Assembly: GCA_024304885.1 (NCBI GenBank) | Contig: JALJOM010000003.1 | Span: 2,204,110-2,268,109 of the forward strand | Length of the DNA stretch: 64,000 nt | DNA from: Beijerinckiaceae bacterium | GTDB lineage: Bacteria > Pseudomonadota > Alphaproteobacteria > Rhizobiales > Beijerinckiaceae | Reading direction: 5' to 3' | Part shown: positions 1 to 64,000 of the stretch, piece by piece | How positions within the stretch are numbered: the first letter of the stretch is position 1 | Layout of the letters: each line of letters starts with the position of its first letter | Program-made: the position numbers and the translations under genes | Notes under the pieces: generated by a model | What the model was told of the DNA's origin: nothing | Database searches by the model: none | What the model saw: the letters and a program-made list of their open reading frames with translations, nothing else

Positions 1-1148
1 AGTTCACAGGGCGCATCTGCCCGGCGCCCTGCGAGGCCTCCTGCACGCTGAACCTCGGCGACGCTCCGGTGACGATCAAGACGATCGAATGCGCGATCGT
101 CGATCGCGCCTTTGCCCGGGACTGGATCAGGCCGGAACCGCCGACGACGAAGACCGGCAAGAAGGTCGCCGTGGTGGGTTCGGGCCCGGCCGGCCTCGCA
201 GCGGCCCAGCAGCTCGCGCGTGCCGGCCATGACGTCCATGTCTTCGAAAAGCATGCCAAGCCCGGCGGATTGCTCCGCTACGGCATTCCCGACTTCAAGA
301 TGGAGAAGCATCTCATCGACCGGCGCATCGGCCAGATGCAGGCCGAGGGCGTGCGGTTCCATACCAATGTCCACGTGGGCGTCGACCTCGACGCGGCGGC
401 TCTCGTCGCCGACTACGACGCGATCGTGCTCGCGGGCGGCGCCGAGAAGCCGCGCGATCTTCCGGTGCCGGGCCGCGATCTCGCCGGCGTGCATTTCGCG
501 ATGGATTATCTGCCGCAGCAGAACCGGCGCGTCAGCAAGGAGCCGATCCACAGCAATGAGCCGATCCTCGCCGGGGGCAAGCATGTGGTCGTGATCGGCG
601 GCGGCGATACGGGCTCCGACTGCATCGGCACGTCGATTCGCCAAGGCGCCCTCTCGGTGACACAGCTCGAGATCCTGCAGCGTCCTCCGGACAAGGAGGA
701 CAAGCTCCGAGTCTGGCCGGACTGGCCCTTGAAGTTCCGGACTTCGTCGTCGCAGGAGGAAGGGGCAAGGCGGGAATTCGCCGTGCTCACCAAGGAGCTG
801 CGCGGCAAGGACGGCGCGGTCAAGAAGCTCGTCTGCGTGCGGCTCGATTCCAACCTGAAGGAAATTCCCGGTAGCACTTTCGAGATCGAGGCCGATCTCG
901 TCCTGCTCGCCATGGGCTTCGTGTCGCCCGTTCACGAGGGCCTGTTGCAAGGGCTCGGCGTCGCCTTCGATCCGCGCGGCAATGTTCTCGCGGACACCAA
1001 TTCCTACAAGACCTCGGTTGCGAAGGTCTTCGCCTGCGGCGACATGCGGCGCGGACAATCCCTCGTCGTGTGGGCGATCCGCGAGGGTCGGCAAGCGGCG
1101 CAGGCCGTGGACACGTTCCTGATGGGGTCGAGCCTCCTGCCCCGCTAG
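1..1148 (+). CDS. gltD: glutamate synthase small subunit (5'-truncated by window edge)
   Basis: NADPH-dependent glutamate synthase beta chain, which passes electrons from NADPH through FAD and Fe-S centres to the large subunit for glutamine-to-glutamate conversion. The reading frame is already open at base 3 and reads through a cysteine cluster (CPAPCEASC, bases about 18-44) that ligates a 4Fe-4S centre, so the visible GTG at 69 is internal. Next come the FAD-binding dinucleotide fold ([13 protein letters not shown]), the NADPH fold ([11 protein letters not shown]) and the C-terminal FAD motif ([14 protein letters not shown]). About 380 residues are visible of a usual 470-480. The large subunit would be expected to the left, outside the window. 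Confidence 0.95.
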
Positions 1149-1163
1149 GATGGGGATGCCCGG

Positions 1164-1243
1164 CTAGTATCCGCCGCCTTTGAAGCGTGAGCCCCGAAGT
1201 GAAGCGCGCTTCAAAGGCGAAGAAGCGGATGCGGCGATACTAC
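1164..1243. repeat. interspersed palindromic repeat, family 2, copy 1
   Basis: An 80 bp element between the convergent ends of gltD and the deacetylase gene. It carries an inverted repeat with arms CGCCTTTGAAGCG and CGCTTCAAAGGCG. A clearly related copy lies at 44302-44377, also starting at a gene's stop region. It overlaps the deacetylase stop codon. The stem could also end transcription from both sides, but there is no T-tract. Confidence 0.7.
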
Positions 1244-2244
1244 GGCGCCGCGGTGATCGGCCGGAACGGTCGGGGCAGATTGCCCTCCTCGAGCATCCTC
1301 GAGAAGCGGGCGAGGCCGGCGGGCTCGTTGCCGTTCGGGTGGACGAGCAGGATCGTGCCGGGACGCAACGGCCGCCCGAAGGCGAGCCAGCCGTCCGCGC
1401 CGAGCGCGACGAGATGGTGCCGGCGCACGGCCTCGATCAGCGCCGGATCGGAGACGAGGCCTGGAAACCGAAAGAAGACCGAGGGCGTCGCCCCGTTGGC
1501 GACGAGCAGCCGCTCAGTGTCGAGAATTTCGGCGTCGATATCCACACTGGGCATCAGGAGAAAATTGGTCGCCGGCGTGCGGCCCGGCGCATAAGGGTGA
1601 TGGTAGGAATGGTTGACCCAGGTGATGTCGAGCGTGCCGTTTCGCGCTTGGTCCTGGAGCCACCGGAAATCGGCGCCGTGCCTTTCGAGCCACGATCCGG
1701 AGATCGCCAGCGCCACCGGCGTGCGCGGCCCGAGGCGCACGAGGATCTCGAGAAAGTCTCGGTCGAGCGGCTTGCGGCTCGGGCAGAGATCGCCGGTGAT
1801 GAAGGAGCCGTCGGTCGAGCCGTGCGCGATCCCGGCATTGGACTGAGCTCGTGAGCCTAAGAGAACCGGACGGCCGTCGGTGTGGATCGCGCGCAGGAAT
1901 CTCGTGTCCGTTTGCGATTCGTCGTCGGTATCGGCGCAAGTCCAGCAGCGCTCGTGCTCGAGGCTCGTCGCCAGCGTGGCAGTGTCGACGGTGAGGAGCA
2001 GGCGCTCGCCGCCGACGCTCGTGCGCCGGATCGCGAGCCGTGCCTCGCCGAGGGCGTTGCTGCAGAGCCGGAAGATCGGCTGGTAGTCTTGTGCGCGCCC
2101 GAGCGGGGCCGGACGGGCACCGGTCGCTTCCACGCGAGCCGGCGACCGGCACGAGTCGTCCTGCGCGCGAGCCGCGCCGGGAGGGATGGCGAAGACGGCC
2201 GCGATGACGCATGCTGCCAGAGCCAAGGCCGCGATTGTCCTCAT
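1240..2244 (-). CDS. exported polysaccharide deacetylase-like protein
   Basis: Probably a carbohydrate esterase family 4 (NodB fold) protein acting in the periplasm on an envelope polysaccharide. The chosen ATG at 2244 opens directly into a signal peptide (MRTIAALALAACVIAAVFA, then an alanine-rich cleavage region). Later come a DG-type motif (STDGSF), the His motif NHSYHHP that resembles the metal-binding HSxxH, and RFPG, the usual third CE4 motif. The classical TFDDG sequence is not fully kept, so activity is uncertain. Upstream in-frame ATGs at 2256 and 2289 would add a short leader before the signal peptide. The start nearly touches the start of the divergent GNAT gene, leaving no room for separate promoters between them. 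Confidence 0.7.
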   Translation of the reverse strand: MRTIAALALAACVIAAVFAIPPGAARAQDDSCRSPARVEATGARPAPLGRAQDYQPIFRLCSNALGEARLAIRRTSVGGERLLLTVDTATLATSLEHERCWTCADTDDESQTDTRFLRAIHTDGRPVLLGSRAQSNAGIAHGSTDGSFITGDLCPSRKPLDRDFLEILVRLGPRTPVALAISGSWLERHGADFRWLQDQARNGTLDITWVNHSYHHPYAPGRTPATNFLLMPSVDIDAEILDTERLLVANGATPSVFFRFPGLVSDPALIEAVRRHHLVALGADGWLAFGRPLRPGTILLVHPNGNEPAGLARFSRMLEEGNLPRPFRPITAAP

Positions 2245-2254
2245 GCCCGAGATC

Positions 2255-2734
2255 ATGACCGAGAAACCCAATGCTGAAAAGCTGAGCATTTTCGTCTGCC
2301 GGGTGGCCGACGAGAAAGCATCCGCGCAGGTCTCGGACTCGCTCGGGGCCGAGGTCGCGGCGCGATTTGGCCCGCGGAACGAGCGGCCGCTCTCGATTCA
2401 TGCCTATGACGGCGATCTCCTCGTCGGCGGGCTCGAGGGCTGCACGCATTGGCGTTGGGGCTACATTCGTCAATTGTGGGTCGAGACACACTGGCGGAGC
2501 CATGGGCTCGGGCGCCGGCTATTGTGGGAAGCCGAAGCGGAAGCCCATGTACGAGATTGCCTCGGTCTCTATCTCGATACGTTCGATTCCGAGGCGGAAA
2601 GATTCTACGAGTCCTGTGGATTTCAGCGGTTCGGCCGGATCGACGATTTTCCTCCCGGCCACACGCGACGATTTTTCTACAAGAGGCTGGTTCGAAGCGG
2701 CAACTCGACTGTGGGCTTGCGCTCGCCGCAATAG
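2255..2734 (+). CDS. GNAT family N-acetyltransferase
   Basis: About 159 residues with the GNAT layout: motif A-like stretch (LWVETHWRSHGLGRRLL) binding the acetyl-CoA pyrophosphate, then LYLDTFDSEAERFYESCGF, the motif B segment typical of small GNATs. The substrate cannot be told. The start is uncertain: ATGs at 2186, 2204, 2243 and 2255 are in frame, and the first ones overlap the divergent deacetylase signal peptide. ATG 2255 is chosen as the least overlapping, although no good ribosome binding site is seen. Confidence 0.75.
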   Translation: MTEKPNAEKLSIFVCRVADEKASAQVSDSLGAEVAARFGPRNERPLSIHAYDGDLLVGGLEGCTHWRWGYIRQLWVETHWRSHGLGRRLLWEAEAEAHVRDCLGLYLDTFDSEAERFYESCGFQRFGRIDDFPPGHTRRFFYKRLVRSGNSTVGLRSPQ

Positions 2735-2990
2735 TGCAGCCGGTTCGGCGAATTCGCTCCGAGCCGGGACGGATTCGGCGCTGCCACGCCGACGCCGGCC
2801 GACGAATTTTTTACTTGCGCGTGCATCGGCCCGAAAAGCTGCTATACTGAATAAAAGCGGCATTCACGAGAATAGCGCTCCATTCGAGCGTGTTCCGGTC
2901 CTTCCGCACAGCTCTCTATCTTTGCAGTCGCGCAGGCGCGGGCCCGGCGGCGCTCGTCGGATTCGAGCCACCCTCGATCGGGCCAAGATC

Positions 2991-3833
2991 ATGCTGATCC
3001 GGTTCGGCTACGAGCTCACCTTCGAGTATCCACAGCCGACCTTGACGAGGTGCCTTCTCGACGCGCATGCGGAGTGCGCGCCGAGACTCTGCTACGAGTC
3101 CCCGCTCGTCGCGTCCCCACCGGTGCCGACCACGCCTTTCCTCGACGTCTTCGGCAATCGCGGAACGAGCTTCGTCGCCCCGGCCGGGTTCCTCACGCTT
3201 TCGCGTGATTGCATTCTCGAAAGCGACGGCCTGCCCGAGCCCGAGGACTCGGAGGCGCAGGAAGTGCCGCTCCAAGACCTGCCGAGCGAGGTCTTCACCT
3301 TCGTCGCCGGCAGCCGCTATTGCGAGACCGACATTCTCGCCGGCATCGCCTGGTCGCTCTTCGGCACGACCCCGCGCGGCTGGAAGCGGGTTGCGGCGAT
3401 CTGCGACTTCGTCCACCGCCACATGAGCTTCGGCTACGCCCATGCCCGCGCGACGCGCACCGCCGCCGAGGCCTTCACCGAGCGCGTCGGCGTCTGCCGC
3501 GATTTCGCCCATCTCGCGGTGACCTTCTGCCGCTGCATGAACATTCCGGCACGCTACGTGAACGGCTTCCTGCCCGAGATCGGCGTGCCGCCGTCGGGAC
3601 TGCCCCGCGACTACAATGCCTGGTTCGAGGCCTATCTCGCCGGGCGTTGGCACACGTTCGACGCGCGCCACGACCGCCCACGAATCGGCAGGATCGCCGT
3701 CGCCCGCGGCCGTGACGCGACCGATGTAGCACTCGTGACGTCGTTCGGTCCCCATGCCCTGCGGGCGTTCAGGGTCTGGACCGACGAGGTCGATGCGAGC
3801 GTCCTCGACCTGCTGACACGGCGGAGTGCCTGA
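2991..3833 (+). CDS. transglutaminase-like cysteine protease-fold protein
   Basis: A 280-residue protein of the bacterial transglutaminase-like family. The N-terminal half matches the beta-strand domain usual in this family (MLIRFGYELTFEYPQPT). The catalytic Cys lies in RVGVCRDFAHLA, the His in WHTFDARHD, and the Asp follows it, so the triad looks complete. The frame is open upstream to 2367, but the protein family starts at ATG 2991. The substrate is unknown; relatives are often found near peptide-modifying or proteolytic genes, and nothing here points to a partner. It is the last gene before the integrated element. Confidence 0.85.
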   Translation: MLIRFGYELTFEYPQPTLTRCLLDAHAECAPRLCYESPLVASPPVPTTPFLDVFGNRGTSFVAPAGFLTLSRDCILESDGLPEPEDSEAQEVPLQDLPSEVFTFVAGSRYCETDILAGIAWSLFGTTPRGWKRVAAICDFVHRHMSFGYAHARATRTAAEAFTERVGVCRDFAHLAVTFCRCMNIPARYVNGFLPEIGVPPSGLPRDYNAWFEAYLAGRWHTFDARHDRPRIGRIAVARGRDATDVALVTSFGPHALRAFRVWTDEVDASVLDLLTRRSA

Positions 3834-3846
3834 GCGGCGGCGGTCC

Positions 3847-3860
3847 TGGTGGAGCTGAGG
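3847..3860 (+). repeat. left attachment site (att core)
   Basis: TGGTGGAGCTGAGG, identical to the last 14 bases (read on the minus strand) of the intact tRNA-Ala at 16542-16617. Identity stops at once on both sides (3846 C against 16541 T; 3861 T against 16556 G), so this is the full visible core. It marks the old chromosomal tRNA 3' end displaced by integration. Confidence 0.85.
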
Positions 3861-3978
3861 TCCACCAAATTACGATGCGTATCTGTTCATAAGTGTTCGT
3901 TTCTCCCCTTGTGAAATCAGCATATTGCTGGACAAGCCGTTTATAACTGTTCATATCTGTTTGCCCGAAGCCGCGTCC

Positions 3979-4002
3979 GATTTGTGGACTGATTTGTGGA
4001 CT
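3979..4002 (+). promoter_or_regulatory. tandem candidate integrase arm-type sites, left end
   Basis: Two back-to-back copies of GATTTGTGGACT (3979-3990 and 3991-4002), between the left att core and the integrase start. The 11-mer GATTTGTGGAC recurs in the same orientation just inside the right end at 16487-16497. Sites shared by both ends of a tyrosine-recombinase element and lying outside the core are typical of arm binding; that role is inferred. Confidence 0.5.
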
Positions 4003-4033
4003 GCGCGGGTTCGGTGGAGAAAAACGGCGGCTT

Positions 4034-5227
4034 ATGAAAGTCAAAGGGTTGACCGCAAGAGCTGTCGAGACGGCGAAACCTGGCAAATATTGCGACGGGC
4101 GGGGGCTCTGGCTCGTGGTCTCCGAGACCCGAGCAAGGAAGTGGGTCTATCGGTTCTCACTGGCCGGCAAGCCTCACGAGATGGGGCTCGGCGCCTATCC
4201 CGACACGAGCCTCGCTGATGCCCGCGAGAAAGCGACGGATGCGCGACGAGCCGTCAAGGACGGTCGAAACCCGATCGAGGCCCGGCAAGCCGAGAAGGTC
4301 GTCTCGGCAGCGCGCAAGACCTTCGGCGAGGTCGCGCTGGCCTATGTCGCGGCGCACGAATCGAGCTGGCGCAACGAGAAGCATCGATGGCAGTGGCGCC
4401 ACTCGCTCGAAACCTATTGCAAGGCGATATGGGGCTTGCCGATCGACGAGGTGACGACCGAGCACGTGCTCGCCGTCCTGCAACCGATATGGCTCACGGT
4501 GCCGGAGACCGCTTCCCGCCTTCGCGGCCGGCTTGAAAGCATCCTAGACGCGGGGAAGGCGCAAGAGCTTCGCTCCGGCGAGAACCCGGCACGCTGGCGT
4601 GCCCATCTCGACCACCTTCTCGCCAGGCGGCAGAAGCTCACACGCGGGCATCAAAAGGCCCTACCCTATTCCGAGGCCCCGAGCTTCGTTGCCGAGCTGC
4701 GCAAGCGCCAAGGCATGGCCGCGCGAGCCCTCGAATTCGTCATCCTGACTGCCGCGCGAAGCGGCGAGGCGCGACTCGCAACATGGGCAGAGATTGACCT
4801 CGGGGCAGCGGTCTGGACCGTGCCGGCGGCGCGCATGAAGGCCAGCCGCGAGCATCGTGTCCCGCTCGTCGATCGGGCAATCGAGATCCTACGGGAGGTC
4901 GAGCCGCTCGCATCCGGGCCGGACTCGCTCGTCTTTCCAGGGACGCGAGGCAAGGCGTTGTCCGACATGACGCTCGCGGCAGTGCTTCGCCGCATGAAAG
5001 TCGAGGCGGTTCCGCATGGGTTCCGATCGAGCTTCCGGGACTGGGCCGGCGACGAGACGAGCTTCCCGCGGGAGGTCGCGGAAGCCGCGCTGGCGCATAT
5101 TGCCGGCGACGAGACCGAACGGGCCTATCGCAGATCCGACGCCTTGGAGAAGCGCCGCGAGCTCATGGCGGCGTGGACTGACTTCCTAGACCGTCGAGAG
5201 GCGAAGGTTGTGAAGCTGCGGCGGTGA
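4034..5227 (+). CDS. int: tyrosine site-specific integrase, P4-like
   Basis: A 397-residue integrase of the DUF4102/P4 type that recombines the tRNA-Ala att site. The N-terminal arm-binding domain is plain (KGLTARAVETAKPGKYCDGRGL), followed by a core-binding region and the catalytic domain with Arg242 (TAARSGEAR), His328-Arg331 (HGFR), His355 (LAHIAG) and Tyr365 (AYRRSD). All catalytic positions are present, so it should be active. It sits 170 bp inside the left att copy, at the end away from the intact tRNA, which is less common than the tRNA-proximal layout. Repeated TGTTCATA-like words around 3888-3950 and GATTTGTGGACT copies upstream may bind the integrase or a regulator. Confidence 0.95.
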   Translation: MKVKGLTARAVETAKPGKYCDGRGLWLVVSETRARKWVYRFSLAGKPHEMGLGAYPDTSLADAREKATDARRAVKDGRNPIEARQAEKVVSAARKTFGEVALAYVAAHESSWRNEKHRWQWRHSLETYCKAIWGLPIDEVTTEHVLAVLQPIWLTVPETASRLRGRLESILDAGKAQELRSGENPARWRAHLDHLLARRQKLTRGHQKALPYSEAPSFVAELRKRQGMAARALEFVILTAARSGEARLATWAEIDLGAAVWTVPAARMKASREHRVPLVDRAIEILREVEPLASGPDSLVFPGTRGKALSDMTLAAVLRRMKVEAVPHGFRSSFRDWAGDETSFPREVAEAALAHIAGDETERAYRRSDALEKRRELMAAWTDFLDRREAKVVKLRR

Positions 5228-5345
5228 CGCCACACGACAACGCGCGGGGCTAGGCTTTGGCCGGTCGAAAGCCGAGATGCACCGCTCGGTTGCCCCGCGT
5301 CCATCTCCGGTGCGTGTCGGTGCAACACGTGGAGCAAAAAACGAA

Positions 5346-5389
5346 GGCGCCGATCGGCGCCGCATCTCGCGCTGAGCGAGACGCGAGAT
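5346..5389. other. two inverted repeats downstream of the integrase
   Basis: A perfect 16 bp palindrome, GGCGCCGATCGGCGCC (5346-5361), is followed by a stem with arms ATCTCGCG and CGCGAGAT (5364-5389). They lie between int and the next gene and suggest a transcript end or an operator. There is no T-tract. The 197 bases between int and the ATG at 5425 seem otherwise non-coding. Confidence 0.45.
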
Positions 5390-5424
5390 ACGTGCGACCT
5401 CCATCGGTTGCCGTGTTCGGCATA

Positions 5425-6024
5425 ATGCAGGTCGGCGAGGCCCTGGACTGCGAGCCGCCAAGGTGGCGGGCGATTCGCTTCGATGCCGATCTTCTCGGCT
5501 TCCTCACAAAGCTCGAGGCTTTCGCCAAGGAATGGCCCGACGTTGGTCTGCCGACAGCGTTCTGGGAAGCGTCAGCCGTGGAAAGGCACGCCTATGCGGA
5601 CTATCTCGAGCAACGAACCATTGCTCTGATGCGACTCGCTGATGCGCATGGCGTCGATCGCGAGCGCACCCCGCCGGCGCAATGCCTTGAAATCTTGCGG
5701 AACGGTAGCGCGCCGCTCGACGAGCGGGATATGCATCCCGCTTCGAAGGCCGCCGCTCAGAAACACGGCGCGGCCAAAGCCCGCAACGGGAAATCGCAGC
5801 GCGCCGCCCGTAGACAGGCGGACTTGCGTAAAGCGATAGAAGCCGTCGCGAGAGATCGGAACGTGGAGCTGGCTGCAAGCGACGAATTCGCCTTGATGAT
5901 TCGTGATGACATTTGCCGGTACCTCGGGACCGACCCGGACGCCTCGTGGCCTTCCGTCAGCACGATCCGCAAGTGCATTTCATCAATAAAATCGGGCAAG
6001 ACTGATAGTGTTGCCCCCTCGTAG
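5425..6024 (+). CDS. hypothetical element protein
   Basis: A 199-residue soluble protein that I do not recognise. The frame is open from 5257, but that extra stretch covers the palindromes after int, so ATG 5425 is preferred; no clear ribosome binding site is visible. The middle is charged and alanine-rich (KAAAQKHGAAKARNGKSQ), and the C-terminal part (about residues 130-190) is predicted mostly helical. Its last codons run into the first of two tandem dyads at 5994-6046, which may let it or its neighbour be controlled there. Confidence 0.55.
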   Translation: MQVGEALDCEPPRWRAIRFDADLLGFLTKLEAFAKEWPDVGLPTAFWEASAVERHAYADYLEQRTIALMRLADAHGVDRERTPPAQCLEILRNGSAPLDERDMHPASKAAAQKHGAAKARNGKSQRAARRQADLRKAIEAVARDRNVELAASDEFALMIRDDICRYLGTDPDASWPSVSTIRKCISSIKSGKTDSVAPS

Positions 6025-6046
6025 GGCAAGACTGACAGTGTTGCCC
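5994..6046. promoter_or_regulatory. two tandem 23 bp dyads (operators or attenuator stems)
   Basis: Copies at 5994-6016 and 6024-6046 differ at one base. Each has outer arms GGGCAA/TTGCCC and inner arms ACT/AGT around a 3-base centre. The copies are 30 bp apart start to start, about three helical turns. They precede the small HTH gene at 6117, so binding by a dimeric regulator is likely. As RNA they would form two equal hairpins without a T-tract. Confidence 0.6.
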
Positions 6047-6116
6047 GATTAGTTTGTAGACACGCTCCGTTTCGTGCATATTTTTGTGTGCAACCTTCCA
6101 TAAACGAGGTTGCACA

Positions 6117-6323
6117 ATGCAGACTTTGCCGCATGACCAGCGCGCCGCGCTACCCATCGATCCGGCTGCAGATTACATCGGCGTCAAGCGCTCCACGATC
6201 TACAAATTCGTCCGCGAGGGCCGCGTCCGAGACATCAAGATTCTCGGGCGGCGCGTGGTTTTGCGGGAAGACCTCGACCGCATTTTGCGGGAGTCCGAGA
6301 AGCCGCTCGGGGGCGTCAAATGA
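6117..6323 (+). CDS. small helix-turn-helix protein (excisionase/AlpA-like)
   Basis: A 68-residue protein with the MerR/excisionase-type HTH_17 pattern: PIDPAADYIGVKRSTIYKFV (recognition helix) followed by a wing (GRRVVLREDLDRIL). Such proteins act as directionality factors or regulators in integrated elements. ATG 6117 is chosen because GAGG at 6106-6109 is well spaced; an ATG at 6084 is also in frame. It begins a run of tightly coupled genes (ATGA overlaps at 6320, 6598 and 7316), so this is probably the first gene of the replication operon, controlled from the dyads at 5994-6046. Confidence 0.8.
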   Translation: MQTLPHDQRAALPIDPAADYIGVKRSTIYKFVREGRVRDIKILGRRVVLREDLDRILRESEKPLGGVK

Positions 6324-6601
6324 CCGCGCCGCGGCCGGCGCCGCCCCTCGAACGAGAAAGCCCCCCGCGGGAGCAACGCGGGGGGCTTCGAAGATCGTCA
6401 AACGTTGGGGACGCTGACGATCCGATTGATACCACAGCACTCGACGAGCCGCAACAGGTCTACGACGGCCGAAACTATGCCGGCGCGATCCGGCCGGGCC
6501 GGTCCTGTTTTTGCGTCTACGATCCAGCCGATCAACCCCTCGGTTGCTTTTCGACCCCGGCCGAAGCTGTCCGCGTGGTGCTCCGGGGAGGTGCATCATG
6601 A
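6320..6601 (+). CDS. small element protein with a repeated YDG/PLG domain
   Basis: A 93-residue protein overlapping the preceding stop by four bases (ATGA). The first ~30 residues are proline- and arginine-rich and are encoded across a strong hairpin at 6358-6388. The rest (VYDGRNYAGAI, then ADQPLGCFSTPAEA) matches the pattern of two other proteins of this element, at 7041-7319 and 10613-11014. No start codon exists in frame between the hairpin and this domain, so the start at 6320 stands unless a non-standard codon is used. Function unknown. Confidence 0.6.
   Translation: MTAPRPAPPLERESPPREQRGGLRRSSNVGDADDPIDTTALDEPQQVYDGRNYAGAIRPGRSCFCVYDPADQPLGCFSTPAEAVRVVLRGGAS
6358..6388. terminator. 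GC-rich terminator-like hairpin inside a coding region
   Basis: A 12 bp perfect stem, with arms AAGCCCCCCGCG-like at 6358-6369 and its complement at 6377-6388, loop GGAGCAA. It has the shape of an intrinsic terminator but only short T runs flank it (TTC on the + strand, TTTCT on the - strand). It falls within the first codons of the gene at 6320, so it may attenuate expression. Confidence 0.5.
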
Positions 6602-7038
6602 CCATCCCCCGGCGCCGTGGCGGACAGGGGAGCTCCTTTGCAGCCTACCGGCAAGTCCTGACCCCATTCGACAGCCGCGAGGCTCTATCTGTTGCCGCGG
6701 CCGCGAAAATTGCCGGCGTCACTGGCCAGACAATTCGGCGCTGGTGTGACGCCGAAGGAATCGGTCGGCGGCGCGGTGGGATGTGGGTTGTCTCGCGCGT
6801 AGCTCTTTCGATGTTCCTCGCGGGCGATGTCGAGGCTCTCTCCGCCTATCACCGCGGCGATTGCGCGAACGTCCGCGTCCGCGATTATTTCAAGGTCCAG
6901 AAGCTCCCCCGCGACGTGTGGGAAGCCTGGCAGGATCACCATTCTGCTCGGCTTCACAGCGAGAGCCGCGCTCTCGACCTTCCCACCGCATCGACCGAGC
7001 CCGCCGATATCGCGACGCCGCGCCCGAGGCTGCATTAG
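6598..7038 (+). CDS. helix-turn-helix DNA-binding protein
   Basis: A 146-residue protein starting at an ATGA overlap with the previous gene. Residues about 25-75 form a DNA-binding helix-turn-helix (SVAAAAKIAGVTGQTIRRWC) with a wing (RRRGGMWVVSRVALSMFL). The remainder is charged and not recognised. It is likely a regulator or replication accessory protein of the element. A longer in-frame start at 6511 would lie deep inside the preceding gene and is rejected. Confidence 0.7.
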   Translation: MTIPRRRGGQGSSFAAYRQVLTPFDSREALSVAAAAKIAGVTGQTIRRWCDAEGIGRRRGGMWVVSRVALSMFLAGDVEALSAYHRGDCANVRVRDYFKVQKLPRDVWEAWQDHHSARLHSESRALDLPTASTEPADIATPRPRLH

Positions 7039-7040
7039 CC

Positions 7041-7319
7041 ATGATCCGCCGGGGGCTCGTAAAATTAAGGGAGGGGGCGATCTTGAATCCCGAGAATTCG
7101 ACCGAGAGGGGTCGGCAAGCGGTCTATGATGGGCGGCTCGTCATCGGGTGGGTCGAGCGCGAGGGGGCGATCTTCGTCGCGCGCGACCTCGATGATCAGC
7201 CGCTCGGCCGCTTTCCGACCCGGCTCGCCGCGCTGTACGCCGTTTCCGTGTGCGCGCCACGCGATGCTGGCAAGAACAGTGTCGTCAGGGCGCCCCGTCG
7301 CCGGCGAGGTCGCGCATGA
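7041..7319 (+). CDS. small element protein, YDG/PLG domain paralogue
   Basis: A 92-residue protein. The core (VYDGRLVIGWVEREGAIFV, then DDQPLGRFPTRLAALYAV) is similar to the proteins at 6320-6601 and 10613-11014. The start is either ATG 7041, two bases after the previous stop, or TTG 7083, which has a better ribosome binding site (GGGAGG). The C-terminus is very basic (VRAPRRRRGRA), as in nucleic acid-binding proteins. The stop overlaps the vapE start (ATGA), so the two are translationally coupled. Confidence 0.65.
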   Translation: MIRRGLVKLREGAILNPENSTERGRQAVYDGRLVIGWVEREGAIFVARDLDDQPLGRFPTRLAALYAVSVCAPRDAGKNSVVRAPRRRRGRA

Positions 7320-8512
7320 GCGGCGCCCCGATACCTTGGCTCGAGAAGTGCTGCCGTGAAGGCAAGCGCATCGTGCCGAACCTCGCCTCGGCCATGGCGG
7401 CGTTGCGCCATGCGCGCGAAATCACCTATTGCTTCGCCTTCGATGAAATGGCGAATACCGCCGTTGTGCTGGATGAGCTGCCAGCTTCACCGGACTCGAT
7501 CGAATCCTCCGCGCCGTTGCCGCACCCTGTTGGCGAGGCCGAGGTTTCGCAGCTTCAAGAGTGGCTGCAATGGCAGGGTCTTCCGCGCATCGCTCGCGAT
7601 ACGTTGCATCACGCTGTCGAGCTTCGAGCCCTCGAGCGAAGGTTCCATCCCGTACGTGATTATCTTAACGCGCTCGAGTGGGACGGGACAAAGCGCGTCG
7701 AAAAGTGGCTGAGCTACTACCTCGGCGCCGAGCCGTCGCCCTACGTGGGCGCGGTCGGGCGGATGTTTCTCGTCGCCATGGTCGCGCGCGTGATGCGCCC
7801 CGGTTGCCAAGCCGACTATTTGCTCGTCTTCGATGGGCCGCAGGGCACCGGGAAATCCAGCGCGTGTCGGATTCTCGGCGGCGAATGGTTTTCGAATAAT
7901 CTGCCGCATTTGGAGAACGGGAAAGACGCTGCGCAGCATCTCCGCGGCCGTTGGCTCGTCGTGATCGAGGAGCTGGCCTCGCTCGGCAAGGCCGAGGCGG
8001 ATTCGATCAAGCATTTCGTGACCCGAAGCCACGAACGATATCGACCGCCCTACGCGGCCAAGGAAGTGACCGAAGCGCGTCAATGCGTCTTTATCGGCAC
8101 AACGAACCGATCGGCGTATCTTCGCGACGAGACGGGCGGGCGCCGGTTCTGGCCGGTCAAGACGGGCGCGATCGACCTCGTTGCCCTCGAGCACGATCGC
8201 GACCAGCTCTTCGCCGAAGCCTTGGAGCTCTACGACGCGGGCGTCGCATGGTGGCCCGATGCCGAGTTCGAGCGCGAGCACATTGTGCCGGAACAGGAGG
8301 ATCGCTACGAGGCCGACGCTTGGGAGCCGATCGTCAAGGCCTACATCGCGGAGCGCTCTCGGGTGATGGTCAGCGAGGTCGCGCGCGAAGCTCTGTTCAT
8401 CGACCTCGGCCGCATCGGCACCGGCGAGCAGCGGCGCGTGGCGGCGATCCTTCAGCGCCTCGGCTGGGTATCGTTTCGATCAAATGGTGTGCGTTGGTAC
8501 CGGCGGGCCTAG
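7316..8512 (+). CDS. VapE-type (virulence-associated E) replication ATPase
   Basis: A 398-residue P-loop ATPase of the VirE/VapE family (PF05272), the usual replication helicase-like protein of phage satellites, islands and some prophages. Walker A is G174PQGTGKS, Walker B WLVVIEEL (213-220), followed by the family's GTTNRSAYLRDETGGRRFWP segment with the arginine finger region. No primase domain is fused at the N-terminus, so a primase would have to come from elsewhere. ATG 7316 overlaps the previous stop. The last 24 codons are duplicated downstream at 8777 onwards, within a 337 bp tandem duplication. Confidence 0.9.
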   Translation: MSGAPIPWLEKCCREGKRIVPNLASAMAALRHAREITYCFAFDEMANTAVVLDELPASPDSIESSAPLPHPVGEAEVSQLQEWLQWQGLPRIARDTLHHAVELRALERRFHPVRDYLNALEWDGTKRVEKWLSYYLGAEPSPYVGAVGRMFLVAMVARVMRPGCQADYLLVFDGPQGTGKSSACRILGGEWFSNNLPHLENGKDAAQHLRGRWLVVIEELASLGKAEADSIKHFVTRSHERYRPPYAAKEVTEARQCVFIGTTNRSAYLRDETGGRRFWPVKTGAIDLVALEHDRDQLFAEALELYDAGVAWWPDAEFEREHIVPEQEDRYEADAWEPIVKAYIAERSRVMVSEVAREALFIDLGRIGTGEQRRVAAILQRLGWVSFRSNGVRWYRRA

Positions 8513-9024
8513 AATCGAGTGCCGCACCGGAAAAGTGCGGCACTGGTGACCGTGAGATATTTCAATGACTTATCGAGCGGAGTGCCGCACAGTGCCTCAT
8601 TCGCCCTATATATCCCCCCCCCCTAACACAATGAAAAAATCCTAAAAGAATAGGAAAGTGCGGCACTGCGGCACTGTGCGGCACTGTTGGGCCAGCGGAG
8701 GGGCGCGGCGGCGACCATCCCGCCCTCGCCGGGCTGCCTTCGGTCCCGCGGCACTGTCGGACCGGCGGAGGGGCGCGGCGGCGATCCTTCAGCGCCTCGG
8801 CTGGGTATCGTTTCGATCAAATGGTGTGCGTTGGTACCGGCGGGCCTAGAATCGAGTGCCGCACCGGAAAAGTGCGGCACTGGTGACCGTGAGATATTTC
8901 AATGACTTATCGAGCGGAGTGCCGCACAGTGCCTCATTCGCCCTATATATCCCCCCCCCCTAACACAATGAAAAAATCCTAAAAGAATAGGAAAGTGCGG
9001 CACTGCGGCACTGTGCGGCACTGT
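8440..9024 (+). repeat. 337 bp tandem duplication including the vapE 3' end
   Basis: Bases 8440-8687 recur as 8777-9024, an exact offset of 337 that keeps even the ten-C run. The duplicated block carries the last codons of vapE, its stop, the hairpin and the AT-rich stretch. The second copy of the coding end is preceded by no start and is a non-functional fragment. The junction at 8776/8777 falls inside a 70 bp repeat unit, which suggests unequal recombination between the CGGCGATCC/CGGCGACC-like sequences. Confidence 0.85.
8513..8687. other. origin-like region with GTGCGGCACT iterons
   Basis: Directly after vapE. GTGCGGCACT occurs at 8535, 8658 and 8676, its complement AGTGCCGCAC at 8518 and 8581, and a shorter form at 8668. 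The pair at 8518-8527 and 8535-8544 makes a perfect 10 bp hairpin. An AT-rich segment (8605-8655) with a TCCTA/TAGGA stem lies between the iterons. Iterons plus an AT-rich stretch next to a replication ATPase suggest an origin; the hairpin may also end the vapE transcript. The whole set is repeated at +337. Confidence 0.5.
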
Positions 9025-9400
9025 CGGACCGGCGGAGGGGCGCGGCGGCGACCATCCACCCCTCGCCGGGCTGCCTTCGGCCCTGCAGCCCCGTCGGCTC
9101 AGCGGAGGGGTGCGGCGGCGACCATCCCGCCCTCGCCGGGCTGCCTTCGGCCCTGCAGCCCCGTCGGCTCAGCGAAGGGTGCGGCGGCGACCATCCCGCC
9201 CTCGCCGGGCTGCCTTCGGTCCCGCGGCACTGTCGGACCGGCGGAGGGGCGCGGCGGCGACCATCCCGCCCTCGCCGGGCTGCCTTCGGTCCCGCGGCAC
9301 TGTCGGACCGGCGGAGGGGCGCGGCGGCGACCATCCCGCCCTCGCCTGGCTGCATTCGGCCCCGCGGCACTGTCGGCTCAGCGAAGGGTGCGGCGACCTT
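8688..9400 (+). repeat. array of about 70 bp GC-rich tandem repeats
   Basis: Units start at 8688, 9025, 9095, 9165 (69 bp), 9234 and 9304, with partial units at 8758 and 9374. Each has the common middle GCGGCGACCATCCCGCCCTC and ends either in GCGGCACTGT or in a GCAGCCCCGT variant. A 70 bp period is not a multiple of three, and open frames across it on either strand give low-complexity peptides, so it is treated as non-coding. The GCGGCACTGT ends echo the iterons upstream. Confidence 0.8.
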
Positions 9401-9410
9401 CGACAAATTC

Positions 9411-9464
9411 AACATTTGCAACATTTGCAACATTTGCAACATTTGCAACATTTGCAACACCTGC
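9411..9464 (+). repeat. 9 bp microsatellite (AACATTTGC)n
   Basis: Five perfect AACATTTGC units (9411-9455) and one degenerate unit (AACACCTGC, 9456-9464). This AT-rich tract closes the GC-rich 70 bp array and sits about 90 bases before the next gene. It could be a slippage-prone spacer or a DNA-unwinding element of the proposed origin. Confidence 0.75.
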
Positions 9465-9549
9465 CAATTGCCGCCCAGGGGCGGTGGTGGCACAATCGAC
9501 CGAGGTTGTGGTTTTGCCAAATTTTTCGAAATCTCACGGAGAATTCCGA

Positions 9550-10476
9550 ATGTGTCCTGCACTGGTGAGACCGTGCGACGACCGCAATTTCGACGGGAGC
9601 CTCGACTCTCGCCTGCCGTCGCCTGCTGCGGAAAAGCTTTACGAGATGTCTCGACGCGTGGGTGATTTGGAGGGCATGGCAAGCCGGCGCCGGGATGAGT
9701 GGGATAGGGCTCGAGCCGAGGTGAGCACGCTGCGTTGTCTGACAGTGCGAAGCGCCGACTACACGGAAGCCGGGTATACTGCGGCGGAGGCCGAGCGAAT
9801 GGCGAACCTCGCCGCCGCCGAGGGGCGCTGCGACCGTCTCTTCAACGACCAAAAGTCCGTCGCGGATTGCGTTAGGGGGCTTTCTGTTTTGGTCAATAAC
9901 ATCAAGGATTTTCTTGATCGAGCCGGCGGTCCGTTCGAGATCGCGACACTTCCGGTTTTGAGCCCGGACGACACGATCGAAACTGTTCGCGACGAGATCA
10001 GCCGCCAGACCGCCGAGCTTGCGCGGATCGAACGCGCGCCGCGTGATCCCGCCGAGGTGAAGGAGGCCGTTCGCAAGCAAATCGACGACCTCGCGCTTCG
10101 AGGCCGTCCGTATGTCGCTCCGGCATTCGGTGGCGCACCCGTCCGGCTCGTGGCGCAAGAGCCGACCATCATCGGAGGAGAAAACCACGGCGCTCATCAC
10201 GCGTTCGTCGCCATGGGGGCGGTCGAGCTGCCCTTGATCGCGTGGCTTTTTCGCGACGAACTGGTCGCGCGGCTCGAAGCCGAGATCGAGGTCGAGGCCG
10301 AGGCCGAGAACTTCGGCGAATCCATCGCAATGGCCGACCGCCCCGCGTTTCTCGCCGCCGCTCAGGCTCGATTGTATGAGCTCGGTCTGAAGGAGGAACT
10401 CCTGATCGAGCAAGCCGGGGGCGCGATCGATAGGCGTGCGGACGCCGATCCGCGCTGTGTGCTGATGCTACGGTAG
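9550..10476 (+). CDS. hypothetical coiled-coil element protein
   Basis: A 308-residue acidic protein of unknown function. GGAG at 9538-9541 fixes the ATG at 9550; the frame is open further upstream only through the tandem repeats. The first 150 residues are rich in heptad-like helices (YEMSRRVGDLEGMASRRRDE and a later ISRQTAELARIERA), pointing to a coiled coil. The C-terminal third (VELPLIAWLFRDELVARLEA) resembles small phage virion- or head-tail-associated proteins only in general character. It stands between the origin-like region and the tail genes. Confidence 0.6.
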   Translation: MCPALVRPCDDRNFDGSLDSRLPSPAAEKLYEMSRRVGDLEGMASRRRDEWDRARAEVSTLRCLTVRSADYTEAGYTAAEAERMANLAAAEGRCDRLFNDQKSVADCVRGLSVLVNNIKDFLDRAGGPFEIATLPVLSPDDTIETVRDEISRQTAELARIERAPRDPAEVKEAVRKQIDDLALRGRPYVAPAFGGAPVRLVAQEPTIIGGENHGAHHAFVAMGAVELPLIAWLFRDELVARLEAEIEVEAEAENFGESIAMADRPAFLAAAQARLYELGLKEELLIEQAGGAIDRRADADPRCVLMLR

Positions 10477-10612
10477 TCAAGGGCTTCGGGGAGCCTCTTC
10501 TTGACGGCGTCGTGGCCTCGTCGAATAGCGGTAAGCGTCGCTCCTGGCTCCCCGATGCGGTTATACCGGTCAAGCGCGACAAAGGTCACATATCCATTTT
10601 CGAGGTAGTGGG

Positions 10613-11014
10613 ATGGATCACGATTTCAGATTCCACGAGGCCGGCGGCGAGAAGCAACTCGTTGCAACCGTCCAGAAGCGCGGCGCGCGGTTCTTCGCCT
10701 TCGATGGGCGGGGCCGTTTCATCGCAAGCTTCGCCGAAGACGCCGCGCTCCTCGCCGGGGTGAGACACGCGACGGGGACGGTCAGTCTCGAGAGACGCCG
10801 CCAGCTCGCCGAGCCAGCCAAGTCCTCGCCGCCCCGCCCCGTCCCGGCTCCTCGCGCACCGGGCCGGGTCAGGCTGCCGCCGCTTACGCCCAACGGGAAC
10901 CCGGCGCGCCGGCTCGGGTCAGTGATGTCGTCGTGCTCGCCGAACGTCGAGGTGCCTCAGGCTCCACCTTCAGATCCGTGGGCGTGGCTCCTCGGCGGCA
11001 AGCCTTCAGCGTAA
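10613..11014 (+). CDS. small element protein, divergent YDG/PLG domain paralogue
   Basis: A 133-residue protein with the start at ATG 10613 after a GAGG ribosome binding site. Residues about 12-50 (QLVATVQKRGARFFAFDGRG, then FIASFAEDAALLAGV) align with the small domain of the proteins at 6320 and 7041. The C-terminal half is a proline- and arginine-rich linker (KSSPPRPVPAPRAPGRVRL) ending in PWAWLLGGKPSA. Function unknown. Confidence 0.6.
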   Translation: MDHDFRFHEAGGEKQLVATVQKRGARFFAFDGRGRFIASFAEDAALLAGVRHATGTVSLERRRQLAEPAKSSPPRPVPAPRAPGRVRLPPLTPNGNPARRLGSVMSSCSPNVEVPQAPPSDPWAWLLGGKPSA

Positions 11015-11133
11015 GCGGGTCCTTCCTGGGGCATGCCTCGCCTGCGCAGACGCCGCAGTCCGGGCGTTCGCCAGTTGGTCTTGGGAAAAACCGATACACG
11101 TGATGGATCAAGCACACAAGCACGGGTGCACAG

Positions 11134-11352
11134 ATGCAGCCGGAGATTGTACCCACGTTGATATCGATTCCCTTTGCGGCGGTCCGGCTGGCGCGCGAGG
11201 GCGATCGGGTCAGCATCGTCGGGTTGCGTGGCTACGTTGCCGATCACCACGACGAGATTCGGAGCGTGAAGCGGGGCCGGGGTTGGTTCGTTGATTATGC
11301 GGACCTCGTGGCGCATCGGCGTGCGAATCCGAGAATCCGAACCGATAGGTAG
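11134..11352 (+). CDS. small hypothetical protein, possible winged DNA-binding fold
   Basis: A 72-residue protein. The pattern VSIVGLRGYVADHHDEIRSV followed by RGRGWFVDYADLVAHRR resembles a short HTH with a wing, in the style of excisionase-like proteins, but the match is weak. It ends eight bases before the tail protein gene, so it probably begins the tail operon and may regulate it. Confidence 0.5.
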   Translation: MQPEIVPTLISIPFAAVRLAREGDRVSIVGLRGYVADHHDEIRSVKRGRGWFVDYADLVAHRRANPRIRTDR

Positions 11353-11359
11353 GGCCACG

Positions 11360-11878
11360 ATGTTAACGATCAAGGTCGAGTTCGACGCCAAGGCCCTGAA
11401 GGGACTTCGCGCCGATGTCAGAAAGGCGGCCGGCTTCGGGCTCGTCGCGGGTGCGCGCGAAGCCCGGAAGCACGTCATCGCCAATTCGGTCACTTTTTCG
11501 AACGCGACACAAGCGGCGGCGACGGCGCGCGTCAAGGCCGTGACCGGCTCGCGGGCCGGCCTGATCGCAATCATCCCCGTCGTCGGCAAGCCGACGCGTA
11601 TGGAGAAGGACGTGCAGGGCGGTGTGACGGGCCGCGGGCCGCTCTCCGCCTCGCCGTGGGGGAAGAATCACACCTTCGTCCGTTCCTTCATCACATCGGT
11701 GAAGGGCTTGAAGCTGGCACGTCTCGGGGGGACGAGGTTCCCGATCCGCTCGCTGAAAGGCCCGAACCTCGCCAAGGACGCGCTCGACCCCGCCGGCGCT
11801 GTCCTGCCGGGCCTCGAGCGCGATGTCGAGACGATCGTCGCCGACAAGGTGCTCGACGCCATGTTGAAAGTCTTCTGA
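11360..11878 (+). CDS. phage minor tail protein Z-like (tail completion) protein
   Basis: A 172-residue protein similar to the prophage minor tail protein Z family, which caps or completes the tail at its head-proximal end. The N-terminus (MLTIKVEFDAKALKGLRADV) and the C-terminal FPIRSLKGPNLAKDAL, with the RxLxGP sequence typical of the family, support this. ATG 11360 follows the upstream stop by eight bases. In intact phages this gene lies between head-completion and tail-tube genes; here it leads directly to the assembly chaperone and no tube gene follows. Confidence 0.65.
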   Translation: MLTIKVEFDAKALKGLRADVRKAAGFGLVAGAREARKHVIANSVTFSNATQAAATARVKAVTGSRAGLIAIIPVVGKPTRMEKDVQGGVTGRGPLSASPWGKNHTFVRSFITSVKGLKLARLGGTRFPIRSLKGPNLAKDALDPAGAVLPGLERDVETIVADKVLDAMLKVF

Positions 11879-11899
11879 ACCAACCCAAAGGGGGTAGAC

Positions 11900-12220
11900 G
11901 TGCCGAAAATAACCTTGAGCCGTCCTGTAGCGTTGTTCGACGAGCCGATTCGCGAGGTCGAGGTCCGCGAGCCCACGTGCGCCATGTACTTAGACCTCGG
12001 CGATCCGGGGACCGTGGCGCGCAATCCCGACGGCACGCTGTTCCACGTCGAGGATCGCGAGGTGGTCGCCGCCTACATCAAGCGTTGCGTGGTCCACGAT
12101 CACGTCGAGGCGTTGTTGATGCAGCTCAGCCTCGAGGATGGACGGCGCCTGAAGGAGACCGTCCTGTCTTTTTTTTATTCGGGCGGCGCGGCGACCTCGA
12201 GCGCATCCTCAGCTCGCTGA
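11900..12220 (+). CDS. phage tail assembly chaperone, short (0-frame) product
   Basis: A 106-residue protein matching the gpE/Mu gp41-type tail assembly chaperones in size, position (right before the tape measure gene) and frameshift design. The N-terminus (MPKITLSRPVALFDEPIREV) is the common opening of this family. The 0-frame tail after the T-run (YSGGAATSSASSAR) is low-complexity, as expected for the short product. The conserved part ends at VLSFF, where the ribosome can slip; see 11900-12318. Confidence 0.8.
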   Translation: MPKITLSRPVALFDEPIREVEVREPTCAMYLDLGDPGTVARNPDGTLFHVEDREVVAAYIKRCVVHDHVEALLMQLSLEDGRRLKETVLSFFYSGGAATSSASSAR

Positions 12221-12318
12221 TTTTCGATGTCCGCACGAATGTTGATGTTCTCGAGCAACCGCTCTCGCGCGCTGTGACCATCTACCGGATGGCCGTCGCG
12301 CGAGCGGAAGTGAGGTAG
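11900..12318 (+). CDS. tail assembly chaperone, -1 frameshifted long product
   Basis: Slipping back one base on the eight-T run (12169-12176) turns VLSFF into VLSFFLFGRRGDLERIL and continues to a stop at 12318, ending just before the tape measure start at 12322. The extended part (residues about 94-139, including LIFDVRTNVDVLEQPLSRAV) is a well-formed acidic helix-rich sequence, unlike the 0-frame tail. The two-product arrangement is a known feature of tailed-phage chaperones, which coat the tape measure. The frame shift is -1, the usual direction. Confidence 0.8.
12169..12175 (+). other. programmed -1 ribosomal frameshift site (T TTT TTT)
   Basis: The heptamer T TTT TTT in the 0 frame lies within an eight-T run in otherwise GC-rich sequence. 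Both tRNAs can re-pair fully after a one-base slip. No Shine-Dalgarno-like stimulator is obvious just upstream; a GC-rich stretch (GGGCGGCGCGGCG, 12181 onwards) that could pair into a stem lies downstream. Confidence 0.75.
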
Positions 12319-12321
12319 GGG

Positions 12322-14175
12322 ATGGGCACGAAGGCCGCGCGGCTCGTTATCAGTGGAGAGGACCGATTCTCCCCGGAGATCGCCAAGATTGAGAACCGAA
12401 TCGAGCGTCTCTCCCGCACGGCGCACAAGGTCTCGGCCGAGGGGCTCGGGGCGAAGAACATGGAGCGCCTCGGGACCTATGTCGCGTCCCAGGCCGGCCT
12501 CGGCGCCGAGTCGATGCGTCGCCTCGCCCTGTCGGCTGCGCAGGTCTCGGCGAACCTCTACAAGGCCCAGGCCGGAGCCTCGGCGCTCGGGGGTGCCCTC
12601 CGGCACCTCGACCGCCTCGGCGGCGCTCTCGACCGGATCGGTCGGAGGACCGGGAGCTTCGTCCGGGACACGGCCTCGCGGGCGATCGGGACCGCGGCCG
12701 GTATCGGGATCGCCCGCGGCGTGGACGAGCTCGGCCGTCTCGCGACGGGTGGCATCGCGGCTGCGGCGGATTATCAGACGGCGCGGGCGCGCGCGAGGTC
12801 CTCCGGTCTCTCCGAGGCGGAGCTGGTCGAGGTCGAGCGCCGGGCGGGGCCGCTCGCGCGGGACAACCCCAACATCTCGCGCCAGGAAATCCTGGTCGAC
12901 TACATCGATGCGCGCCTCGGGACGGACGACCCTCTCGGCCTCCTCGAAACAAAGGTGAAGACCCGCGCGGCCTTCAAGGCCGCGGGCCTCGACACGAGTG
13001 GGCTCGGGTATCTCGACAAGGCGCTCGGCATCTACGGCATCACCGACCCCGAGGAGCAGCGTCGATTCTATGAGTCTCAGGTTCGTGTGGCCCAACAGGG
13101 GGGCACGGCCTATCGCCCGGAGAACGTCTTCCTCGCCGCGCAATACTCCAAGGGCTCGGCCGGTGGGTATTCGGAGCGCTTCCGTAACAACTTCATGGGC
13201 ATGTTGGCGCTCGACGAGTCCGGCAACACGCTCGGCAATGCCCTCAACCAGCTCGTGAAAAGTGCTGTCTACACACCCACCGCCGAGTCCCTCGGGGAAG
13301 CGTTGCGGCTCGGGCTCGTCAATAAGAATCAGCTGATCTTCAGCAAAAAAGGCAACATCAAGGGCCTGAAAACCGGCGAGCGCATCGCCGGCGCCGAGCT
13401 TCTTCAGAGCGACCCCGACCTGTGGGTCGAGAATTTCCTGAAGCCGATCCACAAGAAAAAGGGGATCGTGAGCGAGAGCGATATCAAGGAGTCGCTCTAC
13501 AATCTCGCGGGGGCGGCGACGGCAGACGACAAGATTCTCGACTTCTATTTCAATGCCGAGCAATATCGAAAGCAAGAGAAGCTCCTGCCCCGCACCGCGG
13601 GCTTCGCGGCCGTGGGCGGGCAGCTCGAGGCCAACGATCCGGCGTTGGCTCTTGATGTGGCGAAGGTGCAGACCTTCAACAAGGCGGTCGAGTCCCTTGC
13701 TCCTGTCGTGTCGAGTTTTTCGCAGATGGCAAAAGCCTACGCGGCGCTGCCGGGCGCTCCGAGTCCTTTTGCGAATCACTATTCCTTCGACCCAACCATG
13801 AACCCGGATCCGGTTTCCCGTGGGAACAACGAGAAAATTTCGCGGTACCTCGATTACCTCTTCTCGCGCGCGCCGGCTCCGGCTCAGAAGCAGGCCGGGA
13901 GCGCCGCGGGCTCGCCGGTGTCTCCCGTGGTTCAGCAGCTCGGGCCGCAGGCGGTCGAGGTCTCGGGCCGCGTGACCGGCGAGACGGTTGTCGAGGGCCA
14001 CTTCGCGCCCCTCGAGGTCAGGGTCTCGCTCGACGCGGCTTCGGTAACGCGTCTTGTCGAGGCGACTGTCGCGAAAAAGGTCGCGCCGCTCCAGGGCATG
14101 TTGGGGGGCGGATCGACGGGGCGCTCGTCGCCGGATGCGCTGCCGACCGGCTCGGTCGGCGCGCCGGGGTTGTAG
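12322..14175 (+). CDS. phage tail tape measure protein
   Basis: A 617-residue protein placed directly after the frameshifted chaperone, the diagnostic order of tail genes. The N-terminal 120 residues are predicted coiled coil (IAKIENRIERLSRTAHKVSA), followed by a glycine/alanine-rich segment around residues 105-150 (AAGIGIARGVDELGRLATGG) that may be membrane-active, then a long helical body and a variable C-terminus (Ala/Pro/Ser-rich near 515-535). By the usual rule of about 0.15 nm per residue it would set a tail of roughly 90 nm; this is an estimate. No tube, baseplate or fibre gene follows. Confidence 0.8.
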   Translation: MGTKAARLVISGEDRFSPEIAKIENRIERLSRTAHKVSAEGLGAKNMERLGTYVASQAGLGAESMRRLALSAAQVSANLYKAQAGASALGGALRHLDRLGGALDRIGRRTGSFVRDTASRAIGTAAGIGIARGVDELGRLATGGIAAAADYQTARARARSSGLSEAELVEVERRAGPLARDNPNISRQEILVDYIDARLGTDDPLGLLETKVKTRAAFKAAGLDTSGLGYLDKALGIYGITDPEEQRRFYESQVRVAQQGGTAYRPENVFLAAQYSKGSAGGYSERFRNNFMGMLALDESGNTLGNALNQLVKSAVYTPTAESLGEALRLGLVNKNQLIFSKKGNIKGLKTGERIAGAELLQSDPDLWVENFLKPIHKKKGIVSESDIKESLYNLAGAATADDKILDFYFNAEQYRKQEKLLPRTAGFAAVGGQLEANDPALALDVAKVQTFNKAVESLAPVVSSFSQMAKAYAALPGAPSPFANHYSFDPTMNPDPVSRGNNEKISRYLDYLFSRAPAPAQKQAGSAAGSPVSPVVQQLGPQAVEVSGRVTGETVVEGHFAPLEVRVSLDAASVTRLVEATVAKKVAPLQGMLGGGSTGRSSPDALPTGSVGAPGL

Positions 14176-14337
14176 CTTGGGCTCGCCGGGGGCCTTGTTG
14201 GAGCCCGGCTCTTGGTTTCGCCGGGGTCTCACCCTTCCCTGGCGAGGCATGGCGTTCAGGCCGCGTGCTCGCATCCGCGGCCTGGGCTCCGGCGACAGGC
14301 GGCGGGCCGGCCACGAGCCGGGACGTCGGCTCCCGGG

Positions 14338-14604
14338 TCAAGCCGGGGCGAGCGGGCTTTCCACGATGATGAACGACTCTTTGCGATTGGCCGGATCGGC
14401 CACGATCGCATCGAGCGTCGAGGGCTCTGGCAGGACTTCGCCGTCCTCGATCATGCCTTCGAGGTGCAGTGCCAAGGCTTCCTCGGCGAAACGATGCGCT
14501 TCGTCGAGCGTCTTCCCGGCCGTGATGCAGCCGGGGAAATCCGGGAAGGACACGCCGAAGTCGCTGTCGGGATCCTTGTGGATGATCGCGATATAGCCGC
14601 GCAT
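14338..14604 (-). CDS. hicB: HicB family antitoxin
   Basis: An 88-residue HicB antitoxin with the partial RNase H-like domain: DSDFGVSFPDFPGCITAGKT is the family signature, followed by DEAHRFAEEALALHLEGMIE. It neutralises HicA and often represses the operon. It starts four bases after the hicA stop. There is no C-terminal HTH or ribbon-helix-helix domain, so repression may depend on the upstream regulator gene at 14853. Confidence 0.92.
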   Translation of the reverse strand: MRGYIAIIHKDPDSDFGVSFPDFPGCITAGKTLDEAHRFAEEALALHLEGMIEDGEVLPEPSTLDAIVADPANRKESFIIVESPLAPA

Positions 14605-14608
14605 ACGC

Positions 14609-14797
14609 TTACCTCAGCTTCAGACCGGATTGCTTCTCGATGCTGTGGAGGGTCCCCGGCGGCACGTCGCGATCGGGATGAACGACCGTCACCCGGCCCG
14701 GTTTGACGTGATGCTTGAACTGAACGTGACTTCCCTTCTGTGTCACTCGGAACCATCCGTCGGCCTCGAGGGCCTTGATCACGTCCCGGCTGTGCAT
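14609..14797 (-). CDS. hicA: HicA family mRNA interferase toxin
   Basis: A 62-residue dsRBD-like toxin that cleaves mRNA. The sequence shows SRDVIKALEADGWFRVTQKG, then SHVQF with the catalytic His, and VTVVHPDRDVPPGTLHSI. An in-frame ATG at 14809 would add four residues (MVRT). It lies upstream of hicB, the usual toxin-first order, and 55 bases after the regulator gene. Confidence 0.92.
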   Translation of the reverse strand: MHSRDVIKALEADGWFRVTQKGSHVQFKHHVKPGRVTVVHPDRDVPPGTLHSIEKQSGLKLR

Positions 14798-14852
14798 GGT
14801 TCGCACCATGTATTCCGAACGGCTGTGAGCTTTCAAGAACGCGTGCATGCGC

Positions 14853-15110
14853 TCACGGACGCTTTTTGCGCAACCGCACGCCCGGCCCGCCGCCGTTCTC
14901 GGCGATGAACTCGACGCCGGCAGATTCGAGGGCGGCGACGAGCTTCGCGCCGGTATCGGCTCGGCCCCCGATTGCACCATCGCCCGCGGCTTCGAGGCGC
15001 TTGATCGTCGGCTCGGAGACGCCGGACGCAGCGGCGAGGTCGGGCTGCGACCACCCGAGCAAGGCCCGCGCGGCCTTTATCTGTCGGATCGATACTTTTC
15101 GTATTGACAC
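14853..15110 (-). CDS. XRE-family HTH regulator of the hicAB unit
   Basis: An 85-residue Cro/C1-type regulator: IKAARALLGWSQPDLAAASG, then VSEPTIKRLEAAGDGAI, then a short C-terminal part (LVAALESAGVEFIAENGGG) of the type common in alphaproteobacterial XRE regulators. The GTG start at 15110 is used; no ATG is available. The dyad GATACTTAAAGTATC lies 17 bases upstream and a related half-site (GATACTTTTCGTATT) overlaps the start codon, so autorepression is likely. It faces away from the operon starting at 15162. Confidence 0.88.
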   Translation of the reverse strand: MSIRKVSIRQIKAARALLGWSQPDLAAASGVSEPTIKRLEAAGDGAIGGRADTGAKLVAALESAGVEFIAENGGGPGVRLRKKRP

Positions 15111-15126
15111 CGCGACACCCCTAAGC

Positions 15127-15141
15127 GATACTTAAAGTATC
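15127..15141. promoter_or_regulatory. operator between divergent promoters
   Basis: GATACTTAAAGTATC has perfect 7 bp arms around a central A. A second, imperfect copy of the left arm is found at 15091-15105, overlapping the regulator start. The position between the XRE gene and the 63-residue gene, and the symmetric form, fit a binding site for the XRE protein. Confidence 0.7.
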
Positions 15142-15161
15142 AGAAACCAAGGAACGATGCA

Positions 15162-15353
15162 ATGTCCCTCTCGAAATTCGTCACCGAAGCCAAAGCCCGA
15201 GGGTCCCGCGTCACCCTCGACGGCGAGACCTTCAACCGGGTCCGGATCAACCCCTGCGACGAGACATTCGTCGAGGCCTGCCGGGCCGAGCTCGAAGCCG
15301 AAGGCCTCTACCTGACCGGCGAGCCCGGCGCCTACTTCCTCGCCTGGAACTGA
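15162..15353 (+). CDS. small hypothetical element protein
   Basis: A 63-residue protein after an AAGGA ribosome binding site. The sequence (SKFVTEAKARGSRVTLDGET, then LEAEGLYLTGEPGAYFLAWN) is well formed and acidic but not recognised. It is the first gene right of the divergent operator and is followed by a terminator-like hairpin. Confidence 0.65.
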   Translation: MSLSKFVTEAKARGSRVTLDGETFNRVRINPCDETFVEACRAELEAEGLYLTGEPGAYFLAWN

Positions 15354-15362
15354 CCCCGCGAC

Positions 15363-15390
15363 CGAGGGGCTTCGGCCCCTCGCCCTTTCC
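15363..15390 (+). terminator. intrinsic terminator after the 63-residue gene
   Basis: An 8 bp stem CGAGGGGC / GCCCCTCG closed by a TTCG tetraloop, followed by CCCTTTCCTT. It separates the small gene from the cargo operon at 15407. Confidence 0.7.
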
Positions 15391-15406
15391 TTCAGGAGAA
15401 ACCGCT

Positions 15407-16195
15407 ATGACGACGATCTTCAACCTCGAGCCCGTGGCACAACCGTGGCACATGATCCCGACCAACGCGTTGGCGTACATGGATCCGGTCGAGCTCCTCG
15501 GCCTCCTCGAAGAGATGCACTTTGTGAGATGTTCTATGAGTGCCAGCGAGAGCCGGCTCCGAGACCGCTTCGGAGCTTGTACGGCGGGCAATCTATTCCA
15601 GGATATCGAAGTGTTTTTCAGCTCTTATTATGTCGCGGCGAAGAATAGCCTGATCGGGCTCAAGATCGACGATCGAAACACAGCTATGGAGCGGGTGCGT
15701 TTTCTTTTGCAGGAAGGGCTCGATCTCGTCGCCGAGCCGAATGACCTTCGCATCATCGCCGATGACATGCACGACCTCGCCAAACTCATCAAGGAACTCC
15801 CGACCGAGCTCCCGCCAGTTGCCGAGCGCGTGTCCCCGGCGAGCACCGAGCTGGCGGGTTCGGCGATGGAGCGGATGATCGCGGAATACATCGCGGTCAA
15901 GGCTCAGTATATCGGGGACCTACTTTTCTGGGACATGGGAGAAACTTTCGAGCTGTATTTCGGAGACGCGGTGATCGCCGCGGCGGCGATCGGCCTCCGG
16001 GTCGACAAGGGAGCCCCATACTGCGGACGCGCCGTCCCGACGTTCTTCGGACCGATCGGGTGCCTCAAATCGCACACCGACCGCTTGCTCGAGAAGGGGC
16101 ACGGCGTCGCGATCACGCGGCTCGCGAAAGGTCGAAGGGAGGTTGTTCGGACGATTCGGCCCGAAATGCGCGTCGAGAATGAGACGGTCCGATGA
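15407..16195 (+). CDS. hypothetical cargo protein, paired with a small membrane protein
   Basis: A 262-residue protein that I do not recognise. It has a good ribosome binding site (CAGGAGAAACC). The first 130 residues look helical (ELLGLLEEMHFVRCSMSASE, then IADDMHDLAKLIKELPTELP). The C-terminal part has hydrophobic patches (YFGDAVIAAAAIGLRV) and a basic tail. Its stop overlaps the start of a 70-residue membrane protein (ATGA), a pairing seen in exclusion and toxin-like systems, but no motif decides the role. Confidence 0.6.
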   Translation: MTTIFNLEPVAQPWHMIPTNALAYMDPVELLGLLEEMHFVRCSMSASESRLRDRFGACTAGNLFQDIEVFFSSYYVAAKNSLIGLKIDDRNTAMERVRFLLQEGLDLVAEPNDLRIIADDMHDLAKLIKELPTELPPVAERVSPASTELAGSAMERMIAEYIAVKAQYIGDLLFWDMGETFELYFGDAVIAAAAIGLRVDKGAPYCGRAVPTFFGPIGCLKSHTDRLLEKGHGVAITRLAKGRREVVRTIRPEMRVENETVR

Positions 16196-16404
16196 CAAAA
16201 ATCGGCCGCGGCGCGCTCGCGCTGTTTTCCGTTGGTGTCCTCGTTTTCGCGGCGACCTATCTTGCCCTCGCTATCTCGGTGCTGCCGGATGGCCCGGTCT
16301 TTTTCCTGTCGATCCACACCGCGCGCGAGCTCGGCGTCATGGCGCTGCTCGCCGCCTTCGCGTGGAAGGTTCTGAAGGCCTCGATCTGGGGCCTTCGGGC
16401 TTGA
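16192..16404 (+). CDS. small two-helix membrane protein
   Basis: A 70-residue protein with two predicted membrane segments (LALFSVGVLVFAATYLALAI and LGVMALLAAFAWKVL) joined by a short loop. It is translationally coupled to the 262-residue gene. It may anchor or activate that protein at the inner membrane; this is inference. It is the last gene of the element before the right end. Confidence 0.6.
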   Translation: MTKIGRGALALFSVGVLVFAATYLALAISVLPDGPVFFLSIHTARELGVMALLAAFAWKVLKASIWGLRA

Positions 16405-16486
16405 CGCGACTTCCTGTCGGAGCTCGCGAGGGCTCCGGCAATGATGGCCGCGAGCGCGGCACGGGGGACGCGCCGGAATGTGGGCG

Positions 16487-16497
16487 GATTTGTGGAC
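16487..16497 (+). promoter_or_regulatory. candidate integrase arm-type site, right end
   Basis: GATTTGTGGAC, matching the tandem copies at 3979-4002 in the same orientation and lying 45 bases inside the right att core. Confidence 0.45.
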
Positions 16498-16541
16498 CGC
16501 TTCGCAAGACTTCGAAAAATCCCTTTGAAATCAACAGCCTT

Positions 16542-16555
16542 TGGTGGAGCTGAGG
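16542..16555 (+). repeat. right attachment site (att core within tRNA-Ala)
   Basis: TGGTGGAGCTGAGG, the second copy of the 14 bp core. It covers the CCA end, the discriminator, the acceptor strand and the first bases of the T arm of tRNA-Ala on the minus strand, so the tRNA stays intact after integration. Confidence 0.85.
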
Positions 16556-16617
16556 GGAATCGAACCCCTGACCTCTGCAGTGCGATTGCAGCGCTCTCCC
16601 ATCTGAGCTACAGCCCC
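16542..16617 (-). tRNA. tRNA-Ala (anticodon CGC)
   Basis: A 76-base cloverleaf: acceptor GGGGCTG pairing with CAGCTCC, D arm GCTC/GAGC, anticodon stem CTGCA/TGCAG with loop ATCGCAC (anticodon CGC), T arm AGGGG/CCCCT with loop TTCGATT, and an encoded CCA. Its 3' end is the integration site of the element to its left. Confidence 0.95.
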
Positions 16618-16853
16618 GTGGCCTCGGTGTTTACGCGAGTGCCGCGGGCGGCGCAAGGGCGCGACGACCATTGCCGAGGTCGCGCTCGCTCTTGCATGCA
16701 GAGCTTTTGCCACGTAAACAATCGGGCAGAGGCTGGAGCGGGATCAGGCAGGCGGCGCGGGCCATTCGAGACGGGCCCCCCGACCGGGCGAGGTCGTGCC
16801 GTTCAACGGCATGCTCCCTCGAAACGCCCTCGGCCGATTGCATCGGAGTTCCC

Positions 16854-17144
16854 ATGCGCGCTCTTCTCGACGTGGTCAATCTCGTCCTCAATCTCTACGT
16901 CTACGTGATCATATTCGGCGCGGTTCTGTCCTGGCTCATCGCCTTCAACGTGGTGAACATGTACAGCGACGTGGTTCGCTCGATCTGGAACGTATTGACC
17001 GCATTGACGGAGCCGGTGCTTCGCCCGATTCGCGAGGTCGTGCCGAGCTTCGGGGGCCTCGATATCTCGCCCGTCGTCCTGATTCTGCTGATCATCTTGA
17101 TCCAGAGAATTATCGACATGTATATCTATCCGAATGTCTTCTGA
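16854..17144 (+). CDS. YggT family membrane protein
   Basis: A 96-residue inner membrane protein with two hydrophobic segments (YVYVIIFGAVLSWLIAF and SPVVLILLIILIQRII) flanking the family sequence TEPVLRPIREVVPSFGGLDI. YggT proteins are linked to cell-shape, osmotic or division functions, without a settled activity. ATG 16854 follows CGGAG; longer in-frame starts lie in the tRNA spacer. It is followed by a DUF167 gene, the standard neighbour pairing. Confidence 0.92.
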   Translation: MRALLDVVNLVLNLYVYVIIFGAVLSWLIAFNVVNMYSDVVRSIWNVLTALTEPVLRPIREVVPSFGGLDISPVVLILLIILIQRIIDMYIYPNVF

Positions 17145-17237
17145 GCCCGGGGGCACAGGGCGCAACATTCGCCGGCTTTGCCTCGTGGTCGGAATCCATT
17201 CGGCATCCCGCGCGGAGCGGGCCCCCCGCCGCCGGCC

Positions 17238-17570
17238 GTGACGAACGTCCCCGAGAACCTTCCTTGGAGGCGGCGCGGCGATCACCTGGTCCTGACTGTG
17301 CGCCTGACGCCGAAAGCCGCGCGTGACGAGATCGCGGGGGTCGGCGCCTTGTCCGACGGACGCGCGGTCCTGCAGGTCCGTGTGCGCGCCTTGCCCCAGG
17401 ACGGGGCCGCGAACGAAGCTCTGGTCGAGGTCCTGGCCGAGGCCCTGAACCTTCCGCGGACGGCGATACGGCTCGACTCGGGCGCGACCGGCCGAGTGAA
17501 ATGCCTGCGCCTGAGCGGAGACCCGAGCGCCATCGAGGCGGCGCTGGGGACGGCGGCGAAGGTCACCTGA
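17238..17570 (+). CDS. DUF167 (YggU family) protein
   Basis: A 110-residue protein with the family core LVLTVRLTPKAARDEIAGV, then VRVRALPQDGAANEALVEVL and VKCLRLSGDPSAIEAAL. Small structured protein of unknown biochemical role, conserved next to yggT. The GTG at 17238 is chosen; an upstream TTG at 17178 would add a proline-rich stretch that the family lacks. Confidence 0.9.
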   Translation: MTNVPENLPWRRRGDHLVLTVRLTPKAARDEIAGVGALSDGRAVLQVRVRALPQDGAANEALVEVLAEALNLPRTAIRLDSGATGRVKCLRLSGDPSAIEAALGTAAKVT

Positions 17571-17661
17571 GCCTTGGTTTGCACGTAAGGTCGCCCCCTC
17601 GAGACCGCGCCGCACCGCTCCTCCCTGGACACTGGGCCCCGCCGCACATTATATAACGTGC

Positions 17662-18051
17662 ATGCGCGAGACCGTGTCCCTTCGCTCATTCGAACGCGCC
17701 CGCCGGGGCTATGGACGGCTTCTGGCGCAGATCGCGCGGATCGGCCTCGCCCTCGCCTTCGTCGTGTCCTTGCTCGATGTCCAGTCCGCGCTCGCGCGCG
17801 CCGAAGCGCCAGGTGCTCACGGGATCGCGTGCTGCGTGCACGTCATCGACCATCAGGACGACGACGCTCCCGGCGCCGTCTCGGCGCTCGAGCACGCTGC
17901 CCATCTCGCCGGTCATCTGACCTTTGTCGTCGATCCCGCCACCCTCTCGATCGCGACGCTCGACATGACGCGCGCGCGCCAGCCGATCCCGGCCGAGTCG
18001 CTCCCGCGGTCGACGACCCTCCCCGCTCCCTCCGAGCCGCCTCGCGCCTGA
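17662..18051 (+). CDS. hypothetical exported Cys/His-containing protein before the efflux operon
   Basis: A 129-residue protein. Residues 22-45 form a signal-anchor (ARIGLALAFVVSLLDVQSAL). The mature part has a Cys-Cys-His pair and several His (GIACCVHVIDHQDDD, then EHAAHLAGHLTF) that could bind metal. It precedes a CzcB/CzcA pair, where small periplasmic metal-sensing or accessory proteins are often found; it matches none of them clearly. An AT-rich ATTATATAA just before the start could be part of its promoter. Confidence 0.6.
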   Translation: MRETVSLRSFERARRGYGRLLAQIARIGLALAFVVSLLDVQSALARAEAPGAHGIACCVHVIDHQDDDAPGAVSALEHAAHLAGHLTFVVDPATLSIATLDMTRARQPIPAESLPRSTTLPAPSEPPRA

Positions 18052-18073
18052 CAAGACACGAGCTCGGCGTCGC

Positions 18074-18162
18074 GGAACCTCGTCCGCGATCCAGCTTGAT
18101 GGGCATCAACGCGGTTCGTTGCATCCGATGCCAGCAGAAGGCAGTCGGGCGAACGAGGTTCC
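18074..18162 (+). promoter_or_regulatory. possible structured leader before the efflux genes
   Basis: Perfectly complementary arms GGAACCTCGT (18074-18083) and ACGAGGTTCC (18153-18162) enclose about 70 bases with smaller stems, such as TTGATG/CATCAA and TGCC/GGCA. A competing local hairpin (CGCGG/CCGCG, 18071-18088) would use the left arm, so two alternate folds are possible. It does not match a riboswitch class I can name. Confidence 0.35.
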
Positions 18163-18267
18163 ACTCCGGCGATGCGCGGCAGCAGCGCGTCGCGGGCACG
18201 CCCCACGAGCCGACCAAGGCCATCGGCACACGAGGGGACACATCCCTCCGCCGAAGCGGGTGCAGCC

Positions 18268-19479
18268 ATGAAAATCAGAGTTCTTTGCCTGCTTGCCGTG
18301 CTCGCTCCGGCGACGGCGACAGCCGACCACGACACGACACAGGCAGCGCTCGGGCAGGCGGGCGGCACCCGAGCCGCCGGCGCGCACGAGCATGGTGCCG
18401 AGACCATCAAGCTCACGCCCGCGCAGATCGCGGCTTCGGGTATTGCCGTGGCACCTGCCGGAGCGGGCACCCTGTCGCGCCGCTTGACCGTTCCGGGCAC
18501 GATGACGCTCGATGCAGGTCGGATCGCTCGCGCTCCGGCCCGCGTCGCAGGCACGGTAGCCGAGCTGCGCAAGCGATTGGGCGATCCAGTGACGAAGGGC
18601 GAGATCATCGCGATCCTCGACAGCCGCGAAGCGGCCGACGCGAAAACCGAGTTCCTGACCGCCCTCGTCACCTATGATCTCAAGAAGACGCTCTACGAGC
18701 GGGCCAAGGTCCTCTGGCGCCAGAAGGTCTCGGCCGAATGGCAATATTTGCAGACGGAAGCCGAATTTCGACAGGCACAGCTCAAGCTAGATCTCGCACG
18801 GCAGAAATTATCGGCGCTCGACTTGGACGCTGCCGAGGTCGAGAGGGTCACGCGCGAGGACACGCAGACGTCAGGGCCGTCGCGGCTTCGCGAATATCCC
18901 GTCCGCTCGCCGATCTCCGGCCGCGTGATCGAGCGCAAGGTCGATATCGGAACCGCCGTCGGCGGCCAGGGCCAACCCGACGACCTCTACACGATCGCCG
19001 ACGTGTCCAAGCTCTGGATCGAGCTCGCCGTGCCGACGGCCGAGCTCGTCACGGTCCAGGAGAAGCAGATAGTCGAGATCGTGAAGGATGCGGCCGGCCG
19101 AACCGGCCAAGCGGGCCGGATCGTCTTTGTCAGCCCTATGCTGGACCCCGCCACGCGCTCGGCCCGTGTCATCGCCGAGATCGACAACGACCACGGGATG
19201 TGGCGCCCTGGAACTTTCGTGACGACAAGTATCGTTATCGGCGAGGAGCCCCTCGAGCTTCGCTTGCCCCGAAGCGCAGTGCAAACGATGCAAGGAGAAA
19301 CTGTCGTTTTCGTCCAAACCGACGAAGGATTCCAGCGCCGCGACGTGACAATCGGACGGCAGGACGCCGAGATGGTCGAGATTCTCGCTGGCGTCGAAGC
19401 CGGCGAGTCCGTCGCCGTCGAGAACACGTTCCTGCTCAAGGCCGAGCTCGGCAAGGGCGCGGCAGCCCACGACCACTGA
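18268..19479 (+). CDS. HME-RND efflux periplasmic adaptor (CzcB-like)
   Basis: A 403-residue membrane fusion protein that links the inner-membrane pump to an outer-membrane channel. It has a signal peptide (MKIRVLCLLAVLAPATATA), a His-containing N-terminus (GAHEHGAETIKL), the split lipoyl domain (RVAGTVAELRKRLGDPVTKG and YPVRSPISGRVIERKVDIG) around a helical hairpin (about residues 125-195), and a C-terminal His tail (AAAHDH). The His-rich ends suggest metal ions. It is followed 17 bases later by the pump gene. No outer-membrane factor gene is present here. Confidence 0.9.
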   Translation: MKIRVLCLLAVLAPATATADHDTTQAALGQAGGTRAAGAHEHGAETIKLTPAQIAASGIAVAPAGAGTLSRRLTVPGTMTLDAGRIARAPARVAGTVAELRKRLGDPVTKGEIIAILDSREAADAKTEFLTALVTYDLKKTLYERAKVLWRQKVSAEWQYLQTEAEFRQAQLKLDLARQKLSALDLDAAEVERVTREDTQTSGPSRLREYPVRSPISGRVIERKVDIGTAVGGQGQPDDLYTIADVSKLWIELAVPTAELVTVQEKQIVEIVKDAAGRTGQAGRIVFVSPMLDPATRSARVIAEIDNDHGMWRPGTFVTTSIVIGEEPLELRLPRSAVQTMQGETVVFVQTDEGFQRRDVTIGRQDAEMVEILAGVEAGESVAVENTFLLKAELGKGAAAHDH

Positions 19480-19496
19480 CCCACGGGACCACTCCG

Positions 19497-22400
19497 TTGA
19501 TCGCACAAGTCCTCTCCTTCTCCGTCCATCGCCGCTGGCTCGTGCTCGTCACCGCGATCCTGCTCTGCGGGGTCGGGATCGCCGCGATGACGAGGTTGCC
19601 GATCGACGCGGTTCCGGACATCACCAACAATCAGGTCCAGATCAACACCTACGCGCCCTCGCTATCGCCGGTCGATATCGAGAAGCAGATCACCTATCCG
19701 ATCGAGGCGGCGCTCGCGGGGATTCCCGGGCTCGAATATACGCGCTCCCTGTCCCGCAATGCGTTTTCCCAGGTCACCGCCGTCTTCTCCGACAGGACCG
19801 ACATCTATTTCGCGCGCAACCAGATCAATGAGAGGCTGAGCGAGATCAGGGACGGCTTGCCGGGCGGCGCGACGATCAAGCTCGGGCCGGTCGCGACGGG
19901 GCTCGGCGAAATCTACATGTGGGCAGTTCGCTACGCGCCGCGGCGCGATGGGACCGTGGACGGCAAGCCCGGCTGGCAATCGAACGGGGCCTTTCTCACA
20001 CCGGAAGGCCAGCTCCTCGAGACCGATCTCGCGCGCGCCGCCTATCTGCGTACCGTGCAGGACTGGATCATCAAGCCACAGCTTCGGTCCGTCCCTGGCG
20101 TCGCCGGCATCGATGTCAGCGGCGGCTTCCAGAAGCAATATCATGTCCAGCCGGATCCCTCGAAGCTGATGGCGCTCGATCTGGACTTCGCCGATATCAC
20201 TGCCGCGCTCGCCGCCAACAACCTCAATCGCGGCGCCGGCACGATCGAGCAGAACGGTGAAGGCTATGTCGTGCGCTCCACGGGTCGGCTCACGACCATG
20301 GCCGACATCGCCGAGGTCGTGGTCGCGACGCGCGGGGGGGTGCCCGTCCGCATCAAGGATCTCGCCAATGTCGCGATCGGTCGCGAGCTGCGCACTGGCG
20401 CCGCGAGCGTGAACGGCGAGGAAGCCGTCGTGGGGACCGCGCTGATGCGAATCGGCGAGAATAGCCGCACGGTCGCCGCGGCGGTCGGCGCGAGGCTCGC
20501 GGAGATTCGCGCCACCTTGCCTCCCGACATCGAGGTCGAGACCGTTCTCGACCGCACCCTGCTCGTCGAGGCAACGGTCAAGACGGTCGGAACCAACCTC
20601 GTCGAAGGCGCGTTGCTCGTCATCCTCGTGCTCTTCGTACTCCTCGGCAATTTCCGCGCGGCGCTCATCACCGCACTCGTCATCCCGGTCACGATGCTGC
20701 TCACCATGACGGGCATGGTGGCCGGCCGGATCAGCGCCAACCTGATGAGCCTCGGTGCGCTCGACTTCGGCCTCATCGTGGACGGCGCGGTCATCATCGC
20801 GGAAAACAGCCTGCGCCACCTCGCAGAGCAACAGCATGCGAAGGGCCGACCTCTGCTCGAGAGCGAGCGTCTCGCCACCATCGTCGCCAGCGCCGAGGAG
20901 ATGATCCGGCCGACCGTCTATGGCCAGGCGATCATCATCCTCGTCTATGTTCCCTTGCTGACCTTCAGCGGCACCGAAGGAAAGATGTTCGAGCCGATGG
21001 CCTCGACGGTCATCATCGCGCTCGCCTGCGCTTTCGTCCTGTCCCTGACCTTCGTCCCGGCTTTGCTCGCCATCCTCGTCACCCGCCCGGTGCACGAAAA
21101 AGAAAATATCTTCGTTCGGGCCCTCCAGGCGATCTATGCGCCCATCCTCGAAGCGGTCCTGAAATTTCCGTCGGCCATGTTCGGCGTGGCCCTCGCCCTC
21201 GTCGTCGCAACCGCGCTCCTTTTCGTCCAGCTCGGCCAGGAATTCATCCCTCAGCTCGACGAGAAGAACCTGGCGGTGCAAGCGACTCGAATTCCGAGCA
21301 CCGGACTCAATCAGTCCCAGGCGATGGAGAGCGACGTAGAGAAGGTGATCAGCCGTTTCCCGCAGGTCGCGGTCGTCTTCTCGAAGACCGGCACCGCGGA
21401 GATCGCGAACGACCCCATGCCGGTCAACGTGACCGATATTTTCATCATGTTGAAGCCGCAAGCCGAGTGGCCCGATCCACACATCGGGAAAGCCGGCCTG
21501 TTGCGCGAGATCGAGGCCGCCATCGATCGCGTGCCGGGCAACATGTATGAGTTCTCGCAACCGATCCAGAACCGTTTCAACGAGTTGCTCGCCGGTGTCA
21601 GAGGCGATATCGCCATCAAGGTCTTCGGTGAGGAATTCGCACCGATGCGCGAAGCGGCCGAAAAGATCGCCGAAATCTTGCGCGCGACCCCGGGGGCGGA
21701 GGACGTCAAGGTCGAGCAGACGACCGGCCTGCCGACGCTCGACATCGTGATCGACAAGGCTGCCGCGGCGCGCCACGGGCTCAGCGTGCAAGCGGTACAA
21801 GATGTCATCGGCGCCGCGATCGGAGGCGAGGCCGCGGGCTTCGTCTACGAGGGCGACCGACGCTTCCCGATCATCGTTCGCCTCGCCGACGCACCGCGCG
21901 CGAATATCGACACCCTGCGCCACCTTCCCGTCCCGCTGCCCTACTCCAGCGCCACGGGGCGCACGCCGGCGATCTTGCTGGAGCAGATCGCAGGATTCGA
22001 AATGTCCGAGGGCGCGAACCAGATCAGCCGCGAGAACGGCAAGAGGCGGATCGTCGTCACCGCCAATGCGCGGGGCCGCGACATCGCCTCCATCGTCGCC
22101 GAGGCGCGCGACAAGATCGCGAAGCAGGTCGCATTGCCGCCGGGCTACTGGACCACCTGGGGCGGCCAGTTCGAAAACCTCGCCTCCGCGCGCGACCGGC
22201 TCATGATCGTCGTACCGGGGTGCTTCCTCTTGATCTTCCTGCTCCTCACCAGCGCGCTCGGATCCCCGCGCGACGCGCTTCTCGTCTTCAGCGCGGTCCC
22301 GCTCGCCTTGACCGGCGGCGTCCTCGCGCTCTGGCTTCGCGACATGCCGTTCTCGGTCTCGGCGGCGGTCGGATTCATCGCGCTCTCCGGCGTCGCCGTG

Positions 22401-22736
22401 CTGAACGGCCTCGTCATGCTGACCTCGATCAAGGAGCTCGCGGCGCGCGGAGCGCCGTTGCGCGCCGCGATCCTGCAAGGCGCACGGACCCGGCTGCGGC
22501 CAGTCGCGATGACGGCGCTCGTGGCCTCGCTCGGCTTCATTCCGATGGCGCTCGCGACCGGCACCGGCGCGGAGGTGCAGCGGCCGATCGCCACCGTCGT
22601 GATCGGCGGCTTGACGAGCGCGACCTTGCTCACTCTCCTGGTCCTTCCGGCGCTCTACCTGCGCTTCGCCGGCGCCAGGAAGGCGCACATCGATACGGAA
22701 GAGTCGAGCCCCGCGCGGCATGCGGCGGCCGAATAG
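19497..22736 (+). CDS. HME-RND heavy metal efflux pump (CzcA-like)
   Basis: A 1079-residue proton-driven inner-membrane pump. The first membrane helix (RRWLVLVTAILLCGVGIAAM) and the first periplasmic opening (LPIDAVPDITNNQVQINTYA) are those of CzcA/CusA proteins. The TM4 motif LGALDFGLIVDGAVIIAEN is of the DFG-x3-DGA type that marks divalent cation exporters (Co/Zn/Cd/Ni) rather than the monovalent CusA type. The C-terminal tail after TM12 is short and not His-rich. The start is a TTG at 19497, in the correct frame for the family N-terminus. Confidence 0.93.
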   Translation: MIAQVLSFSVHRRWLVLVTAILLCGVGIAAMTRLPIDAVPDITNNQVQINTYAPSLSPVDIEKQITYPIEAALAGIPGLEYTRSLSRNAFSQVTAVFSDRTDIYFARNQINERLSEIRDGLPGGATIKLGPVATGLGEIYMWAVRYAPRRDGTVDGKPGWQSNGAFLTPEGQLLETDLARAAYLRTVQDWIIKPQLRSVPGVAGIDVSGGFQKQYHVQPDPSKLMALDLDFADITAALAANNLNRGAGTIEQNGEGYVVRSTGRLTTMADIAEVVVATRGGVPVRIKDLANVAIGRELRTGAASVNGEEAVVGTALMRIGENSRTVAAAVGARLAEIRATLPPDIEVETVLDRTLLVEATVKTVGTNLVEGALLVILVLFVLLGNFRAALITALVIPVTMLLTMTGMVAGRISANLMSLGALDFGLIVDGAVIIAENSLRHLAEQQHAKGRPLLESERLATIVASAEEMIRPTVYGQAIIILVYVPLLTFSGTEGKMFEPMASTVIIALACAFVLSLTFVPALLAILVTRPVHEKENIFVRALQAIYAPILEAVLKFPSAMFGVALALVVATALLFVQLGQEFIPQLDEKNLAVQATRIPSTGLNQSQAMESDVEKVISRFPQVAVVFSKTGTAEIANDPMPVNVTDIFIMLKPQAEWPDPHIGKAGLLREIEAAIDRVPGNMYEFSQPIQNRFNELLAGVRGDIAIKVFGEEFAPMREAAEKIAEILRATPGAEDVKVEQTTGLPTLDIVIDKAAAARHGLSVQAVQDVIGAAIGGEAAGFVYEGDRRFPIIVRLADAPRANIDTLRHLPVPLPYSSATGRTPAILLEQIAGFEMSEGANQISRENGKRRIVVTANARGRDIASIVAEARDKIAKQVALPPGYWTTWGGQFENLASARDRLMIVVPGCFLLIFLLLTSALGSPRDALLVFSAVPLALTGGVLALWLRDMPFSVSAAVGFIALSGVAVLNGLVMLTSIKELAARGAPLRAAILQGARTRLRPVAMTALVASLGFIPMALATGTGAEVQRPIATVVIGGLTSATLLTLLVLPALYLRFAGARKAHIDTEESSPARHAAAE

Positions 22737-22754
22737 CTCGAAGGACGAGGAGGC

Positions 22755-23090
22755 ATGGCCCAGGTCGCGGTGACGATTGCCGGAAGCACCTACCGGATCG
22801 ACTGCGACGACGGCGACGAGCCCCGGCTCGCCGCCCTCGCGGAGGTGGTCGATAGCCAGGTCGAGGGGATGCGGGCGCGCTTCGGTGAGATCGGCGACCG
22901 CCGCCTCCTGATCATGGCGGCGATCAGCATCGCCGACGAGCTCGTGGACACGACCCGGCACGTCCGCGATCTCGAAGCCGCCGCGGATCGGCAGAGCTCT
23001 CGGGCCGACCGCACCATAGCCGGGATCGAGGATGCGGCTGCGTTGATCGAGCGCATTGCGGGCGAGCTGAACGGGACGCAAAGCAGGTAG
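22755..23090 (+). CDS. zapA: cell division protein ZapA
   Basis: A 111-residue FtsZ-ring stabilising protein. The N-terminal domain (VAVTIAGSTYRIDCDDGDEP, then LAALAEVVDSQVEGMRARFG) matches ZapA, followed by a C-terminal coiled coil (LVDTTRHVRDLEAAADRQSS). It starts 18 bases after the pump stop with a GAGGAGG ribosome binding site. In related genomes the 6S RNA and 5-FCL follow directly; here about 3.8 kb of other genes lie between. Confidence 0.93.
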   Translation: MAQVAVTIAGSTYRIDCDDGDEPRLAALAEVVDSQVEGMRARFGEIGDRRLLIMAAISIADELVDTTRHVRDLEAAADRQSSRADRTIAGIEDAAALIERIAGELNGTQSR

Positions 23091-23121
23091 CGCGGTTCTC
23101 ACGCAGCGGACATCGACGACC

Positions 23122-23763
23122 ATGCGACCCACGACCAGGATGCGGCCTCTGAACCTCGGCATCGAGCCGGTCGAGGCGCGCCGGGAGGACCTCGACGAGA
23201 TCGCCGCATTGTCGCGGCGCGCCTTCGGCCGCGGCTTTTTCGAGACCGGGATCGCACCTCGGCTCGCGCTCTACGCGCCGACCGCGAGCCTGATCGCGGC
23301 GCGTGATCTTGACCGGGGTGCTTTGCTCGGGTTCTGCCTTTTCTACATGCTCCCGGAGAACGGCCTCGCGCAGTTCCTCCGCCGGCCGGATCCGGCCGCT
23401 CGCGGATCCGAAGGCGCACTGCGGGCCGGCGATGCCGCGAGCTCGCTCGGCGTGATCCAGACCATTTGCGTCGTCGACGACCTTCGCGGCCGCGGTCTCG
23501 CACGAGCCCTCGTGCAAGAGGCCGAGACCGGGCTCGCTCGCCATGGGCCGTCGGACGTGCTCGCGCCGGCATGGGCGTTCGGCGGCAAGGCTCCGGCGGA
23601 ACGCATGCTGGACGGGCTCGGCTACAGCAAGCTCCTGACCGTTCCGCGCTATTGGGCTCGGGAGTGCGACGAGGGGCGGTTTCAGTGCCCCTGCCGGACC
23701 TCCGAATGCGTTTGCGATATGGTGATGTTCTGGAAGATCACCCGCGACCTCGGAAGCCGCTGA
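23122..23763 (+). CDS. GNAT acetyltransferase with a C-terminal Cys cluster
   Basis: A 213-residue GNAT protein; the acetyl-CoA site is in IQTICVVDDLRGRGLARALV. After the GNAT core comes a short tail with a dense cysteine group (CDEGRFQCPCRTSECVCD), which could hold zinc or an Fe-S centre, then MVMFWKITRDLG. The tail is unusual among GNAT proteins and I cannot assign a substrate. Its end overlaps the convergent gene at 23738 by 26 bases. Confidence 0.75.
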   Translation: MRPTTRMRPLNLGIEPVEARREDLDEIAALSRRAFGRGFFETGIAPRLALYAPTASLIAARDLDRGALLGFCLFYMLPENGLAQFLRRPDPAARGSEGALRAGDAASSLGVIQTICVVDDLRGRGLARALVQEAETGLARHGPSDVLAPAWAFGGKAPAERMLDGLGYSKLLTVPRYWARECDEGRFQCPCRTSECVCDMVMFWKITRDLGSR

Positions 23764-24481
23764 ATTCACCGGAAACCGTCGCTTCGGCGCTGGCGCTTCG
23801 GGCGCCCTGCCCCCGAACGAGCGCCCGTCGACGAGACCCCTGCCCGAGGTGATACGGCGCTTCAGAAACCACCAGGTTGCCCTCGGAATGGCCGATCAGC
23901 CGGTCGAAGCGCAATGGCGCGCGTTCGAGAAGGGCTACGACCGACAGTGTGTCCTTGCTCTTGCGGAACAATTTGTTGCTCGCCCGATCGATGGCATCCT
24001 GCTCGGCGGTGGAAACGAATTCCGGGATACGGTCGAGACTCTCGAAGGGATGTCGAATGCTGTTCAATTTGCCGAACAGGAAAAACCCGCCCAATGCTTC
24101 GGTAGCCACGTCCGCCAAGCCGTAGCCGGAGACGACTGCCGCCACGGTCTGCCCCATGGCATCCGCGACGTTGCGGGCGAAGGCGGACGCACCGAGCGCG
24201 GAACTGCCGACTCCGGCAACCACGCGCGAGCGCACCTCGGCACCACCGCGCGCTATGAAATCGTCGATCGATGTGCACAAGGCAAGAGACGGCGCACCCG
24301 TCGGGGGCACGAGCACGATAGCACCTTCACTGGCGAGGCAGGGTCCAATCGCGGCGGCTTCGTCCTCGCCGATGAGCTTGACATCATAGAACAACCCATC
24401 CAGCAAGGTGTTGCATTGCCGGATTCCTTCGAGGATGGTGATTCGGACCGGTGTATCCTGCGCCCGATGTGGCAAGGACAT
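23738..24481 (-). CDS. serine hydrolase-fold protein, C-terminus probably disrupted
   Basis: A 247-residue protein. It has a lipase-type nucleophile elbow, GHSEGN, at about residue 200 (LRFDRLIGHSEGNLVVSEA) after an N-terminal region with hydrophobic helices (VAGVGSSALGASAFARNVAD). An alpha/beta hydrolase should continue for another 50 or more residues with Asp and His catalytic positions; instead the last ~35 residues (GSRRRALVRGQGARSASAEA) look out of frame and overlap the GNAT gene. It may be truncated or frameshifted. It opens a minus-strand block with the antiporter and the stress protein gene. Confidence 0.5.
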   Translation of the reverse strand: MSLPHRAQDTPVRITILEGIRQCNTLLDGLFYDVKLIGEDEAAAIGPCLASEGAIVLVPPTGAPSLALCTSIDDFIARGGAEVRSRVVAGVGSSALGASAFARNVADAMGQTVAAVVSGYGLADVATEALGGFFLFGKLNSIRHPFESLDRIPEFVSTAEQDAIDRASNKLFRKSKDTLSVVALLERAPLRFDRLIGHSEGNLVVSEAPYHLGQGSRRRALVRGQGARSASAEATVSGEFSGFRGRG

Positions 24482-24659
24482 CGTCTGCCCGACTTGCGTG
24501 GTGCGGAGAGTCGACAGTGTCGAAAGCGTGCTCGCCCCCTCGACATCGCTGTCGCATCGAAACGGTGCGATACTTTACCGTTTTCCTGGAGAACGGTGGC
24601 TCGATCCTTCTGAATCAGATTTTCACGACGTCGGCCAGTATAGGCTCCGCAGAACCATG

Positions 24660-25631
24660 CTACGTCCTGGCTGCCACAAGGTACGAGACATAGAGGATAT
24701 AGGCGGTGACGAAGAGCGCCCCTTCCTTTCTCGAGACTTCGCGGCTCGTGAAGAAGACGGGCACGCACAGGAGCGCGACCCCGGTCATCAGCGGTATGTC
24801 GATCGTGACGAGATGCTGCGAGACGGGAATGCCCGAAGGCGCGACAATGCACGTCACTCCGAGGATGAAGAGGATATTGTAGACGCTGCTCCCCAGGAGG
24901 TTGCCGATCGCGATGTCGCGCTGCCTCTTCAACGTCGAAACGACAGTCGTCGCGAGCTCGGGTGCCGAGGTGCCGACAGCGACAATCGTGAGACCGATAA
25001 AGGCATCGGACACACCCCATAGCTCGGCCAGCTCGACAGCACCATAGACGAGCCAGTCCGCCGCAACGACAATGACTGCGATTCCGACCACCAGCTCGAC
25101 CAAATCGCGGATCAGATACCCTGTCGAATCTTTCTCGCTGCCGTCGATCTCCTCGGCATAGGACGCCTGGACTGCCTTGCTCTCGCGGTGAGCGACGCGG
25201 ACGATGGCAGCTGTGTAGACCAAGGCTCCCGCGAGCAAGAAGCAGCCCTCGATCCTGGAGAGATGTCCGTCCCACGCTACCGCCAAGAGCGCCAGCGACG
25301 CCGCAACCATCATCGGCAGGTCGAGCCGCAAGGTCTCCATCCTGATGGCCAAGGGTATCATCCACGCGCTCAAGCCCAAGATCAGGAGGATGTTGACGAC
25401 ATTGGTGCCCGCGATATTGCCGACCGCCAGATCTCCGTGGCCTTCGAGCGCCGCATCGATCCCGATCGCGAGCTCCGGTGTGCTGGTTCCGATAGCGACG
25501 ATGGTCAAGCCGATCACGATCGGCGAAATTCCCAGTCGTTTGGCCATCCGGGTACCGCTCCGGACGAGAAGCTCCGCACCGACGACCAGGACAACGAGGC
25601 CCGCGGCACACCAGGCTAATGATGTCATCAT
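24660..25631 (-). CDS. calcium/sodium antiporter (YrbG/CaCA family)
   Basis: A 323-residue inner-membrane cation exchanger with about ten membrane helices. The two inverted alpha repeats are intact: GTSTPELAIG with GNIAGTNVVN, and GTSAPELATT with GNLLGSSVYN, which hold the ion-binding Glu/Asn residues. A charged loop (EEIDGSEKDS) separates the halves. It overlaps the end of the broken universal stress gene by four bases, so the two were probably one operon. Confidence 0.93.
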   Translation of the reverse strand: MMTSLAWCAAGLVVLVVGAELLVRSGTRMAKRLGISPIVIGLTIVAIGTSTPELAIGIDAALEGHGDLAVGNIAGTNVVNILLILGLSAWMIPLAIRMETLRLDLPMMVAASLALLAVAWDGHLSRIEGCFLLAGALVYTAAIVRVAHRESKAVQASYAEEIDGSEKDSTGYLIRDLVELVVGIAVIVVAADWLVYGAVELAELWGVSDAFIGLTIVAVGTSAPELATTVVSTLKRQRDIAIGNLLGSSVYNILFILGVTCIVAPSGIPVSQHLVTIDIPLMTGVALLCVPVFFTSREVSRKEGALFVTAYILYVSYLVAART

Positions 25632-26558
25632 GCTCGAATTGCACCTCCAGCAGGCTCGGATGCTGTTGCATTACGGACGACGAGAACGTCGCTCGGCATC
25701 GAGTCGATGATCTTTGCCGCGGTGCTGCCGATGAAGATATCGTATAATGCGCTGTTGCCGCGACTTCCGACCACGACGAGGTCCGTGCGATGGCTCTCGG
25801 CATATTGACGAAGGAGCACCTCGGGTGCACCATGCTCGACCAAGCTCTCGATCCCGATGGTCCTGTCGGATGGAAGACGAGCTTCCTTCAAGAATTTGGC
25901 ACAGGCCTCGTTGCCCACACGGCGGAATTCCTCGCGTACCGATTCTTGGCCGATATAGCTCGCGAAAGGTATATTATAGCAATGGAACAGAGAAAGATGC
26001 GCTTCAGGAAAGTATGAGACGGCCGTTTCGAGCGCCTGTCGTGACGAAAGCGAGAAGTCGGTGGCCACAGTGACGTTGCGGTAAGGCCGCGAGCCACGGC
26101 CCCTCACGATCAGCACCGGAACCGGCGAGCGGTGGATGAGGCAGTCCACCGTGTCCCCGAGTCAGGAATCGCGCAAACGAATCGTCGCGAGCGATACCCG
26201 TCACGACCAGGTCGCACCTTTTGCTTGTTGCTGCCTCGAGAACGACTTCGGCCGGGCTTCACGCCTCGACGTGAACATCGAATACGACCTGCGGATGTTC
26301 GAGGAGCAAATCAGCACGTATATGGTCGTGCACGACACGCGCGGGATGTGGTGGCCGGCGCCACGAAGGCAAATCCCAGTCGTGGCGGTATTCGAACAAT
26401 GCATTGCTCGCCTCCAATGCGTGGACCACGAGAACCGTCGCGTTCCACTGAACAGCGAGTTGGACAGCCCGATCGAAAGCACGGTCGCAACGGCTGCTGA
26501 GATCGGTTGCAAGAAGGATTTTCCGCGGTGTGACCGGAGCCTGTTCTGGTTCAGTCAT
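25628..26558 (-). pseudogene. two-domain universal stress protein gene, broken
   Basis: Reading left from ATG 26558, a first UspA domain (TPRKILLATDLSSRCDRAFD) runs to an in-frame TGA at 26261-26259 (after DVHVEA), continues in the same frame (SPAEVVLEAATSKRCDLVVT, FARFLTRG), then shifts frame by one base near 26150-26165 to reach CLIHRSPVPVLIVRG and the second domain (RNVTVATDFSLSSRQALE, VVVGSRGNSALYDIF). The second half alone keeps an open frame from GTG 26149 with the ATP-binding Gly-rich motif and could still be made. Either a real pseudogene or two sequence errors. Confidence 0.75.
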
Positions 26559-26663
26559 ATTGGTATCTTCACGTTCGAGACGCTCGCCACGCCTGCACCT
26601 CCGGGGATTCGCGCCGGGCCGCATCTCGTACATAATGGGTGAGTCGTCGAGCCCGCCCATGCG

Positions 26664-26766
26664 CTAGAGCAACTTCCAGTGAAGGGGATAGTGTTTCGCG
26701 TCGCAAAATAAGACAAAACAAGGATATAGAGTCGGTTTCGTCCGATTCGGCCGGAGCGGAAACCGC
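26664..26766 (+). repeat. mosaic palindromic repeat, family 1, copy A
   Basis: Starts CTAGAGC, contains AAAATAAGACAAAACAA, and ends in the hairpin GGTTTCGTCCGATTC...GCGGAAACCG. More diverged than the copies at 31710, 44411, 44512 and 46505. Lies in the gap upstream of the 6S RNA. Confidence 0.7.
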
Positions 26767-26899
26767 GCCAGGCTCGGATCCGAGCCGGAAATCGGCTGAC
26801 ACGTACTCGTGACCGACCGATCCCGCCTGCTGCCACGCCCTTTTGAAGGCGGCTCCGGCGGCTCGGCACGAAACGAGCTGGCACTCGAGGGCCATTGCC

Positions 26900-27054
26900 T
26901 CTAAATAAGCGCGGCGGAGCTGCGGGGTGCGTGCGGAACAGTATCCCCGGGGCCTTATCGATCTCAACGGGAGCTGTCCCCGACCTTGCCCGTGGGCAAG
27001 GACACACGGCGCCCACCTACGTAGTAGGTTTCCCGGGGTCGATATCCCACGGCC
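26900..27054 (+). ncRNA. ssrS: 6S RNA
   Basis: The position (before 5-FCL, with zapA further upstream) is that of the alphaproteobacterial 6S RNA. The sequence shows a long closing stem (GGCGGAGCTGCGGGGTG near 26910 against the CCCGGGG-rich 3' side near 27035), the central bulge region around AACGGGAGCTG, and hairpins TTGCCCGTGGGCAA (26985-26998) and CCTACGTAGTAGG (27017-27029). 6S RNA binds the main RNA polymerase holoenzyme in stationary phase. Ends are approximate. Confidence 0.75.
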
Positions 27055-27093
27055 ATCGTGGCCCCGCACCTTGACTTTCAGATCGCAGCCGAG

Positions 27094-27681
27094 ATGCCTT
27101 CCGAAGCCGACAAGACGACCAAGGCGGGCCTGCGAGCAGAGGCCCTCGCCCGCCGCGACGCCGAAAGCGTCGAGGCTGCCACGGCCTTCGCGGCGCGTAT
27201 CGCCGAGGTCGGCTGCGAGCTCGCACAACGCCTGCAGCCCGATTTCGTCTCTGCCTTTTACGCGATCCGCAACGAGCCTTCGACCCTGCCTCTTCTCGAA
27301 TCCCTGTCGCAAGCGGGGTTCCGCACCGCCCTGCCCGTCACGGGCAAGCGCGGCATTCCCCTCGTGTTTCGGCGATGGCGTCCGGGCGAGCCGACGTCCG
27401 AAGGCAAGATGTCGATCCGCGAGCCTTTGCCGGAGGCGCCGGAGGTCCTGCCCGATCTTCTTTTCGTGCCGCTCGCGGCCTTCGACCGGGCGGGAAACAG
27501 GATCGGCTACGGCGCGGGCTTCTACGATCTGACGCTCGCGAAGCTGCGCGCCCAAAAGCCCGTCTGCGCCGTCGGGATCGCCTATGCGTGCCAGGCTCTG
27601 CCCGAGGTTCCCCACGAGCCGCACGACGAGCTGCTCGATCTCGTGCTGACCGAAAACGAGCTGATCGACTGCCGCGCGTGA
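27094..27681 (+). CDS. 5-formyltetrahydrofolate cyclo-ligase
   Basis: A 195-residue enzyme that converts 5-formyl-THF with ATP into 5,10-methenyl-THF. The N-terminal KAGLRAEALARRDA holds the ATP-binding basic residues, and the C-terminal NRIGYGAGFYDLTLAKL is the family signature. ATG 27094 gives the usual length; a GTG at 27058 would start within a few bases of the 6S RNA 3' end. In other bacteria 6S RNA and this gene are cotranscribed, which fits the spacing here. Confidence 0.93.
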   Translation: MPSEADKTTKAGLRAEALARRDAESVEAATAFAARIAEVGCELAQRLQPDFVSAFYAIRNEPSTLPLLESLSQAGFRTALPVTGKRGIPLVFRRWRPGEPTSEGKMSIREPLPEAPEVLPDLLFVPLAAFDRAGNRIGYGAGFYDLTLAKLRAQKPVCAVGIAYACQALPEVPHEPHDELLDLVLTENELIDCRA

Positions 27682-27771
27682 GCCCGCACCGGGTCGAGGC
27701 CGACTGATTTTGACGCCGCAGAATTTATGTCCGAAAACCGCGGGACGAAATCTTCGGAACCGTTACACAGC

Positions 27772-28611
27772 ATGCGCCTTCTCTTCATCGGCGACGTCGT
27801 CGGGCGCGCCGGACGTGCCGTCCTTGTCGAGACCCTGCCGGAGCTCCGCCGCGCCTGGTCGCTCGACTGCGTGATCGTGAACGGCGAGAACGCCGCGGGG
27901 GGCTTCGGCATCACCGAGACGATCTGCAACGATTTTCTCGCCGCTGGCGCCGATTGCGTGACGCTCGGCAACCATGCCTTCGACCAGCGCGAGGCGCAGG
28001 TCTTCATCACCCGCGAGCCTCGTCTGATCCGTCCCCTCAACTATCCTCGCGGAACGCCGGGCCGGGGCGCGACGCTCGTCGAGACCGCGGCCGGAGCGAG
28101 CGTGCTCGTCGTCAACCTCATGGGCCGCGTCTTCATGGACGCGATGGACGATCCGTTCGCCGCGATCGAGCGCGAGCTCGAGGCCTGCCCGCTCGGCACC
28201 GGCTGCGACGCCGCCGTCGTCGATTTCCATGCCGAGGCCTCGAGCGAGAAGCAGGCCTTCGCGAACTTCGTCGATGGTCGGGTCTCCCTCGTCGTCGGCA
28301 CGCATACCCATGTCCCGACGGCCGACCATCGCATCCTCCCGCACGGCACTGGCTACATGACCGATGTCGGCATGACCGGCGATTACGAGTCCGTGATCGG
28401 CATGGACAAAGACGAGCCGATCCGGCGTTTCACGACGAAGCTGCCGTCCGGGCGCTTCGAGCCGGCCATGGGCGCGGCGACCCTCTGCGGCGTCGCCGCC
28501 GAAATCGACCCGCTTGGCCTCGCGACGAAGATCGCGCCGGTCAGGATCGGCGGAAAGATCGCGGGGGCGCGGCCCGATTTCTGGCTGAAAGCCGCCGAGC
28601 CCGTCGTATAG
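27772..28611 (+). CDS. YmdB-type metallophosphoesterase (TIGR00282)
   Basis: A 279-residue calcineurin-like phosphoesterase. Metal ligands are seen in order: MRLLFIGDVVGRAG, VIVNGENAAGG, TLGNHAFDQ, VVDFHAEASSEK and VVGTHTHVPTADHRILP. Members hydrolyse 2',3'-cyclic nucleotides and affect spore or biofilm development in other bacteria. ATG 27772 is chosen over 27727 because the domain begins there. It is the usual gene after 5-FCL in this lineage. Confidence 0.93.
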   Translation: MRLLFIGDVVGRAGRAVLVETLPELRRAWSLDCVIVNGENAAGGFGITETICNDFLAAGADCVTLGNHAFDQREAQVFITREPRLIRPLNYPRGTPGRGATLVETAAGASVLVVNLMGRVFMDAMDDPFAAIERELEACPLGTGCDAAVVDFHAEASSEKQAFANFVDGRVSLVVGTHTHVPTADHRILPHGTGYMTDVGMTGDYESVIGMDKDEPIRRFTTKLPSGRFEPAMGAATLCGVAAEIDPLGLATKIAPVRIGGKIAGARPDFWLKAAEPVV

Positions 28612-28691
28612 TGGTGTCGAGAACCGCTGTGGCACGAGGAGGGACGCGGCCGCTGCGGCACGGCGCGACATTGCGATCGAGGGTCTCGGCT

Positions 28692-29456
28692 ATGACAGAA
28701 ACTCGGGCTCGACATCGCCACGGACTTTTCCTGGGCATCGGCATGCTGGCGGTCGCGATCGTCCCTGCGACGCCCTCGCTCGCCTTTTCGATGCAGGGGC
28801 GCCGCGCGATCCTCGGCCTGCCTCTGCTCGACATCGCGCAAATCCAGCGCGATGCCGATTACACCCGTGACCAGCGTAATCCGTACTTCAATCCGTCCTA
28901 TGGGCTGATCGCGCTCGGCATCGGCGCGCTCCTCGGTCTCGTGTGGCTGTTCGGAAGCGAGCCTGCCGCACGGCTGCGCGGCGACCCCGTGCCGAGCCGG
29001 GTCCGCACCCGGCTCGACCGCCTCGACGGCGCGAGGCTCGCGGTCCTCGCGGCCGTCCGGGCGGCAAAAGCCCACAGGTCCGAGGCCGAGCTCGCCGCGG
29101 AAAAGGCGCTCTATGAAGAGCTCGCGGCGGACACCGACGAGGTCCTCGACAAGATGAGGCGAGATCTCCTCCTGAACCTCGTCGACGAGGAGGTCCTGGT
29201 TCGCGCGCTCGACGCTTTGACCGAGCGGGCGCGCGGCTTGTCGTTTCGGCTGCAGCGACTGGCCCCGGTGAGCGCGCCGGGCTTCGAGCTGCCGCCTGGC
29301 GCCGCGGCGGGCCAAGGGACGCTCGCGGCGATCCATCGCGGCTGGGAACGCGTGTTCTCGAACGAATCCCCGAAAATGGCGACGATCAGGCATTCGGGCG
29401 CAATGCGCTGGCCGGCCTGGTCGCGCATCGACGTGCCGCCGCGCCGGCCCGCATGA
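28692..29456 (+). CDS. uncharacterised envelope protein
   Basis: A 254-residue protein with an N-terminal hydrophobic leader (LFLGIGMLAVAIVPATPSLA), a second membrane segment (YGLIALGIGALLGLVWLF, about residues 70-87) and a helical cytoplasmic or periplasmic part rich in Glu/Arg (AKAHRSEAELAAEKALYEEL). Not recognised. Its stop overlaps the start of the next gene by four bases (ATGA), so the two act together. Confidence 0.7.
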   Translation: MTETRARHRHGLFLGIGMLAVAIVPATPSLAFSMQGRRAILGLPLLDIAQIQRDADYTRDQRNPYFNPSYGLIALGIGALLGLVWLFGSEPAARLRGDPVPSRVRTRLDRLDGARLAVLAAVRAAKAHRSEAELAAEKALYEELAADTDEVLDKMRRDLLLNLVDEEVLVRALDALTERARGLSFRLQRLAPVSAPGFELPPGAAAGQGTLAAIHRGWERVFSNESPKMATIRHSGAMRWPAWSRIDVPPRRPA

Positions 29457-31537
29457 CCACGATCCACGTCTCCCTCTCGCCGATCTTGCCCTGGCCGATC
29501 CTGATCGGCCTCGGCCTCGCCGCGCTCTGTGTCGTCGGCCTCTCCCTCTATGCGCGACGGCGCGGCACTGTCTTGCGCGCGGTCGCGCTCGGTTTGCTTC
29601 TTCTCGCGCTCGCCGGGCCCAGCCTGCTCGTCGAGGATCGCGCGCCCTTGAAGGATGTCGTCGCGCTCGTGGTCGACGAGAGCCAGAGCCAGGCGATCGG
29701 CGAGCGCAGGATCCAGGCCGAGGCGGCCCGGCGCAAGCTGGAAACGGCCTTGGAGGCCCTCGGCAATGTCGAGGTCCGCATCCTGCCGAGCAGCCGCAAG
29801 GATGCCGGCAACGACGGAACGATGCTCTTTTCGACCCTGAGCACGGGTCTTGCCGACGTCGCCGCGGAACGCTTGGCAGGCGTCTTCATGGTCACTGACG
29901 GGCTCGTCCACGACCGTCCGGCCGAGCCCGGCGCGCTCGGCTTCGCGGCCCCGTTGCATGTCCTCGTCACCGGGCACGAAGGCGAGCATGACCGCCGGAT
30001 CAAGCTGAAGGAAACCCCGCGGTTCGGGATCGTCGGCAAGGAGGTGACAATCGAGCTCGTCGTGATCGACACGGGCGCTCCGGCCGAGCCCGTGGCGGTG
30101 ACGGTTCGCCGCGACGGCGCGCCGGTCGCGACGCTCGTCACGCCGCCCGGCCGCCCGGTCCGGGTTCCGATCGCGATCGAGCATGCCGGCCAGAATGTCG
30201 TCGAGCTCGAGGTCGCTGCGAGCCTCGACGAGCTGACGGAGGTGAACAACAAGGCCGTCGTCACGATCGAAGGCGTGCGCGACAAGCTGAAGGTTCTGCT
30301 CGTCTCCGGCGAGCCGCACGCCGGCGAGCGGATGTGGCGCAACCTCCTCAAGTCCGATGCCAATGTCGATCTCGTGCATTTCACCATCCTGCGCCCGCCG
30401 GAGAAGCAGGACGGCACGCCGATCAACGAGCTGTCGCTCATCGCCTTCCCGACGGCGGATCTCTTCGGCCGCAAGATCCGCGAGTTCGACCTCATCGTCT
30501 TCGACCGTTACTCGAACCAGAGCGTGCTGCCGCCGGTCTATCTCGACAATATCGTGCGCTATGTCCGCGAGGGCGGCGCGCTCCTCTTGGCGGCCGGGCC
30601 CGATTTCGCACGGCCCGAAGGACTCTATTATTCCCCGCTCGGGCGCATCGCCCCGGCACGGCCCGACGGCAGCGTCACCGAGCGCGCCTTCCTGGCCAAG
30701 ATCTCGCCCGACGGCGCAAAGCATCCCGTGACGAGAGGCCTGCCCGGCGCGGAGCGCGACCCGCCGGACTGGAGCCGCTGGTTCCGCCAGGTCGACGCCG
30801 AGGTCGCGCGCGGTCACGGCCTCCTTTCGGGCGCCGGCGACAAGCCGCTCCTCGTCCTCTCGCGTGAGGCCAAGGGCCGGGTCGCGCTTCTCTTGACCGA
30901 CCAGATGTGGCTCTGGGCGCGCGGCTTCGAAGGGGGCGGACCGCATCTCGACCTCACGCGCCGCCTCGCCCATTGGCTGATGAAGGAGCCGGAGCTCGAG
31001 GAAGAGGCCTTGCGCGCGCTCCTGCGCGGGACACGGATCGAGATCGAGCGGCAGACCCTTCGCGACGAGGCCTCGCCCGTCGAGGTCACCCATCCGTCAG
31101 GAGAGACGGCGAGCGTCGATCTCGTCCCCACCGAGCCCGGCCTGTTCCGCGGCTCGATCGGGGCCGACGAGCCGGGACTCTACCGGCTGAACGACGGGAC
31201 CCTGTCGGTCCTCGTTCATGTCGGACCGCAGAACCCGCGAGAGTTCCAGGACGTGGTCTCCACGACCGAGACCTTGCGTCCGCTCGCCGAAGCCACGGGC
31301 GGCACGGTCAGGCGCATCGCACGAGGGACGCAGGGCGAGATCACGATGCCTCGGCTAACCGCCTTGCGGGAGAGCTCGAGCTATGGAGGCGCGGACTATG
31401 CCGCGATCAAGCGCGCCGGCGCGAGCGAGGTGAAGGGCATCGGCTCGATGCCCCTGGCCGTCGGGTTCCTCGGCCTCGCCCTGTTGCTCGGCAGCTCGGT
31501 CGCCGCCTGGGTGCACGAAGGACGCGGCGGGGGGTGA
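29453..31537 (+). CDS. membrane protein with a GATase-like/von Willebrand-like layout
   Basis: A 694-residue protein: two N-terminal membrane helices (PILIGLGLAALCVVGLSLYA and LRAVALGLLLLALAGPSLLV), a VWA-like stretch (KDVVALVVDESQSQAIGERR), a beta-rich middle, a class I glutamine amidotransferase-like domain (KLKVLLVSGEPHAGERMWRN, DLIVFDRY, GGALLLAAGP) and a C-terminal membrane helix (GFLGLALLLGSSVAAWV). Similar proteins appear beside BatA/DUF58-type genes and are thought to be envelope-stress factors. No amidotransferase catalytic Cys is visible. It ends three bases before tRNA-Gly. Confidence 0.75.
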   Translation: MTTIHVSLSPILPWPILIGLGLAALCVVGLSLYARRRGTVLRAVALGLLLLALAGPSLLVEDRAPLKDVVALVVDESQSQAIGERRIQAEAARRKLETALEALGNVEVRILPSSRKDAGNDGTMLFSTLSTGLADVAAERLAGVFMVTDGLVHDRPAEPGALGFAAPLHVLVTGHEGEHDRRIKLKETPRFGIVGKEVTIELVVIDTGAPAEPVAVTVRRDGAPVATLVTPPGRPVRVPIAIEHAGQNVVELEVAASLDELTEVNNKAVVTIEGVRDKLKVLLVSGEPHAGERMWRNLLKSDANVDLVHFTILRPPEKQDGTPINELSLIAFPTADLFGRKIREFDLIVFDRYSNQSVLPPVYLDNIVRYVREGGALLLAAGPDFARPEGLYYSPLGRIAPARPDGSVTERAFLAKISPDGAKHPVTRGLPGAERDPPDWSRWFRQVDAEVARGHGLLSGAGDKPLLVLSREAKGRVALLLTDQMWLWARGFEGGGPHLDLTRRLAHWLMKEPELEEEALRALLRGTRIEIERQTLRDEASPVEVTHPSGETASVDLVPTEPGLFRGSIGADEPGLYRLNDGTLSVLVHVGPQNPREFQDVVSTTETLRPLAEATGGTVRRIARGTQGEITMPRLTALRESSSYGGADYAAIKRAGASEVKGIGSMPLAVGFLGLALLLGSSVAAWVHEGRGGG

Positions 31538-31540
31538 CAT

Positions 31541-31614
31541 TGGAGCGGGTGAAGGGAATCGAACCCTCGTATTCAGCTTGGAAGGCTGCTGCTCTACCAT
31601 TGAGCTACACCCGC
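31541..31614 (-). tRNA. tRNA-Gly (anticodon TCC)
   Basis: A 74-base cloverleaf: acceptor GCGGGTG with CACCCGC, D arm GCTC/GAGC, anticodon loop CTTCCAA (TCC), T arm GAGGG/CCCTT with TTCGATT, and encoded CCA. It is convergent with the gene at 29453. Confidence 0.95.
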
Positions 31615-31709
31615 AGAGCCCCAACGACCGCTATACGCGAAGCCTCGCGACCCTGTCAAAGCCGGGCGCCAACACGCGCTCGCGAATGAAGCCTCGAGCC
31701 TGCGCCCTT

Positions 31710-31816
31710 GAGAGCGGTTTCCGATCCAGCGGAATCGGAAACTGACTCTAGGTTGTTGTTTTTTCGCATTTTCGCAACGCGAACCGATACCCGCTTCGCT
31801 GGAAGATGGTCTAGAG
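31710..31816 (-). repeat. mosaic palindromic repeat, family 1, copy E
   Basis: Read on the minus strand it matches copy B at 44411-44517 closely: CTAGA, TTCCAGCGAA, GGTTCGCGTTGCGAAAATGCG, AAAACAA, TAGAG, then the hairpin GGTTTCCGATT-type arms. Opposite orientation to the other copies. Confidence 0.8.
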
Positions 31817-31927
31817 CGGGTGGAGGAAAAGTGTACCGCGGTTTTCCGCCTGCATCCTGCTCTAAACTTTTGGAATCGATCACGTTTCATGACTTTGGAT
31901 CGGTTCGATCCAAAGTCATCGTGATCT
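31811..31927. repeat. second palindromic module joined to copy E
   Basis: Starts at the shared TCTAGAGC, contains CATCCTGCTCTA, and ends in a strong hairpin: stem ATGACTTTGGATC (31889-31901) with GATCCAAAGTCAT (31907-31919), extended by GATCACG/CGTGATC. This type of module is widespread in Rhizobiales intergenic DNA. Together with copy E it fills most of the 430 bp gap between tRNA-Gly and the next gene. Confidence 0.75.
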
Positions 31928-32047
31928 AGCCGTTCATAATATTCGTCGTAAATTCTTAATCGTCATACCCCGAATTTTTTTCAGCAGGGCCTGCACGGCG
32001 GCACCCGATCGTGCCGCGGCGCACGCGAGGTGTTCCTGTAACGTCGC

Positions 32048-32284
32048 ATGGGGTCGCAGTCGAGCTCGACACTGATGGAGTACACGAGAACCAAGGACAA
32101 GTCCGGAAAGCCGCTCGTCATTCGAAAGATCGTGACCCTCGAGGGCGCGCTTTCCGAGATTGCTTGCCTCGAGGCCCGGATCGCGGCGCAAGCGAGAACC
32201 ATCCGTGAGCTGCGTCGCGAGATCGACGAGCTGCACGCGAGGTACGGGCTCGACGCATTCGGCCATCAGGTGGCGGCCGAGTGA
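32048..32284 (+). CDS. small coiled-coil protein
   Basis: A 78-residue protein of unknown role. Residues 30-68 form a heptad helix (LSEIACLEARIAAQARTIRE, then LRREIDELHARYGLDA). ATG 32048 or ATG 32075 could be the start; neither has a strong ribosome binding site. Confidence 0.55.
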   Translation: MGSQSSSTLMEYTRTKDKSGKPLVIRKIVTLEGALSEIACLEARIAAQARTIRELRREIDELHARYGLDAFGHQVAAE

Positions 32285-32516
32285 CACGAGCGGGCTGAAG
32301 CCGAGGCGTCGCTGCGCAGCTCGATGCGCGATCGACCTATGTCGAGAGCAGCCACGAGTTTCGTAGCGAGACGGAGGATCGCGAGGGCCGGCACGAGCCG
32401 GCGCTCGCCCTATGCCTGGAGGCCAAGCAGCCGCTCGGAGCCGACCGATCTTGTCTCGGCCTGGAACCCATTCCCTCGGGCTTCATTGTCCTCCTCTCTT
32501 CGAAGGAGGGCAACAC

Positions 32517-32762
32517 ATGAACGCTACGGCACTTGCACTCGCGACCGCGGGTCTTCTCGCCACGTCAGGCACTGCCTTCGCACAAAGCATCGAGATCGGA
32601 CCGAGAGGTGTCCAGGTCGATCCCTATCCCTCTTATCGTGGCCGGTCCGCCGCGCGCTACGACTGCGACGAGCTGCGGAGATCCTGCCTCTACAAGCAGG
32701 AACTCGGCGAAGAGGGCTCGGGCAATTGCCGCCGCTATCGCCGGTACTGCAGCTCTCGTTGA
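32517..32762 (+). CDS. small secreted Cys/Arg-rich protein
   Basis: An 81-residue protein with a strong ribosome binding site (AAGGAGGG) and a clear signal peptide (ALALATAGLLATSGTAFAQ). The mature part has four cysteines (YDCDELRRSCLYKQ and GNCRRYRRYCSSR) and many arginines, which suggests a disulphide-bonded periplasmic protein. Family not recognised. Confidence 0.75.
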   Translation: MNATALALATAGLLATSGTAFAQSIEIGPRGVQVDPYPSYRGRSAARYDCDELRRSCLYKQELGEEGSGNCRRYRRYCSSR

Positions 32763-32840
32763 ACGAGCCGGGACGCGAGCCGCGCCGGCTGCCCGCAGGC
32801 GAGGGCCGACACCTCGGCGCGGAAGTGGTGCCTCGCATCG

Positions 32841-33338
32841 CTACTTCTTACCCGGCCCGAAGCTCTGGTTGCTGAACGGCATCGATGTCGGCGTGTGGAT
32901 GAGAATATAGCCTATTCCCGCCGCCACGTGGCAGGTGTTGCAGGAGGCGGTGAGCGCGGCATATGCTCGCTCGCCGCCTGCGGCGTCCTTCGCCTTCGCC
33001 GCATCCTCGATGCCGCCGAGCGGCTTGTCCGCAGCGGCGATGAGCTCGACCGGGATGTTGCGGTAGAGGATCACCGCGGTCTCGAAGGTGTCGCGGAGAT
33101 GGCCGAGCTCGTAGCGCACCAGATCGAAGCTGCGGCCCTTGATTGCATACCACAGCTTGATGTGGCGCATCTGGACCTTGCCCATGATCTCCGCAAGCGC
33201 CGAGACGTTCGTGCTCGGCTGGACAGGGTCGGCGAGCGGCGGCGCGGCAAAGTGGGTTTCCTGCGCGACGCATGACCCGAAGCCGGCAAGGCTCCACGCT
33301 GCAACAAGCAAGAACACTCCCGAGGTTCGCATGGGCAT
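32841..33338 (-). CDS. periplasmic c-type cytochrome
   Basis: A 165-residue protein with a signal peptide (GVFLLVAAWSLAGFGSCVAQ). The haem motif CNTCH lies near residue 134 (LTASCNTCHVAAGIGYI), and a Met further on (PTSMPFSNQSF) could be the second haem ligand. The preceding four-helix-like part (ALAEIMGKVQMRHIKLWYAI) resembles cytochrome c'-type or monohaem helical proteins. Redox partner unknown. Confidence 0.8.
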   Translation of the reverse strand: MPMRTSGVFLLVAAWSLAGFGSCVAQETHFAAPPLADPVQPSTNVSALAEIMGKVQMRHIKLWYAIKGRSFDLVRYELGHLRDTFETAVILYRNIPVELIAAADKPLGGIEDAAKAKDAAGGERAYAALTASCNTCHVAAGIGYILIHTPTSMPFSNQSFGPGKK

Positions 33339-33548
33339 CCTGTCCTTCCTTCCTGCCGGGGCCGCAGCACCGGCGACGCGGCTCGGTCGCTCGCCGGGCC
33401 TTCGAGAGAAAATACGCTCGTCGCGCCGGTTTTTGAGCTATAGGCTTCGGGTCGTCCTCGGCCCGTTTTTCGCCGGCTTCCGGAAACGAGAGGATGCCGT
33501 TCGTGCAGCGACCGCTCGAACCGTGCCGGCCTTCGTAAGGAGCCCATC

Positions 33549-33935
33549 ATGAAGCATCATGCGCCTTACCTGCCGGCCCGCGCGCTCGGCATCGAAGATT
33601 GGGAGCGCGAGGAACTGATTGCGCTCTGGCCGAAGCTTCTCGACGGGACCGTGAACCTCGACATGAGGCAAGCGGCCTCCGATTGCGGCTCGGTCGGCTG
33701 CATCGGCGGGCATATCGCGCTCGCGCACGGCATTTCGGTCCTCGGCGCACGTCGCTATGTCCAGGACCAGGTCCAGCGTGGGGGTCCGCTCGCGGCCTTG
33801 TTCTTTCCCGACCAGACCGTCACACATCGCCATCTTGGCTGGCGGGCGAGCGGGCCGCAAGCCGCGGAGGCCATCCTCGGCTTCCTCACGACCGGCATTC
33901 CCGATTGGGACAAGGTCATGCGATCGCCACGGTGA
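33549..33935 (+). CDS. hypothetical protein
   Basis: A 128-residue protein after a good ribosome binding site (AAGGAG). It contains a Cys-x4-Cys stretch (SDCGSVGCIGGHIALAHG) and a mostly helical C-terminus. Not recognised. Confidence 0.65.
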   Translation: MKHHAPYLPARALGIEDWEREELIALWPKLLDGTVNLDMRQAASDCGSVGCIGGHIALAHGISVLGARRYVQDQVQRGGPLAALFFPDQTVTHRHLGWRASGPQAAEAILGFLTTGIPDWDKVMRSPR

Positions 33936-34044
33936 CCGCGAGCCTCTGATCGCAGTCAACCATAGAGCCGCGGAGGTCTCGCGGGCTTGCCGACGCGGCG
34001 GGCGCGCCGGGCTCACGACCGATAGGGAAGGACAGGACCGAGCC

Positions 34045-34329
34045 ATGACCGAATCCGAATTCGACGAGACCAAGGCGGTCGCGCATCTGCCGAACCTCGA
34101 TATCGAAATCTTCCATCGTCGGCCATGGCAAGGCAACGAGGAGCTTTTGACCATCACCTTGCGCGCGGTTCCGTCCTTCGATGCCTTCTTCCGGGCCGTC
34201 GAAGCCGCCAATCCACTCCTCTTCTGGATCCGCGCGGTCGAGACCGCCTGGGCGCCTTGGATGCGGCTGGCAGATGCCGCGAGGCCCACGCGGCTGGCCC
34301 AAGATCCGCACCCCACGGCCGAGGAATGA
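34045..34329 (+). CDS. hypothetical small protein
   Basis: A 94-residue protein starting at ATG 34045; the frame is open further upstream only by chance. The sequence (FHRRPWQGNEELLTITLRAV, then AVEAANPLLFWIRAVETAWA) is well formed but not recognised. Confidence 0.6.
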   Translation: MTESEFDETKAVAHLPNLDIEIFHRRPWQGNEELLTITLRAVPSFDAFFRAVEAANPLLFWIRAVETAWAPWMRLADAARPTRLAQDPHPTAEE

Positions 34330-34375
34330 GTGCCGCCCCTCTCGCGTCGGAGCATAGAGCACAGGGAGGCGCTAC

Positions 34376-34822
34376 ATGTTGATGCGGTGCGGCAATTGCC
34401 GGGCGGCTGTGGACGACACCGCCGAGCGGTGCCCGCTCTGCGGGGCACCGCGGACGCAGTTCAGGATGACCCACGGCCCCGGAAGCGGATCCGAGACGGC
34501 ACCTGGGACGAGGGAGCCGGTGAACGGCGGGCGGCGCGCGATCGGCATGCCTGCACGCGTCGGCATCGGCATCACGGCCATCGTGGTGATCTTCGCGATA
34601 TTCGCCTATTACAGCAAGAGCTCCCACCTGGAGAACGTCCGGCGCAAATGTGTCGCGACGTTCGACCTGCAAGAGCGCTGCGACTGCATCGTGAGCGAGA
34701 TCAGCAAGAACACCTATGCTATATCCTTCGTTCCGATGTTCCGGTTCGTCAGCGGCCTGACGCAACACAAGCTCGGAGACATCATCCGGGAGGCTGCCAT
34801 GGTCTGCGCGGCACCGCGATAA
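34376..34822 (+). CDS. membrane protein with an N-terminal zinc ribbon
   Basis: A 148-residue protein. A zinc ribbon (MRCGNCRAAVDD...CPLCG, Cys-x2-Cys twice) opens it, then a flexible Gly/Ser/Pro linker, a single membrane helix (VGIGITAIVVIFAIFAYYS) and an external domain with more cysteines (ERCDCIVSEI). Probably anchored with the ribbon in the cytoplasm. Function unknown. Confidence 0.65.
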   Translation: MLMRCGNCRAAVDDTAERCPLCGAPRTQFRMTHGPGSGSETAPGTREPVNGGRRAIGMPARVGIGITAIVVIFAIFAYYSKSSHLENVRRKCVATFDLQERCDCIVSEISKNTYAISFVPMFRFVSGLTQHKLGDIIREAAMVCAAPR

Positions 34823-34895
34823 GCGGCGCGCCCGTGGCGGAGCGGACCGGCCCCAACCGGGAGGACGATCGCCTCTCGCATTCGGGGAACCTGCA

Positions 34896-35867
34896 ATGAA
34901 GAGCTTCGCGAGCCTGAGCGAGCGCGAAATCCTGGCCTTGGCGATCGCCTCGGAGGAGGACGACAATCGCGTCTACATGGCCTTCGCCGAGGACCTGCGC
35001 GAGCGCTACCCGGCGACCGCCAAGGTGTTCGAGGGCATGGCGGAGGCCGAGGCCACCCATCACAGGATGCTCGAGTCCCTCTACCGCAAGCGGTTCGGGC
35101 CGAACCTCGTGCCGATCCGCCGCTCGGACGTGAACTTCTTCATCAAGCGCCCGCCGGTCTGGCTCACGCGCAACCTGTCGCTCGACACGATCCGCAAGGA
35201 GGCCGAGGTTCGGGAAGCCGAGGCCGAAGCCTTCTATCTGCGCGCCGCCGAGCAGGCGCAGGACCCGGGGGTGAAATCTTTGCTGCGCGACCTCGCCAGC
35301 ACGGAGCGCGGCCACGAGGAGCTCGCGACGAAGCTCGGGGCGGCCAATCTCACGGCGCCGGTCAGGATGAGGGAGGACCGGCTCCGTGCCCGCTTGTTCG
35401 TCCTGCAGTATATCCAGCCCGGTCTCGCCGGCCTCATGGACGGATCGGTCTCGACGCTCGCCCCGTTGTTCGCCGCGGCTTTCGCCACCCACAACAACTG
35501 GCAGACCTTCCTCGTCGGACTCGCGGCGTCGCTCGGCGCCGGGATCAGCATGGGCTTCGCCGAGGCACTTTCCGACGACGGGACGCTGACGGGACGTGGC
35601 TCGCCCTGGCTGCGCGGGGCGATCAGCGGGGTCATGACCGCGCTCGGCGGGCTCGGCCATGCCCTGCCCTACCTCGTGCCGGACACTGTCGAGCACGCCT
35701 TCGTCATCGCGACGGCGATCGCGACGCTCGTCGTCTTCCTCGAGCTCTGGATCATCGCCTTCGTCCGGGCGCGCTACATGGCGACGCCGTTCCTGAAGGC
35801 GGCGCTCCAGATCGTCCTCGGCGGCGCGATCGTGCTCGCGACCGGAATTCTGATCGGAGCGGCTTGA
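34896..35867 (+). CDS. mbfA: membrane-bound ferritin with VIT1-like domain
   Basis: A 323-residue protein. Residues 1-160 are a rubrerythrin/ferritin-like four-helix domain with di-iron ligand Glu/His positions (ASEEDDNRVYMAFAEDL, EAEATHHRML, EAEAEAFYLRAAE, STERGHEEL). Residues 165-323 are a VIT1/CCC1-type membrane domain (GLAGLMDGSVSTLAPLFAAA, then SMGFAEALSDDG). MbfA exports iron at the inner membrane and protects against iron plus peroxide stress in Bradyrhizobium and Agrobacterium, where Irr controls it. No clear Irr box was found upstream. Confidence 0.93.
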   Translation: MKSFASLSEREILALAIASEEDDNRVYMAFAEDLRERYPATAKVFEGMAEAEATHHRMLESLYRKRFGPNLVPIRRSDVNFFIKRPPVWLTRNLSLDTIRKEAEVREAEAEAFYLRAAEQAQDPGVKSLLRDLASTERGHEELATKLGAANLTAPVRMREDRLRARLFVLQYIQPGLAGLMDGSVSTLAPLFAAAFATHNNWQTFLVGLAASLGAGISMGFAEALSDDGTLTGRGSPWLRGAISGVMTALGGLGHALPYLVPDTVEHAFVIATAIATLVVFLELWIIAFVRARYMATPFLKAALQIVLGGAIVLATGILIGAA

Positions 35868-35898
35868 CCTCCGCCCCGGCCCGCGCAAAGTGGCGCCC

Positions 35899-36825
35899 GT
35901 GACGTTCCTCCTCGCCCATCTGTCGGACCCGCATATCGGGCCCATGCCGCGGCCTCGGCGCCGGGAGCTGCTCGGCAAGCGCGTGACGGGCTACCTGAAC
36001 TGGACGCGGGCGCGCGCCTACGTCCACGACATGGGCGCCCTGAAGCAGGTCGTCGCCGATCTCGCGGCCCATCGCCCCGACCATATCGCCATGACCGGGG
36101 ACATCTCGAACATCGGCCTGCCCGCCGAGTTCCAGCTCGCCCATGCCTGGCTCGAGACCCTCGGCCCGGCCGAGGACGTGAGCTTCGTCCCCGGCAATCA
36201 CGACGCCTATGTCCGCGGCTCGATGCCGGACCTCGCCCGCGTCTTCGCGCCATGGACCAAAGGGGATTGGACCAAAGGGGATTGGACCAAGGGCGAGAAG
36301 CCCGCGGCCGAGACCTATCCCTATCTGAGGGTTCGCGGGCCCGTCGCCTTGATCGGCCTGTCGTCCGGCGTGCCGACCCCCTTCTTCATCGCCTCCGGCC
36401 GCCTGGGGCCGAGCCAGCTCGCCGCTTGCGAGCAGATTCTCGTCGAGACCGGAAAGCGCGGCCTCGTTCGGGTCGTGATGATCCACCATCCGCCGCTGAC
36501 GCGCCCCTCGAACGTCGCGCGCGGCCTCGCAGATGCGCGCGACTTCGAGAACATGCTGCAGCGCTGCGGCGCCGAGCTCGTCATACACGGCCACGAGCAC
36601 CGGCTGAGCGTGAGCCATTTGAAGGGCGCCCGAGGTCCCGTTCCGGTGATCGGCGTGCCGTCGGCCTCGATCAAGCGCGGCCTCGCGCAGCACCGCGCCG
36701 GCTATAATCTTTACGAGATCAGCGGCAACGGTTGCGAGTGCCGAATCGAGGCGCGCGCGCGGGGCCTGCTTCCGGGGACGAGCGTCGTCGGCGATCTCGG
36801 GCCGATCGACCTCAGGCCGAGGTAG
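35899..36825 (+). CDS. calcineurin-like metallophosphoesterase (CpdA-type layout)
   Basis: A 308-residue phosphoesterase with metal ligands in LAHLSDPHIG, HIAMTGDISNIG, FVPGNHDAY, MIHHPPL and VIHGHEHR. The order and spacing resemble class III cyclic nucleotide phosphodiesterases. A 15 bp tandem repeat (36255-36298) makes WTKGDWTKGDWTKGE, an insertion after the GNHDAY motif in a surface loop. GTG 35899 is chosen (VTFLLAHLS); GTG 35890 is also possible. Its end overlaps the convergent esterase by 14 bases. Confidence 0.9.
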   Translation: MTFLLAHLSDPHIGPMPRPRRRELLGKRVTGYLNWTRARAYVHDMGALKQVVADLAAHRPDHIAMTGDISNIGLPAEFQLAHAWLETLGPAEDVSFVPGNHDAYVRGSMPDLARVFAPWTKGDWTKGDWTKGEKPAAETYPYLRVRGPVALIGLSSGVPTPFFIASGRLGPSQLAACEQILVETGKRGLVRVVMIHHPPLTRPSNVARGLADARDFENMLQRCGAELVIHGHEHRLSVSHLKGARGPVPVIGVPSASIKRGLAQHRAGYNLYEISGNGCECRIEARARGLLPGTSVVGDLGPIDLRPR

Positions 36826-37504
36826 GTCTCGCCGGACGCACGCCGAAGCAATCGGCGAGGAAAAGACCGCCATGCTTGAGGCCCGCTCCGTCGATCCCGT
36901 GCCCGAGCCCGGCCGAGAGATGCCATTGGACCGGAATTCCGGCTTCGGCGAGGTCCGCAGCGGAGAGGAACAGCGACTCCGCGGGGATGAGATCGTCCTC
37001 GCTGCCGTGGAGGAGGAGGATCGGCGGCGGCTTGCGCGACGGCGAGCCGGCGCGCGTCGCGTCCAGATGCTCGGGGCCGACGAGCGCTCCCGAAAAGCCG
37101 AGGATCGCCGCCGGCGCCTTGGCGCGGCGCAACCCGACATGGAGAGCGAGCATCGTCCCTTGGCTGAACCCGACGAGCGCGATCTTGCCGTCGTCGAGGC
37201 CGTAGCGGGCACATTCGGCGTCGAGAAACGCATCGAGGACGGGCCGCGCCTTCTCGACGCCGACCCAGCGCTCCTCGAGATCGCGCATCGTCAAGGGAAA
37301 CCATTGCCTGCCGGTCGGCGCCTGGGCGCAGCGCTCCGGCGCATGCGGCGAGACGAAGGCGGCATCGGGCATGAGGTTTTGCCATTGCTGTGCGAGCGCA
37401 ATCAGGTCGTTGCCGTCGGCGCCGTAGCCGTGGAGCAAGACGACGAGCTGCCTCGTCGTGCGCGACTTGGCGGCTACGCGGGGTCCATCGATCGAGATCG
37501 CCAT
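36812..37504 (-). CDS. phospholipase/carboxylesterase family hydrolase
   Basis: A 230-residue alpha/beta hydrolase of PF02230. Oxyanion segment LVVLLHGYGADGNDL, nucleophile GFSQGTMLAL, Asp in LHGSEDDLIP and His in SAGLGHGID complete the site. The frame is open upstream to 37675, but the domain starts at ATG 37504. Substrate likely small acyl esters. Confidence 0.9.
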   Translation of the reverse strand: MAISIDGPRVAAKSRTTRQLVVLLHGYGADGNDLIALAQQWQNLMPDAAFVSPHAPERCAQAPTGRQWFPLTMRDLEERWVGVEKARPVLDAFLDAECARYGLDDGKIALVGFSQGTMLALHVGLRRAKAPAAILGFSGALVGPEHLDATRAGSPSRKPPPILLLHGSEDDLIPAESLFLSAADLAEAGIPVQWHLSAGLGHGIDGAGLKHGGLFLADCFGVRPARPTSA

Positions 37505-37661
37505 GAATCTGTCCGTCGGGCTGGAGAATCGTGCCGAGCTTATACGACGATTTTCATGTTCCGGCGGAGCGGGGATTCGACTGCCGCCCAGCGCTCGGGC
37601 ACCACGTGGCATTTGCGAGGAACGGGTCCCGCGTGGTCGAGAATCGATGTAGGGTGACGCC

Positions 37662-38555
37662 ATGACATGGTCCAACGCGCGTCGCGTCTTTCGATTTGCC
37701 CCGTCGACGAACGGCTACCTCCATATCGGTCACGCCTATTCGGCGCTCGTGAACTTCGAGATGGCGCGCGCGACCGGGGGCCGTTTCCTCTTGCGGATCG
37801 AGGACATCGATCTCGAGCGCTGCCGTCCGGAGTTCGAGCAGGCGGTCTATGCGGACCTCGCTTGGCTCGGGCTCGCGTGGGAGCAGCCGGTGCGGCGCCA
37901 GTCGGAGCATTTCGCCGATTACCGGCGAGCGCTCGCAAGGCTCGAAAAGCGCGGCTTGACCTATCCTTGCTTCTGCTCGCGCGGCGACATCGTCCATGCC
38001 GTGGCGAGTATCCCTGGCTGGCCGAAGGACCCGGACGGATCGCCGCTCTATCCCGGCACCTGCAAGCGCCTGTCGCGAGAGGAGCGCCGGCGGCGCCTCG
38101 GCGCAGGCCACCCCGCCGCCATCAGGATCGACATGTCGGCGGCGCTCGCGGAGATCGGGTTCCCGCTCGGCTGGCGCGAGCATCGCTCCGGGTCGGTCGG
38201 GCAGGATGTCGTCGCCGCTCCCGAGGCCTGGGGCGACTCGGTCCTCGCCCGCAAGGACATTCCGACGAGCTATCATCTCTCGGTTGTCGTCGACGACGCG
38301 CTCCAGGACGTGACCGACGTCGTCCGTGGCGAGGACCTCCTCGCCGCCACGAGCCTGCACCGGCTACTGCAGGTCCTGCTCGATCTCCCGGCACCGAGCT
38401 ATCGTCACCATGCCCTGCTGCGCGACCCGTCGGGCCAGAAGCTGTCGAAAAGCCTCAGGGCGACGCCGCTGCGCACGCTGCGCCAGGACGGGCTATCGCC
38501 CGCGGAGGTCCGCGCGAAATTCGCCGCCGATCTCGCCTTCGCGGGCGTCTCCTGA
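37662..38555 (+). CDS. gluQ: glutamyl-Q tRNA(Asp) synthetase
   Basis: A 297-residue paralogue of the GluRS catalytic domain without an anticodon-binding domain; it glutamylates queuosine in tRNA-Asp. Signature FAPSTNGYLHIGHAYSAL with HIGH, zinc ligands in YPCFCSRGD and YPGTCKR, and the KMSKS-like GQKLSKS. Start ATG 37662. Confidence 0.95.
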   Translation: MTWSNARRVFRFAPSTNGYLHIGHAYSALVNFEMARATGGRFLLRIEDIDLERCRPEFEQAVYADLAWLGLAWEQPVRRQSEHFADYRRALARLEKRGLTYPCFCSRGDIVHAVASIPGWPKDPDGSPLYPGTCKRLSREERRRRLGAGHPAAIRIDMSAALAEIGFPLGWREHRSGSVGQDVVAAPEAWGDSVLARKDIPTSYHLSVVVDDALQDVTDVVRGEDLLAATSLHRLLQVLLDLPAPSYRHHALLRDPSGQKLSKSLRATPLRTLRQDGLSPAEVRAKFAADLAFAGVS

Positions 38556-38722
38556 GCCTCGTGGTCCGCTTCGAATCAACCGAACATTAACCCTGTTGCC
38601 CGACCCTCTGCCCCGGCGCCGATCGGGTGACCGGCTTCGCGCAAGCCTCTTCGCCGAAACTTCCTGGCCGAAACTCCCCGGGCGGTACGAATTCCGGCGC
38701 ATTTTCGTGCTGAGGTCGCGCG

Positions 38723-39427
38723 ATGCAACCAAGGATGGTGAAAGCTATGCGATTCCTCTCGGTAATTCTCGCTTCGCTCGTCCTCGCGCAGGGAGCTGCC
38801 CGCGCCGAAGCGCCGCTTCCGTCCGCCAGCTCACTCGCCGGCCCCAAGACGCGCTACGTCTTCGACATCTTGCGCAACGGAGACAAGATCGGCACGAACA
38901 CGATCGATGTCCAGCGCAAGGACGGCACGACGAAGGTCGATATCGCGACCAAGATTTCCGTCGTCGTGATGTTTCTCGAAGCCTATCGCTACGAGCACAA
39001 TTGCACCGAATCCTGGAAGGACGGGCAGCTCGTCGCCTTCAAGTCGAAGACCAACGACAACGGCACGAAGCATGTGATCGATGTCGCGGCGAAGCCCGAC
39101 AAGATCAGCATGGAAGTGGACGGCAAGCCCGTGGAGGCGCCGAAGACCCTCTATCCGGCGAGCCTGTGGAGCCGTGACGTGGTGACCCGCGGTGAGCTGT
39201 TCGAGCCGGCGAACGGCAAGCGACTCGCGATCAAGGTGAAGGATCTCGGCGACGAGACCCTGACGGTCGGCGGCGTCGAGCGCAAGACCCGCCATTTCAA
39301 GCTCACCGCGAAAGGAAGCAACGACTTCGATCGGGACCTCTGGTTCGACGGCGACGTGCTGGTGCGCATGAAGCTCGCCGGGTCCGACGGATCGACGATC
39401 CTTTCCGATCTGCGCCCGACGCCGTGA
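38723..39427 (+). CDS. uncharacterised periplasmic protein
   Basis: A 234-residue secreted protein. The signal peptide (MRFLSVILASLVLAQGAARA) starts at the third in-frame Met (38747), which is perhaps the real start. The mature domain is mostly beta (RYVFDILRNGDKIGTNTIDV, then YRYEHNCTESWKDGQLVAFK) and looks like the DUF3108/DUF6134 type of lipid- or matrix-binding proteins. Role unknown. Confidence 0.75.
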   Translation: MQPRMVKAMRFLSVILASLVLAQGAARAEAPLPSASSLAGPKTRYVFDILRNGDKIGTNTIDVQRKDGTTKVDIATKISVVVMFLEAYRYEHNCTESWKDGQLVAFKSKTNDNGTKHVIDVAAKPDKISMEVDGKPVEAPKTLYPASLWSRDVVTRGELFEPANGKRLAIKVKDLGDETLTVGGVERKTRHFKLTAKGSNDFDRDLWFDGDVLVRMKLAGSDGSTILSDLRPTP

Positions 39428-39472
39428 GAGAAGCGCCGTCCGGGATAGGGCGTCGGGGCGTCTCCTGCCGCC

Positions 39473-40174
39473 TCACGCCGACCCGGACCGAGCTTGCGCG
39501 GCGAGCTTCTGCGCCGCCTCCTTGCGCTCCGAGTAGCGGCTGGTGAGATAGGCCGAGACGCCACGCGTGAGCAGCGTGAGCTTCACGAGCTCCTCCATGA
39601 CGTCCACGACGCGGTCGTAATAGGCCGACGGCTTCATGCGGCCCGCCTCGTCGAATTGCTCGTAGGCCTTGGCGACGGAGGATTGGTTGGGGATCGTGAG
39701 CATCCGCATCCACCGGCCGAGGATGCGCATCTGGTTCACCGCGTTGAAGGATTGCGACCCGCCGCTCACTTGCATGAGGGCCAGCGTCTTGCCTTGGGTC
39801 GGCCGCACCGCGCCGATCGAAAGCGGGATCCAGTCGATCTGGGTCTTCAGGATCCCGGTCATCGCGCCGTGGCGCTCGGGCGAGCACCACACCTGGCCCT
39901 CCGACCATGCCGACAGCTCGCGGAGCTCCGCCACCTTCGGATGCGTCTCCGGCGCATCGTCGGGCAGCGGCAAGCCGCTCGGATCGTAGATCCGCGTCTC
40001 CGCACCGAAGGCCTCGAGAAGACGCGCTGCCTCCTCGGTCAGGAACCGGCTGTAGGAGCGCTGCCGCAGCGACCCGTAGAGCATGAGGATCCGCGGCCTA
40101 TGGGTCGGCTGTGGCGCCTGCAGCAGCTCCGCCTGTGGGCTCTCGAAGGGACCAATCGAGATATTCGGGAGCAT
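39473..40174 (-). CDS. arsH: arsenical resistance flavoprotein ArsH
   Basis: A 233-residue NADPH-dependent FMN reductase that oxidises trivalent organoarsenicals. The flavodoxin-like motif [20 protein letters not shown] and the ArsH-specific [20 protein letters not shown] are present. ATG 40174 lies eight bases after the acr3 stop; an in-frame TTG at 40189 overlaps acr3. Last gene of the ars operon. Confidence 0.94.
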
Positions 40175-40181
40175 GGTTCGA

Positions 40182-41261
40182 TCAAGCAACGGTTTCTCCC
40201 TCGGCCTCGACCTCCGGCTTTTGCACGGCTCTGCGCGCGATCCCGCGCTCGTACCAGTCCCGGCTCGCGTTCACCACGAAGACGACCGAGAGCATCACGG
40301 GTACCTCGATGAGCACTCCGACGACGGTCGCGAGCGCCGCCCCAGAATCGAAGCCGAACAGGCCGATCGCCGCCGCAACCGCGAGCTCGAAGAAATTGCT
40401 CGCGCCGATCAGCGCCGAAGGCCCGGCGACGCAATGTTGCTCGCCCGACGCGCGATTGAGGCCATAGGCGAGCGCGGCGTTGAAATAGACCTGGAGCAGG
40501 ATCGGCACCGCGAGGAGCGCGATGACGAAGGGCTCGGCGAGGATACGCTCGCCCTGGAAGCCGAAGAGCAGGACGAGGGTCGCGAGAAGCGCGCCGAGCG
40601 AGGCCGGCTGCAGCACCGCGAGAAGCCGCGCCAGGCGAGCTTCGCCACCCACGGCGAGCAGGCGACGACGTAGGATCTGCGCCACGATCACGGGGATCAC
40701 GATGTAGAGCACCACCGACAGGACCAAGGTGTCCCAGGGGACGACGATTGCGGAGAGGCCGAGCAGGAGACCCACGATCGGCGCGAAGGCGACGATCATG
40801 ATCGTGTCGTTGAGCGCCACCTGGCTCAAGGTGAAATGCGGCTCCCCTCTGGTGAGGTTGGACCAGACGAAGACCATGGCCGTGCACGGCGCCGCGGCGA
40901 GCAGGATCAGGCCGGCGATATAGGACTCGACCTGGTCGGCCGGCAGCAGCGGCCGGAACAGGTGGCCGATGAAGAACCACGCGAGCGCCGCCATCGAGAA
41001 AGGCTTCACCGCCCAGTTGACGAAGAGCGTGACGCCGATGCCGCGCCAGAACTTGCGGACCTCGGCGAGCGCGGAAAAATCGATCTTGACCAGCATCGGC
41101 ACGATCATGAGCCAGATCAGCACCGCGACCGGGAGGTTGACCCTCGCGATCTCGGCCGCGCCGATGACCCGGAACACGCCGGGCACCAGGTGGCCGAGCG
41201 CGATGCCGACGAGGATGCAGAGGGCCACCCACAGGCTGAGGGTGCGTTCGAAAAAGGACAT
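40182..41261 (-). CDS. acr3: ACR3 family arsenite efflux transporter
   Basis: A 359-residue inner-membrane carrier with ten membrane helices that exports arsenite. Key signatures: [40 protein letters not shown] with the conserved transport Cys, and [16 protein letters not shown] with the conserved Glu. ATG 41261 chosen; the frame is open further upstream but the ACR3 sequence begins here. It follows the arsenate reductase gene by 56 bases. Confidence 0.95.
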
Positions 41262-41317
41262 GGAATGCTCCCGGCTCCGGAGGCGCTTCGGGGGGTTCGG
41301 GCGTAAGGCGGTCGCGC

Positions 41318-42277
41318 TCACGCCGTTGCGACCTGACGGCCCCGCTCGTCGACCACACGCTCGCCGTCCTCCTTGAAGAACTCGGCTCTCTGCGGCGGCA
41401 GGAGATCGATGACGCGCTCGGACGGGCGGCACAGAAGGACCCCTCTCGGCGAGACCACGATCGGCCGGTTGAGGAGGATCGGATGCGCCTCGATCGCATC
41501 GAGCAGGGCGTCGTCACCGATTTCGGGCCGATCGAGGCCGAGTTCTCGGAAGATCGGCTCCTTGTCGCGGACGATCGCGCGCAGCGGAACGCCCATTCGT
41601 GCGGTGAGCCTACGGAGCAGCAATCGCGTGGGCGGCGTCTTCATGTATTCGATGATGTGGGGCTCGACGCCGGCGTTGCGGATGAGGCCGAGCGTGTTGC
41701 GCGAGGTGCCGCAGTGCTCGTTGTGGTAGATGATCACGTCGAGCCCGGCGGCATCCGTCGGGAGGCCCCGGCTCGCGGTCCCCTCGGTCCGGCCGATGTC
41801 GCGGAGGCTCCGGCCGAGCGCGAGCTCGTCGAGGCTCCGGATCGGCAAGTTGCGGAACAGCGAGATGCGCTTCTCGAGGTAGTAGAACGCCATCTCGAAG
41901 GCGGCGAGCTTCTGCACGTCCGTGCCCTCGACGGCCGCCGGATCCTCGATACCCCAATGCGCCGTCATCGGCTGACCGGGCCAGACCGGACAGGTCTCGC
42001 TCGCCGCGTTGTCGCAGACGGTGAAGACGAAATCCATGACCGGCGCGCCGGGGTGCGAGAATTCCTCCCAGCTCTTCGAGCGCAGCCCGGATGTCGGATA
42101 GTTGCGGCTCTCGAGTACGCGAAGCGCGAAGGGATTGACGTTTCCCTTGGGCCGGCTTCCCGCGGAAAAGGCACGAAAGCGCCCTGCCCCGTCCTTGGCG
42201 AGGATCGCCTCGGCCAAGATCGAGCGCGCGCTGTTGCCGGTGCAGAGAAACAAGACGTTGTAGACCGGGTCAGCCAT
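41318..42277 (-). CDS. arsC: double arsenate reductase: LMW-phosphatase-type fused to glutaredoxin-type
   Basis: A 319-residue fusion. Residues 1-140 are a low-molecular-weight phosphatase-type ArsC: FLCTGNSARS with Cys12 and Arg18, plus Cys88 and Cys96 (VFTVCDNAASETCPVWPG), the three cysteines of the thioredoxin-coupled mechanism. Residues 180-319 are a glutaredoxin-type ArsC: IIYHNEHCGTSRNTLGLIRN with Cys190, then LLNRPIVVSPRG. Both active sites look complete. It overlaps arsR by eight bases. ATG 42277 is the start of the first domain. Confidence 0.92.
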   Translation of the reverse strand: MADPVYNVLFLCTGNSARSILAEAILAKDGAGRFRAFSAGSRPKGNVNPFALRVLESRNYPTSGLRSKSWEEFSHPGAPVMDFVFTVCDNAASETCPVWPGQPMTAHWGIEDPAAVEGTDVQKLAAFEMAFYYLEKRISLFRNLPIRSLDELALGRSLRDIGRTEGTASRGLPTDAAGLDVIIYHNEHCGTSRNTLGLIRNAGVEPHIIEYMKTPPTRLLLRRLTARMGVPLRAIVRDKEPIFRELGLDRPEIGDDALLDAIEAHPILLNRPIVVSPRGVLLCRPSERVIDLLPPQRAEFFKEDGERVVDERGRQVATA

Positions 42278-42623
42278 GGTGGGGCTCCTCTCGGGGGCAG
42301 CACAGGAGGTCGGCGAGCGAGGCGCCACAGGTCGCGCTCGTGCCGCCGCAGCAATTCTCGAGCAGGAAAGCGACGAGCCGACGGACGGCGGCGAGGTCCG
42401 CCCGGTAGATGATCGAGCGGCTCTGTCGGGTCGAGCGGATCAGGCCGGCACGGCCGAGGAGGCCGAGGTGGGTCGACATCGTGTTGTGCGGCACGCCGAG
42501 CCGGCGCGCGATCTCCCCGGCGGCCAAGCCATCCGGCTCGTGCTGCACGAGGAGGCGGAACACGTCGAGACGCGTTGCTTGCGCGAGCGCGCCCAGCGCC
42601 TGGATGGCCGCATTTGCTTCCAT
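42270..42623 (-). CDS. arsR: ArsR family arsenite-sensing repressor
   Basis: A 117-residue winged-helix repressor: LAQATRLDVFRLLVQHEPDG, then the recognition helix GVPHNTMSTHLGLLGRAGLI and wing RSIIYRAD. Arsenite is probably sensed by the C-terminal cysteines (ENCCGGTSATCGASL, plus CC near the end), rather than a Cys pair in the DNA-binding helix. The operator overlaps its start codon. Confidence 0.93.
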   Translation of the reverse strand: MEANAAIQALGALAQATRLDVFRLLVQHEPDGLAAGEIARRLGVPHNTMSTHLGLLGRAGLIRSTRQSRSIIYRADLAAVRRLVAFLLENCCGGTSATCGASLADLLCCPREEPHHG

Positions 42624-42645
42624 AAGTCGAGACTAGTCGACATAT
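42622..42645. promoter_or_regulatory. ArsR operator
   Basis: A 24 bp dyad: ATAAGTCGA (42622-42630), centre GACTAG, TCGACATAT (42637-42645), one mismatch between arms. It overlaps the arsR start codon; a TTGACT (minus strand, 42652-42657) just upstream may be the -35 box. Confidence 0.7.
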
Positions 42646-42958
42646 AGCGCGCAGTCAAGTGCTGCGGCCTTTTTCGGCCGAGGCTGCACCGGGCGCGGAA
42701 CCCGTTGCGGCCACGGGCACAGCGCTCCGCACGGACAGGTTCGGCCCAGCTTCGACTGGTAAGACTGCCCAGGTTCATTGAGTGAATTTTTTTTCTTTAT
42801 GATATATATCAATGATCTCATTAACATGATTCCGTAACGACGTGGCTGTCCGTCGAGCGGTCCGTCCGGTTGTGGTGGCGCGGGCGTCGACGAGATGGGA
42901 TCGCTCGGGCCCGGATGCGGCTCGGGCGCAATGCACGGTCCCGCACGGCGAGGTATCT
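42646..42958. other. intergenic region between arsR and the HlyD-like gene
   Basis: About 310 bases holding the ars promoter on the left and an AT-rich stretch (42780-42840, T8 run and GATATATATCA) that probably carries the promoter of the HlyD-like gene. No gene is supported here. Confidence 0.6.
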
Positions 42959-44305
42959 ATGTTCTTCAAGAGACTCCCACCTCTGCCCGTGCCCGGCGTG
43001 CATGGCGATTCACCGAAGGTGATCGGCGGCGGCGGCGAGCGCGCCGCCTGGGACAAGGCGGCCACACGACCGCGCGGCAATCTCCTGCGCCGTGCATTCA
43101 AGGTCGGTGCGGCAGTGACGGTCCTCGGCGTCGGCATCGGCGCGCTCTACTCCCGCCACGGATATGTCGCGAGCAACAACGCCGTGGTCTCCGCGGGCCT
43201 CGTGTCGGTCCGGGCCCCCATCGACGGGATCGTCTCGGGGCGCATCGGCGGGGTCGGGACCAAGGTCACGCGCGGCGAGGCCATCGCGGTCATTACCGAT
43301 CCCTGGTTCGACGACCAGCGCCTCACGGACTTGCGCGCGACGCTCCAAAGGCTCGAGCTGCAGAACAAGAACGCGGTCGAGGGCAAGGCGGACCTTCTCG
43401 CCTTGAAGGCCACGCTCGAGGAGCGTGTCGCGACCCATACGAAAAGCAACGCAGAACGCCTTCGTGGCCTCGTCGCCGAGGCGGAAAAGGCCCTCGCGGC
43501 GCTCGTCGCGCGGCAGAACCAGGCGCAGATCGATGTCGATCGTCAGGTCCCGCTTCAAGCCTCGGGCGTCGTCAGCCGCGCGGAGGCACAGCGTCGGCTC
43601 TCGATCCTCGAGGCGGCCCGCAACGACACCGCCGCCCAGCAGGGACGGCTGGCTTCACTGCGTGCCGAGGCCGAGGCCGCGACGGCCGGTATCCTGTCGA
43701 GCCACGGTGGGATCGATGTCTCTTATTCGGCTCAGCGCATCGACCAGATCGCGATCGAGATCGCGAACCTGACCCGCCTGATCGCGGACCTCCATGCCGA
43801 GGTCGACGCCACGGCGGCGCGGCTCGCCGACGAGGAGCTGCGCGCCGCACGCATGCGGGAAGCGCGATTGGTCGCGCCGGTGAGCGGGATGGTGTGGCGA
43901 CAAGGCGCCAGCGACGGCGAGCGGATCGCCAAGGGCGATACCGCGGTCGAGCTCGTCGATTGCGCCCAACCTGTCCTTCTCGTCGCGGTGCCCCAGGATC
44001 GGTTCGCCGACATCGAGATCGGGGCGACGGCGCGCTTTCGCTTGTCGGGCGAGCTCGTCGAGCGGACGGGCAAGGTAGAGTCGATCATGGGCCAGCCCGA
44101 CGATCGCCGCGACGTGCACTATGCGGCGCGCCCCGTCTCCGAGCCGATCGCGACGATCGTGGCGCAAGTCTCGCTGCCCCCGGAAGGCAAGCAAGCGGTC
44201 GAGGGCTCCGGCAGCGATGCCTGTCTCGTCGGCCGCACCGCTCGCGTGCTGCTGCCCACGTCCGGCGGTGGCCTGGTCGATTGGATTCTGCGGCGTCTGC
44301 TCTAG
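42959..44305 (+). CDS. HlyD-like membrane fusion protein
   Basis: A 448-residue inner-membrane anchored protein: cytoplasmic N-terminus (45 residues), one membrane helix (VGAAVTVLGVGIGALYS), a split biotinyl-lipoyl domain (VSVRAPIDGIVSGRIGGVG and RLVAPVSGMVWRQGASDGER), a long coiled-coil hairpin (residues about 120-310) and a C-terminal beta domain. ATG 42959 follows GAGG. It precedes the GT2 synthase by 460 bases, as in known beta-glucan and alginate-type export pairs. The pairing suggests that it helps move polymer across the periplasm. Confidence 0.85.
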   Translation: MFFKRLPPLPVPGVHGDSPKVIGGGGERAAWDKAATRPRGNLLRRAFKVGAAVTVLGVGIGALYSRHGYVASNNAVVSAGLVSVRAPIDGIVSGRIGGVGTKVTRGEAIAVITDPWFDDQRLTDLRATLQRLELQNKNAVEGKADLLALKATLEERVATHTKSNAERLRGLVAEAEKALAALVARQNQAQIDVDRQVPLQASGVVSRAEAQRRLSILEAARNDTAAQQGRLASLRAEAEAATAGILSSHGGIDVSYSAQRIDQIAIEIANLTRLIADLHAEVDATAARLADEELRAARMREARLVAPVSGMVWRQGASDGERIAKGDTAVELVDCAQPVLLVAVPQDRFADIEIGATARFRLSGELVERTGKVESIMGQPDDRRDVHYAARPVSEPIATIVAQVSLPPEGKQAVEGSGSDACLVGRTARVLLPTSGGGLVDWILRRLL

Positions 44306-44377
44306 TACCCGCCGCCGTTGAGCGTGAGTCGTGACGTGAAGCACGCGTCAAAGGCGAAGGGACAGATACGGCGATTC
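44302..44377. repeat. interspersed palindromic repeat, family 2, copy 2
   Basis: Shares with 1164-1243 the order CTAGTA.CCGCCGCC.TTGA, GCGTGAG, GTGAAGC, TCAAAGGCGAAG, and GATACGGCGAT. It begins at the stop codon of the HlyD-like gene. Confidence 0.7.
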
Positions 44378-44410
44378 GACCGACCTACCGGGAATCGTCG
44401 ATTCTCGGCA

Positions 44411-44517
44411 CTAGAGCACTTTCCAGCGAAACGGACACCGGTTCGCGTCGCGAAATTGCGACAAAACAAGAATGTAGAGCCGGTTTCCGATTCAACCGGA
44501 TCGGAAACCGCTCTAGA
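44411..44517 (+). repeat. mosaic palindromic repeat, family 1, copy B
   Basis: The clearest copy: CTAGAGCACTTTCCAGCGAA, CCGGTTCGCGTCGCGAAATT, GCGACAAAACAA, TAGAGC, then the hairpin GGTTTCCGATT...GGATCGGAAACC and CTCTAGA. Flanked by TAGAG/CTCTA at both ends. Confidence 0.85.
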
Positions 44518-44642
44518 ACACTTTCCAGAAAGGTGGATGCCGGTTCGCATCTCGCCGGCGATGTTTCGCAACAGCGACATCGCACTGCGTAATTGCGACA
44601 AGACATCAACGTAGAGCGGGTGTCCGATGCACCGGGATCGGA
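44512..44642 (+). repeat. mosaic palindromic repeat, family 1, copy C
   Basis: Begins in the last TCTAGA of copy B. It has the longer inner form (CGGTTCGCATCTCGCCG, then ATGTTTCGCAACAGCGACAT) also found in copy D at 46505. The end hairpin is diverged (GTGTCCGATGCACCGGGATCGG). Confidence 0.75.
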
Positions 44643-44769
44643 AGCACGCTCCAGCCCGCCGAGGCACCGCACGGCGTCACGGTCCGGTCGAGCGAACCTG
44701 CGGCATGCGGGCGATCGGCGGATGCCGCTCGCCCGCGACCGACCAACGCCCTTCCTCGAAGCTGAAGCC

Positions 44770-46860
44770 ATGCTCGATCTCGATTCTCTCGCGCCGCTTC
44801 TCGTCACGATCGGTCTATTCCTCTTGCTGGCCGCGCTCGGCGGCGGCGCGCAATCAGGGCCGGGACGAGTCGTTGCAGCAGCGCTCTGCATCGTCCTCGC
44901 CTTCCGCTACGTCTGGTGGCACGCGACGGACGGCATGCCCAAGGGGCAGGGCGTGGCGGAGCAAGCTTGGGCTTGGACGTTCTTTTTCTTCGAAGCCATG
45001 GCCATCCTCAGTGCCTCGACCGTCTACGTCTTCATGGCACGCACCAAGGATCGGTCCGCCGAGGCCGACCGGCACATGGCCTCGCCGCTCCGAGCCGCGC
45101 CGGTCGATGTCTTCATCGCGACCTACAACGAGTCGGCCGACATCCTCGAGCGGACGATCATCGGCGCCATGGGAATCGATCATCCCGACCTACGTGTCTT
45201 CGTCCTCGACGACGGCGCACGGCCCTGGGTCCGCGATCTCGCGAGCGAGCTCGGGGCGCACCATGTCCAGCGCGCCGAGCGCCTCCATGCCAAGGCAGGC
45301 AACGTGAACAATGGCCTGAGGCATGCCCTCGCGACGGGACGGCGGCCGGAATTCATCCTCCTGCTCGACGCCGACTTCATCCCGAGCCGGCAGATCCTGA
45401 GGCGGACGCTCGGCCTCTTCGACGACACCGAGGTCGGCATCGTCCAGACGCCGCAACATTTCTTCAACCCGGACCCGGTCCAGTCGAACCTGCTCTGCAC
45501 CAAGGTCTGGCCCGACGAGCAGCGATTCTTCTTCGATGTCTTGATGCCCTGCAAGGATGCCTGGGGCGTCGCGTTCTGCTGCGGCACGTCGGCGGTCTTT
45601 CGCGTCGCCGCGCTCGAAGCGACCGGCGGCCTGGCGACCGAAACGGTGACCGAGGACATGCTGACCTCGTTCAAGATGGAGGAATACGGCTATCGCACGA
45701 TCTATCTCAACGAGCCCTTGAGCATCGGGCTCGCGCCGGAGGGGCTCGGCGAATATATCTCGCAGCGCTGCCGCTGGGCTCTCGGAGCCATCCAGCAGAT
45801 CTATACGCGCTGGTCCGTCCTCGGCCCCGCGCGCCTGCGCTCGATCAGCCGGTTCTCTTCCCTCGACGGCACGCTCTACTGGCTGTTCAGCTTCCCCTTC
45901 AAGCTGATCATGATCACCGCACCCATGATCTATTGGTGGACCGGTGCGGCCGTCGTCGTCACGGAGGACCTCCTGACCTGGCTCGGACCCTATGCGGCGG
46001 CGACCGTGATGTTCATGGGCCTCTATACCCGAAACCGGGTGCTGCCGATCATGACCGACGTCACGCAATTGCTCTCGGCCATGGCGATCACGCAGACGAC
46101 GATCACCGGCCTGGTCAAGCCCTGGGGACATCCGTTCAAGGTCACGGCGAAGGGGACCTCGAGCGAATCCATCACGATCCATTGGGGCTATCTCCTGCCC
46201 TTCGCCGTCGTGATTCTCGGAACCCTGACGGGCATCCTCGTCAACCTGTCGAGCTACGCCGACATCAACGGGGCGAACGGCTATGTCGTCAACCTGTTCT
46301 GGAGCATCTACAACATCGTCTTCCTGACCTTGGTGGTGGCGGTCTGCGTCGAGCTGCCACGACGGCGCCGCGACGAGCGTTTCGAGCTCGACGAGGTGGC
46401 CGTGATTCGTTGGAGCAACGGACAGGAGTCTCGCTGCATCGTGCGCGACATCTCGCTCGGAGGTGCCTGGCTCGAGGCGCTCGCCCCGGATCGCCGAGAG
46501 CGATATGCAGCGACGCGGAAACCCGTTCGCATTTCGCCGACGACGTTGCGCTACAGCGACATCGATGCGAAATCGCGACAAGGCCAGAAGGTAGAGCCGG
46601 TTTCCGATTCAGCCGGATCGGAAACCGGTCTCGCGCGGCGGGAAGGTGGCCTCCTGCTGCTCGATGCCGGTGCGATCGTGGTGCCGTTCGAGCCGTTGCG
46701 GCACATCGGACCCGCCGAGTTCGCCGTGCGCTTCGAGCCCACGACCGAGGTGCGCCGCGCCCTGATCCGCAAGCTGTTCTCGGGCGCCCACCGCAACAAG
46801 ATCGAGGAGGTCAGCGTCCCCCGCGTCATCCTCGCGATGGGCCGGAAGCTCTTGACGTGA
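44770..46860 (+). CDS. processive GT2 polysaccharide synthase with C-terminal PilZ domain
   Basis: A 696-residue inner-membrane synthase of the cellulose/beta-glucan synthase kind. GT2 motifs in order: DD (147-148), DAD (200-202), TED (294-296) and Q332RCRW. About seven membrane helices surround them. The PilZ domain (531-660) has R533RDER537 and D560ISLGG, both c-di-GMP-binding motifs. Residues about 576-622 are encoded by a palindromic repeat inside the PilZ domain. ATG 44770 is the first with a matching membrane N-terminus. Together with the upstream HlyD-like gene it resembles the Sinorhizobium BgsA/BgsB pair, although BgsA lacks PilZ. Confidence 0.88.
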   Translation: MLDLDSLAPLLVTIGLFLLLAALGGGAQSGPGRVVAAALCIVLAFRYVWWHATDGMPKGQGVAEQAWAWTFFFFEAMAILSASTVYVFMARTKDRSAEADRHMASPLRAAPVDVFIATYNESADILERTIIGAMGIDHPDLRVFVLDDGARPWVRDLASELGAHHVQRAERLHAKAGNVNNGLRHALATGRRPEFILLLDADFIPSRQILRRTLGLFDDTEVGIVQTPQHFFNPDPVQSNLLCTKVWPDEQRFFFDVLMPCKDAWGVAFCCGTSAVFRVAALEATGGLATETVTEDMLTSFKMEEYGYRTIYLNEPLSIGLAPEGLGEYISQRCRWALGAIQQIYTRWSVLGPARLRSISRFSSLDGTLYWLFSFPFKLIMITAPMIYWWTGAAVVVTEDLLTWLGPYAAATVMFMGLYTRNRVLPIMTDVTQLLSAMAITQTTITGLVKPWGHPFKVTAKGTSSESITIHWGYLLPFAVVILGTLTGILVNLSSYADINGANGYVVNLFWSIYNIVFLTLVVAVCVELPRRRRDERFELDEVAVIRWSNGQESRCIVRDISLGGAWLEALAPDRRERYAATRKPVRISPTTLRYSDIDAKSRQGQKVEPVSDSAGSETGLARREGGLLLLDAGAIVVPFEPLRHIGPAEFAVRFEPTTEVRRALIRKLFSGAHRNKIEEVSVPRVILAMGRKLLT
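46505..46629 (+). repeat. mosaic palindromic repeat, family 1, copy D, inside a coding region
   Basis: Matches copies B and C (CCGTTCGCATTTCGCCG, GCGCTACAGCGACATCGAT, GCGACAAGGCC, TAGAGCCGGTTTCCGATTC, then GGATCGGAAACCGG). It is read through in frame as about 42-46 residues, including KVEPVSDSAGSETG, between two PilZ beta strands. Confidence 0.8.
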
Positions 46861-46930
46861 CCACCTGCGGCTCGGCGCCGCACCGCTCGGCGGCAAGCGC
46901 GATCGCGTGGCCTGCCGATCGGAACCCGCC

Positions 46931-49537
46931 TCAGGCCGCGTGAGCGGACGAGGCGGTCTCGCCGTCTTGGCGGAAGCCGAGACGCTTTTTCTCGACCATG
47001 GCATGCACCTCGCTCGCCGGCAGCGGCGGGCTGAAGTAATAGCCCTGGATTTCGGTGCAGCCTTCCTTCCTCAGCCATTCGAGCTGCTCACGAGTCTCGA
47101 CACCCTCCGCGGTGATCGCCATGCCGAGGCTCGTTCCGAGCGCTGCGACCGCGCGCACGATCGCCGTGGATTGCGCGCCCGTGGCGATCTCGTCGACGAA
47201 CGACTTGTCGATCTTGATCTTGGTGAAGGGGAAGGTGCGCAGGTAGGTCAGGCAGGAATAGCCGGTGCCGAAGTCGTCCATGGAGACCCCGACCCCGAGG
47301 TCGCGCAGCTTGTGCAACGTGGCGAGAACGGTGTCGCTTTCCGCAAGGAGCACGGTCTCGGTGATCTCGAGGTCGAGGCGGTGCGGCGGCAGGCCCGAAT
47401 CGACGAGGGCCTGCAGCACGGTCTTGTGCAGGTTTCCGAACTTGAACTGCACGGCCGACAGGTTGACCGTGACCTTGAGCGGATCCGGCCAGCTCCTCGC
47501 CTCGAAGCACGCGTGGCGCAAGGCCCATTCGCCGAGCGGCACGATCAAGCCGGTCTTTTCCGCCAAGGGAATGAACTCGCTGGGTCCGACGAGACCGCGG
47601 TTCGGATGGCGCCAGCGCAGCAAGGCCTCGAACCCGTTGATCGCGCCCGAGTCGATCTCGACGAGCGGCTGGAAAAAGAGCTCGAACTCGCCTTTGGCCA
47701 GCGCCTCCTGCAAGGTTCCCTCGATCACGCTGCGGGCCAGAATGCGCGTGTGCAGCTCGGGCGAGAAGTGGGCGAACGTCCGGCGACCCTGCTCCTTGGC
47801 TCGATAGAGCGCGATGTCGGCGTTTCGCAACAAGACGGGGGCGGAATTGCCGTCGTTCGGCGCGATCGCGATCCCGACGCTCACACCGATCGTCACATGA
47901 TAGCGCTCGATCTCGAAGGGCGCATTCAGAGATTCGACGATCCGGCACGCGAGGCGACCGGTGTCCGCAGGGGTCTCGAGGTCCGCCTGGACGATCGCGA
48001 ACTCGTCACCGCCGAGGCGCGCCACGAAATCCGTCTGCCGCAACACGTCTTGCAGTCTCTGGCCGACCGCGCGCAAGAGTTGATCGCCGATCGGGTGGCC
48101 CAACGTGTCGTTGACGTTCTTGAAATCGTCGAGATCGAGATAAAGCACCGCGAGGGGGCGCCCGCTCGCGAGATTGGCCTGGAGCGTGCGGGCCAGCTCC
48201 TCTGTGAAGAGCGCGCGGTTCGGCAAGCCGGTCAAGGCGTCGTGATGCGCCATATGCTCGATTCGAGCCTCGGCTCGTCTTTGCTCGGTGATGTCGACGA
48301 TCGTGACGAGGTTGGCGACGACGCCCTCGAAGACGATGTCGCGGCCGTAGATGTGAACGTCGATCTTCGACCCGTCCGCCTTGATATGCCGCTCGATCTG
48401 CTCGAAGCTCGTCGGCCGCGTGCCGTCCGCGGCTCGCGAGCACAGGTCTCGGCAGGCTTCGCACGACACGATGTCGCACACGCGCAGGCCGATGAAGGCG
48501 GATCGATCATACCCGTAAAGCGCGGTGGCCGCGTCGTTCACGGCCAGTATGGTCTGACCGCTCGGATCGCAAAGCCACATCGGCACGGGATTGTTCTTGA
48601 ACAGCATCCGGAACGAGGCCTCGCGGCGCTTCACGTCGCCGATATTGCTCAAGGTCAGGACGACAAACTCGCCGAGCGGCGCGGCACCCACGTTCAGGTG
48701 GACCACATCGCCGTCCGCGGTCTCTTGGTCGAGCTCGAAGCGGGCGTTCTCGCCGCTCGCAACGACGTCCAGAAGCCGCGAGATCACGCTCGGCTCACCG
48801 AGGCTGAACGCGACCTCGCCGAGCCTCTGCCCGGTCAGCTCGTCCGCGGGCTGCTGCAACAAGGCCGCAGCTCCGTCGTTGAGAGCGAGAATTTGAAAGT
48901 CACGTGGCACGCCGTCCTTCCCGCGAGCCAGCACCAGCGCAACCTGCCCCTCGGGCGTCGCCTTGAACAAGCATTCGAGAAGATTGCAGGCGCGGTCTCG
49001 CTCGCGGACGTAGACGAGGCAGAGTGGTGGCCCCCACCGGTTGGCGAGAGGCAGAGCGACGATGTCGTCGCTGCAGACGACGAAGTTCACGAGTGCGTGC
49101 GCGATCTTCTGCACCGGTCGACCCTCGGCTAACGCCTCGGCGACCGCTTCGTGCAGGACGCGAGCGCGACCGGTCGAACGCGGGGTGATCTCGATCGTCG
49201 TATCCCGAGCCCGGATCCAGCCCTCGAACCGGCGCCCGACGCGAAAGACGACGAGGCCCTCGCCGGTGCCCGGGCGAACGAGGGCGATGTCGTCGGCGAG
49301 GTCCCCGAAGCTTCCGAGCGCCAGCTCCTCGAACGGCGGCAGCGGATGCCGCGGATCCGCCAGCGCCGTGGCCTGCCAACGCAGGAGCAGCGACACGATC
49401 TCGGCCGGCTGATCGATCGGAGCAGCCATCCGCTCGCCGGCATCCTCGAGCGCGGCGCAGGGGCTCACGTCGCGATAGGGCGCGCGCAGCTCGGCTTCGA
49501 GGGTTTTGGCGCCTTTGGCCTCGGTCTTGATTTCCAT
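46931..49537 (-). CDS. PAS-GGDEF-EAL cyclic-di-GMP protein
   Basis: An 868-residue cytoplasmic signalling protein. An N-terminal region of unknown fold (1-300) is followed by PAS (about 305-415), GGDEF (about 430-590) and EAL (about 605-850). The GGDEF active site is RLGGDEF (507-513), with an inhibitory RxxD site at R500-D503. The EAL signature FEALLRWRHP and later DDFGTGYSCL are intact, so both synthesis and breakdown are possible. The PAS domain has a tight cysteine set (C354, C359, C362, C366). ATG 49537 is preferred over 49579. It neighbours the PilZ synthase and may control it. Confidence 0.92.
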   Translation of the reverse strand: MEIKTEAKGAKTLEAELRAPYRDVSPCAALEDAGERMAAPIDQPAEIVSLLLRWQATALADPRHPLPPFEELALGSFGDLADDIALVRPGTGEGLVVFRVGRRFEGWIRARDTTIEITPRSTGRARVLHEAVAEALAEGRPVQKIAHALVNFVVCSDDIVALPLANRWGPPLCLVYVRERDRACNLLECLFKATPEGQVALVLARGKDGVPRDFQILALNDGAAALLQQPADELTGQRLGEVAFSLGEPSVISRLLDVVASGENARFELDQETADGDVVHLNVGAAPLGEFVVLTLSNIGDVKRREASFRMLFKNNPVPMWLCDPSGQTILAVNDAATALYGYDRSAFIGLRVCDIVSCEACRDLCSRAADGTRPTSFEQIERHIKADGSKIDVHIYGRDIVFEGVVANLVTIVDITEQRRAEARIEHMAHHDALTGLPNRALFTEELARTLQANLASGRPLAVLYLDLDDFKNVNDTLGHPIGDQLLRAVGQRLQDVLRQTDFVARLGGDEFAIVQADLETPADTGRLACRIVESLNAPFEIERYHVTIGVSVGIAIAPNDGNSAPVLLRNADIALYRAKEQGRRTFAHFSPELHTRILARSVIEGTLQEALAKGEFELFFQPLVEIDSGAINGFEALLRWRHPNRGLVGPSEFIPLAEKTGLIVPLGEWALRHACFEARSWPDPLKVTVNLSAVQFKFGNLHKTVLQALVDSGLPPHRLDLEITETVLLAESDTVLATLHKLRDLGVGVSMDDFGTGYSCLTYLRTFPFTKIKIDKSFVDEIATGAQSTAIVRAVAALGTSLGMAITAEGVETREQLEWLRKEGCTEIQGYYFSPPLPASEVHAMVEKKRLGFRQDGETASSAHAA

Positions 49538-49627
49538 GCCCACTCCCTCGCCGACCCCGGAATTATGGGATGACGACAAATACCAGCGAGCTAGGATTGA
49601 ACATCATATTTTATCCGCTTGCGTTGA

Positions 49628-50476
49628 TCAAGGCCAGGTCCGACCCTCGGCGGCGAGCGCGTCGACCGCGGCGCGCAGCCGCGCGAGGTCCGTCCCGCGC
49701 GAGAGCCTGTGGTCACCGTCCTCGACCAAGGTCAGGGTCACCGGATCGCCGACGAGATGCTCCGCGAGCGTCGTCGCATGCCGCCAAGGGACGTCCCTGT
49801 CCGCCAGGCCCTGGATGATGTGAACCGGGCAATAGGTTCGAATGATCGAGCCGAGCAGAAGGTGGCGCCGGCCCTCCTCGATCAGCGTCTTCGTGATCGG
49901 CACCGGCTCGGCCGAATAGGTGGAGGGCCTCTGCCATATGCCGGTGGTCTCGAGCGTCCCGCGGGCCTCGGGTCCCATCCGCTCCCACAAGAGGCACTCG
50001 GTGAAGTCCACGGCGGGCGCGAGCAGGACGAGACCCCCGAGCCGTGCCTCCTCGCGACGTTCCCGCAAGGCCCTCGCCGCGAGGAGCGCGATCCAGGCGC
50101 CCATCGACGAGCCGACGATCACCTGCCGGCCTTCCGTCAGAGAGGTGATCGCCGCGAGAGCCTCCTCGAGCCATCGACCGATCGTGCCCTCCTCGAAGCG
50201 CCCGCCCGATTCGCCGTGGCCCGAATAATCGAACCGGAGCATCGCATCGCCATGCTCGGCAGCCATGCGATCGAGGAAGCTCGCCTTGATCCCCCGCATT
50301 TCCGAGCCGAAGCCGCCGAGCCAAACGACGCCGGGCGTTCCAGCCCCGCAGGGCCTCCGTGGACGGAGCCGGCAGGCGATCGGGCGGCTCGCTCCGCCCC
50401 GCCCCACGACGAGGGTCACGACGGGAGCGTCCTCGACCTGCGTCGCGCCGCGAGAAACCGGGTTCGTCACGACCAA
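49628..50476 (-). CDS. alpha/beta hydrolase
   Basis: A 282-residue serine hydrolase. Key parts: VVWLGGFGSEMRGIKASFLD, FDYSGHGESGG, nucleophile VGSSMGAWIALLAARAL, Asp in IQGLADRDVPW and His in EDGDHRLSR. Similar proteins are annotated as short-chain esterases or palmitoyl-thioesterase-like. Starts at GTG 50476 or the next Met-equivalent; the divergent GT4 gene follows. Confidence 0.88.
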   Translation of the reverse strand: MVVTNPVSRGATQVEDAPVVTLVVGRGGASRPIACRLRPRRPCGAGTPGVVWLGGFGSEMRGIKASFLDRMAAEHGDAMLRFDYSGHGESGGRFEEGTIGRWLEEALAAITSLTEGRQVIVGSSMGAWIALLAARALRERREEARLGGLVLLAPAVDFTECLLWERMGPEARGTLETTGIWQRPSTYSAEPVPITKTLIEEGRRHLLLGSIIRTYCPVHIIQGLADRDVPWRHATTLAEHLVGDPVTLTLVEDGDHRLSRGTDLARLRAAVDALAAEGRTWP

Positions 50477-50672
50477 TCCTTAACCACCTCGGGCTAGTCT
50501 TTCGCTCGGCCGCGCGTCGGCCGCTCCCGAGCGCGCCGGCGGCGAGGGCTGCCCTTCGATCGGATCGGGTCGGACGACAGCCCTGCAGGGTTCCGGCGTC
50601 TCGATTTCATGATGCGAAACCCCGCCCGGTCGGTTGGAAAGCGCGCACAATGCCGTCACCCCGTGGCCTCCG

Positions 50673-51872
50673 ATGCAAATTGTTTCAGGCGCCGCCTTCC
50701 GGAAACGATCGCCCCATCCTCTGGCCGGGGTCACAGTCCTGCAAATCCTCGCCGACCTCGGCACGAGCCCGGCCGCCCGCGCGGCGATCGAGACCGCCGA
50801 GGCGCTGGTGCAGGTCGGCGGCAAGCCGCTCGTCGCGGCCCGAGGCGGGCCATTGGTCGGCGAGCTGCAGGCCCGCGGCGGCATCTTCGTTCGATTTCCG
50901 GCACGGGCGAGCGATCCCCTCGCGCCGGCGCTCGGCGTCGTCCGGCTCGTCACCTTGATCCATAGCGAGTCGATCGACATCCTGCATGCCCGCTCGCGCC
51001 TCGGGGCCTGGATCGGCCTCGGCGCGGCCCGCCTGACGCGAATTCCCCTGGTCACGAGCCTTCCCGCCTCGCTCGACACGAGCAGTCCCCTCGCCGGGTG
51101 CCTCGAGTCCGTCATGGCTCGCGGCGATCGTGTCCTCGCGGAATCGGCGTCGTCCGCGCATCTTGCGGAAGCGCTCCGTCCCGAGGCAACGGGCAGAATT
51201 CACGTCGTCGGTCCCGGCATCGACCGATCGGCCTTCACGGCGGAACGTGTCGCGACGGCCCGCGTGCGAGCGCAGCGGCAGGCCTGGAACAGTCCCCCCG
51301 ACGAGCCCGTCGTTCTTTTACTCACCGAGATGACCCCGGCGGAATCGCAGGGATTCCTCCGCGCGACGGCGCTGATGCTGCGCGCGCGACGCCTGCGCGG
51401 GCTTCGGCTCGTCCATGTCGACGCCACGCGCGACGGCCGCAGCTGCACGATCGATCCCGGTGCGGAGAACCCGCGCGCGCTCCCACCGTGCAAGGACCTG
51501 CCTGCCGCCTTCGTGGCGGCCGCGGTCGTCGCCGTCCCGATCGGCAAGGCCGGACCGGCTTGCCGGCGCGCGGTCGAGGCCCAGGCCATGGGAATGCCGG
51601 TGATCGTCGCCGACGAAGGCGCCTTGGCCGAGACCGTCCTCGCGCCTCCGGACACGACGGAGTCGCTTCGCACCGGCTGGCGAATCCCGTTCGGGGAGCC
51701 CGAGGCGCTGGCCGCGGCGATCGAGGCCGGGCTCGGGCTCGGCGCGAGCGCGCGAGAGCGCCTCTCGCTCCGCGCTCGCGCCCATGTCGATCGCCATCTT
51801 TCGATCGAACGGATGCGCGACGAGACGCTCAGGGCCTTTGTCGCGGTCCGCGGCAACGCGGGTGCCACCTGA
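50673..51872 (+). CDS. GT4-type glycosyltransferase
   Basis: A 399-residue retaining glycosyltransferase with the GT-B fold. Seen: HPLAGVTVLQILADLGTSPA at the N-terminus, IDILHARSRLGAWIGLGAAR, GRIHVVGPGIDRSAF and the donor-site region GPACRRAVEAQAMGMPVIVA. The conserved EX7E is only partly kept (VEAQAMGMPVIVADEGALAE). ATG 50673 is chosen over a TTG at 50634. Probably part of a surface polysaccharide pathway. Confidence 0.8.
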   Translation: MQIVSGAAFRKRSPHPLAGVTVLQILADLGTSPAARAAIETAEALVQVGGKPLVAARGGPLVGELQARGGIFVRFPARASDPLAPALGVVRLVTLIHSESIDILHARSRLGAWIGLGAARLTRIPLVTSLPASLDTSSPLAGCLESVMARGDRVLAESASSAHLAEALRPEATGRIHVVGPGIDRSAFTAERVATARVRAQRQAWNSPPDEPVVLLLTEMTPAESQGFLRATALMLRARRLRGLRLVHVDATRDGRSCTIDPGAENPRALPPCKDLPAAFVAAAVVAVPIGKAGPACRRAVEAQAMGMPVIVADEGALAETVLAPPDTTESLRTGWRIPFGEPEALAAAIEAGLGLGASARERLSLRARAHVDRHLSIERMRDETLRAFVAVRGNAGAT

Positions 51873-52309
51873 TGCGGCGCCGCTCGACGCCGCGGGGACG
51901 ATCTTTCGACCAAACGAAAGCGAGCCCCTCCCCCGAAGAGCGAGCGCATGCATCTTGCTTGCGCGATCCTACGCGGCATGGGGCGGATCGCCGAGCCCGG
52001 TGGTCCCACGTCCGAGATCGTCGTGCTCGACCACGCCCTGCAGCCTCCGCGACGAGCCGCGGGACCTCGGGGAACGAGCCCTCCCGCGTGCGGGGGCCGG
52101 CACGGCCGCGACGGGCCTTGTCCGATTGGCGACAGTGCCTCTGAACGGAACGCTACGGCCCGCGCCGAGTCCAGCTCGACTCGACGCTCCATTGACTTCG
52201 CGCCGCATAGACCCGATCTTTGTCGCGGGTCCTGCGAAGGTGATGGAGGGAAACACGAATGATTCGTACTTTCGTCGGGCTCGACGAGTCGATTCGAGGA
52301 GATTAGGCC
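51873..52309. other. intergenic region upstream of infC
   Basis: About 440 bases without a convincing gene; several overlapping frames are open but have no support. It should hold the infC promoter and 5' leader. A GGAGGGAAACACGAATG at 52245-52261 resembles a start signal, but the frame it opens is very short. Confidence 0.5.
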
Positions 52310-52312
52310 ATT
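52297..52312 (+). promoter_or_regulatory. infC ribosome binding site and ATT start
   Basis: AGGAGA at 52297-52302 lies eight bases before ATT at 52310. This decides the start, because the ATG at 52322 has no ribosome binding site of its own. AUU starts in infC are the known basis of IF-3 autoregulation. Confidence 0.8.
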
Positions 52313-52849
52313 CGCCGACCGATGAAAGCCCCCCCGGTTCCGCAAAAGGACGGACCCAGGATCAACCGAGAAATCCGCGCCCGTGAAGTTCAATTGATCG
52401 ATGCCGAAGGGCAGAACCGCGGTGTCGTCGAAACCCTCGTCGCCCAGCAAACCGCGGACGAGGCCGGGCTCGATCTCGTCGAGATCGTTCCCAACGCCAC
52501 TCCTCCGGTCTGCAAGATTCTCGACTACGGGAAGTTCCGCTTCCTCGAGCAGAAGAAGAGCGCCGAGGCCCGCAAGAAGCAGAAGATCGTCGAGATCAAG
52601 GAGATCAAGCTTCGGCCCGGGATCGACGATCACGACTACGACGTCAAGATGAAGGCCGTGCACCGCTTCTTCGAGGAAGGCGACAAGGTGAAGGTCACCT
52701 TGCGCTTCCGCGGCCGCGAGATGGCCCATCAGGACATCGGCTATCGCTTGCTCGAGCGCGTGAAGTCGGAGACCGCGGGCATCGCCAAGGTCGAGGCCGA
52801 GCCCTCGATGGAAGGGCGGCAGATGGTGATGGTGCTCGCGCCGAAGTAA
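52310..52849 (+). CDS. infC: translation initiation factor IF-3
   Basis: A 179-residue factor that binds the 30S subunit, blocks 50S joining and checks the start codon. From ATT 52310 it reads [20 protein letters not shown], the standard alphaproteobacterial opening. N-domain: [20 protein letters not shown]; linker with basic residues ([20 protein letters not shown]); C-domain: [20 protein letters not shown]. Starting at ATG 52322 would lose four conserved residues. The non-AUG start means that excess IF-3 reduces its own translation. Confidence 0.95.
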
Positions 52850-52929
52850 CCTTCCGGCACCAGATTTCCGCGATCGCCGCGGCCGGCGGTCCTCGGGTGA
52901 CGGCGGCCGAAACCCGAGGTCCGTGGCGG

Positions 52930-53511
52930 TCAGCTCCTTGCCGCGCCGATCTTCGTCGCCTCGGGCACCTCGACGAGGCGGCCTGTCTTCACGTCGTAGT
53001 AATAGCCGTAGATGGGGATCGTCGCAGGCACGAGCGGATGTGACCTGATCCGGGCGACGTCCTCGACGACGCTCGCAGCGAGATCCTTGAAGGTGTGCCA
53101 CTTGATGAAGTGGCCGTGGATGCTGCCCGGACCCGTCCCGTGATCGTGCCAGCCCTTCTCGTCGATCGTGGCGGTCTCCAGGCTCGTGTCGAGCAGCCCG
53201 CTCATGATCTCGTCGTCGAAGAGCTGCATGCCGCAGTCCGAATGGTGGATCACGAACCATTCCTTCGTGCCGAGCAGCTTGTAGGAAATGACGAGCGAGC
53301 GGATCGCATCGTCGCTCGCACGGCCGCCCGCATTTCGGATGACATGGGCATCTCCCTCGGAAAGACCGGCATATTTGGCGGGATCGAGACGCGCGTCCAT
53401 GCAGGTGAGGATCGCGAAACGGCGTGCCGGCGGCAGCGCGAGCGCCCCCTTCTCCCCGAAGCTCGCTGCGTAGGCTTCGTTCGCCTTCAGCACTTCCGAC
53501 AGAACAGTCAT
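52930..53511 (-). CDS. beta-carbonic anhydrase
   Basis: A 193-residue zinc enzyme that interconverts CO2 and bicarbonate in the cytoplasm. Zinc ligands Cys37 ([10 protein letters not shown]), His90 and Cys93 (IHHSDCGM), and the Asp39-Arg41 dyad, are present. It resembles the small single-domain beta class enzymes of proteobacteria and mycobacteria. Good GGAGG upstream on the minus strand. Confidence 0.94.
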
Positions 53512-53802
53512 GAGCCTCCTCCCATCGTGAGTGTCATTGGCGACGCCATCGGTGCAGCAGAAGCCGAAGCAGTGGGCAGCCTCGCTGCTTTGCCGGTGCG
53601 ACGCGGCAGATCCTAGGGATAGCGCACAAGCATTGGAAATTATTTGTTTTTATGACGCCATAAGTGAAACTTTCAGTCGCTCGCACCGCTCACGAGGGAC
53701 GAACCTGTGCGCTCCGCTCGTTGCCGAGCAGGCCGGCTTCGCAGCTCGATTGTCCCGTGCTACTGACCAGTTCCGTGAAACACGACCGAGGGATCGATCG
53801 TC

Positions 53803-55125
53803 TTGAGTGAGCCTCGAGAGCAGAAGAGTTCGGGCTTCGCCGAGCACGCCCTGCGCGAGCGCGTGCTGGCCGAGGTGCACGCCAGACCCTTCGTGCCCAT
53901 CGCGAGCCCGAGGCGCATCCTCCACTTCGCCTTCATGACCGACCTCGACGCCGGCGAGGCCGCGCGGAGGGCGCTCGCGGACTTTTGCCAGGAGCGAGGC
54001 GGGAAAGGCCCACCGCCCGGCGCCAAGCACCACAGGGTCGAGCTCTCCCCCGCCGTGCTGCGCTGGGAGCATCACGGCGAGTTCATGACCTATGCCTGGG
54101 AGTTTCCCCAGGAGCCCGTCAGGGCCCGCACGATCGATGCGCGCCAGCACTTGTTCCGGCCGAGCGCGTCCGAGCTCGCCTATGTCATGCGCCTCTTGCC
54201 GCAGCCGGGTCCCTTGCTCGTTGCCGTCGACCTTCAGGTCGCGAAGGAGGCACCGGTCCGGGCGAGCTGGCAGGAGCTCTTCGGAACGAGCCAGCTGGTG
54301 GCCTCCGAGGTCCTCTCGGGGGCCGCCGTCATCGCGACGGATTTCCTGCCCGACGCGAGCGGCTTCGTGCGCATGCTGGTGCTCGATCGCAAGCTGGCCG
54401 CGGTCGAGGCCGGCGGGCTGGTGCAGCGCCTGCTCGAGGTCGAGACCTACAGAACCCTGGCCCTGCTCGGCTTGCCGAAAGCCTTGGATCTCGGCCCCGA
54501 GATACGGCGCATCGAGACCGAGCTTCCGCGGCTCGTGCAGCTCATGCGCGAGAGCGAAGGCTTCGACGCCAGCCGGCAATTGCTCGACCGCCTGACCGCG
54601 CTCGCCGCCGATCTCGAGGCCGGGGCCTCGCAGAGCCTCTTCCGGTTCGGCGCGACGCGGGCCTATTACGAGCTCATGAGCTTGCGGCTCGAGGCCCTCG
54701 GCGAGCAGTCGCTGGCCAACGTGCCCACCCTCGCGGCCTTTCTCGCGCGGCGGCTGACGCCCGCGATCCGAACCTGCGCCTCCGTCGAGGCGCGCCAGGA
54801 CAATCTCTCGCGCAAGCTCTCCCGCGCCGCCCAGCTCCTGCGCGCGCGAGTCGATATCGATCTCGAGAGCCAGAACCGCGACCTTTTGCGCACCATGGGC
54901 GAGCGGGTCGATCTCCAGGTCCGGATGCAGCAAGCGGTCAAATGGATCTCCTTCGCCGCCAGCACCTACTACATCGCCGCGATCCTGCACCTGCTCTTCG
55001 AGGGCATTCACCAGAAGGTCGAGGCCTTCGATCCGCTCCTCGCGACCGCGATCGCGATCCCCCTCGCCATGCTCTTCGTCGCCTGGGTCCTGCGTCGTGG
55101 CGGCAGGCGCCTCGGCGGGCAATGA
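53803..55125 (+). CDS. DUF3422 family membrane-anchored protein
   Basis: A 440-residue protein. It begins ALRERVLAEVHARPFVPIAS, the family signature, and ends with a helical region (SRKLSRAAQLLRARVDIDLE) and two membrane helices (ISFAASTYYIAAILHLLFEG and LLATAIAIPLAMLFVAWVLR). Found across alpha- and betaproteobacteria, function unknown. TTG 53803 is used as the start. Confidence 0.9.
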   Translation: MSEPREQKSSGFAEHALRERVLAEVHARPFVPIASPRRILHFAFMTDLDAGEAARRALADFCQERGGKGPPPGAKHHRVELSPAVLRWEHHGEFMTYAWEFPQEPVRARTIDARQHLFRPSASELAYVMRLLPQPGPLLVAVDLQVAKEAPVRASWQELFGTSQLVASEVLSGAAVIATDFLPDASGFVRMLVLDRKLAAVEAGGLVQRLLEVETYRTLALLGLPKALDLGPEIRRIETELPRLVQLMRESEGFDASRQLLDRLTALAADLEAGASQSLFRFGATRAYYELMSLRLEALGEQSLANVPTLAAFLARRLTPAIRTCASVEARQDNLSRKLSRAAQLLRARVDIDLESQNRDLLRTMGERVDLQVRMQQAVKWISFAASTYYIAAILHLLFEGIHQKVEAFDPLLATAIAIPLAMLFVAWVLRRGGRRLGGQ

Positions 55126-55141
55126 CTGGGCGAGGCGATCG

Positions 55142-55783
55142 GTGACAGCCGGCGCAGTCCCCCACCCGAGCGACAAGCCACGCTGCCCCTGGCCCGGCAC
55201 CGATCCCCTCTACCTCGCCTATCACGACGAGGAATGGGGGATCCCGGAATGGGACGACCGCGCGCTCTTCGAGAAGCTGATCCTAGACGGCTTCCAGGCG
55301 GGGCTCTCGTGGATCACGATCTTGCGCAAGCGCGAGGCGTTCCGGGCTGCTTTCGACAGGTTCGATCCCGAAAGAATAGCGCGCTACGATGAGGCGAAGA
55401 TCGATGCCCTGATGCAGGACAAGGGCATTGTTCGTAATCGCGCCAAGATCGAATCGACGGTCAAGTCCGCGCGTGCCTTTCTCGCGATCCAGGAAGCCCG
55501 AGGCTTCGCCCGCTACCTCTGGGACTTCTTCGACGGACGGACGATCGTCAATCACTACCGCACCGTGGCCGAGGTGCCGGCGCAGACCCCGCTCTCGGTC
55601 GCGATCGCGAAGGACTTGAAGGCACGCGGGTTCAACTTTTGCGGCCCGACCGTCGTATATGCCTTCTGCCAGGCGACGGGCATGGTCAACGACCATCTCG
55701 TGAGCTGCTTTCGCCACGCGGCCTGCGCCGCCTCGGCCGCAGGTCCTCGTGACTCTCTCGATAGGCCGAAGCATGTTTCATGA
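55142..55783 (+). CDS. tag: DNA-3-methyladenine glycosylase I
   Basis: A 213-residue base-excision repair enzyme that removes 3-methyladenine. Zinc ligands of the Tag family: RCPWPGTDPLYLAYHDEEWG at the start (Cys and His) and MVNDHLVSCF near the end (His and Cys). The helix-hairpin-helix and base pocket lie in LSWITILRKREAFRAAFDRF and WDFFDGRTIVNHY. GTG 55142 chosen. The last residues (about 20 beyond the zinc site) overlap the P450 start. Confidence 0.93.
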   Translation: MTAGAVPHPSDKPRCPWPGTDPLYLAYHDEEWGIPEWDDRALFEKLILDGFQAGLSWITILRKREAFRAAFDRFDPERIARYDEAKIDALMQDKGIVRNRAKIESTVKSARAFLAIQEARGFARYLWDFFDGRTIVNHYRTVAEVPAQTPLSVAIAKDLKARGFNFCGPTVVYAFCQATGMVNDHLVSCFRHAACAASAAGPRDSLDRPKHVS

Positions 55784-57122
55784 TCCCGAACTCGTCCCGT
55801 TTCAGCCCCCCGAACGCTATTCGCTTTTTCGCCAGCTTTCGAACTACGTCGAGAGCTTTCCCCGCTCCACCTACGAGGAGCCCTACACGCGCGTGAAGCT
55901 GCCGATCGGCGAGGCGCTCTTCGTCTGCGACCCCGACGCGATCGAGGATATGCTCGTCCGGCGTGCGGGCCTTTTCGTCCGTGACCGGGCGACGCGGCGG
56001 ACCCTGTCGCGTGTGCTCGATCCACGCGGCTTGTTCCTGGCCGAGGGAGCGGATTGGCGCTGGCAGCGCCGCGCGGTCACCCCCGCCTTTCGGCACGAGA
56101 GCGTGGTCGGCTTCGTGCCCGCTTTCGCCGAGGCAGCGGCGACGCAGGTCGCGGCTTGGCGCGAGGTCGAGCCGGGCACGCCCATCGATATATTCGCTGC
56201 GGTCTCGCGCCTGACCTTCGATGTCGTCGCCAAGGTCCTGCTCGGGTCTCCCGCGACGCTCGACGCCGACCGCTTCTCCGAGGTACTCACGCTCAACATG
56301 CAAGGCTTGCCGTGGGAATTCCTCTACGCGATGCTGCGGCTTCCGTCGTTCCTGCCCTATCCGGGCCGCCGCACGATGCGGAGCACCACGGCCTATCTCC
56401 AGCACGAGGCCGCCAAGGTCGTCGCCGCGCGGCGCGAGCGCCCTTCCGATGCAAATGATCTGCTCGGCCTGCTTCTCTCGGCGCGCGATCCCGAGACCGG
56501 GCGCGCCATGAGCGACGCAGAGCTGACGGCGAATGCCTATACGTTCATCGTCGCCGGCCACGATACCTCGTCCGTCGCGATCTCTTGGACCTTGTGGCTC
56601 CTCGCGAAGGATCAGGCCACGCAGGACCGGGTCAGGGACGAGGTCTCTTCCGTCGCCGGAGATGCTGCGATCTCCCGCGACCATGTGGACAGATTCGTCG
56701 TGACGAAGCGGGTCCTCCAGGAATCGATGCGGCTCTTTCCGCCGGCACCGATCCTGTCTCGGCAAGCGCAAGAGGACACGAGCCTCGGCCCGCACAAGGT
56801 CACGCGGGCAACGCGCATCGTCGTCCCGATCTGGTCGCTTCACCGGCATCGCGAGCTGTGGCCGGACCCACACGGCTTCGACCCGGATCGGTTCAACCCC
56901 GAGCAGGTGAAAGCGCGCCCGCGCTTCGCCCATATGCCCTTCGGCGGCGGCGCCCGCGTGTGCATCGGCGCGAGCTTCGCCGTCCTGGAGATGACGACGA
57001 TCATCGCGAGCCTCGTCCGCGCGTTCCGGTTCCGGCCGGTCCCGGGGCTTCGGCCGCGTCCGAAGGCCGAGATCACGCTCAGGCCCGACGCGAACCTGCG
57101 CCTCTCCATCACGCCGGTTTGA
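55773..57122 (+). CDS. cytochrome P450
   Basis: A 449-residue haem monooxygenase. Landmarks: I-helix AGHDTSSVAISW, K-helix ExxR in LQESMRLFPPAP, PERF-like GFDPDRFNPEQ, and haem-binding FGGGARVCIGASFA with the Cys ligand. It is of the CYP-type common in bacterial fatty acid or terpenoid oxidation; substrate unknown. No ferredoxin or reductase gene is adjacent. ATG 55773 overlaps the tag end by 11 bases; GTG 55749 is an alternative. Confidence 0.93.
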   Translation: MFHDPELVPFQPPERYSLFRQLSNYVESFPRSTYEEPYTRVKLPIGEALFVCDPDAIEDMLVRRAGLFVRDRATRRTLSRVLDPRGLFLAEGADWRWQRRAVTPAFRHESVVGFVPAFAEAAATQVAAWREVEPGTPIDIFAAVSRLTFDVVAKVLLGSPATLDADRFSEVLTLNMQGLPWEFLYAMLRLPSFLPYPGRRTMRSTTAYLQHEAAKVVAARRERPSDANDLLGLLLSARDPETGRAMSDAELTANAYTFIVAGHDTSSVAISWTLWLLAKDQATQDRVRDEVSSVAGDAAISRDHVDRFVVTKRVLQESMRLFPPAPILSRQAQEDTSLGPHKVTRATRIVVPIWSLHRHRELWPDPHGFDPDRFNPEQVKARPRFAHMPFGGGARVCIGASFAVLEMTTIIASLVRAFRFRPVPGLRPRPKAEITLRPDANLRLSITPV

Positions 57123-57188
57123 CCTAGGCAGTCGCTCTCGACGTTGCGGTGTCGCGCGGCTCGGCGCCTTGCCTGGCGTGCAGGCTCG

Positions 57189-58913
57189 CTATTCCGCCGC
57201 CTCGGCCAGCGTCTCGGAAAATTCGGGCGCGAGATCGAGCCCGCGGAAGACCGAGCAGCGGATGAACATGTCCGCCGTCGGCGGCAGGTTCTTCTGGCTG
57301 CAGAATTTCGCGGTGAGCTTCGTCAATCCCTTGATGTCGCGACCGGTTGCCGTCGGGAACATGTGGACGAGATCGTCCTTCAGCGTCTCCGCGACGGGGA
57401 GCTTGAACTGCTCCGTCATGACATCCCAGATCCGACGCCGCGCCTCGGGGGTCGGTGGGTTGAACTTGATCATCGCGATGCAGCGGGAGACGATGGCCTC
57501 GTCGATGTCGTCCACCCGGTTGGTGGTCATGAACAAAAGACCGTTGAAATATTCGAGCACGCGCAGGAAGACGCCCACGACGGCATTGGTCGCGATATTG
57601 TCGTCGCGCTTGCGGATATAGACGTCGGCCTCGTCGATCAGCATGATCGCGCCCCAACGCTGTGCCCGCGTCAGCACGTCCTTCAGGGCCTGCTCCATCT
57701 GCGCGACATTGAGACCGAGCTGGCCGGAATGAACGCGGTAGAGCGGCCGGCGGATGATCTCCGAGTAGACTTCCGCAGTCAGCGTCTTGCCCACACCGGC
57801 GGGACCCGCGCACAGCACCGTGGTGCCGCCCGACTTGCCGGCGACGATATCGTCCATCAGGACATCCATCTCCGCTGTGAGGATGTCGATGAGATCGGTC
57901 TGCTCCTGCGGCAGCACCAGCTTGTCCTTCAGCTGCGGCTGGTACTCGTAGAGCTGCATGTCGTCCGCGTGCACCCAGATATAATGATGCAGCTCGAGGT
58001 GGAACATGAGGATATAGGCGTGAACCGGCAATTGCGTGAAGAGACCCTTGGGGATCTCCTTCTGCGATTCCTCGACCTCGTCCTCGGCGTTGTAGCGGTC
58101 GCTTTTCTTCGCCTTCTTCAAGTATTGCCCGAGCACGTCTCCCGTCGCGTCCATCGTGAGGGTGCGCGAGGTCAAGATTCCCTCGTCGTTGACGAGCCGG
58201 GCCGGGCCGCCGCTCGTGGAGAGAACGACGACATCCTTGCGGGTCCAGTCCGTGTCGCGATGGGTCGAGTTCGGGTCCTCGGCGTAGAATCCGGTGCCTT
58301 TGGCGGAGAATTGCACGCCGTATTGCGCCCGCCAGTCGAAATATTTCTCGACCGTCTTGTCGTATTCGGCGATCAGCTCGGGCGTCTCCTTCAAGAAGCC
58401 CTTCATCGCGAAAATCTCGCCGACGGTGCGCCCCACGATGTCGGTCGAGGCGATCCGAACCACCTGTGTCGTGACGGAGCCCTTGACGTTGGCCTTGAGC
58501 TCGAGAAAAATCTTTCCGGCGGCATCGTCCGCGGGGGGCGTGTAGTCGAGCCTAGTCAGCACATAAGGCAAAGGGCGATTGGTGACATTGGCGGTAAACA
58601 GCCAGCCCCTTATGCCGTCTTGCGCGAGGTAGCGGGCGATCGCAGGCACCACGTTCTCGAGGTCCTCGGCACCGAACCGCTCGCCCCCGCAGGAAAGAGC
58701 CTTCTGCAAGGTCGAGAGATGCGCGGCCTTGACCATGAACTCCGGCCCGGCCTCGGTGTAGATCGTGCGCAGATGGTCGAGCTCGGAAACCGACAATTGA
58801 TGAAACGGAACCTCGACCCGATTGCCGAACCGCAGCTGCTCCTTCAGCGGCGCCAGGTGCGGGAAGGCCGCGACCATGGCTTCGATATGGGATCGATCGA
58901 TCTGAAGGTTCAT
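57189..58913 (-). CDS. AAA+ ATPase with unknown N-terminal domain
   Basis: A 574-residue cytoplasmic ATPase. The single AAA+ module (residues about 340-540) has Walker A GPAGVGKT (370-377), Walker B IMLIDEAD (423-430), sensor 1 in LLFMTTNRVDDIDEAIVSRC with the Arg finger. The first 320 residues (LHTIY-type alpha helices, then a beta-rich part) are not recognised. A central AAA domain with a large substrate-binding front is typical of remodellers of proteins or membranes. ATG 58913 is the last start before the domain. Confidence 0.85.
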   Translation of the reverse strand: MNLQIDRSHIEAMVAAFPHLAPLKEQLRFGNRVEVPFHQLSVSELDHLRTIYTEAGPEFMVKAAHLSTLQKALSCGGERFGAEDLENVVPAIARYLAQDGIRGWLFTANVTNRPLPYVLTRLDYTPPADDAAGKIFLELKANVKGSVTTQVVRIASTDIVGRTVGEIFAMKGFLKETPELIAEYDKTVEKYFDWRAQYGVQFSAKGTGFYAEDPNSTHRDTDWTRKDVVVLSTSGGPARLVNDEGILTSRTLTMDATGDVLGQYLKKAKKSDRYNAEDEVEESQKEIPKGLFTQLPVHAYILMFHLELHHYIWVHADDMQLYEYQPQLKDKLVLPQEQTDLIDILTAEMDVLMDDIVAGKSGGTTVLCAGPAGVGKTLTAEVYSEIIRRPLYRVHSGQLGLNVAQMEQALKDVLTRAQRWGAIMLIDEADVYIRKRDDNIATNAVVGVFLRVLEYFNGLLFMTTNRVDDIDEAIVSRCIAMIKFNPPTPEARRRIWDVMTEQFKLPVAETLKDDLVHMFPTATGRDIKGLTKLTAKFCSQKNLPPTADMFIRCSVFRGLDLAPEFSETLAEAAE

Positions 58914-59123
58914 TGCCGTGCTCCGATGCGAAGGCTCTCGCCGCGGCCGCAGTGGAGCGACGGCCACGGGGTTCCGGCACATCCGGTACGGACGAGCCGG
59001 CGCAAGGACTTCCCGCGCATCCGCTGAGTGTCGCGACCGAGACGCTTTCGAAATCTATGGTCTCGCTGAAGCAAATCTCGTGCCGCATCGCACCATGGCT
59101 TTTCCCCGGTGGCTGATCCCCTG

Positions 59124-59774
59124 ATGCCCGACTCCCCCATCCCCGGCCCCGGGGCTCGCGCCTGGGTCAGGCTCTATTCCGGCAAGCGCCTCGATCTCCT
59201 CGATCCGACTCCCTTCGATTGGGAGGACAGCGATCTTGCGATCGGGCTCGCGCGCACCTATCGCTGGGGCGGTCATTCGGCCTGGCCGCTGCCGCTCTCG
59301 GTCGCGCAGCATTCCCTCCTCGTCCTCGCGCTGCATCGACTCGTGTCGCGCGGCGCCGCAAATCCGCAGGCCGAGCTCCGCGAGCTCCTGCACGATGCCG
59401 ACGAGGGGCTGCTCGGCTTCGACTGTATCTCGGTGCTGAAGCCGTTCCTGGGCGAGGCCTATCGAAGGCTCACGGAAAGGCTCGAAGCCGCGATCGTGCT
59501 ACGCTATGGCCTCCCGCCTTGGACCGCCGCGGAGCGCAAGGCCCACAAGCGCGCAGATCGCGTCGCCGCGGCGACCGAGGCGGTGCATGTCGTCGGCTGG
59601 ACGCGGGAGGAGGTGCGCAGCACCTTGAAGATCCCCTTCGAGCCCTTGGCCGAGGATCCACTCGCTGCGGTCTACGGAGGTCGGGCTTTCGAGCCTTGGT
59701 CCCCGACCGTCGCGGCCGAACGCTTTCACGCCGAGCTCGGCCGCCTCTGCTCGCTCTGCCGCCCTGCCGGATGA
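59124..59774 (+). CDS. HD-domain phosphohydrolase (YfbR-like)
   Basis: A 216-residue HD hydrolase. Metal-binding His/Asp: WPLPLSVAQHSLLVLALHRL, then ELLHDADEGLLGFD, and later KRADRVAAATEAVHVVG. The length and H...HD...D layout are those of 5'-nucleotidase/phosphohydrolase-type HD proteins. GTG 59109 is an alternative start. Confidence 0.85.
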   Translation: MPDSPIPGPGARAWVRLYSGKRLDLLDPTPFDWEDSDLAIGLARTYRWGGHSAWPLPLSVAQHSLLVLALHRLVSRGAANPQAELRELLHDADEGLLGFDCISVLKPFLGEAYRRLTERLEAAIVLRYGLPPWTAAERKAHKRADRVAAATEAVHVVGWTREEVRSTLKIPFEPLAEDPLAAVYGGRAFEPWSPTVAAERFHAELGRLCSLCRPAG

Positions 59775-59780
59775 GCATTG

Positions 59781-60359
59781 TCAGCTCGACGACGAGAGCA
59801 CCTCCGCGAGCCATGCGACCCAAATGGACGGGGCGAGAAAAAGCCCGAAGGGAAGCCGCGCCGTCGTGCTGACGGGACGGCGCAGGACTATCTGGCGCAG
59901 CAGATAGACCGCGATGGCGGCGAGCGCCGCGATCTCGATCGCGACGGGGATGAAGTCCAAGCCGAGCCAGACCCCTGCGGCGACGGAGAGCTTGACGTCG
60001 CCGAGACCGAGCCCCTCGCGCTTGCGAAGCCTGGAATAGGTTCCACGCAGCAAGAGAAACACCGCGCCGAGGAAGAGTCCCCTGACGAGCGCGAGGCCGA
60101 GGGCCTCTATGCTCATCCCGCTCGGCGCCGTGGCGAGCGAATGCCCGAGCCCGAGCAGCACGGCCGCGAAGGTGAGCTCGTCGGGGATGATGAAATGGCG
60201 CGCATCGACGATCGCGATCGCGAGCATGGCGAGCGCCAAAGCGGCGCCGAGCACTCCCGAGAGGCCCGGGGCCGCTCCGAGGCTCGCCGCGGCCATCGCC
60301 GCCCCGATGGCGAAGACCGGCCAGGCAGGGGTGCCACGCATGCGCTCGCTATCGTCCAT
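59781..60359 (-). CDS. prepilin peptidase (A24 family)
   Basis: A 192-residue inner-membrane aspartic protease with about six helices. The two catalytic Asp are in AIAIVDARHFIIPDELT and GLGLGDVKLSVAAG. It is the short form without the N-methyltransferase domain, as in CpaA-type tad pilus peptidases. No pilus genes are seen nearby, so it may serve a tad or secretion system elsewhere. Confidence 0.88.
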   Translation of the reverse strand: MDDSERMRGTPAWPVFAIGAAMAAASLGAAPGLSGVLGAALALAMLAIAIVDARHFIIPDELTFAAVLLGLGHSLATAPSGMSIEALGLALVRGLFLGAVFLLLRGTYSRLRKREGLGLGDVKLSVAAGVWLGLDFIPVAIEIAALAAIAVYLLRQIVLRRPVSTTARLPFGLFLAPSIWVAWLAEVLSSSS

Positions 60360-60798
60360 GCGCGAGGGCGGATGGGAGGCCCGCCTGAATGCCGCCCTGC
60401 CAGCTTACCGAGTTCATCATCATGTCTCACTTCGGATGAACCGGGACCGGGGTGCGCTCGGTTCCGGTTCGAGCCTCGCCGAGTCGCACGGGTCGGATGG
60501 GTAGAATCCTTCGTGTCGCCATGACAGTCATGACGGACGATGTCGAAGGAAGCGAGCTCCGCGTCCGAGATTTCGACACCGACGAGACAGGCCGCCGCGA
60601 CGCGTCCCGGGGCATCGGGACTCGAGAGCGGGTTGCTCCGTGGCGCCTCCGCGGTCGCCTTGCGGTCACTAGTGAGCTCATGGACCTTCTGAACGCCTCG
60701 GCCATGACTTGCGGGCGCGGATCACATGTCATTGACAGGAATTTCCCCCATGCCTATATGGCCTGCGCCTCGCCGAGGAGCCTCGCGGGCGAGGGCGG
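60360..60798. other. intergenic region before tRNA-Met
   Basis: About 440 bases. An open frame at 60452-60808 runs into the tRNA and has no domain support, so no gene is called. Nothing else recognised. Confidence 0.5.
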
Positions 60799-60875
60799 GG
60801 CGGAGTAGCTCAGCCGGCTAGAGCAGAGGAATCATAATCCTTGTGTCGGGGGTTCGAGTCCCTCCTCCGCTACCA
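60799..60875 (+). tRNA. tRNA-Met (anticodon CAT)
   Basis: A 77-base cloverleaf: acceptor GGCGGAG with CTCCGCT (a G-U end pair), D arm GCTC/GAGC, anticodon stem AGGA/TCCT with loop ATCATAA, T arm GGGGG/CCCTC with TTCGAGT, encoded CCA. The sequence fits the alphaproteobacterial elongator Met tRNA rather than fMet; the CAT anticodon could also be an Ile(CAU) tRNA. Confidence 0.9.
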
Positions 60876-61257
60876 AGCGCTCTGGCGCGATATCTTACGC
60901 CAAGCTGCGCTCGATCGCGATTTCAGAAGTTTCTCGACAGATGGCACGAGGTGATGCCACGGTCCCTAGAACCACGCTGCGGGTGCCGAATCGAAACCTC
61001 GATCGCCCAACGACAGCCAGGCTGCTTCGAGAGTCGTTACCGTCCACGGCCGAACGCGAGCGCCCACTCGACGAGGAGCCGCGAGCTCACCTGTTACACA
61101 GGCGACAACGAAGCCAGCCCAGACCTTTCGGCTTCGTACTGATCTCGTCCCTTTTGGACTCTCGCTCCTAGTGAGAGGCCTCGGGTCGGACAGCCGATTT
61201 GCGGCGCTGCGTGCAGCGTCCGGTCGTTCGAGCCCACGAGGTTCCGAGCCGTCCCTG
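60876..61257. other. intergenic region after tRNA-Met
   Basis: About 380 bases without a supported gene. Short frames exist on the plus strand, but none resembles a known protein, and no integrase remnant or repeat of the tRNA end was found. Confidence 0.5.
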
Positions 61258-62295
61258 TCATTTCACCTCGACCAGGTCGATGCCATCCACGCCGCTGCAC
61301 GCGAGCACGAGGTTTCCCTCCGGGGTCGATACCATGTGCCGAACAACCCCGCCACCCGAGGGTATCTCCCACGTCTGAAATGCCTCCGACGCCGGATCGA
61401 ACCGAACGAGCGTGTTCGGGCTCGGGCCGGACTCGCTGTACCAGACAACGTCGTTTGCAACAGCAATTCCGTAAGGCCCAGCGGTTGTTCCGGCGGGAGA
61501 AACCCACTCGCGGGCATCGCCAGTTTTCGGATCGAGCCTCCCGAGCCGGCCGCGCGAATAATCCGTGTACCAAATCGCGTCGTCGCTCGTGACGGCGAGC
61601 CGCCGCGGCCGGCTGTCAGCATTCGGCAGTGGATATTCCTTGATGGCGAGGCTCGAAGGATCGATTGTCCCGATCTTGTTGGTGCCGAACTCGGCGAAGA
61701 AGGGAACACCCACGGAATTGATCACGATCCCGTAAGGCTTCGCATTCGCAGTCGGTACACGGACGAGGTCGATCTTGCCGGTTCCCGGCGCGAGTCGACC
61801 GATGACGTTTCCGTTTTGGACCGTGAACCAGAGGTTTCCGGCCTGATCGAAAACAGGTGTGTGTGGATCATGGGCCGCCGGATCCGGTAGCTTGTAGTCC
61901 GTGACTATTCCGGACGCCGGATCGAGCTTGCCGATATAGCCTTTGCGATTTCCGGTAAACCAGATCCGCCCCTCCCTGTCGGCGACCAAACCGTGAGGGC
62001 CGGAGCCGGGCGTGGTCAAGACAAATTCCTTGAAGGCACCTGTCTTCGGATCCAGCCGGCCGAGCAGATTGGAATTCTGGCCGGTGTACCAGACCGAACC
62101 GTCCGCAGTCGCCAGAGGATCATGCGGATGGGAATGCGGGGTCGGAACGACCCATTCCCGGAATGTCACATCGATTCGGGCCGTCGAGCCATGTGTGGCC
62201 TTGTCCGGTCCCTCACTTCGCGCGGCTTGACCGTGAGCAAGACCACAAGTGCCGATCGCCGTCGCCAACAGCACGGAAACGAAAGCTCTCGTTCG
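61258..62295 (-). CDS. virginiamycin B lyase-like secreted beta-propeller
   Basis: A 345-residue exported protein with a signal peptide (MRTRAFVSVLLATAIGTCGL) and repeating propeller blades (SVWYTGQNSNLLGRLDPKTG, IWFTGNRKGYIGKLDPASG, LWFTVQNGNVIGRLAPGTG). These are the Vgb/streptogramin lyase blades; some members cleave streptogramin B, but many secreted ones are likely structural or enzyme-like with other ligands. The His near HSHPHDPLA and GPHG could be the family active-site region. It is downstream of the TonB-dependent receptor. Confidence 0.85.
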   Translation of the reverse strand, partial: RTRAFVSVLLATAIGTCGLAHGQAARSEGPDKATHGSTARIDVTFREWVVPTPHSHPHDPLATADGSVWYTGQNSNLLGRLDPKTGAFKEFVLTTPGSGPHGLVADREGRIWFTGNRKGYIGKLDPASGIVTDYKLPDPAAHDPHTPVFDQAGNLWFTVQNGNVIGRLAPGTGKIDLVRVPTANAKPYGIVINSVGVPFFAEFGTNKIGTIDPSSLAIKEYPLPNADSRPRRLAVTSDDAIWYTDYSRGRLGRLDPKTGDAREWVSPAGTTAGPYGIAVANDVVWYSESGPSPNTLVRFDPASEAFQTWEIPSGGGVVRHMVSTPEGNLVLACSGVDGIDLVEVK

Positions 62296-62500
62296 CATGA
62301 TACACCTCCCGAGCATCGAGCTTCTCGGATATCGTCATTTTATCCAAAGACGTCGTCAACGATAATGCCCGCCGAGCCGATCACAATTCACACCGCAACC
62401 CGCGAAGAGTGCGATGCAATCGATCAAAATCGGCCGAATGGACCGCCCATAGCGCAGGCCTTCGCCCTATCTCTCGCCGAGACCCTCGTCCCGCTACGAC

Positions 62501-64000
62501 TCAGATTCTGGTCCGGATGGTAAATCCGGCCGTCAAAGGTATACCGACATCGCCGCCGAGGCCTCCGGCCCCGAATCCGGTCGCTGCTGTACGGTTGATG
62601 AAATAGCGCTTGTCGAGCGCGTTGAGTACCCAGCCGGAAACGTCGAGACTGCCGTCCTCGAATCTGAGCCCGGCATGAACATTGAGAAGTCCGTAGGGAT
62701 TGATCCGCGTGTAGATCGAGTTGGTCGGGTCGGAATAGAAGCTCGTCTGATAAGTGAAGTCCGCGCCCATATAGCCGACGACGGGCTTCGGCACGGATTC
62801 GAATATCTCTCCCAGGCGATGCTGGTATTCTCCACCCACGGCGAAGGCCCAAAGCGGCGTCAGCGAAAGCGGCTGTCCGGTGAAATTGCAGCTCCTGCCG
62901 AGATTGCTCAGCTCGAACGGGCAGGGTCCCGAGTCGAAGGACCCGTAAAAGGTCTTGTCGTAGGTCAGAGATCCATACAGGAACAGCCCTTCAAGTGGCT
63001 CGGCCCGAACGTCGAGCTCGACACCGCGCGACACCGCGCGCTTGGCATTGGCGAGAAAAGTCACGGGCGTCCCTGTCGTCAAGCTTGTGACATTGGTAAT
63101 GTAGTTGTGATCGACCATGACGAAAGCAGCGACATTCACGAGAAGCTTGTTGTCGAACCAAGCACTCTTGACCCCGACCTCGTAATTGTCGAGCTCCTCG
63201 GCAAGGACCGTTACGGGCGCTGTTGCCGGAAGGTTCGCCGTAGGATTGGGACCTCCGGCGCGTCCGCCTCTCGAATAGGTGACAAAGCCCATGACGTCAG
63301 GAGTGAACTTGTAGGCCGCTGATGCCAGAGCCGAGATGAATCCTTGATGCGTATTCGCGACGAACTCGCGATCGGCGCCGACTCGAGCGTTGCGCGCCGC
63401 AATGGCAGTCCCTTGTTCCGCGGGGGTCAGGCCCGCGAGACTGTTCGCGGCAAAAACGTAGTTTCGAAAGATGCTGCTCTTTTGCGTGTAGGAATAGCGT
63501 AGTCCCGTCACAATGTCGAGCTCGGGCGTCGCGTGCCAAACCGATTGCGCGAAGGGAGCGATCGAGTGGACCCTCGGATTGTCGTAGGTTTGCTGGCCGA
63601 GATAGTTGAGCGCAACGTTGAAAAGTGGGACCGAAGCCGCGTTTGGTGCGAACCAGGCGCCCGCCTGATCTCGATAATCGGTCAGGCCCCAGCCGTAAAG
63701 CTGCTCGAAAAGGTAGAATACTCCCGCCGAGGCTTCGACCGGCTGGTCGGGTGGCGTGGTGATCCGGAATTCCTGTTGCACGGATCTTTCGGTCACATGA
63801 CGATTGGTGTCACCGAAGACCCGCGGATTGATATAGTTTCCATTCCTGTTGTTCGGGTGGAAGTCCCAGCCCCGATAGGCCGATATCGAGCTCAAGGTAT
63901 AACCGTTGATATTGTATTTCAGGATTGCGGCAGCCCCATAGCTTTCCTGTGCTGTCTGCAAGTAGCCATTGACGTCCGTTCGATAGTTTGCGAGCGCCGG
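62501..64000 (-). CDS. TonB-dependent receptor, 3' part (cut by window edge)
   Basis: The frame is open from the right edge to the stop at 62501 (about 499 residues visible) and covers the C-terminal beta-barrel. Strands are plain (GYTLSSISAYRGW, QQEFRITTPPDQPVEASAG, LDVSGWVLNALDKRYFINRT). The plug and TonB box lie beyond the window. The TTG at 63961 is internal. Ligand unknown; the layout is of the large receptors that take up siderophores or other bulky nutrients. Confidence 0.88.
   Translation of the reverse strand, partial: PALANYRTDVNGYLQTAQESYGAAAILKYNINGYTLSSISAYRGWDFHPNNRNGNYINPRVFGDTNRHVTERSVQQEFRITTPPDQPVEASAGVFYLFEQLYGWGLTDYRDQAGAWFAPNAASVPLFNVALNYLGQQTYDNPRVHSIAPFAQSVWHATPELDIVTGLRYSYTQKSSIFRNYVFAANSLAGLTPAEQGTAIAARNARVGADREFVANTHQGFISALASAAYKFTPDVMGFVTYSRGGRAGGPNPTANLPATAPVTVLAEELDNYEVGVKSAWFDNKLLVNVAAFVMVDHNYITNVTSLTTGTPVTFLANAKRAVSRGVELDVRAEPLEGLFLYGSLTYDKTFYGSFDSGPCPFELSNLGRSCNFTGQPLSLTPLWAFAVGGEYQHRLGEIFESVPKPVVGYMGADFTYQTSFYSDPTNSIYTRINPYGLLNVHAGLRFEDGSLDVSGWVLNALDKRYFINRTAATGFGAGGLGGDVGIPLTAGFTIRTRI

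Follow-up and report, generated by a model that had tools for sequence, protein, structure and literature searches.

A sequence that resembles the intergenic palindromic repeats of its surroundings is read through in frame within the PilZ domain of a polysaccharide synthase of a Beijerinckiaceae bacterium. The gene lies on contig JALJOM010000003.1, in a window of 64,000 nucleotides, which is the whole stretch of DNA analysed here. This raises the question of how a mobile-looking repeat came to lie inside a conserved regulatory domain, and whether the synthase and its response to c-di-GMP are affected by it.

A repeat copy within the PilZ domain of a BcsA-like synthase

The gene occupies positions 44770–46860 of the forward strand and encodes a GT2 beta-glycan synthase of 696 aa with a C-terminal PilZ domain; the start at 44770 was picked by inspection, and the listed open reading frame (44593–46860) starts at 44593. 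A GT2 domain and a partial PilZ domain were found in the protein with Pfam, and catalytic motifs are present in its sequence. A search of PDB sequences matched it to BcsA with an E value of 2e-75. By sequence, the solved structures nearest to it are those of bacterial cellulose synthases, and the best of these sequence matches end at residues 566–568, just before the insert. The protein is called BcsA-like here because its score of 388.8 bits is below the cut-off of the NCBIfam cellulose synthase model CelA (TIGR03030, 699.1 bits).

The gating-loop motif, defined as FxVTxK (PMC5567048), is present as FKVTAKG. The PilZ motifs, for which the same text gives the definitions RxxxR and (D/N)xSxxG (PMC5567048), are both found on the forward strand: the RxxxR region, PRRRRDERFELDE, is located at 46357–46395 (residues 530–542, with RRDER at 533–537), and the (D/N)xSxxG region, RDISLGG, at 46444–46464 (residues 559–565, with DISLGG at 560–565). 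The c-di-GMP motifs are present in the sequence just before the insert, as the sequence-only reading of this DNA had said. The synthase, BcsA and BgsA are alike in the GT2 core, the FxVTxK gating-loop motif and the C-terminal domain; however, BgsA is described as having no PilZ motifs (PMC5567048), whereas the synthase studied here has them.

Upstream of the synthase gene is a gene for an HlyD-like membrane-fusion protein (42842–44305, forward strand; Pfam HlyD_3, 45.4 bits), the start of which is uncertain, with an in-frame ATG at 42959. On the other side, the synthase gene adjoins an open reading frame on the reverse strand (46931–49579), which was assigned by NCBIfam to PAS-GGDEF-EAL proteins of c-di-GMP turnover and is likely a local c-di-GMP regulator.

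The repeat copy in the PilZ domain is located at 46495–46633 on the forward strand and belongs to the long form of the repeat (139 bp). The sequence-only reading had placed it at 46505–46629; the repeat is indeed there, but its extent is larger. It is in frame and corresponds to codons 576–621 plus one base, and its 3' palindrome, which would form a hairpin in RNA, covers positions 46598–46628 of the same strand. The alignment with the long consensus of subfamily A is free of gaps over 139 bp, with 114 identical positions; with the consensus of subfamily B, to which the copy was assigned, it is 86% identical. The reading frame stays open through the insert, which, with a 4-bp end counted only once, lengthens the gene by a net 45 codons at a site between the third and fourth PilZ strands. 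The open frame and the gap-free match to the consensus bear out the suggestion that about 45 residues of the repeat are read in frame in the PilZ domain of this GT2 synthase.

The distance from VRDISLGG to AVRFE is 99 residues in this protein and 46–64 residues in all 101 relatives aligned, which are without the insert. These relatives comprise 21 loci from the genome search and 80 named loci from the search with the alignment query; L053, a second match in the same genome, was left out, and the locus L060 reaches a contig end. Many of the 101 relatives are only 35–45% identical to the synthase and some have no PilZ motifs, so most weight falls on the nearest among them (L032, L033, L052 and L054–L057). 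An alignment of orthologues had been proposed in the sequence-only reading, and the 45 residues are absent from every one of the relatives aligned; relatives carrying the same residues, which would make the similarity to the repeat accidental, were looked for in this set and none was found. A chance resemblance of an old extension of the domain to the repeat has a negligible probability. Although the match is imperfect (82–86% identity to the two consensus forms), this explanation was rejected on three grounds: the match is full-length and gap-free over 139 bp, a search of the own genome with the PilZ stretch returns other near-full-length copies with E values down to 8.5e-31, and the insert is missing in each of the 101 relatives.

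When the flanks of the insert were joined with 135 bp removed, the alignment score rose against each of the seven relatives tried, for example, from 202 to 243. A removal of 135 bp was the best or tied in three of the seven, and 132 or 141 bp was the best in the other four; this test is weak, because any shortening lowers the gap cost. The Pfam profile of the PilZ domain (PF07238) scores 16.7 bits in the synthase at a cut-off of 22.5 bits, covers profile positions 2–38 only and breaks off at the insert. Among five insert-free relatives, two pass the cut-off, two match nearly the full profile just below it, and one has no match.

Genes similar to the synthase were found at an E value of 1e-80 in 20 of 148 other genomes of the family sample, and at 1e-20 in one of 14 other genomes of the genus (locus L052, genome G153). 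At this place the insert is absent from L052, the genome of which has no palindrome matches. The frame of the L052 synthase gene is disrupted within the catalytic part, away from the place of the insert, which may reflect either decay of this gene or an error in the draft assembly.

The repeat family and its burst in one lineage

Five copies of the repeat lie within the window, including the one in the PilZ domain. Two were called intergenic in the sequence-only reading, at 26664–26771 on the forward strand and at 31711–31814 on the reverse strand. The other two are found on the forward strand in the intergenic region between the HlyD-like and GT2 genes, where a short-form copy of 106 bp (44411–44516) stands in tandem with a long-form copy (44513–44654), the CTAG end being common to both. 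All the copies that had been named at gap sites (26664, 31710, 44411 and 44512) were confirmed as the same repeat.

The repeat has two main lengths, a short form of 106 bp and a long form of 138–139 bp, which has an extra stretch represented by two sequence subfamilies, A and B. By best fit, 143 copies are short, 46 belong to long A and 20 to long B. Both ends of the consensus are alike, CTAGAGCnnTTTCC, with 12 of the first 14 positions identical, so that they form terminal inverted repeats; the 3' palindrome of the consensus is preceded by GTAG and has CTAG at its other side. Among seven pairs of abutting copies, an intact CTAG is found at the junction in four and in none of the other three. 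With one 4-bp end counted as target, to which the net in-frame gain in the PilZ domain corresponds, the two forms add 102 or 135 bases, both multiples of three, to a CTAG-like site, and stop-free frames are common in them. Both the 106 and 139 bp forms fall within the size class of MITEs (70–300 bp, no transposase coding capacity). In addition, 20 end-like sites (CTAGAGCnnTTTCC with at most one mismatch) were seen outside the called copies in the genome stretches examined, for example, at L140, L143, L149, L161 and L227; these may represent either remnants or the termini of a parent element.

A REP element driven by a RAYT was also considered and rejected, since no Y1_Tnp gene above the cut-off of 23 bits was found in the genome, the sole match having 17.8 bits and an internal stop. 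In plasmid records, the long form gave no match at an E value of 1e-3, while a short copy matched five of 72,556 records, four of Bradyrhizobium, one of Methylobacterium and none of Sinorhizobium.

The palindrome pattern, with at most three mismatches, occurs 139 times in the forward and 143 times in the reverse orientation in this genome, where a single site can score on both strands; the backwards control gave 0. In 979,382 distinct bases of the genome, 211 repeat sites were found, 209 of them distinct. Five stretches chosen regardless of copies, 86 kb in all, contain six copies, which corresponds roughly to 270 per genome of 3.8 Mb. Among the 15 genomes of the genus, there are 282 palindrome matches in this one and 0–2 in each of the 14 others, five of which have one or two. 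The burst therefore belongs to this lineage. Of the 396 other genomes of the family, those of the genus counted, 17 have any palindrome match, with a maximum of 17 per genome. This genome is thus the only one with the burst among the 15 of the genus and the 397 of the family that were searched, itself included.

Predicted structure, selection and RNA folding of the insert

The structure of the synthase was predicted with AlphaFold2 using an alignment of 56 proteins, and the model has a mean pLDDT of 90. Residues 584–622 are the only segment of at least three residues with pLDDT below 50; low values are expected there anyway, because no other aligned row covers the insert. Six strands are predicted around the insert in the order of a PilZ domain (538–548, 553–561, 565–570, 627–631, 636–647 and 650–655). 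In the model of the insert-free relative L057 (650 aa, alignment of 39 proteins), there is a turn of 10 residues at this place and no low-confidence segment. Over its full length, the synthase model matches BcsA with a Z score of about 37.5 and an rmsd of 2.6–2.8 over 613–631 residues (the best three rows), and this structural match extends to residue 696. The PilZ barrel is thus predicted to be intact, with the insert as its sole long low-confidence stretch. In the model, the insert falls into the strand 3–4 turn and DISLGG into the strand 2–3 turn; in a meander barrel, these two turns lie at opposite ends.

Given these results, it is quite probable that a MITE-like repeat, multiplied in this lineage, inserted into the strand 3–4 turn of the PilZ domain and is tolerated there as a disordered loop. 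A non-autonomous palindromic repeat of MITE type would have multiplied in the lineage, presumably by transposition, and a long-form copy would have inserted into the codons of this turn of the BcsA-like synthase. If one 4-bp CTAG-like end is counted as the target, which may have been duplicated, the net gain would be 135 bp, or 45 codons, and therefore the frame would be kept; the frame through the insert would have been free of stops by chance. The protein would tolerate the insert as a disordered loop, with the synthase and its c-di-GMP site probably intact according to the model. A tolerated insertion, most likely as a floppy loop, is the best supported explanation.

It is unlikely, with a small but real probability, that the insert has made the PilZ domain less functional and that the synthase gene is heading for loss. 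This would agree with the Pfam PilZ match, which is partial and below the cut-off, and with the occurrence of a match at 1e-20 in only one of the 14 other genomes of the genus, where it is frame-disrupted; judging by this single, disrupted match, the synthase gene seems dispensable. However, the frame is open, the conserved segment after the insert is retained, the catalytic motifs are in the sequence, and the model is confident on both sides of the insert.

The sequence-only reading had suggested that the insert could change the response of the synthase to c-di-GMP. Through the packing of the barrel against the GT domain or the gating loop, the dependence on c-di-GMP could become weaker or the affinity could be shifted. 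The insert is within the regulatory domain, the neighbouring PAS-GGDEF-EAL gene suggests local c-di-GMP signalling, and a palindromic insert of Rickettsia is reported to have shifted the substrate affinity of guanylate kinase (PMC2229807). Nevertheless, such a change is distinctly unlikely here: the barrel is predicted to be intact, the insert and DISLGG are in different turns, 3–4 and 2–3, and the peptide bears no sign of selection, albeit at low power.

The latter follows from the changes in the insert, which look neutral at low power. The insert is separated from the subfamily B consensus by 21 changes, of which 4 are synonymous and 17 non-synonymous, at a neutral expectation of 27% synonymous; they are distributed over the codon positions as 4, 11 and 6. 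The B set used for these counts contains 14 copies chosen by a loose rule, a few of which look like subfamily A; the number of changes (21) gives the count low power, and some of them may predate the insertion. When all copies are pooled into one consensus, 4 synonymous changes stand against 20 non-synonymous ones, and when six single copies serve as references, between 3 of 30 and 9 of 26 changes are synonymous. Since the counts are near the neutral ones, there is no sign that the sequence of the peptide itself is being preserved. The effect of the insert on the protein would be nearly neutral.

As for the RNA, the insert folds far better than its shuffles (z −4.8), whereas a nearby coding stretch does not differ from them (z 0.03). 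Ribosomes could be slowed by such a hairpin in the message, or the hairpin could be cut, so that less synthase would be made. However, the intergenic copy at 44411 folds equally well or better (z −6.3); the stability is therefore a property of the repeat and says nothing about its use here, and an effect at the RNA level is very unlikely.

Other copies touching genes and similar repeats elsewhere

Every site was checked for an open frame through the copy and for a coding signal on its flanks. Among the 209 copies, the PilZ copy is the only one with a clear coding signal on both sides, in the middle of a domain, and four further copies (L152, L189, L155 and L163) touch genes at their ends. With one clear mid-domain and four gene-end cases in 209 copies, coding insertions are rare; the census starts from the conserved palindrome or from similarity, so diverged copies in genes may be missed.

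The long-form copy at 3896–4035 of L152 (own genome, C3, about 722.6 kb) makes up the C-terminal tail, the last 45 residues or so, of a TlyA-like methylase (methyltransferase), and has gaps relative to the consensus. Of 12 TlyA-like loci of the genus, 11 encode a protein that ends just before the place of the tail, at nearly the same residue; the twelfth match is too short to compare. In L189, a short copy in the reverse orientation (3929–4034) is found in the signal peptide of a family 3 solute-binding protein, after its first residues and before its hydrophobic part. This protein starts with MLRLAAL, and a similar heptad (MFKLNAL, MLKMNVL, MLKRNVL or MFKMNVV) begins seven of 11 relatives. 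Judging by these sequences, the copy probably splits the signal peptide in frame. L163 is similar, with a short copy (3967–4072) within what is probably the signal peptide of a PLD-like protein. The short copy of L155 (3710–3815), diverged (66%) and gap-free, is close to the N-terminal end of a PAS histidine kinase; there is a good ribosome-binding site upstream, and relatives are too variable there to prove an N-terminal insertion. These three copies may lie in N-terminal segments, or the start codons of L189, L155 and L163 could be inside or after the repeat.

The four copies called coding, other than the methylase tail (PilZ, L155, L163 and L189), are free of gaps, while among other copies at about the identity of L155 (66%), only two of 28 are gap-free. 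This is suggestive; it is no independent test, because the four were chosen partly for their open frames. The repeat may be frame-neutral by its build, and the burst may have repeatedly added peptides at the edges and turns of proteins, the loop of the present case having retuned a c-di-GMP-gated synthase; taken as a whole, this scenario is highly improbable.

The insertion of repeats in frame into coding DNA, for which the sequence-only reading had pointed to Rickettsia, is indeed known from that genus; however, it is not special to it. The palindromic elements of Rickettsia are 105–146 bp long, have readable frames and occur within conserved proteins as in-frame fusions (PMC2229807). By description, the PilZ copy and the TlyA-like tail can be likened to them as in-frame insertions in conserved protein genes; the difference is that here there are one clear mid-domain and four gene-end cases in 209 copies of a 3.8 Mb genome. 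In enterobacteria, in-frame fusions of the RU-1, RU-2 and RU-3 repeats (ERIC, YPAL), including one in a predicted signal peptide, are reported (PMC2759123); they are alike by description, and the host and the target proteins are different. The QMITE element of Coxiella adds a C-terminal tail to enhC in frame (PMC5896051), which by description resembles the TlyA-like tail in another host. GTAG/CGTC REPs are short palindromes that occur inside genes of several species, where, it is argued, they may be accommodated in loops or linkers (PMC3733652). Unlike them, the element described here is longer, has two ends alike and has no accompanying Y1_Tnp gene above the cut-off. Finally, RIME are described as intergenic mosaic repeats of rhizobia (PMC2573895, PMC2873474), and the present repeat may be similar to them by this description. 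Topical searches and searches with 12-letter pieces of the palindrome, the latter giving matches unrelated by title and abstract, returned no published description of the repeat, nor one of a comparable insertion into a PilZ domain, among the literature matches listed, in which subscription journals are thinly covered.

In-frame insertion of repeats is thus already known from Rickettsia, enterobacteria, Coxiella and REPs, and the present case adds another host and another target. It is a clean natural experiment, in which a lineage-specific burst, a full-length insertion and insert-free relatives are combined with a target domain that is biochemically well understood. It also shows how rare such repeats are in the genes of this genome and at which sites they are found, namely, a turn and the ends of proteins. 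If it is true that the insert alters c-di-GMP control, this would be a case of regulation made by a repeat.
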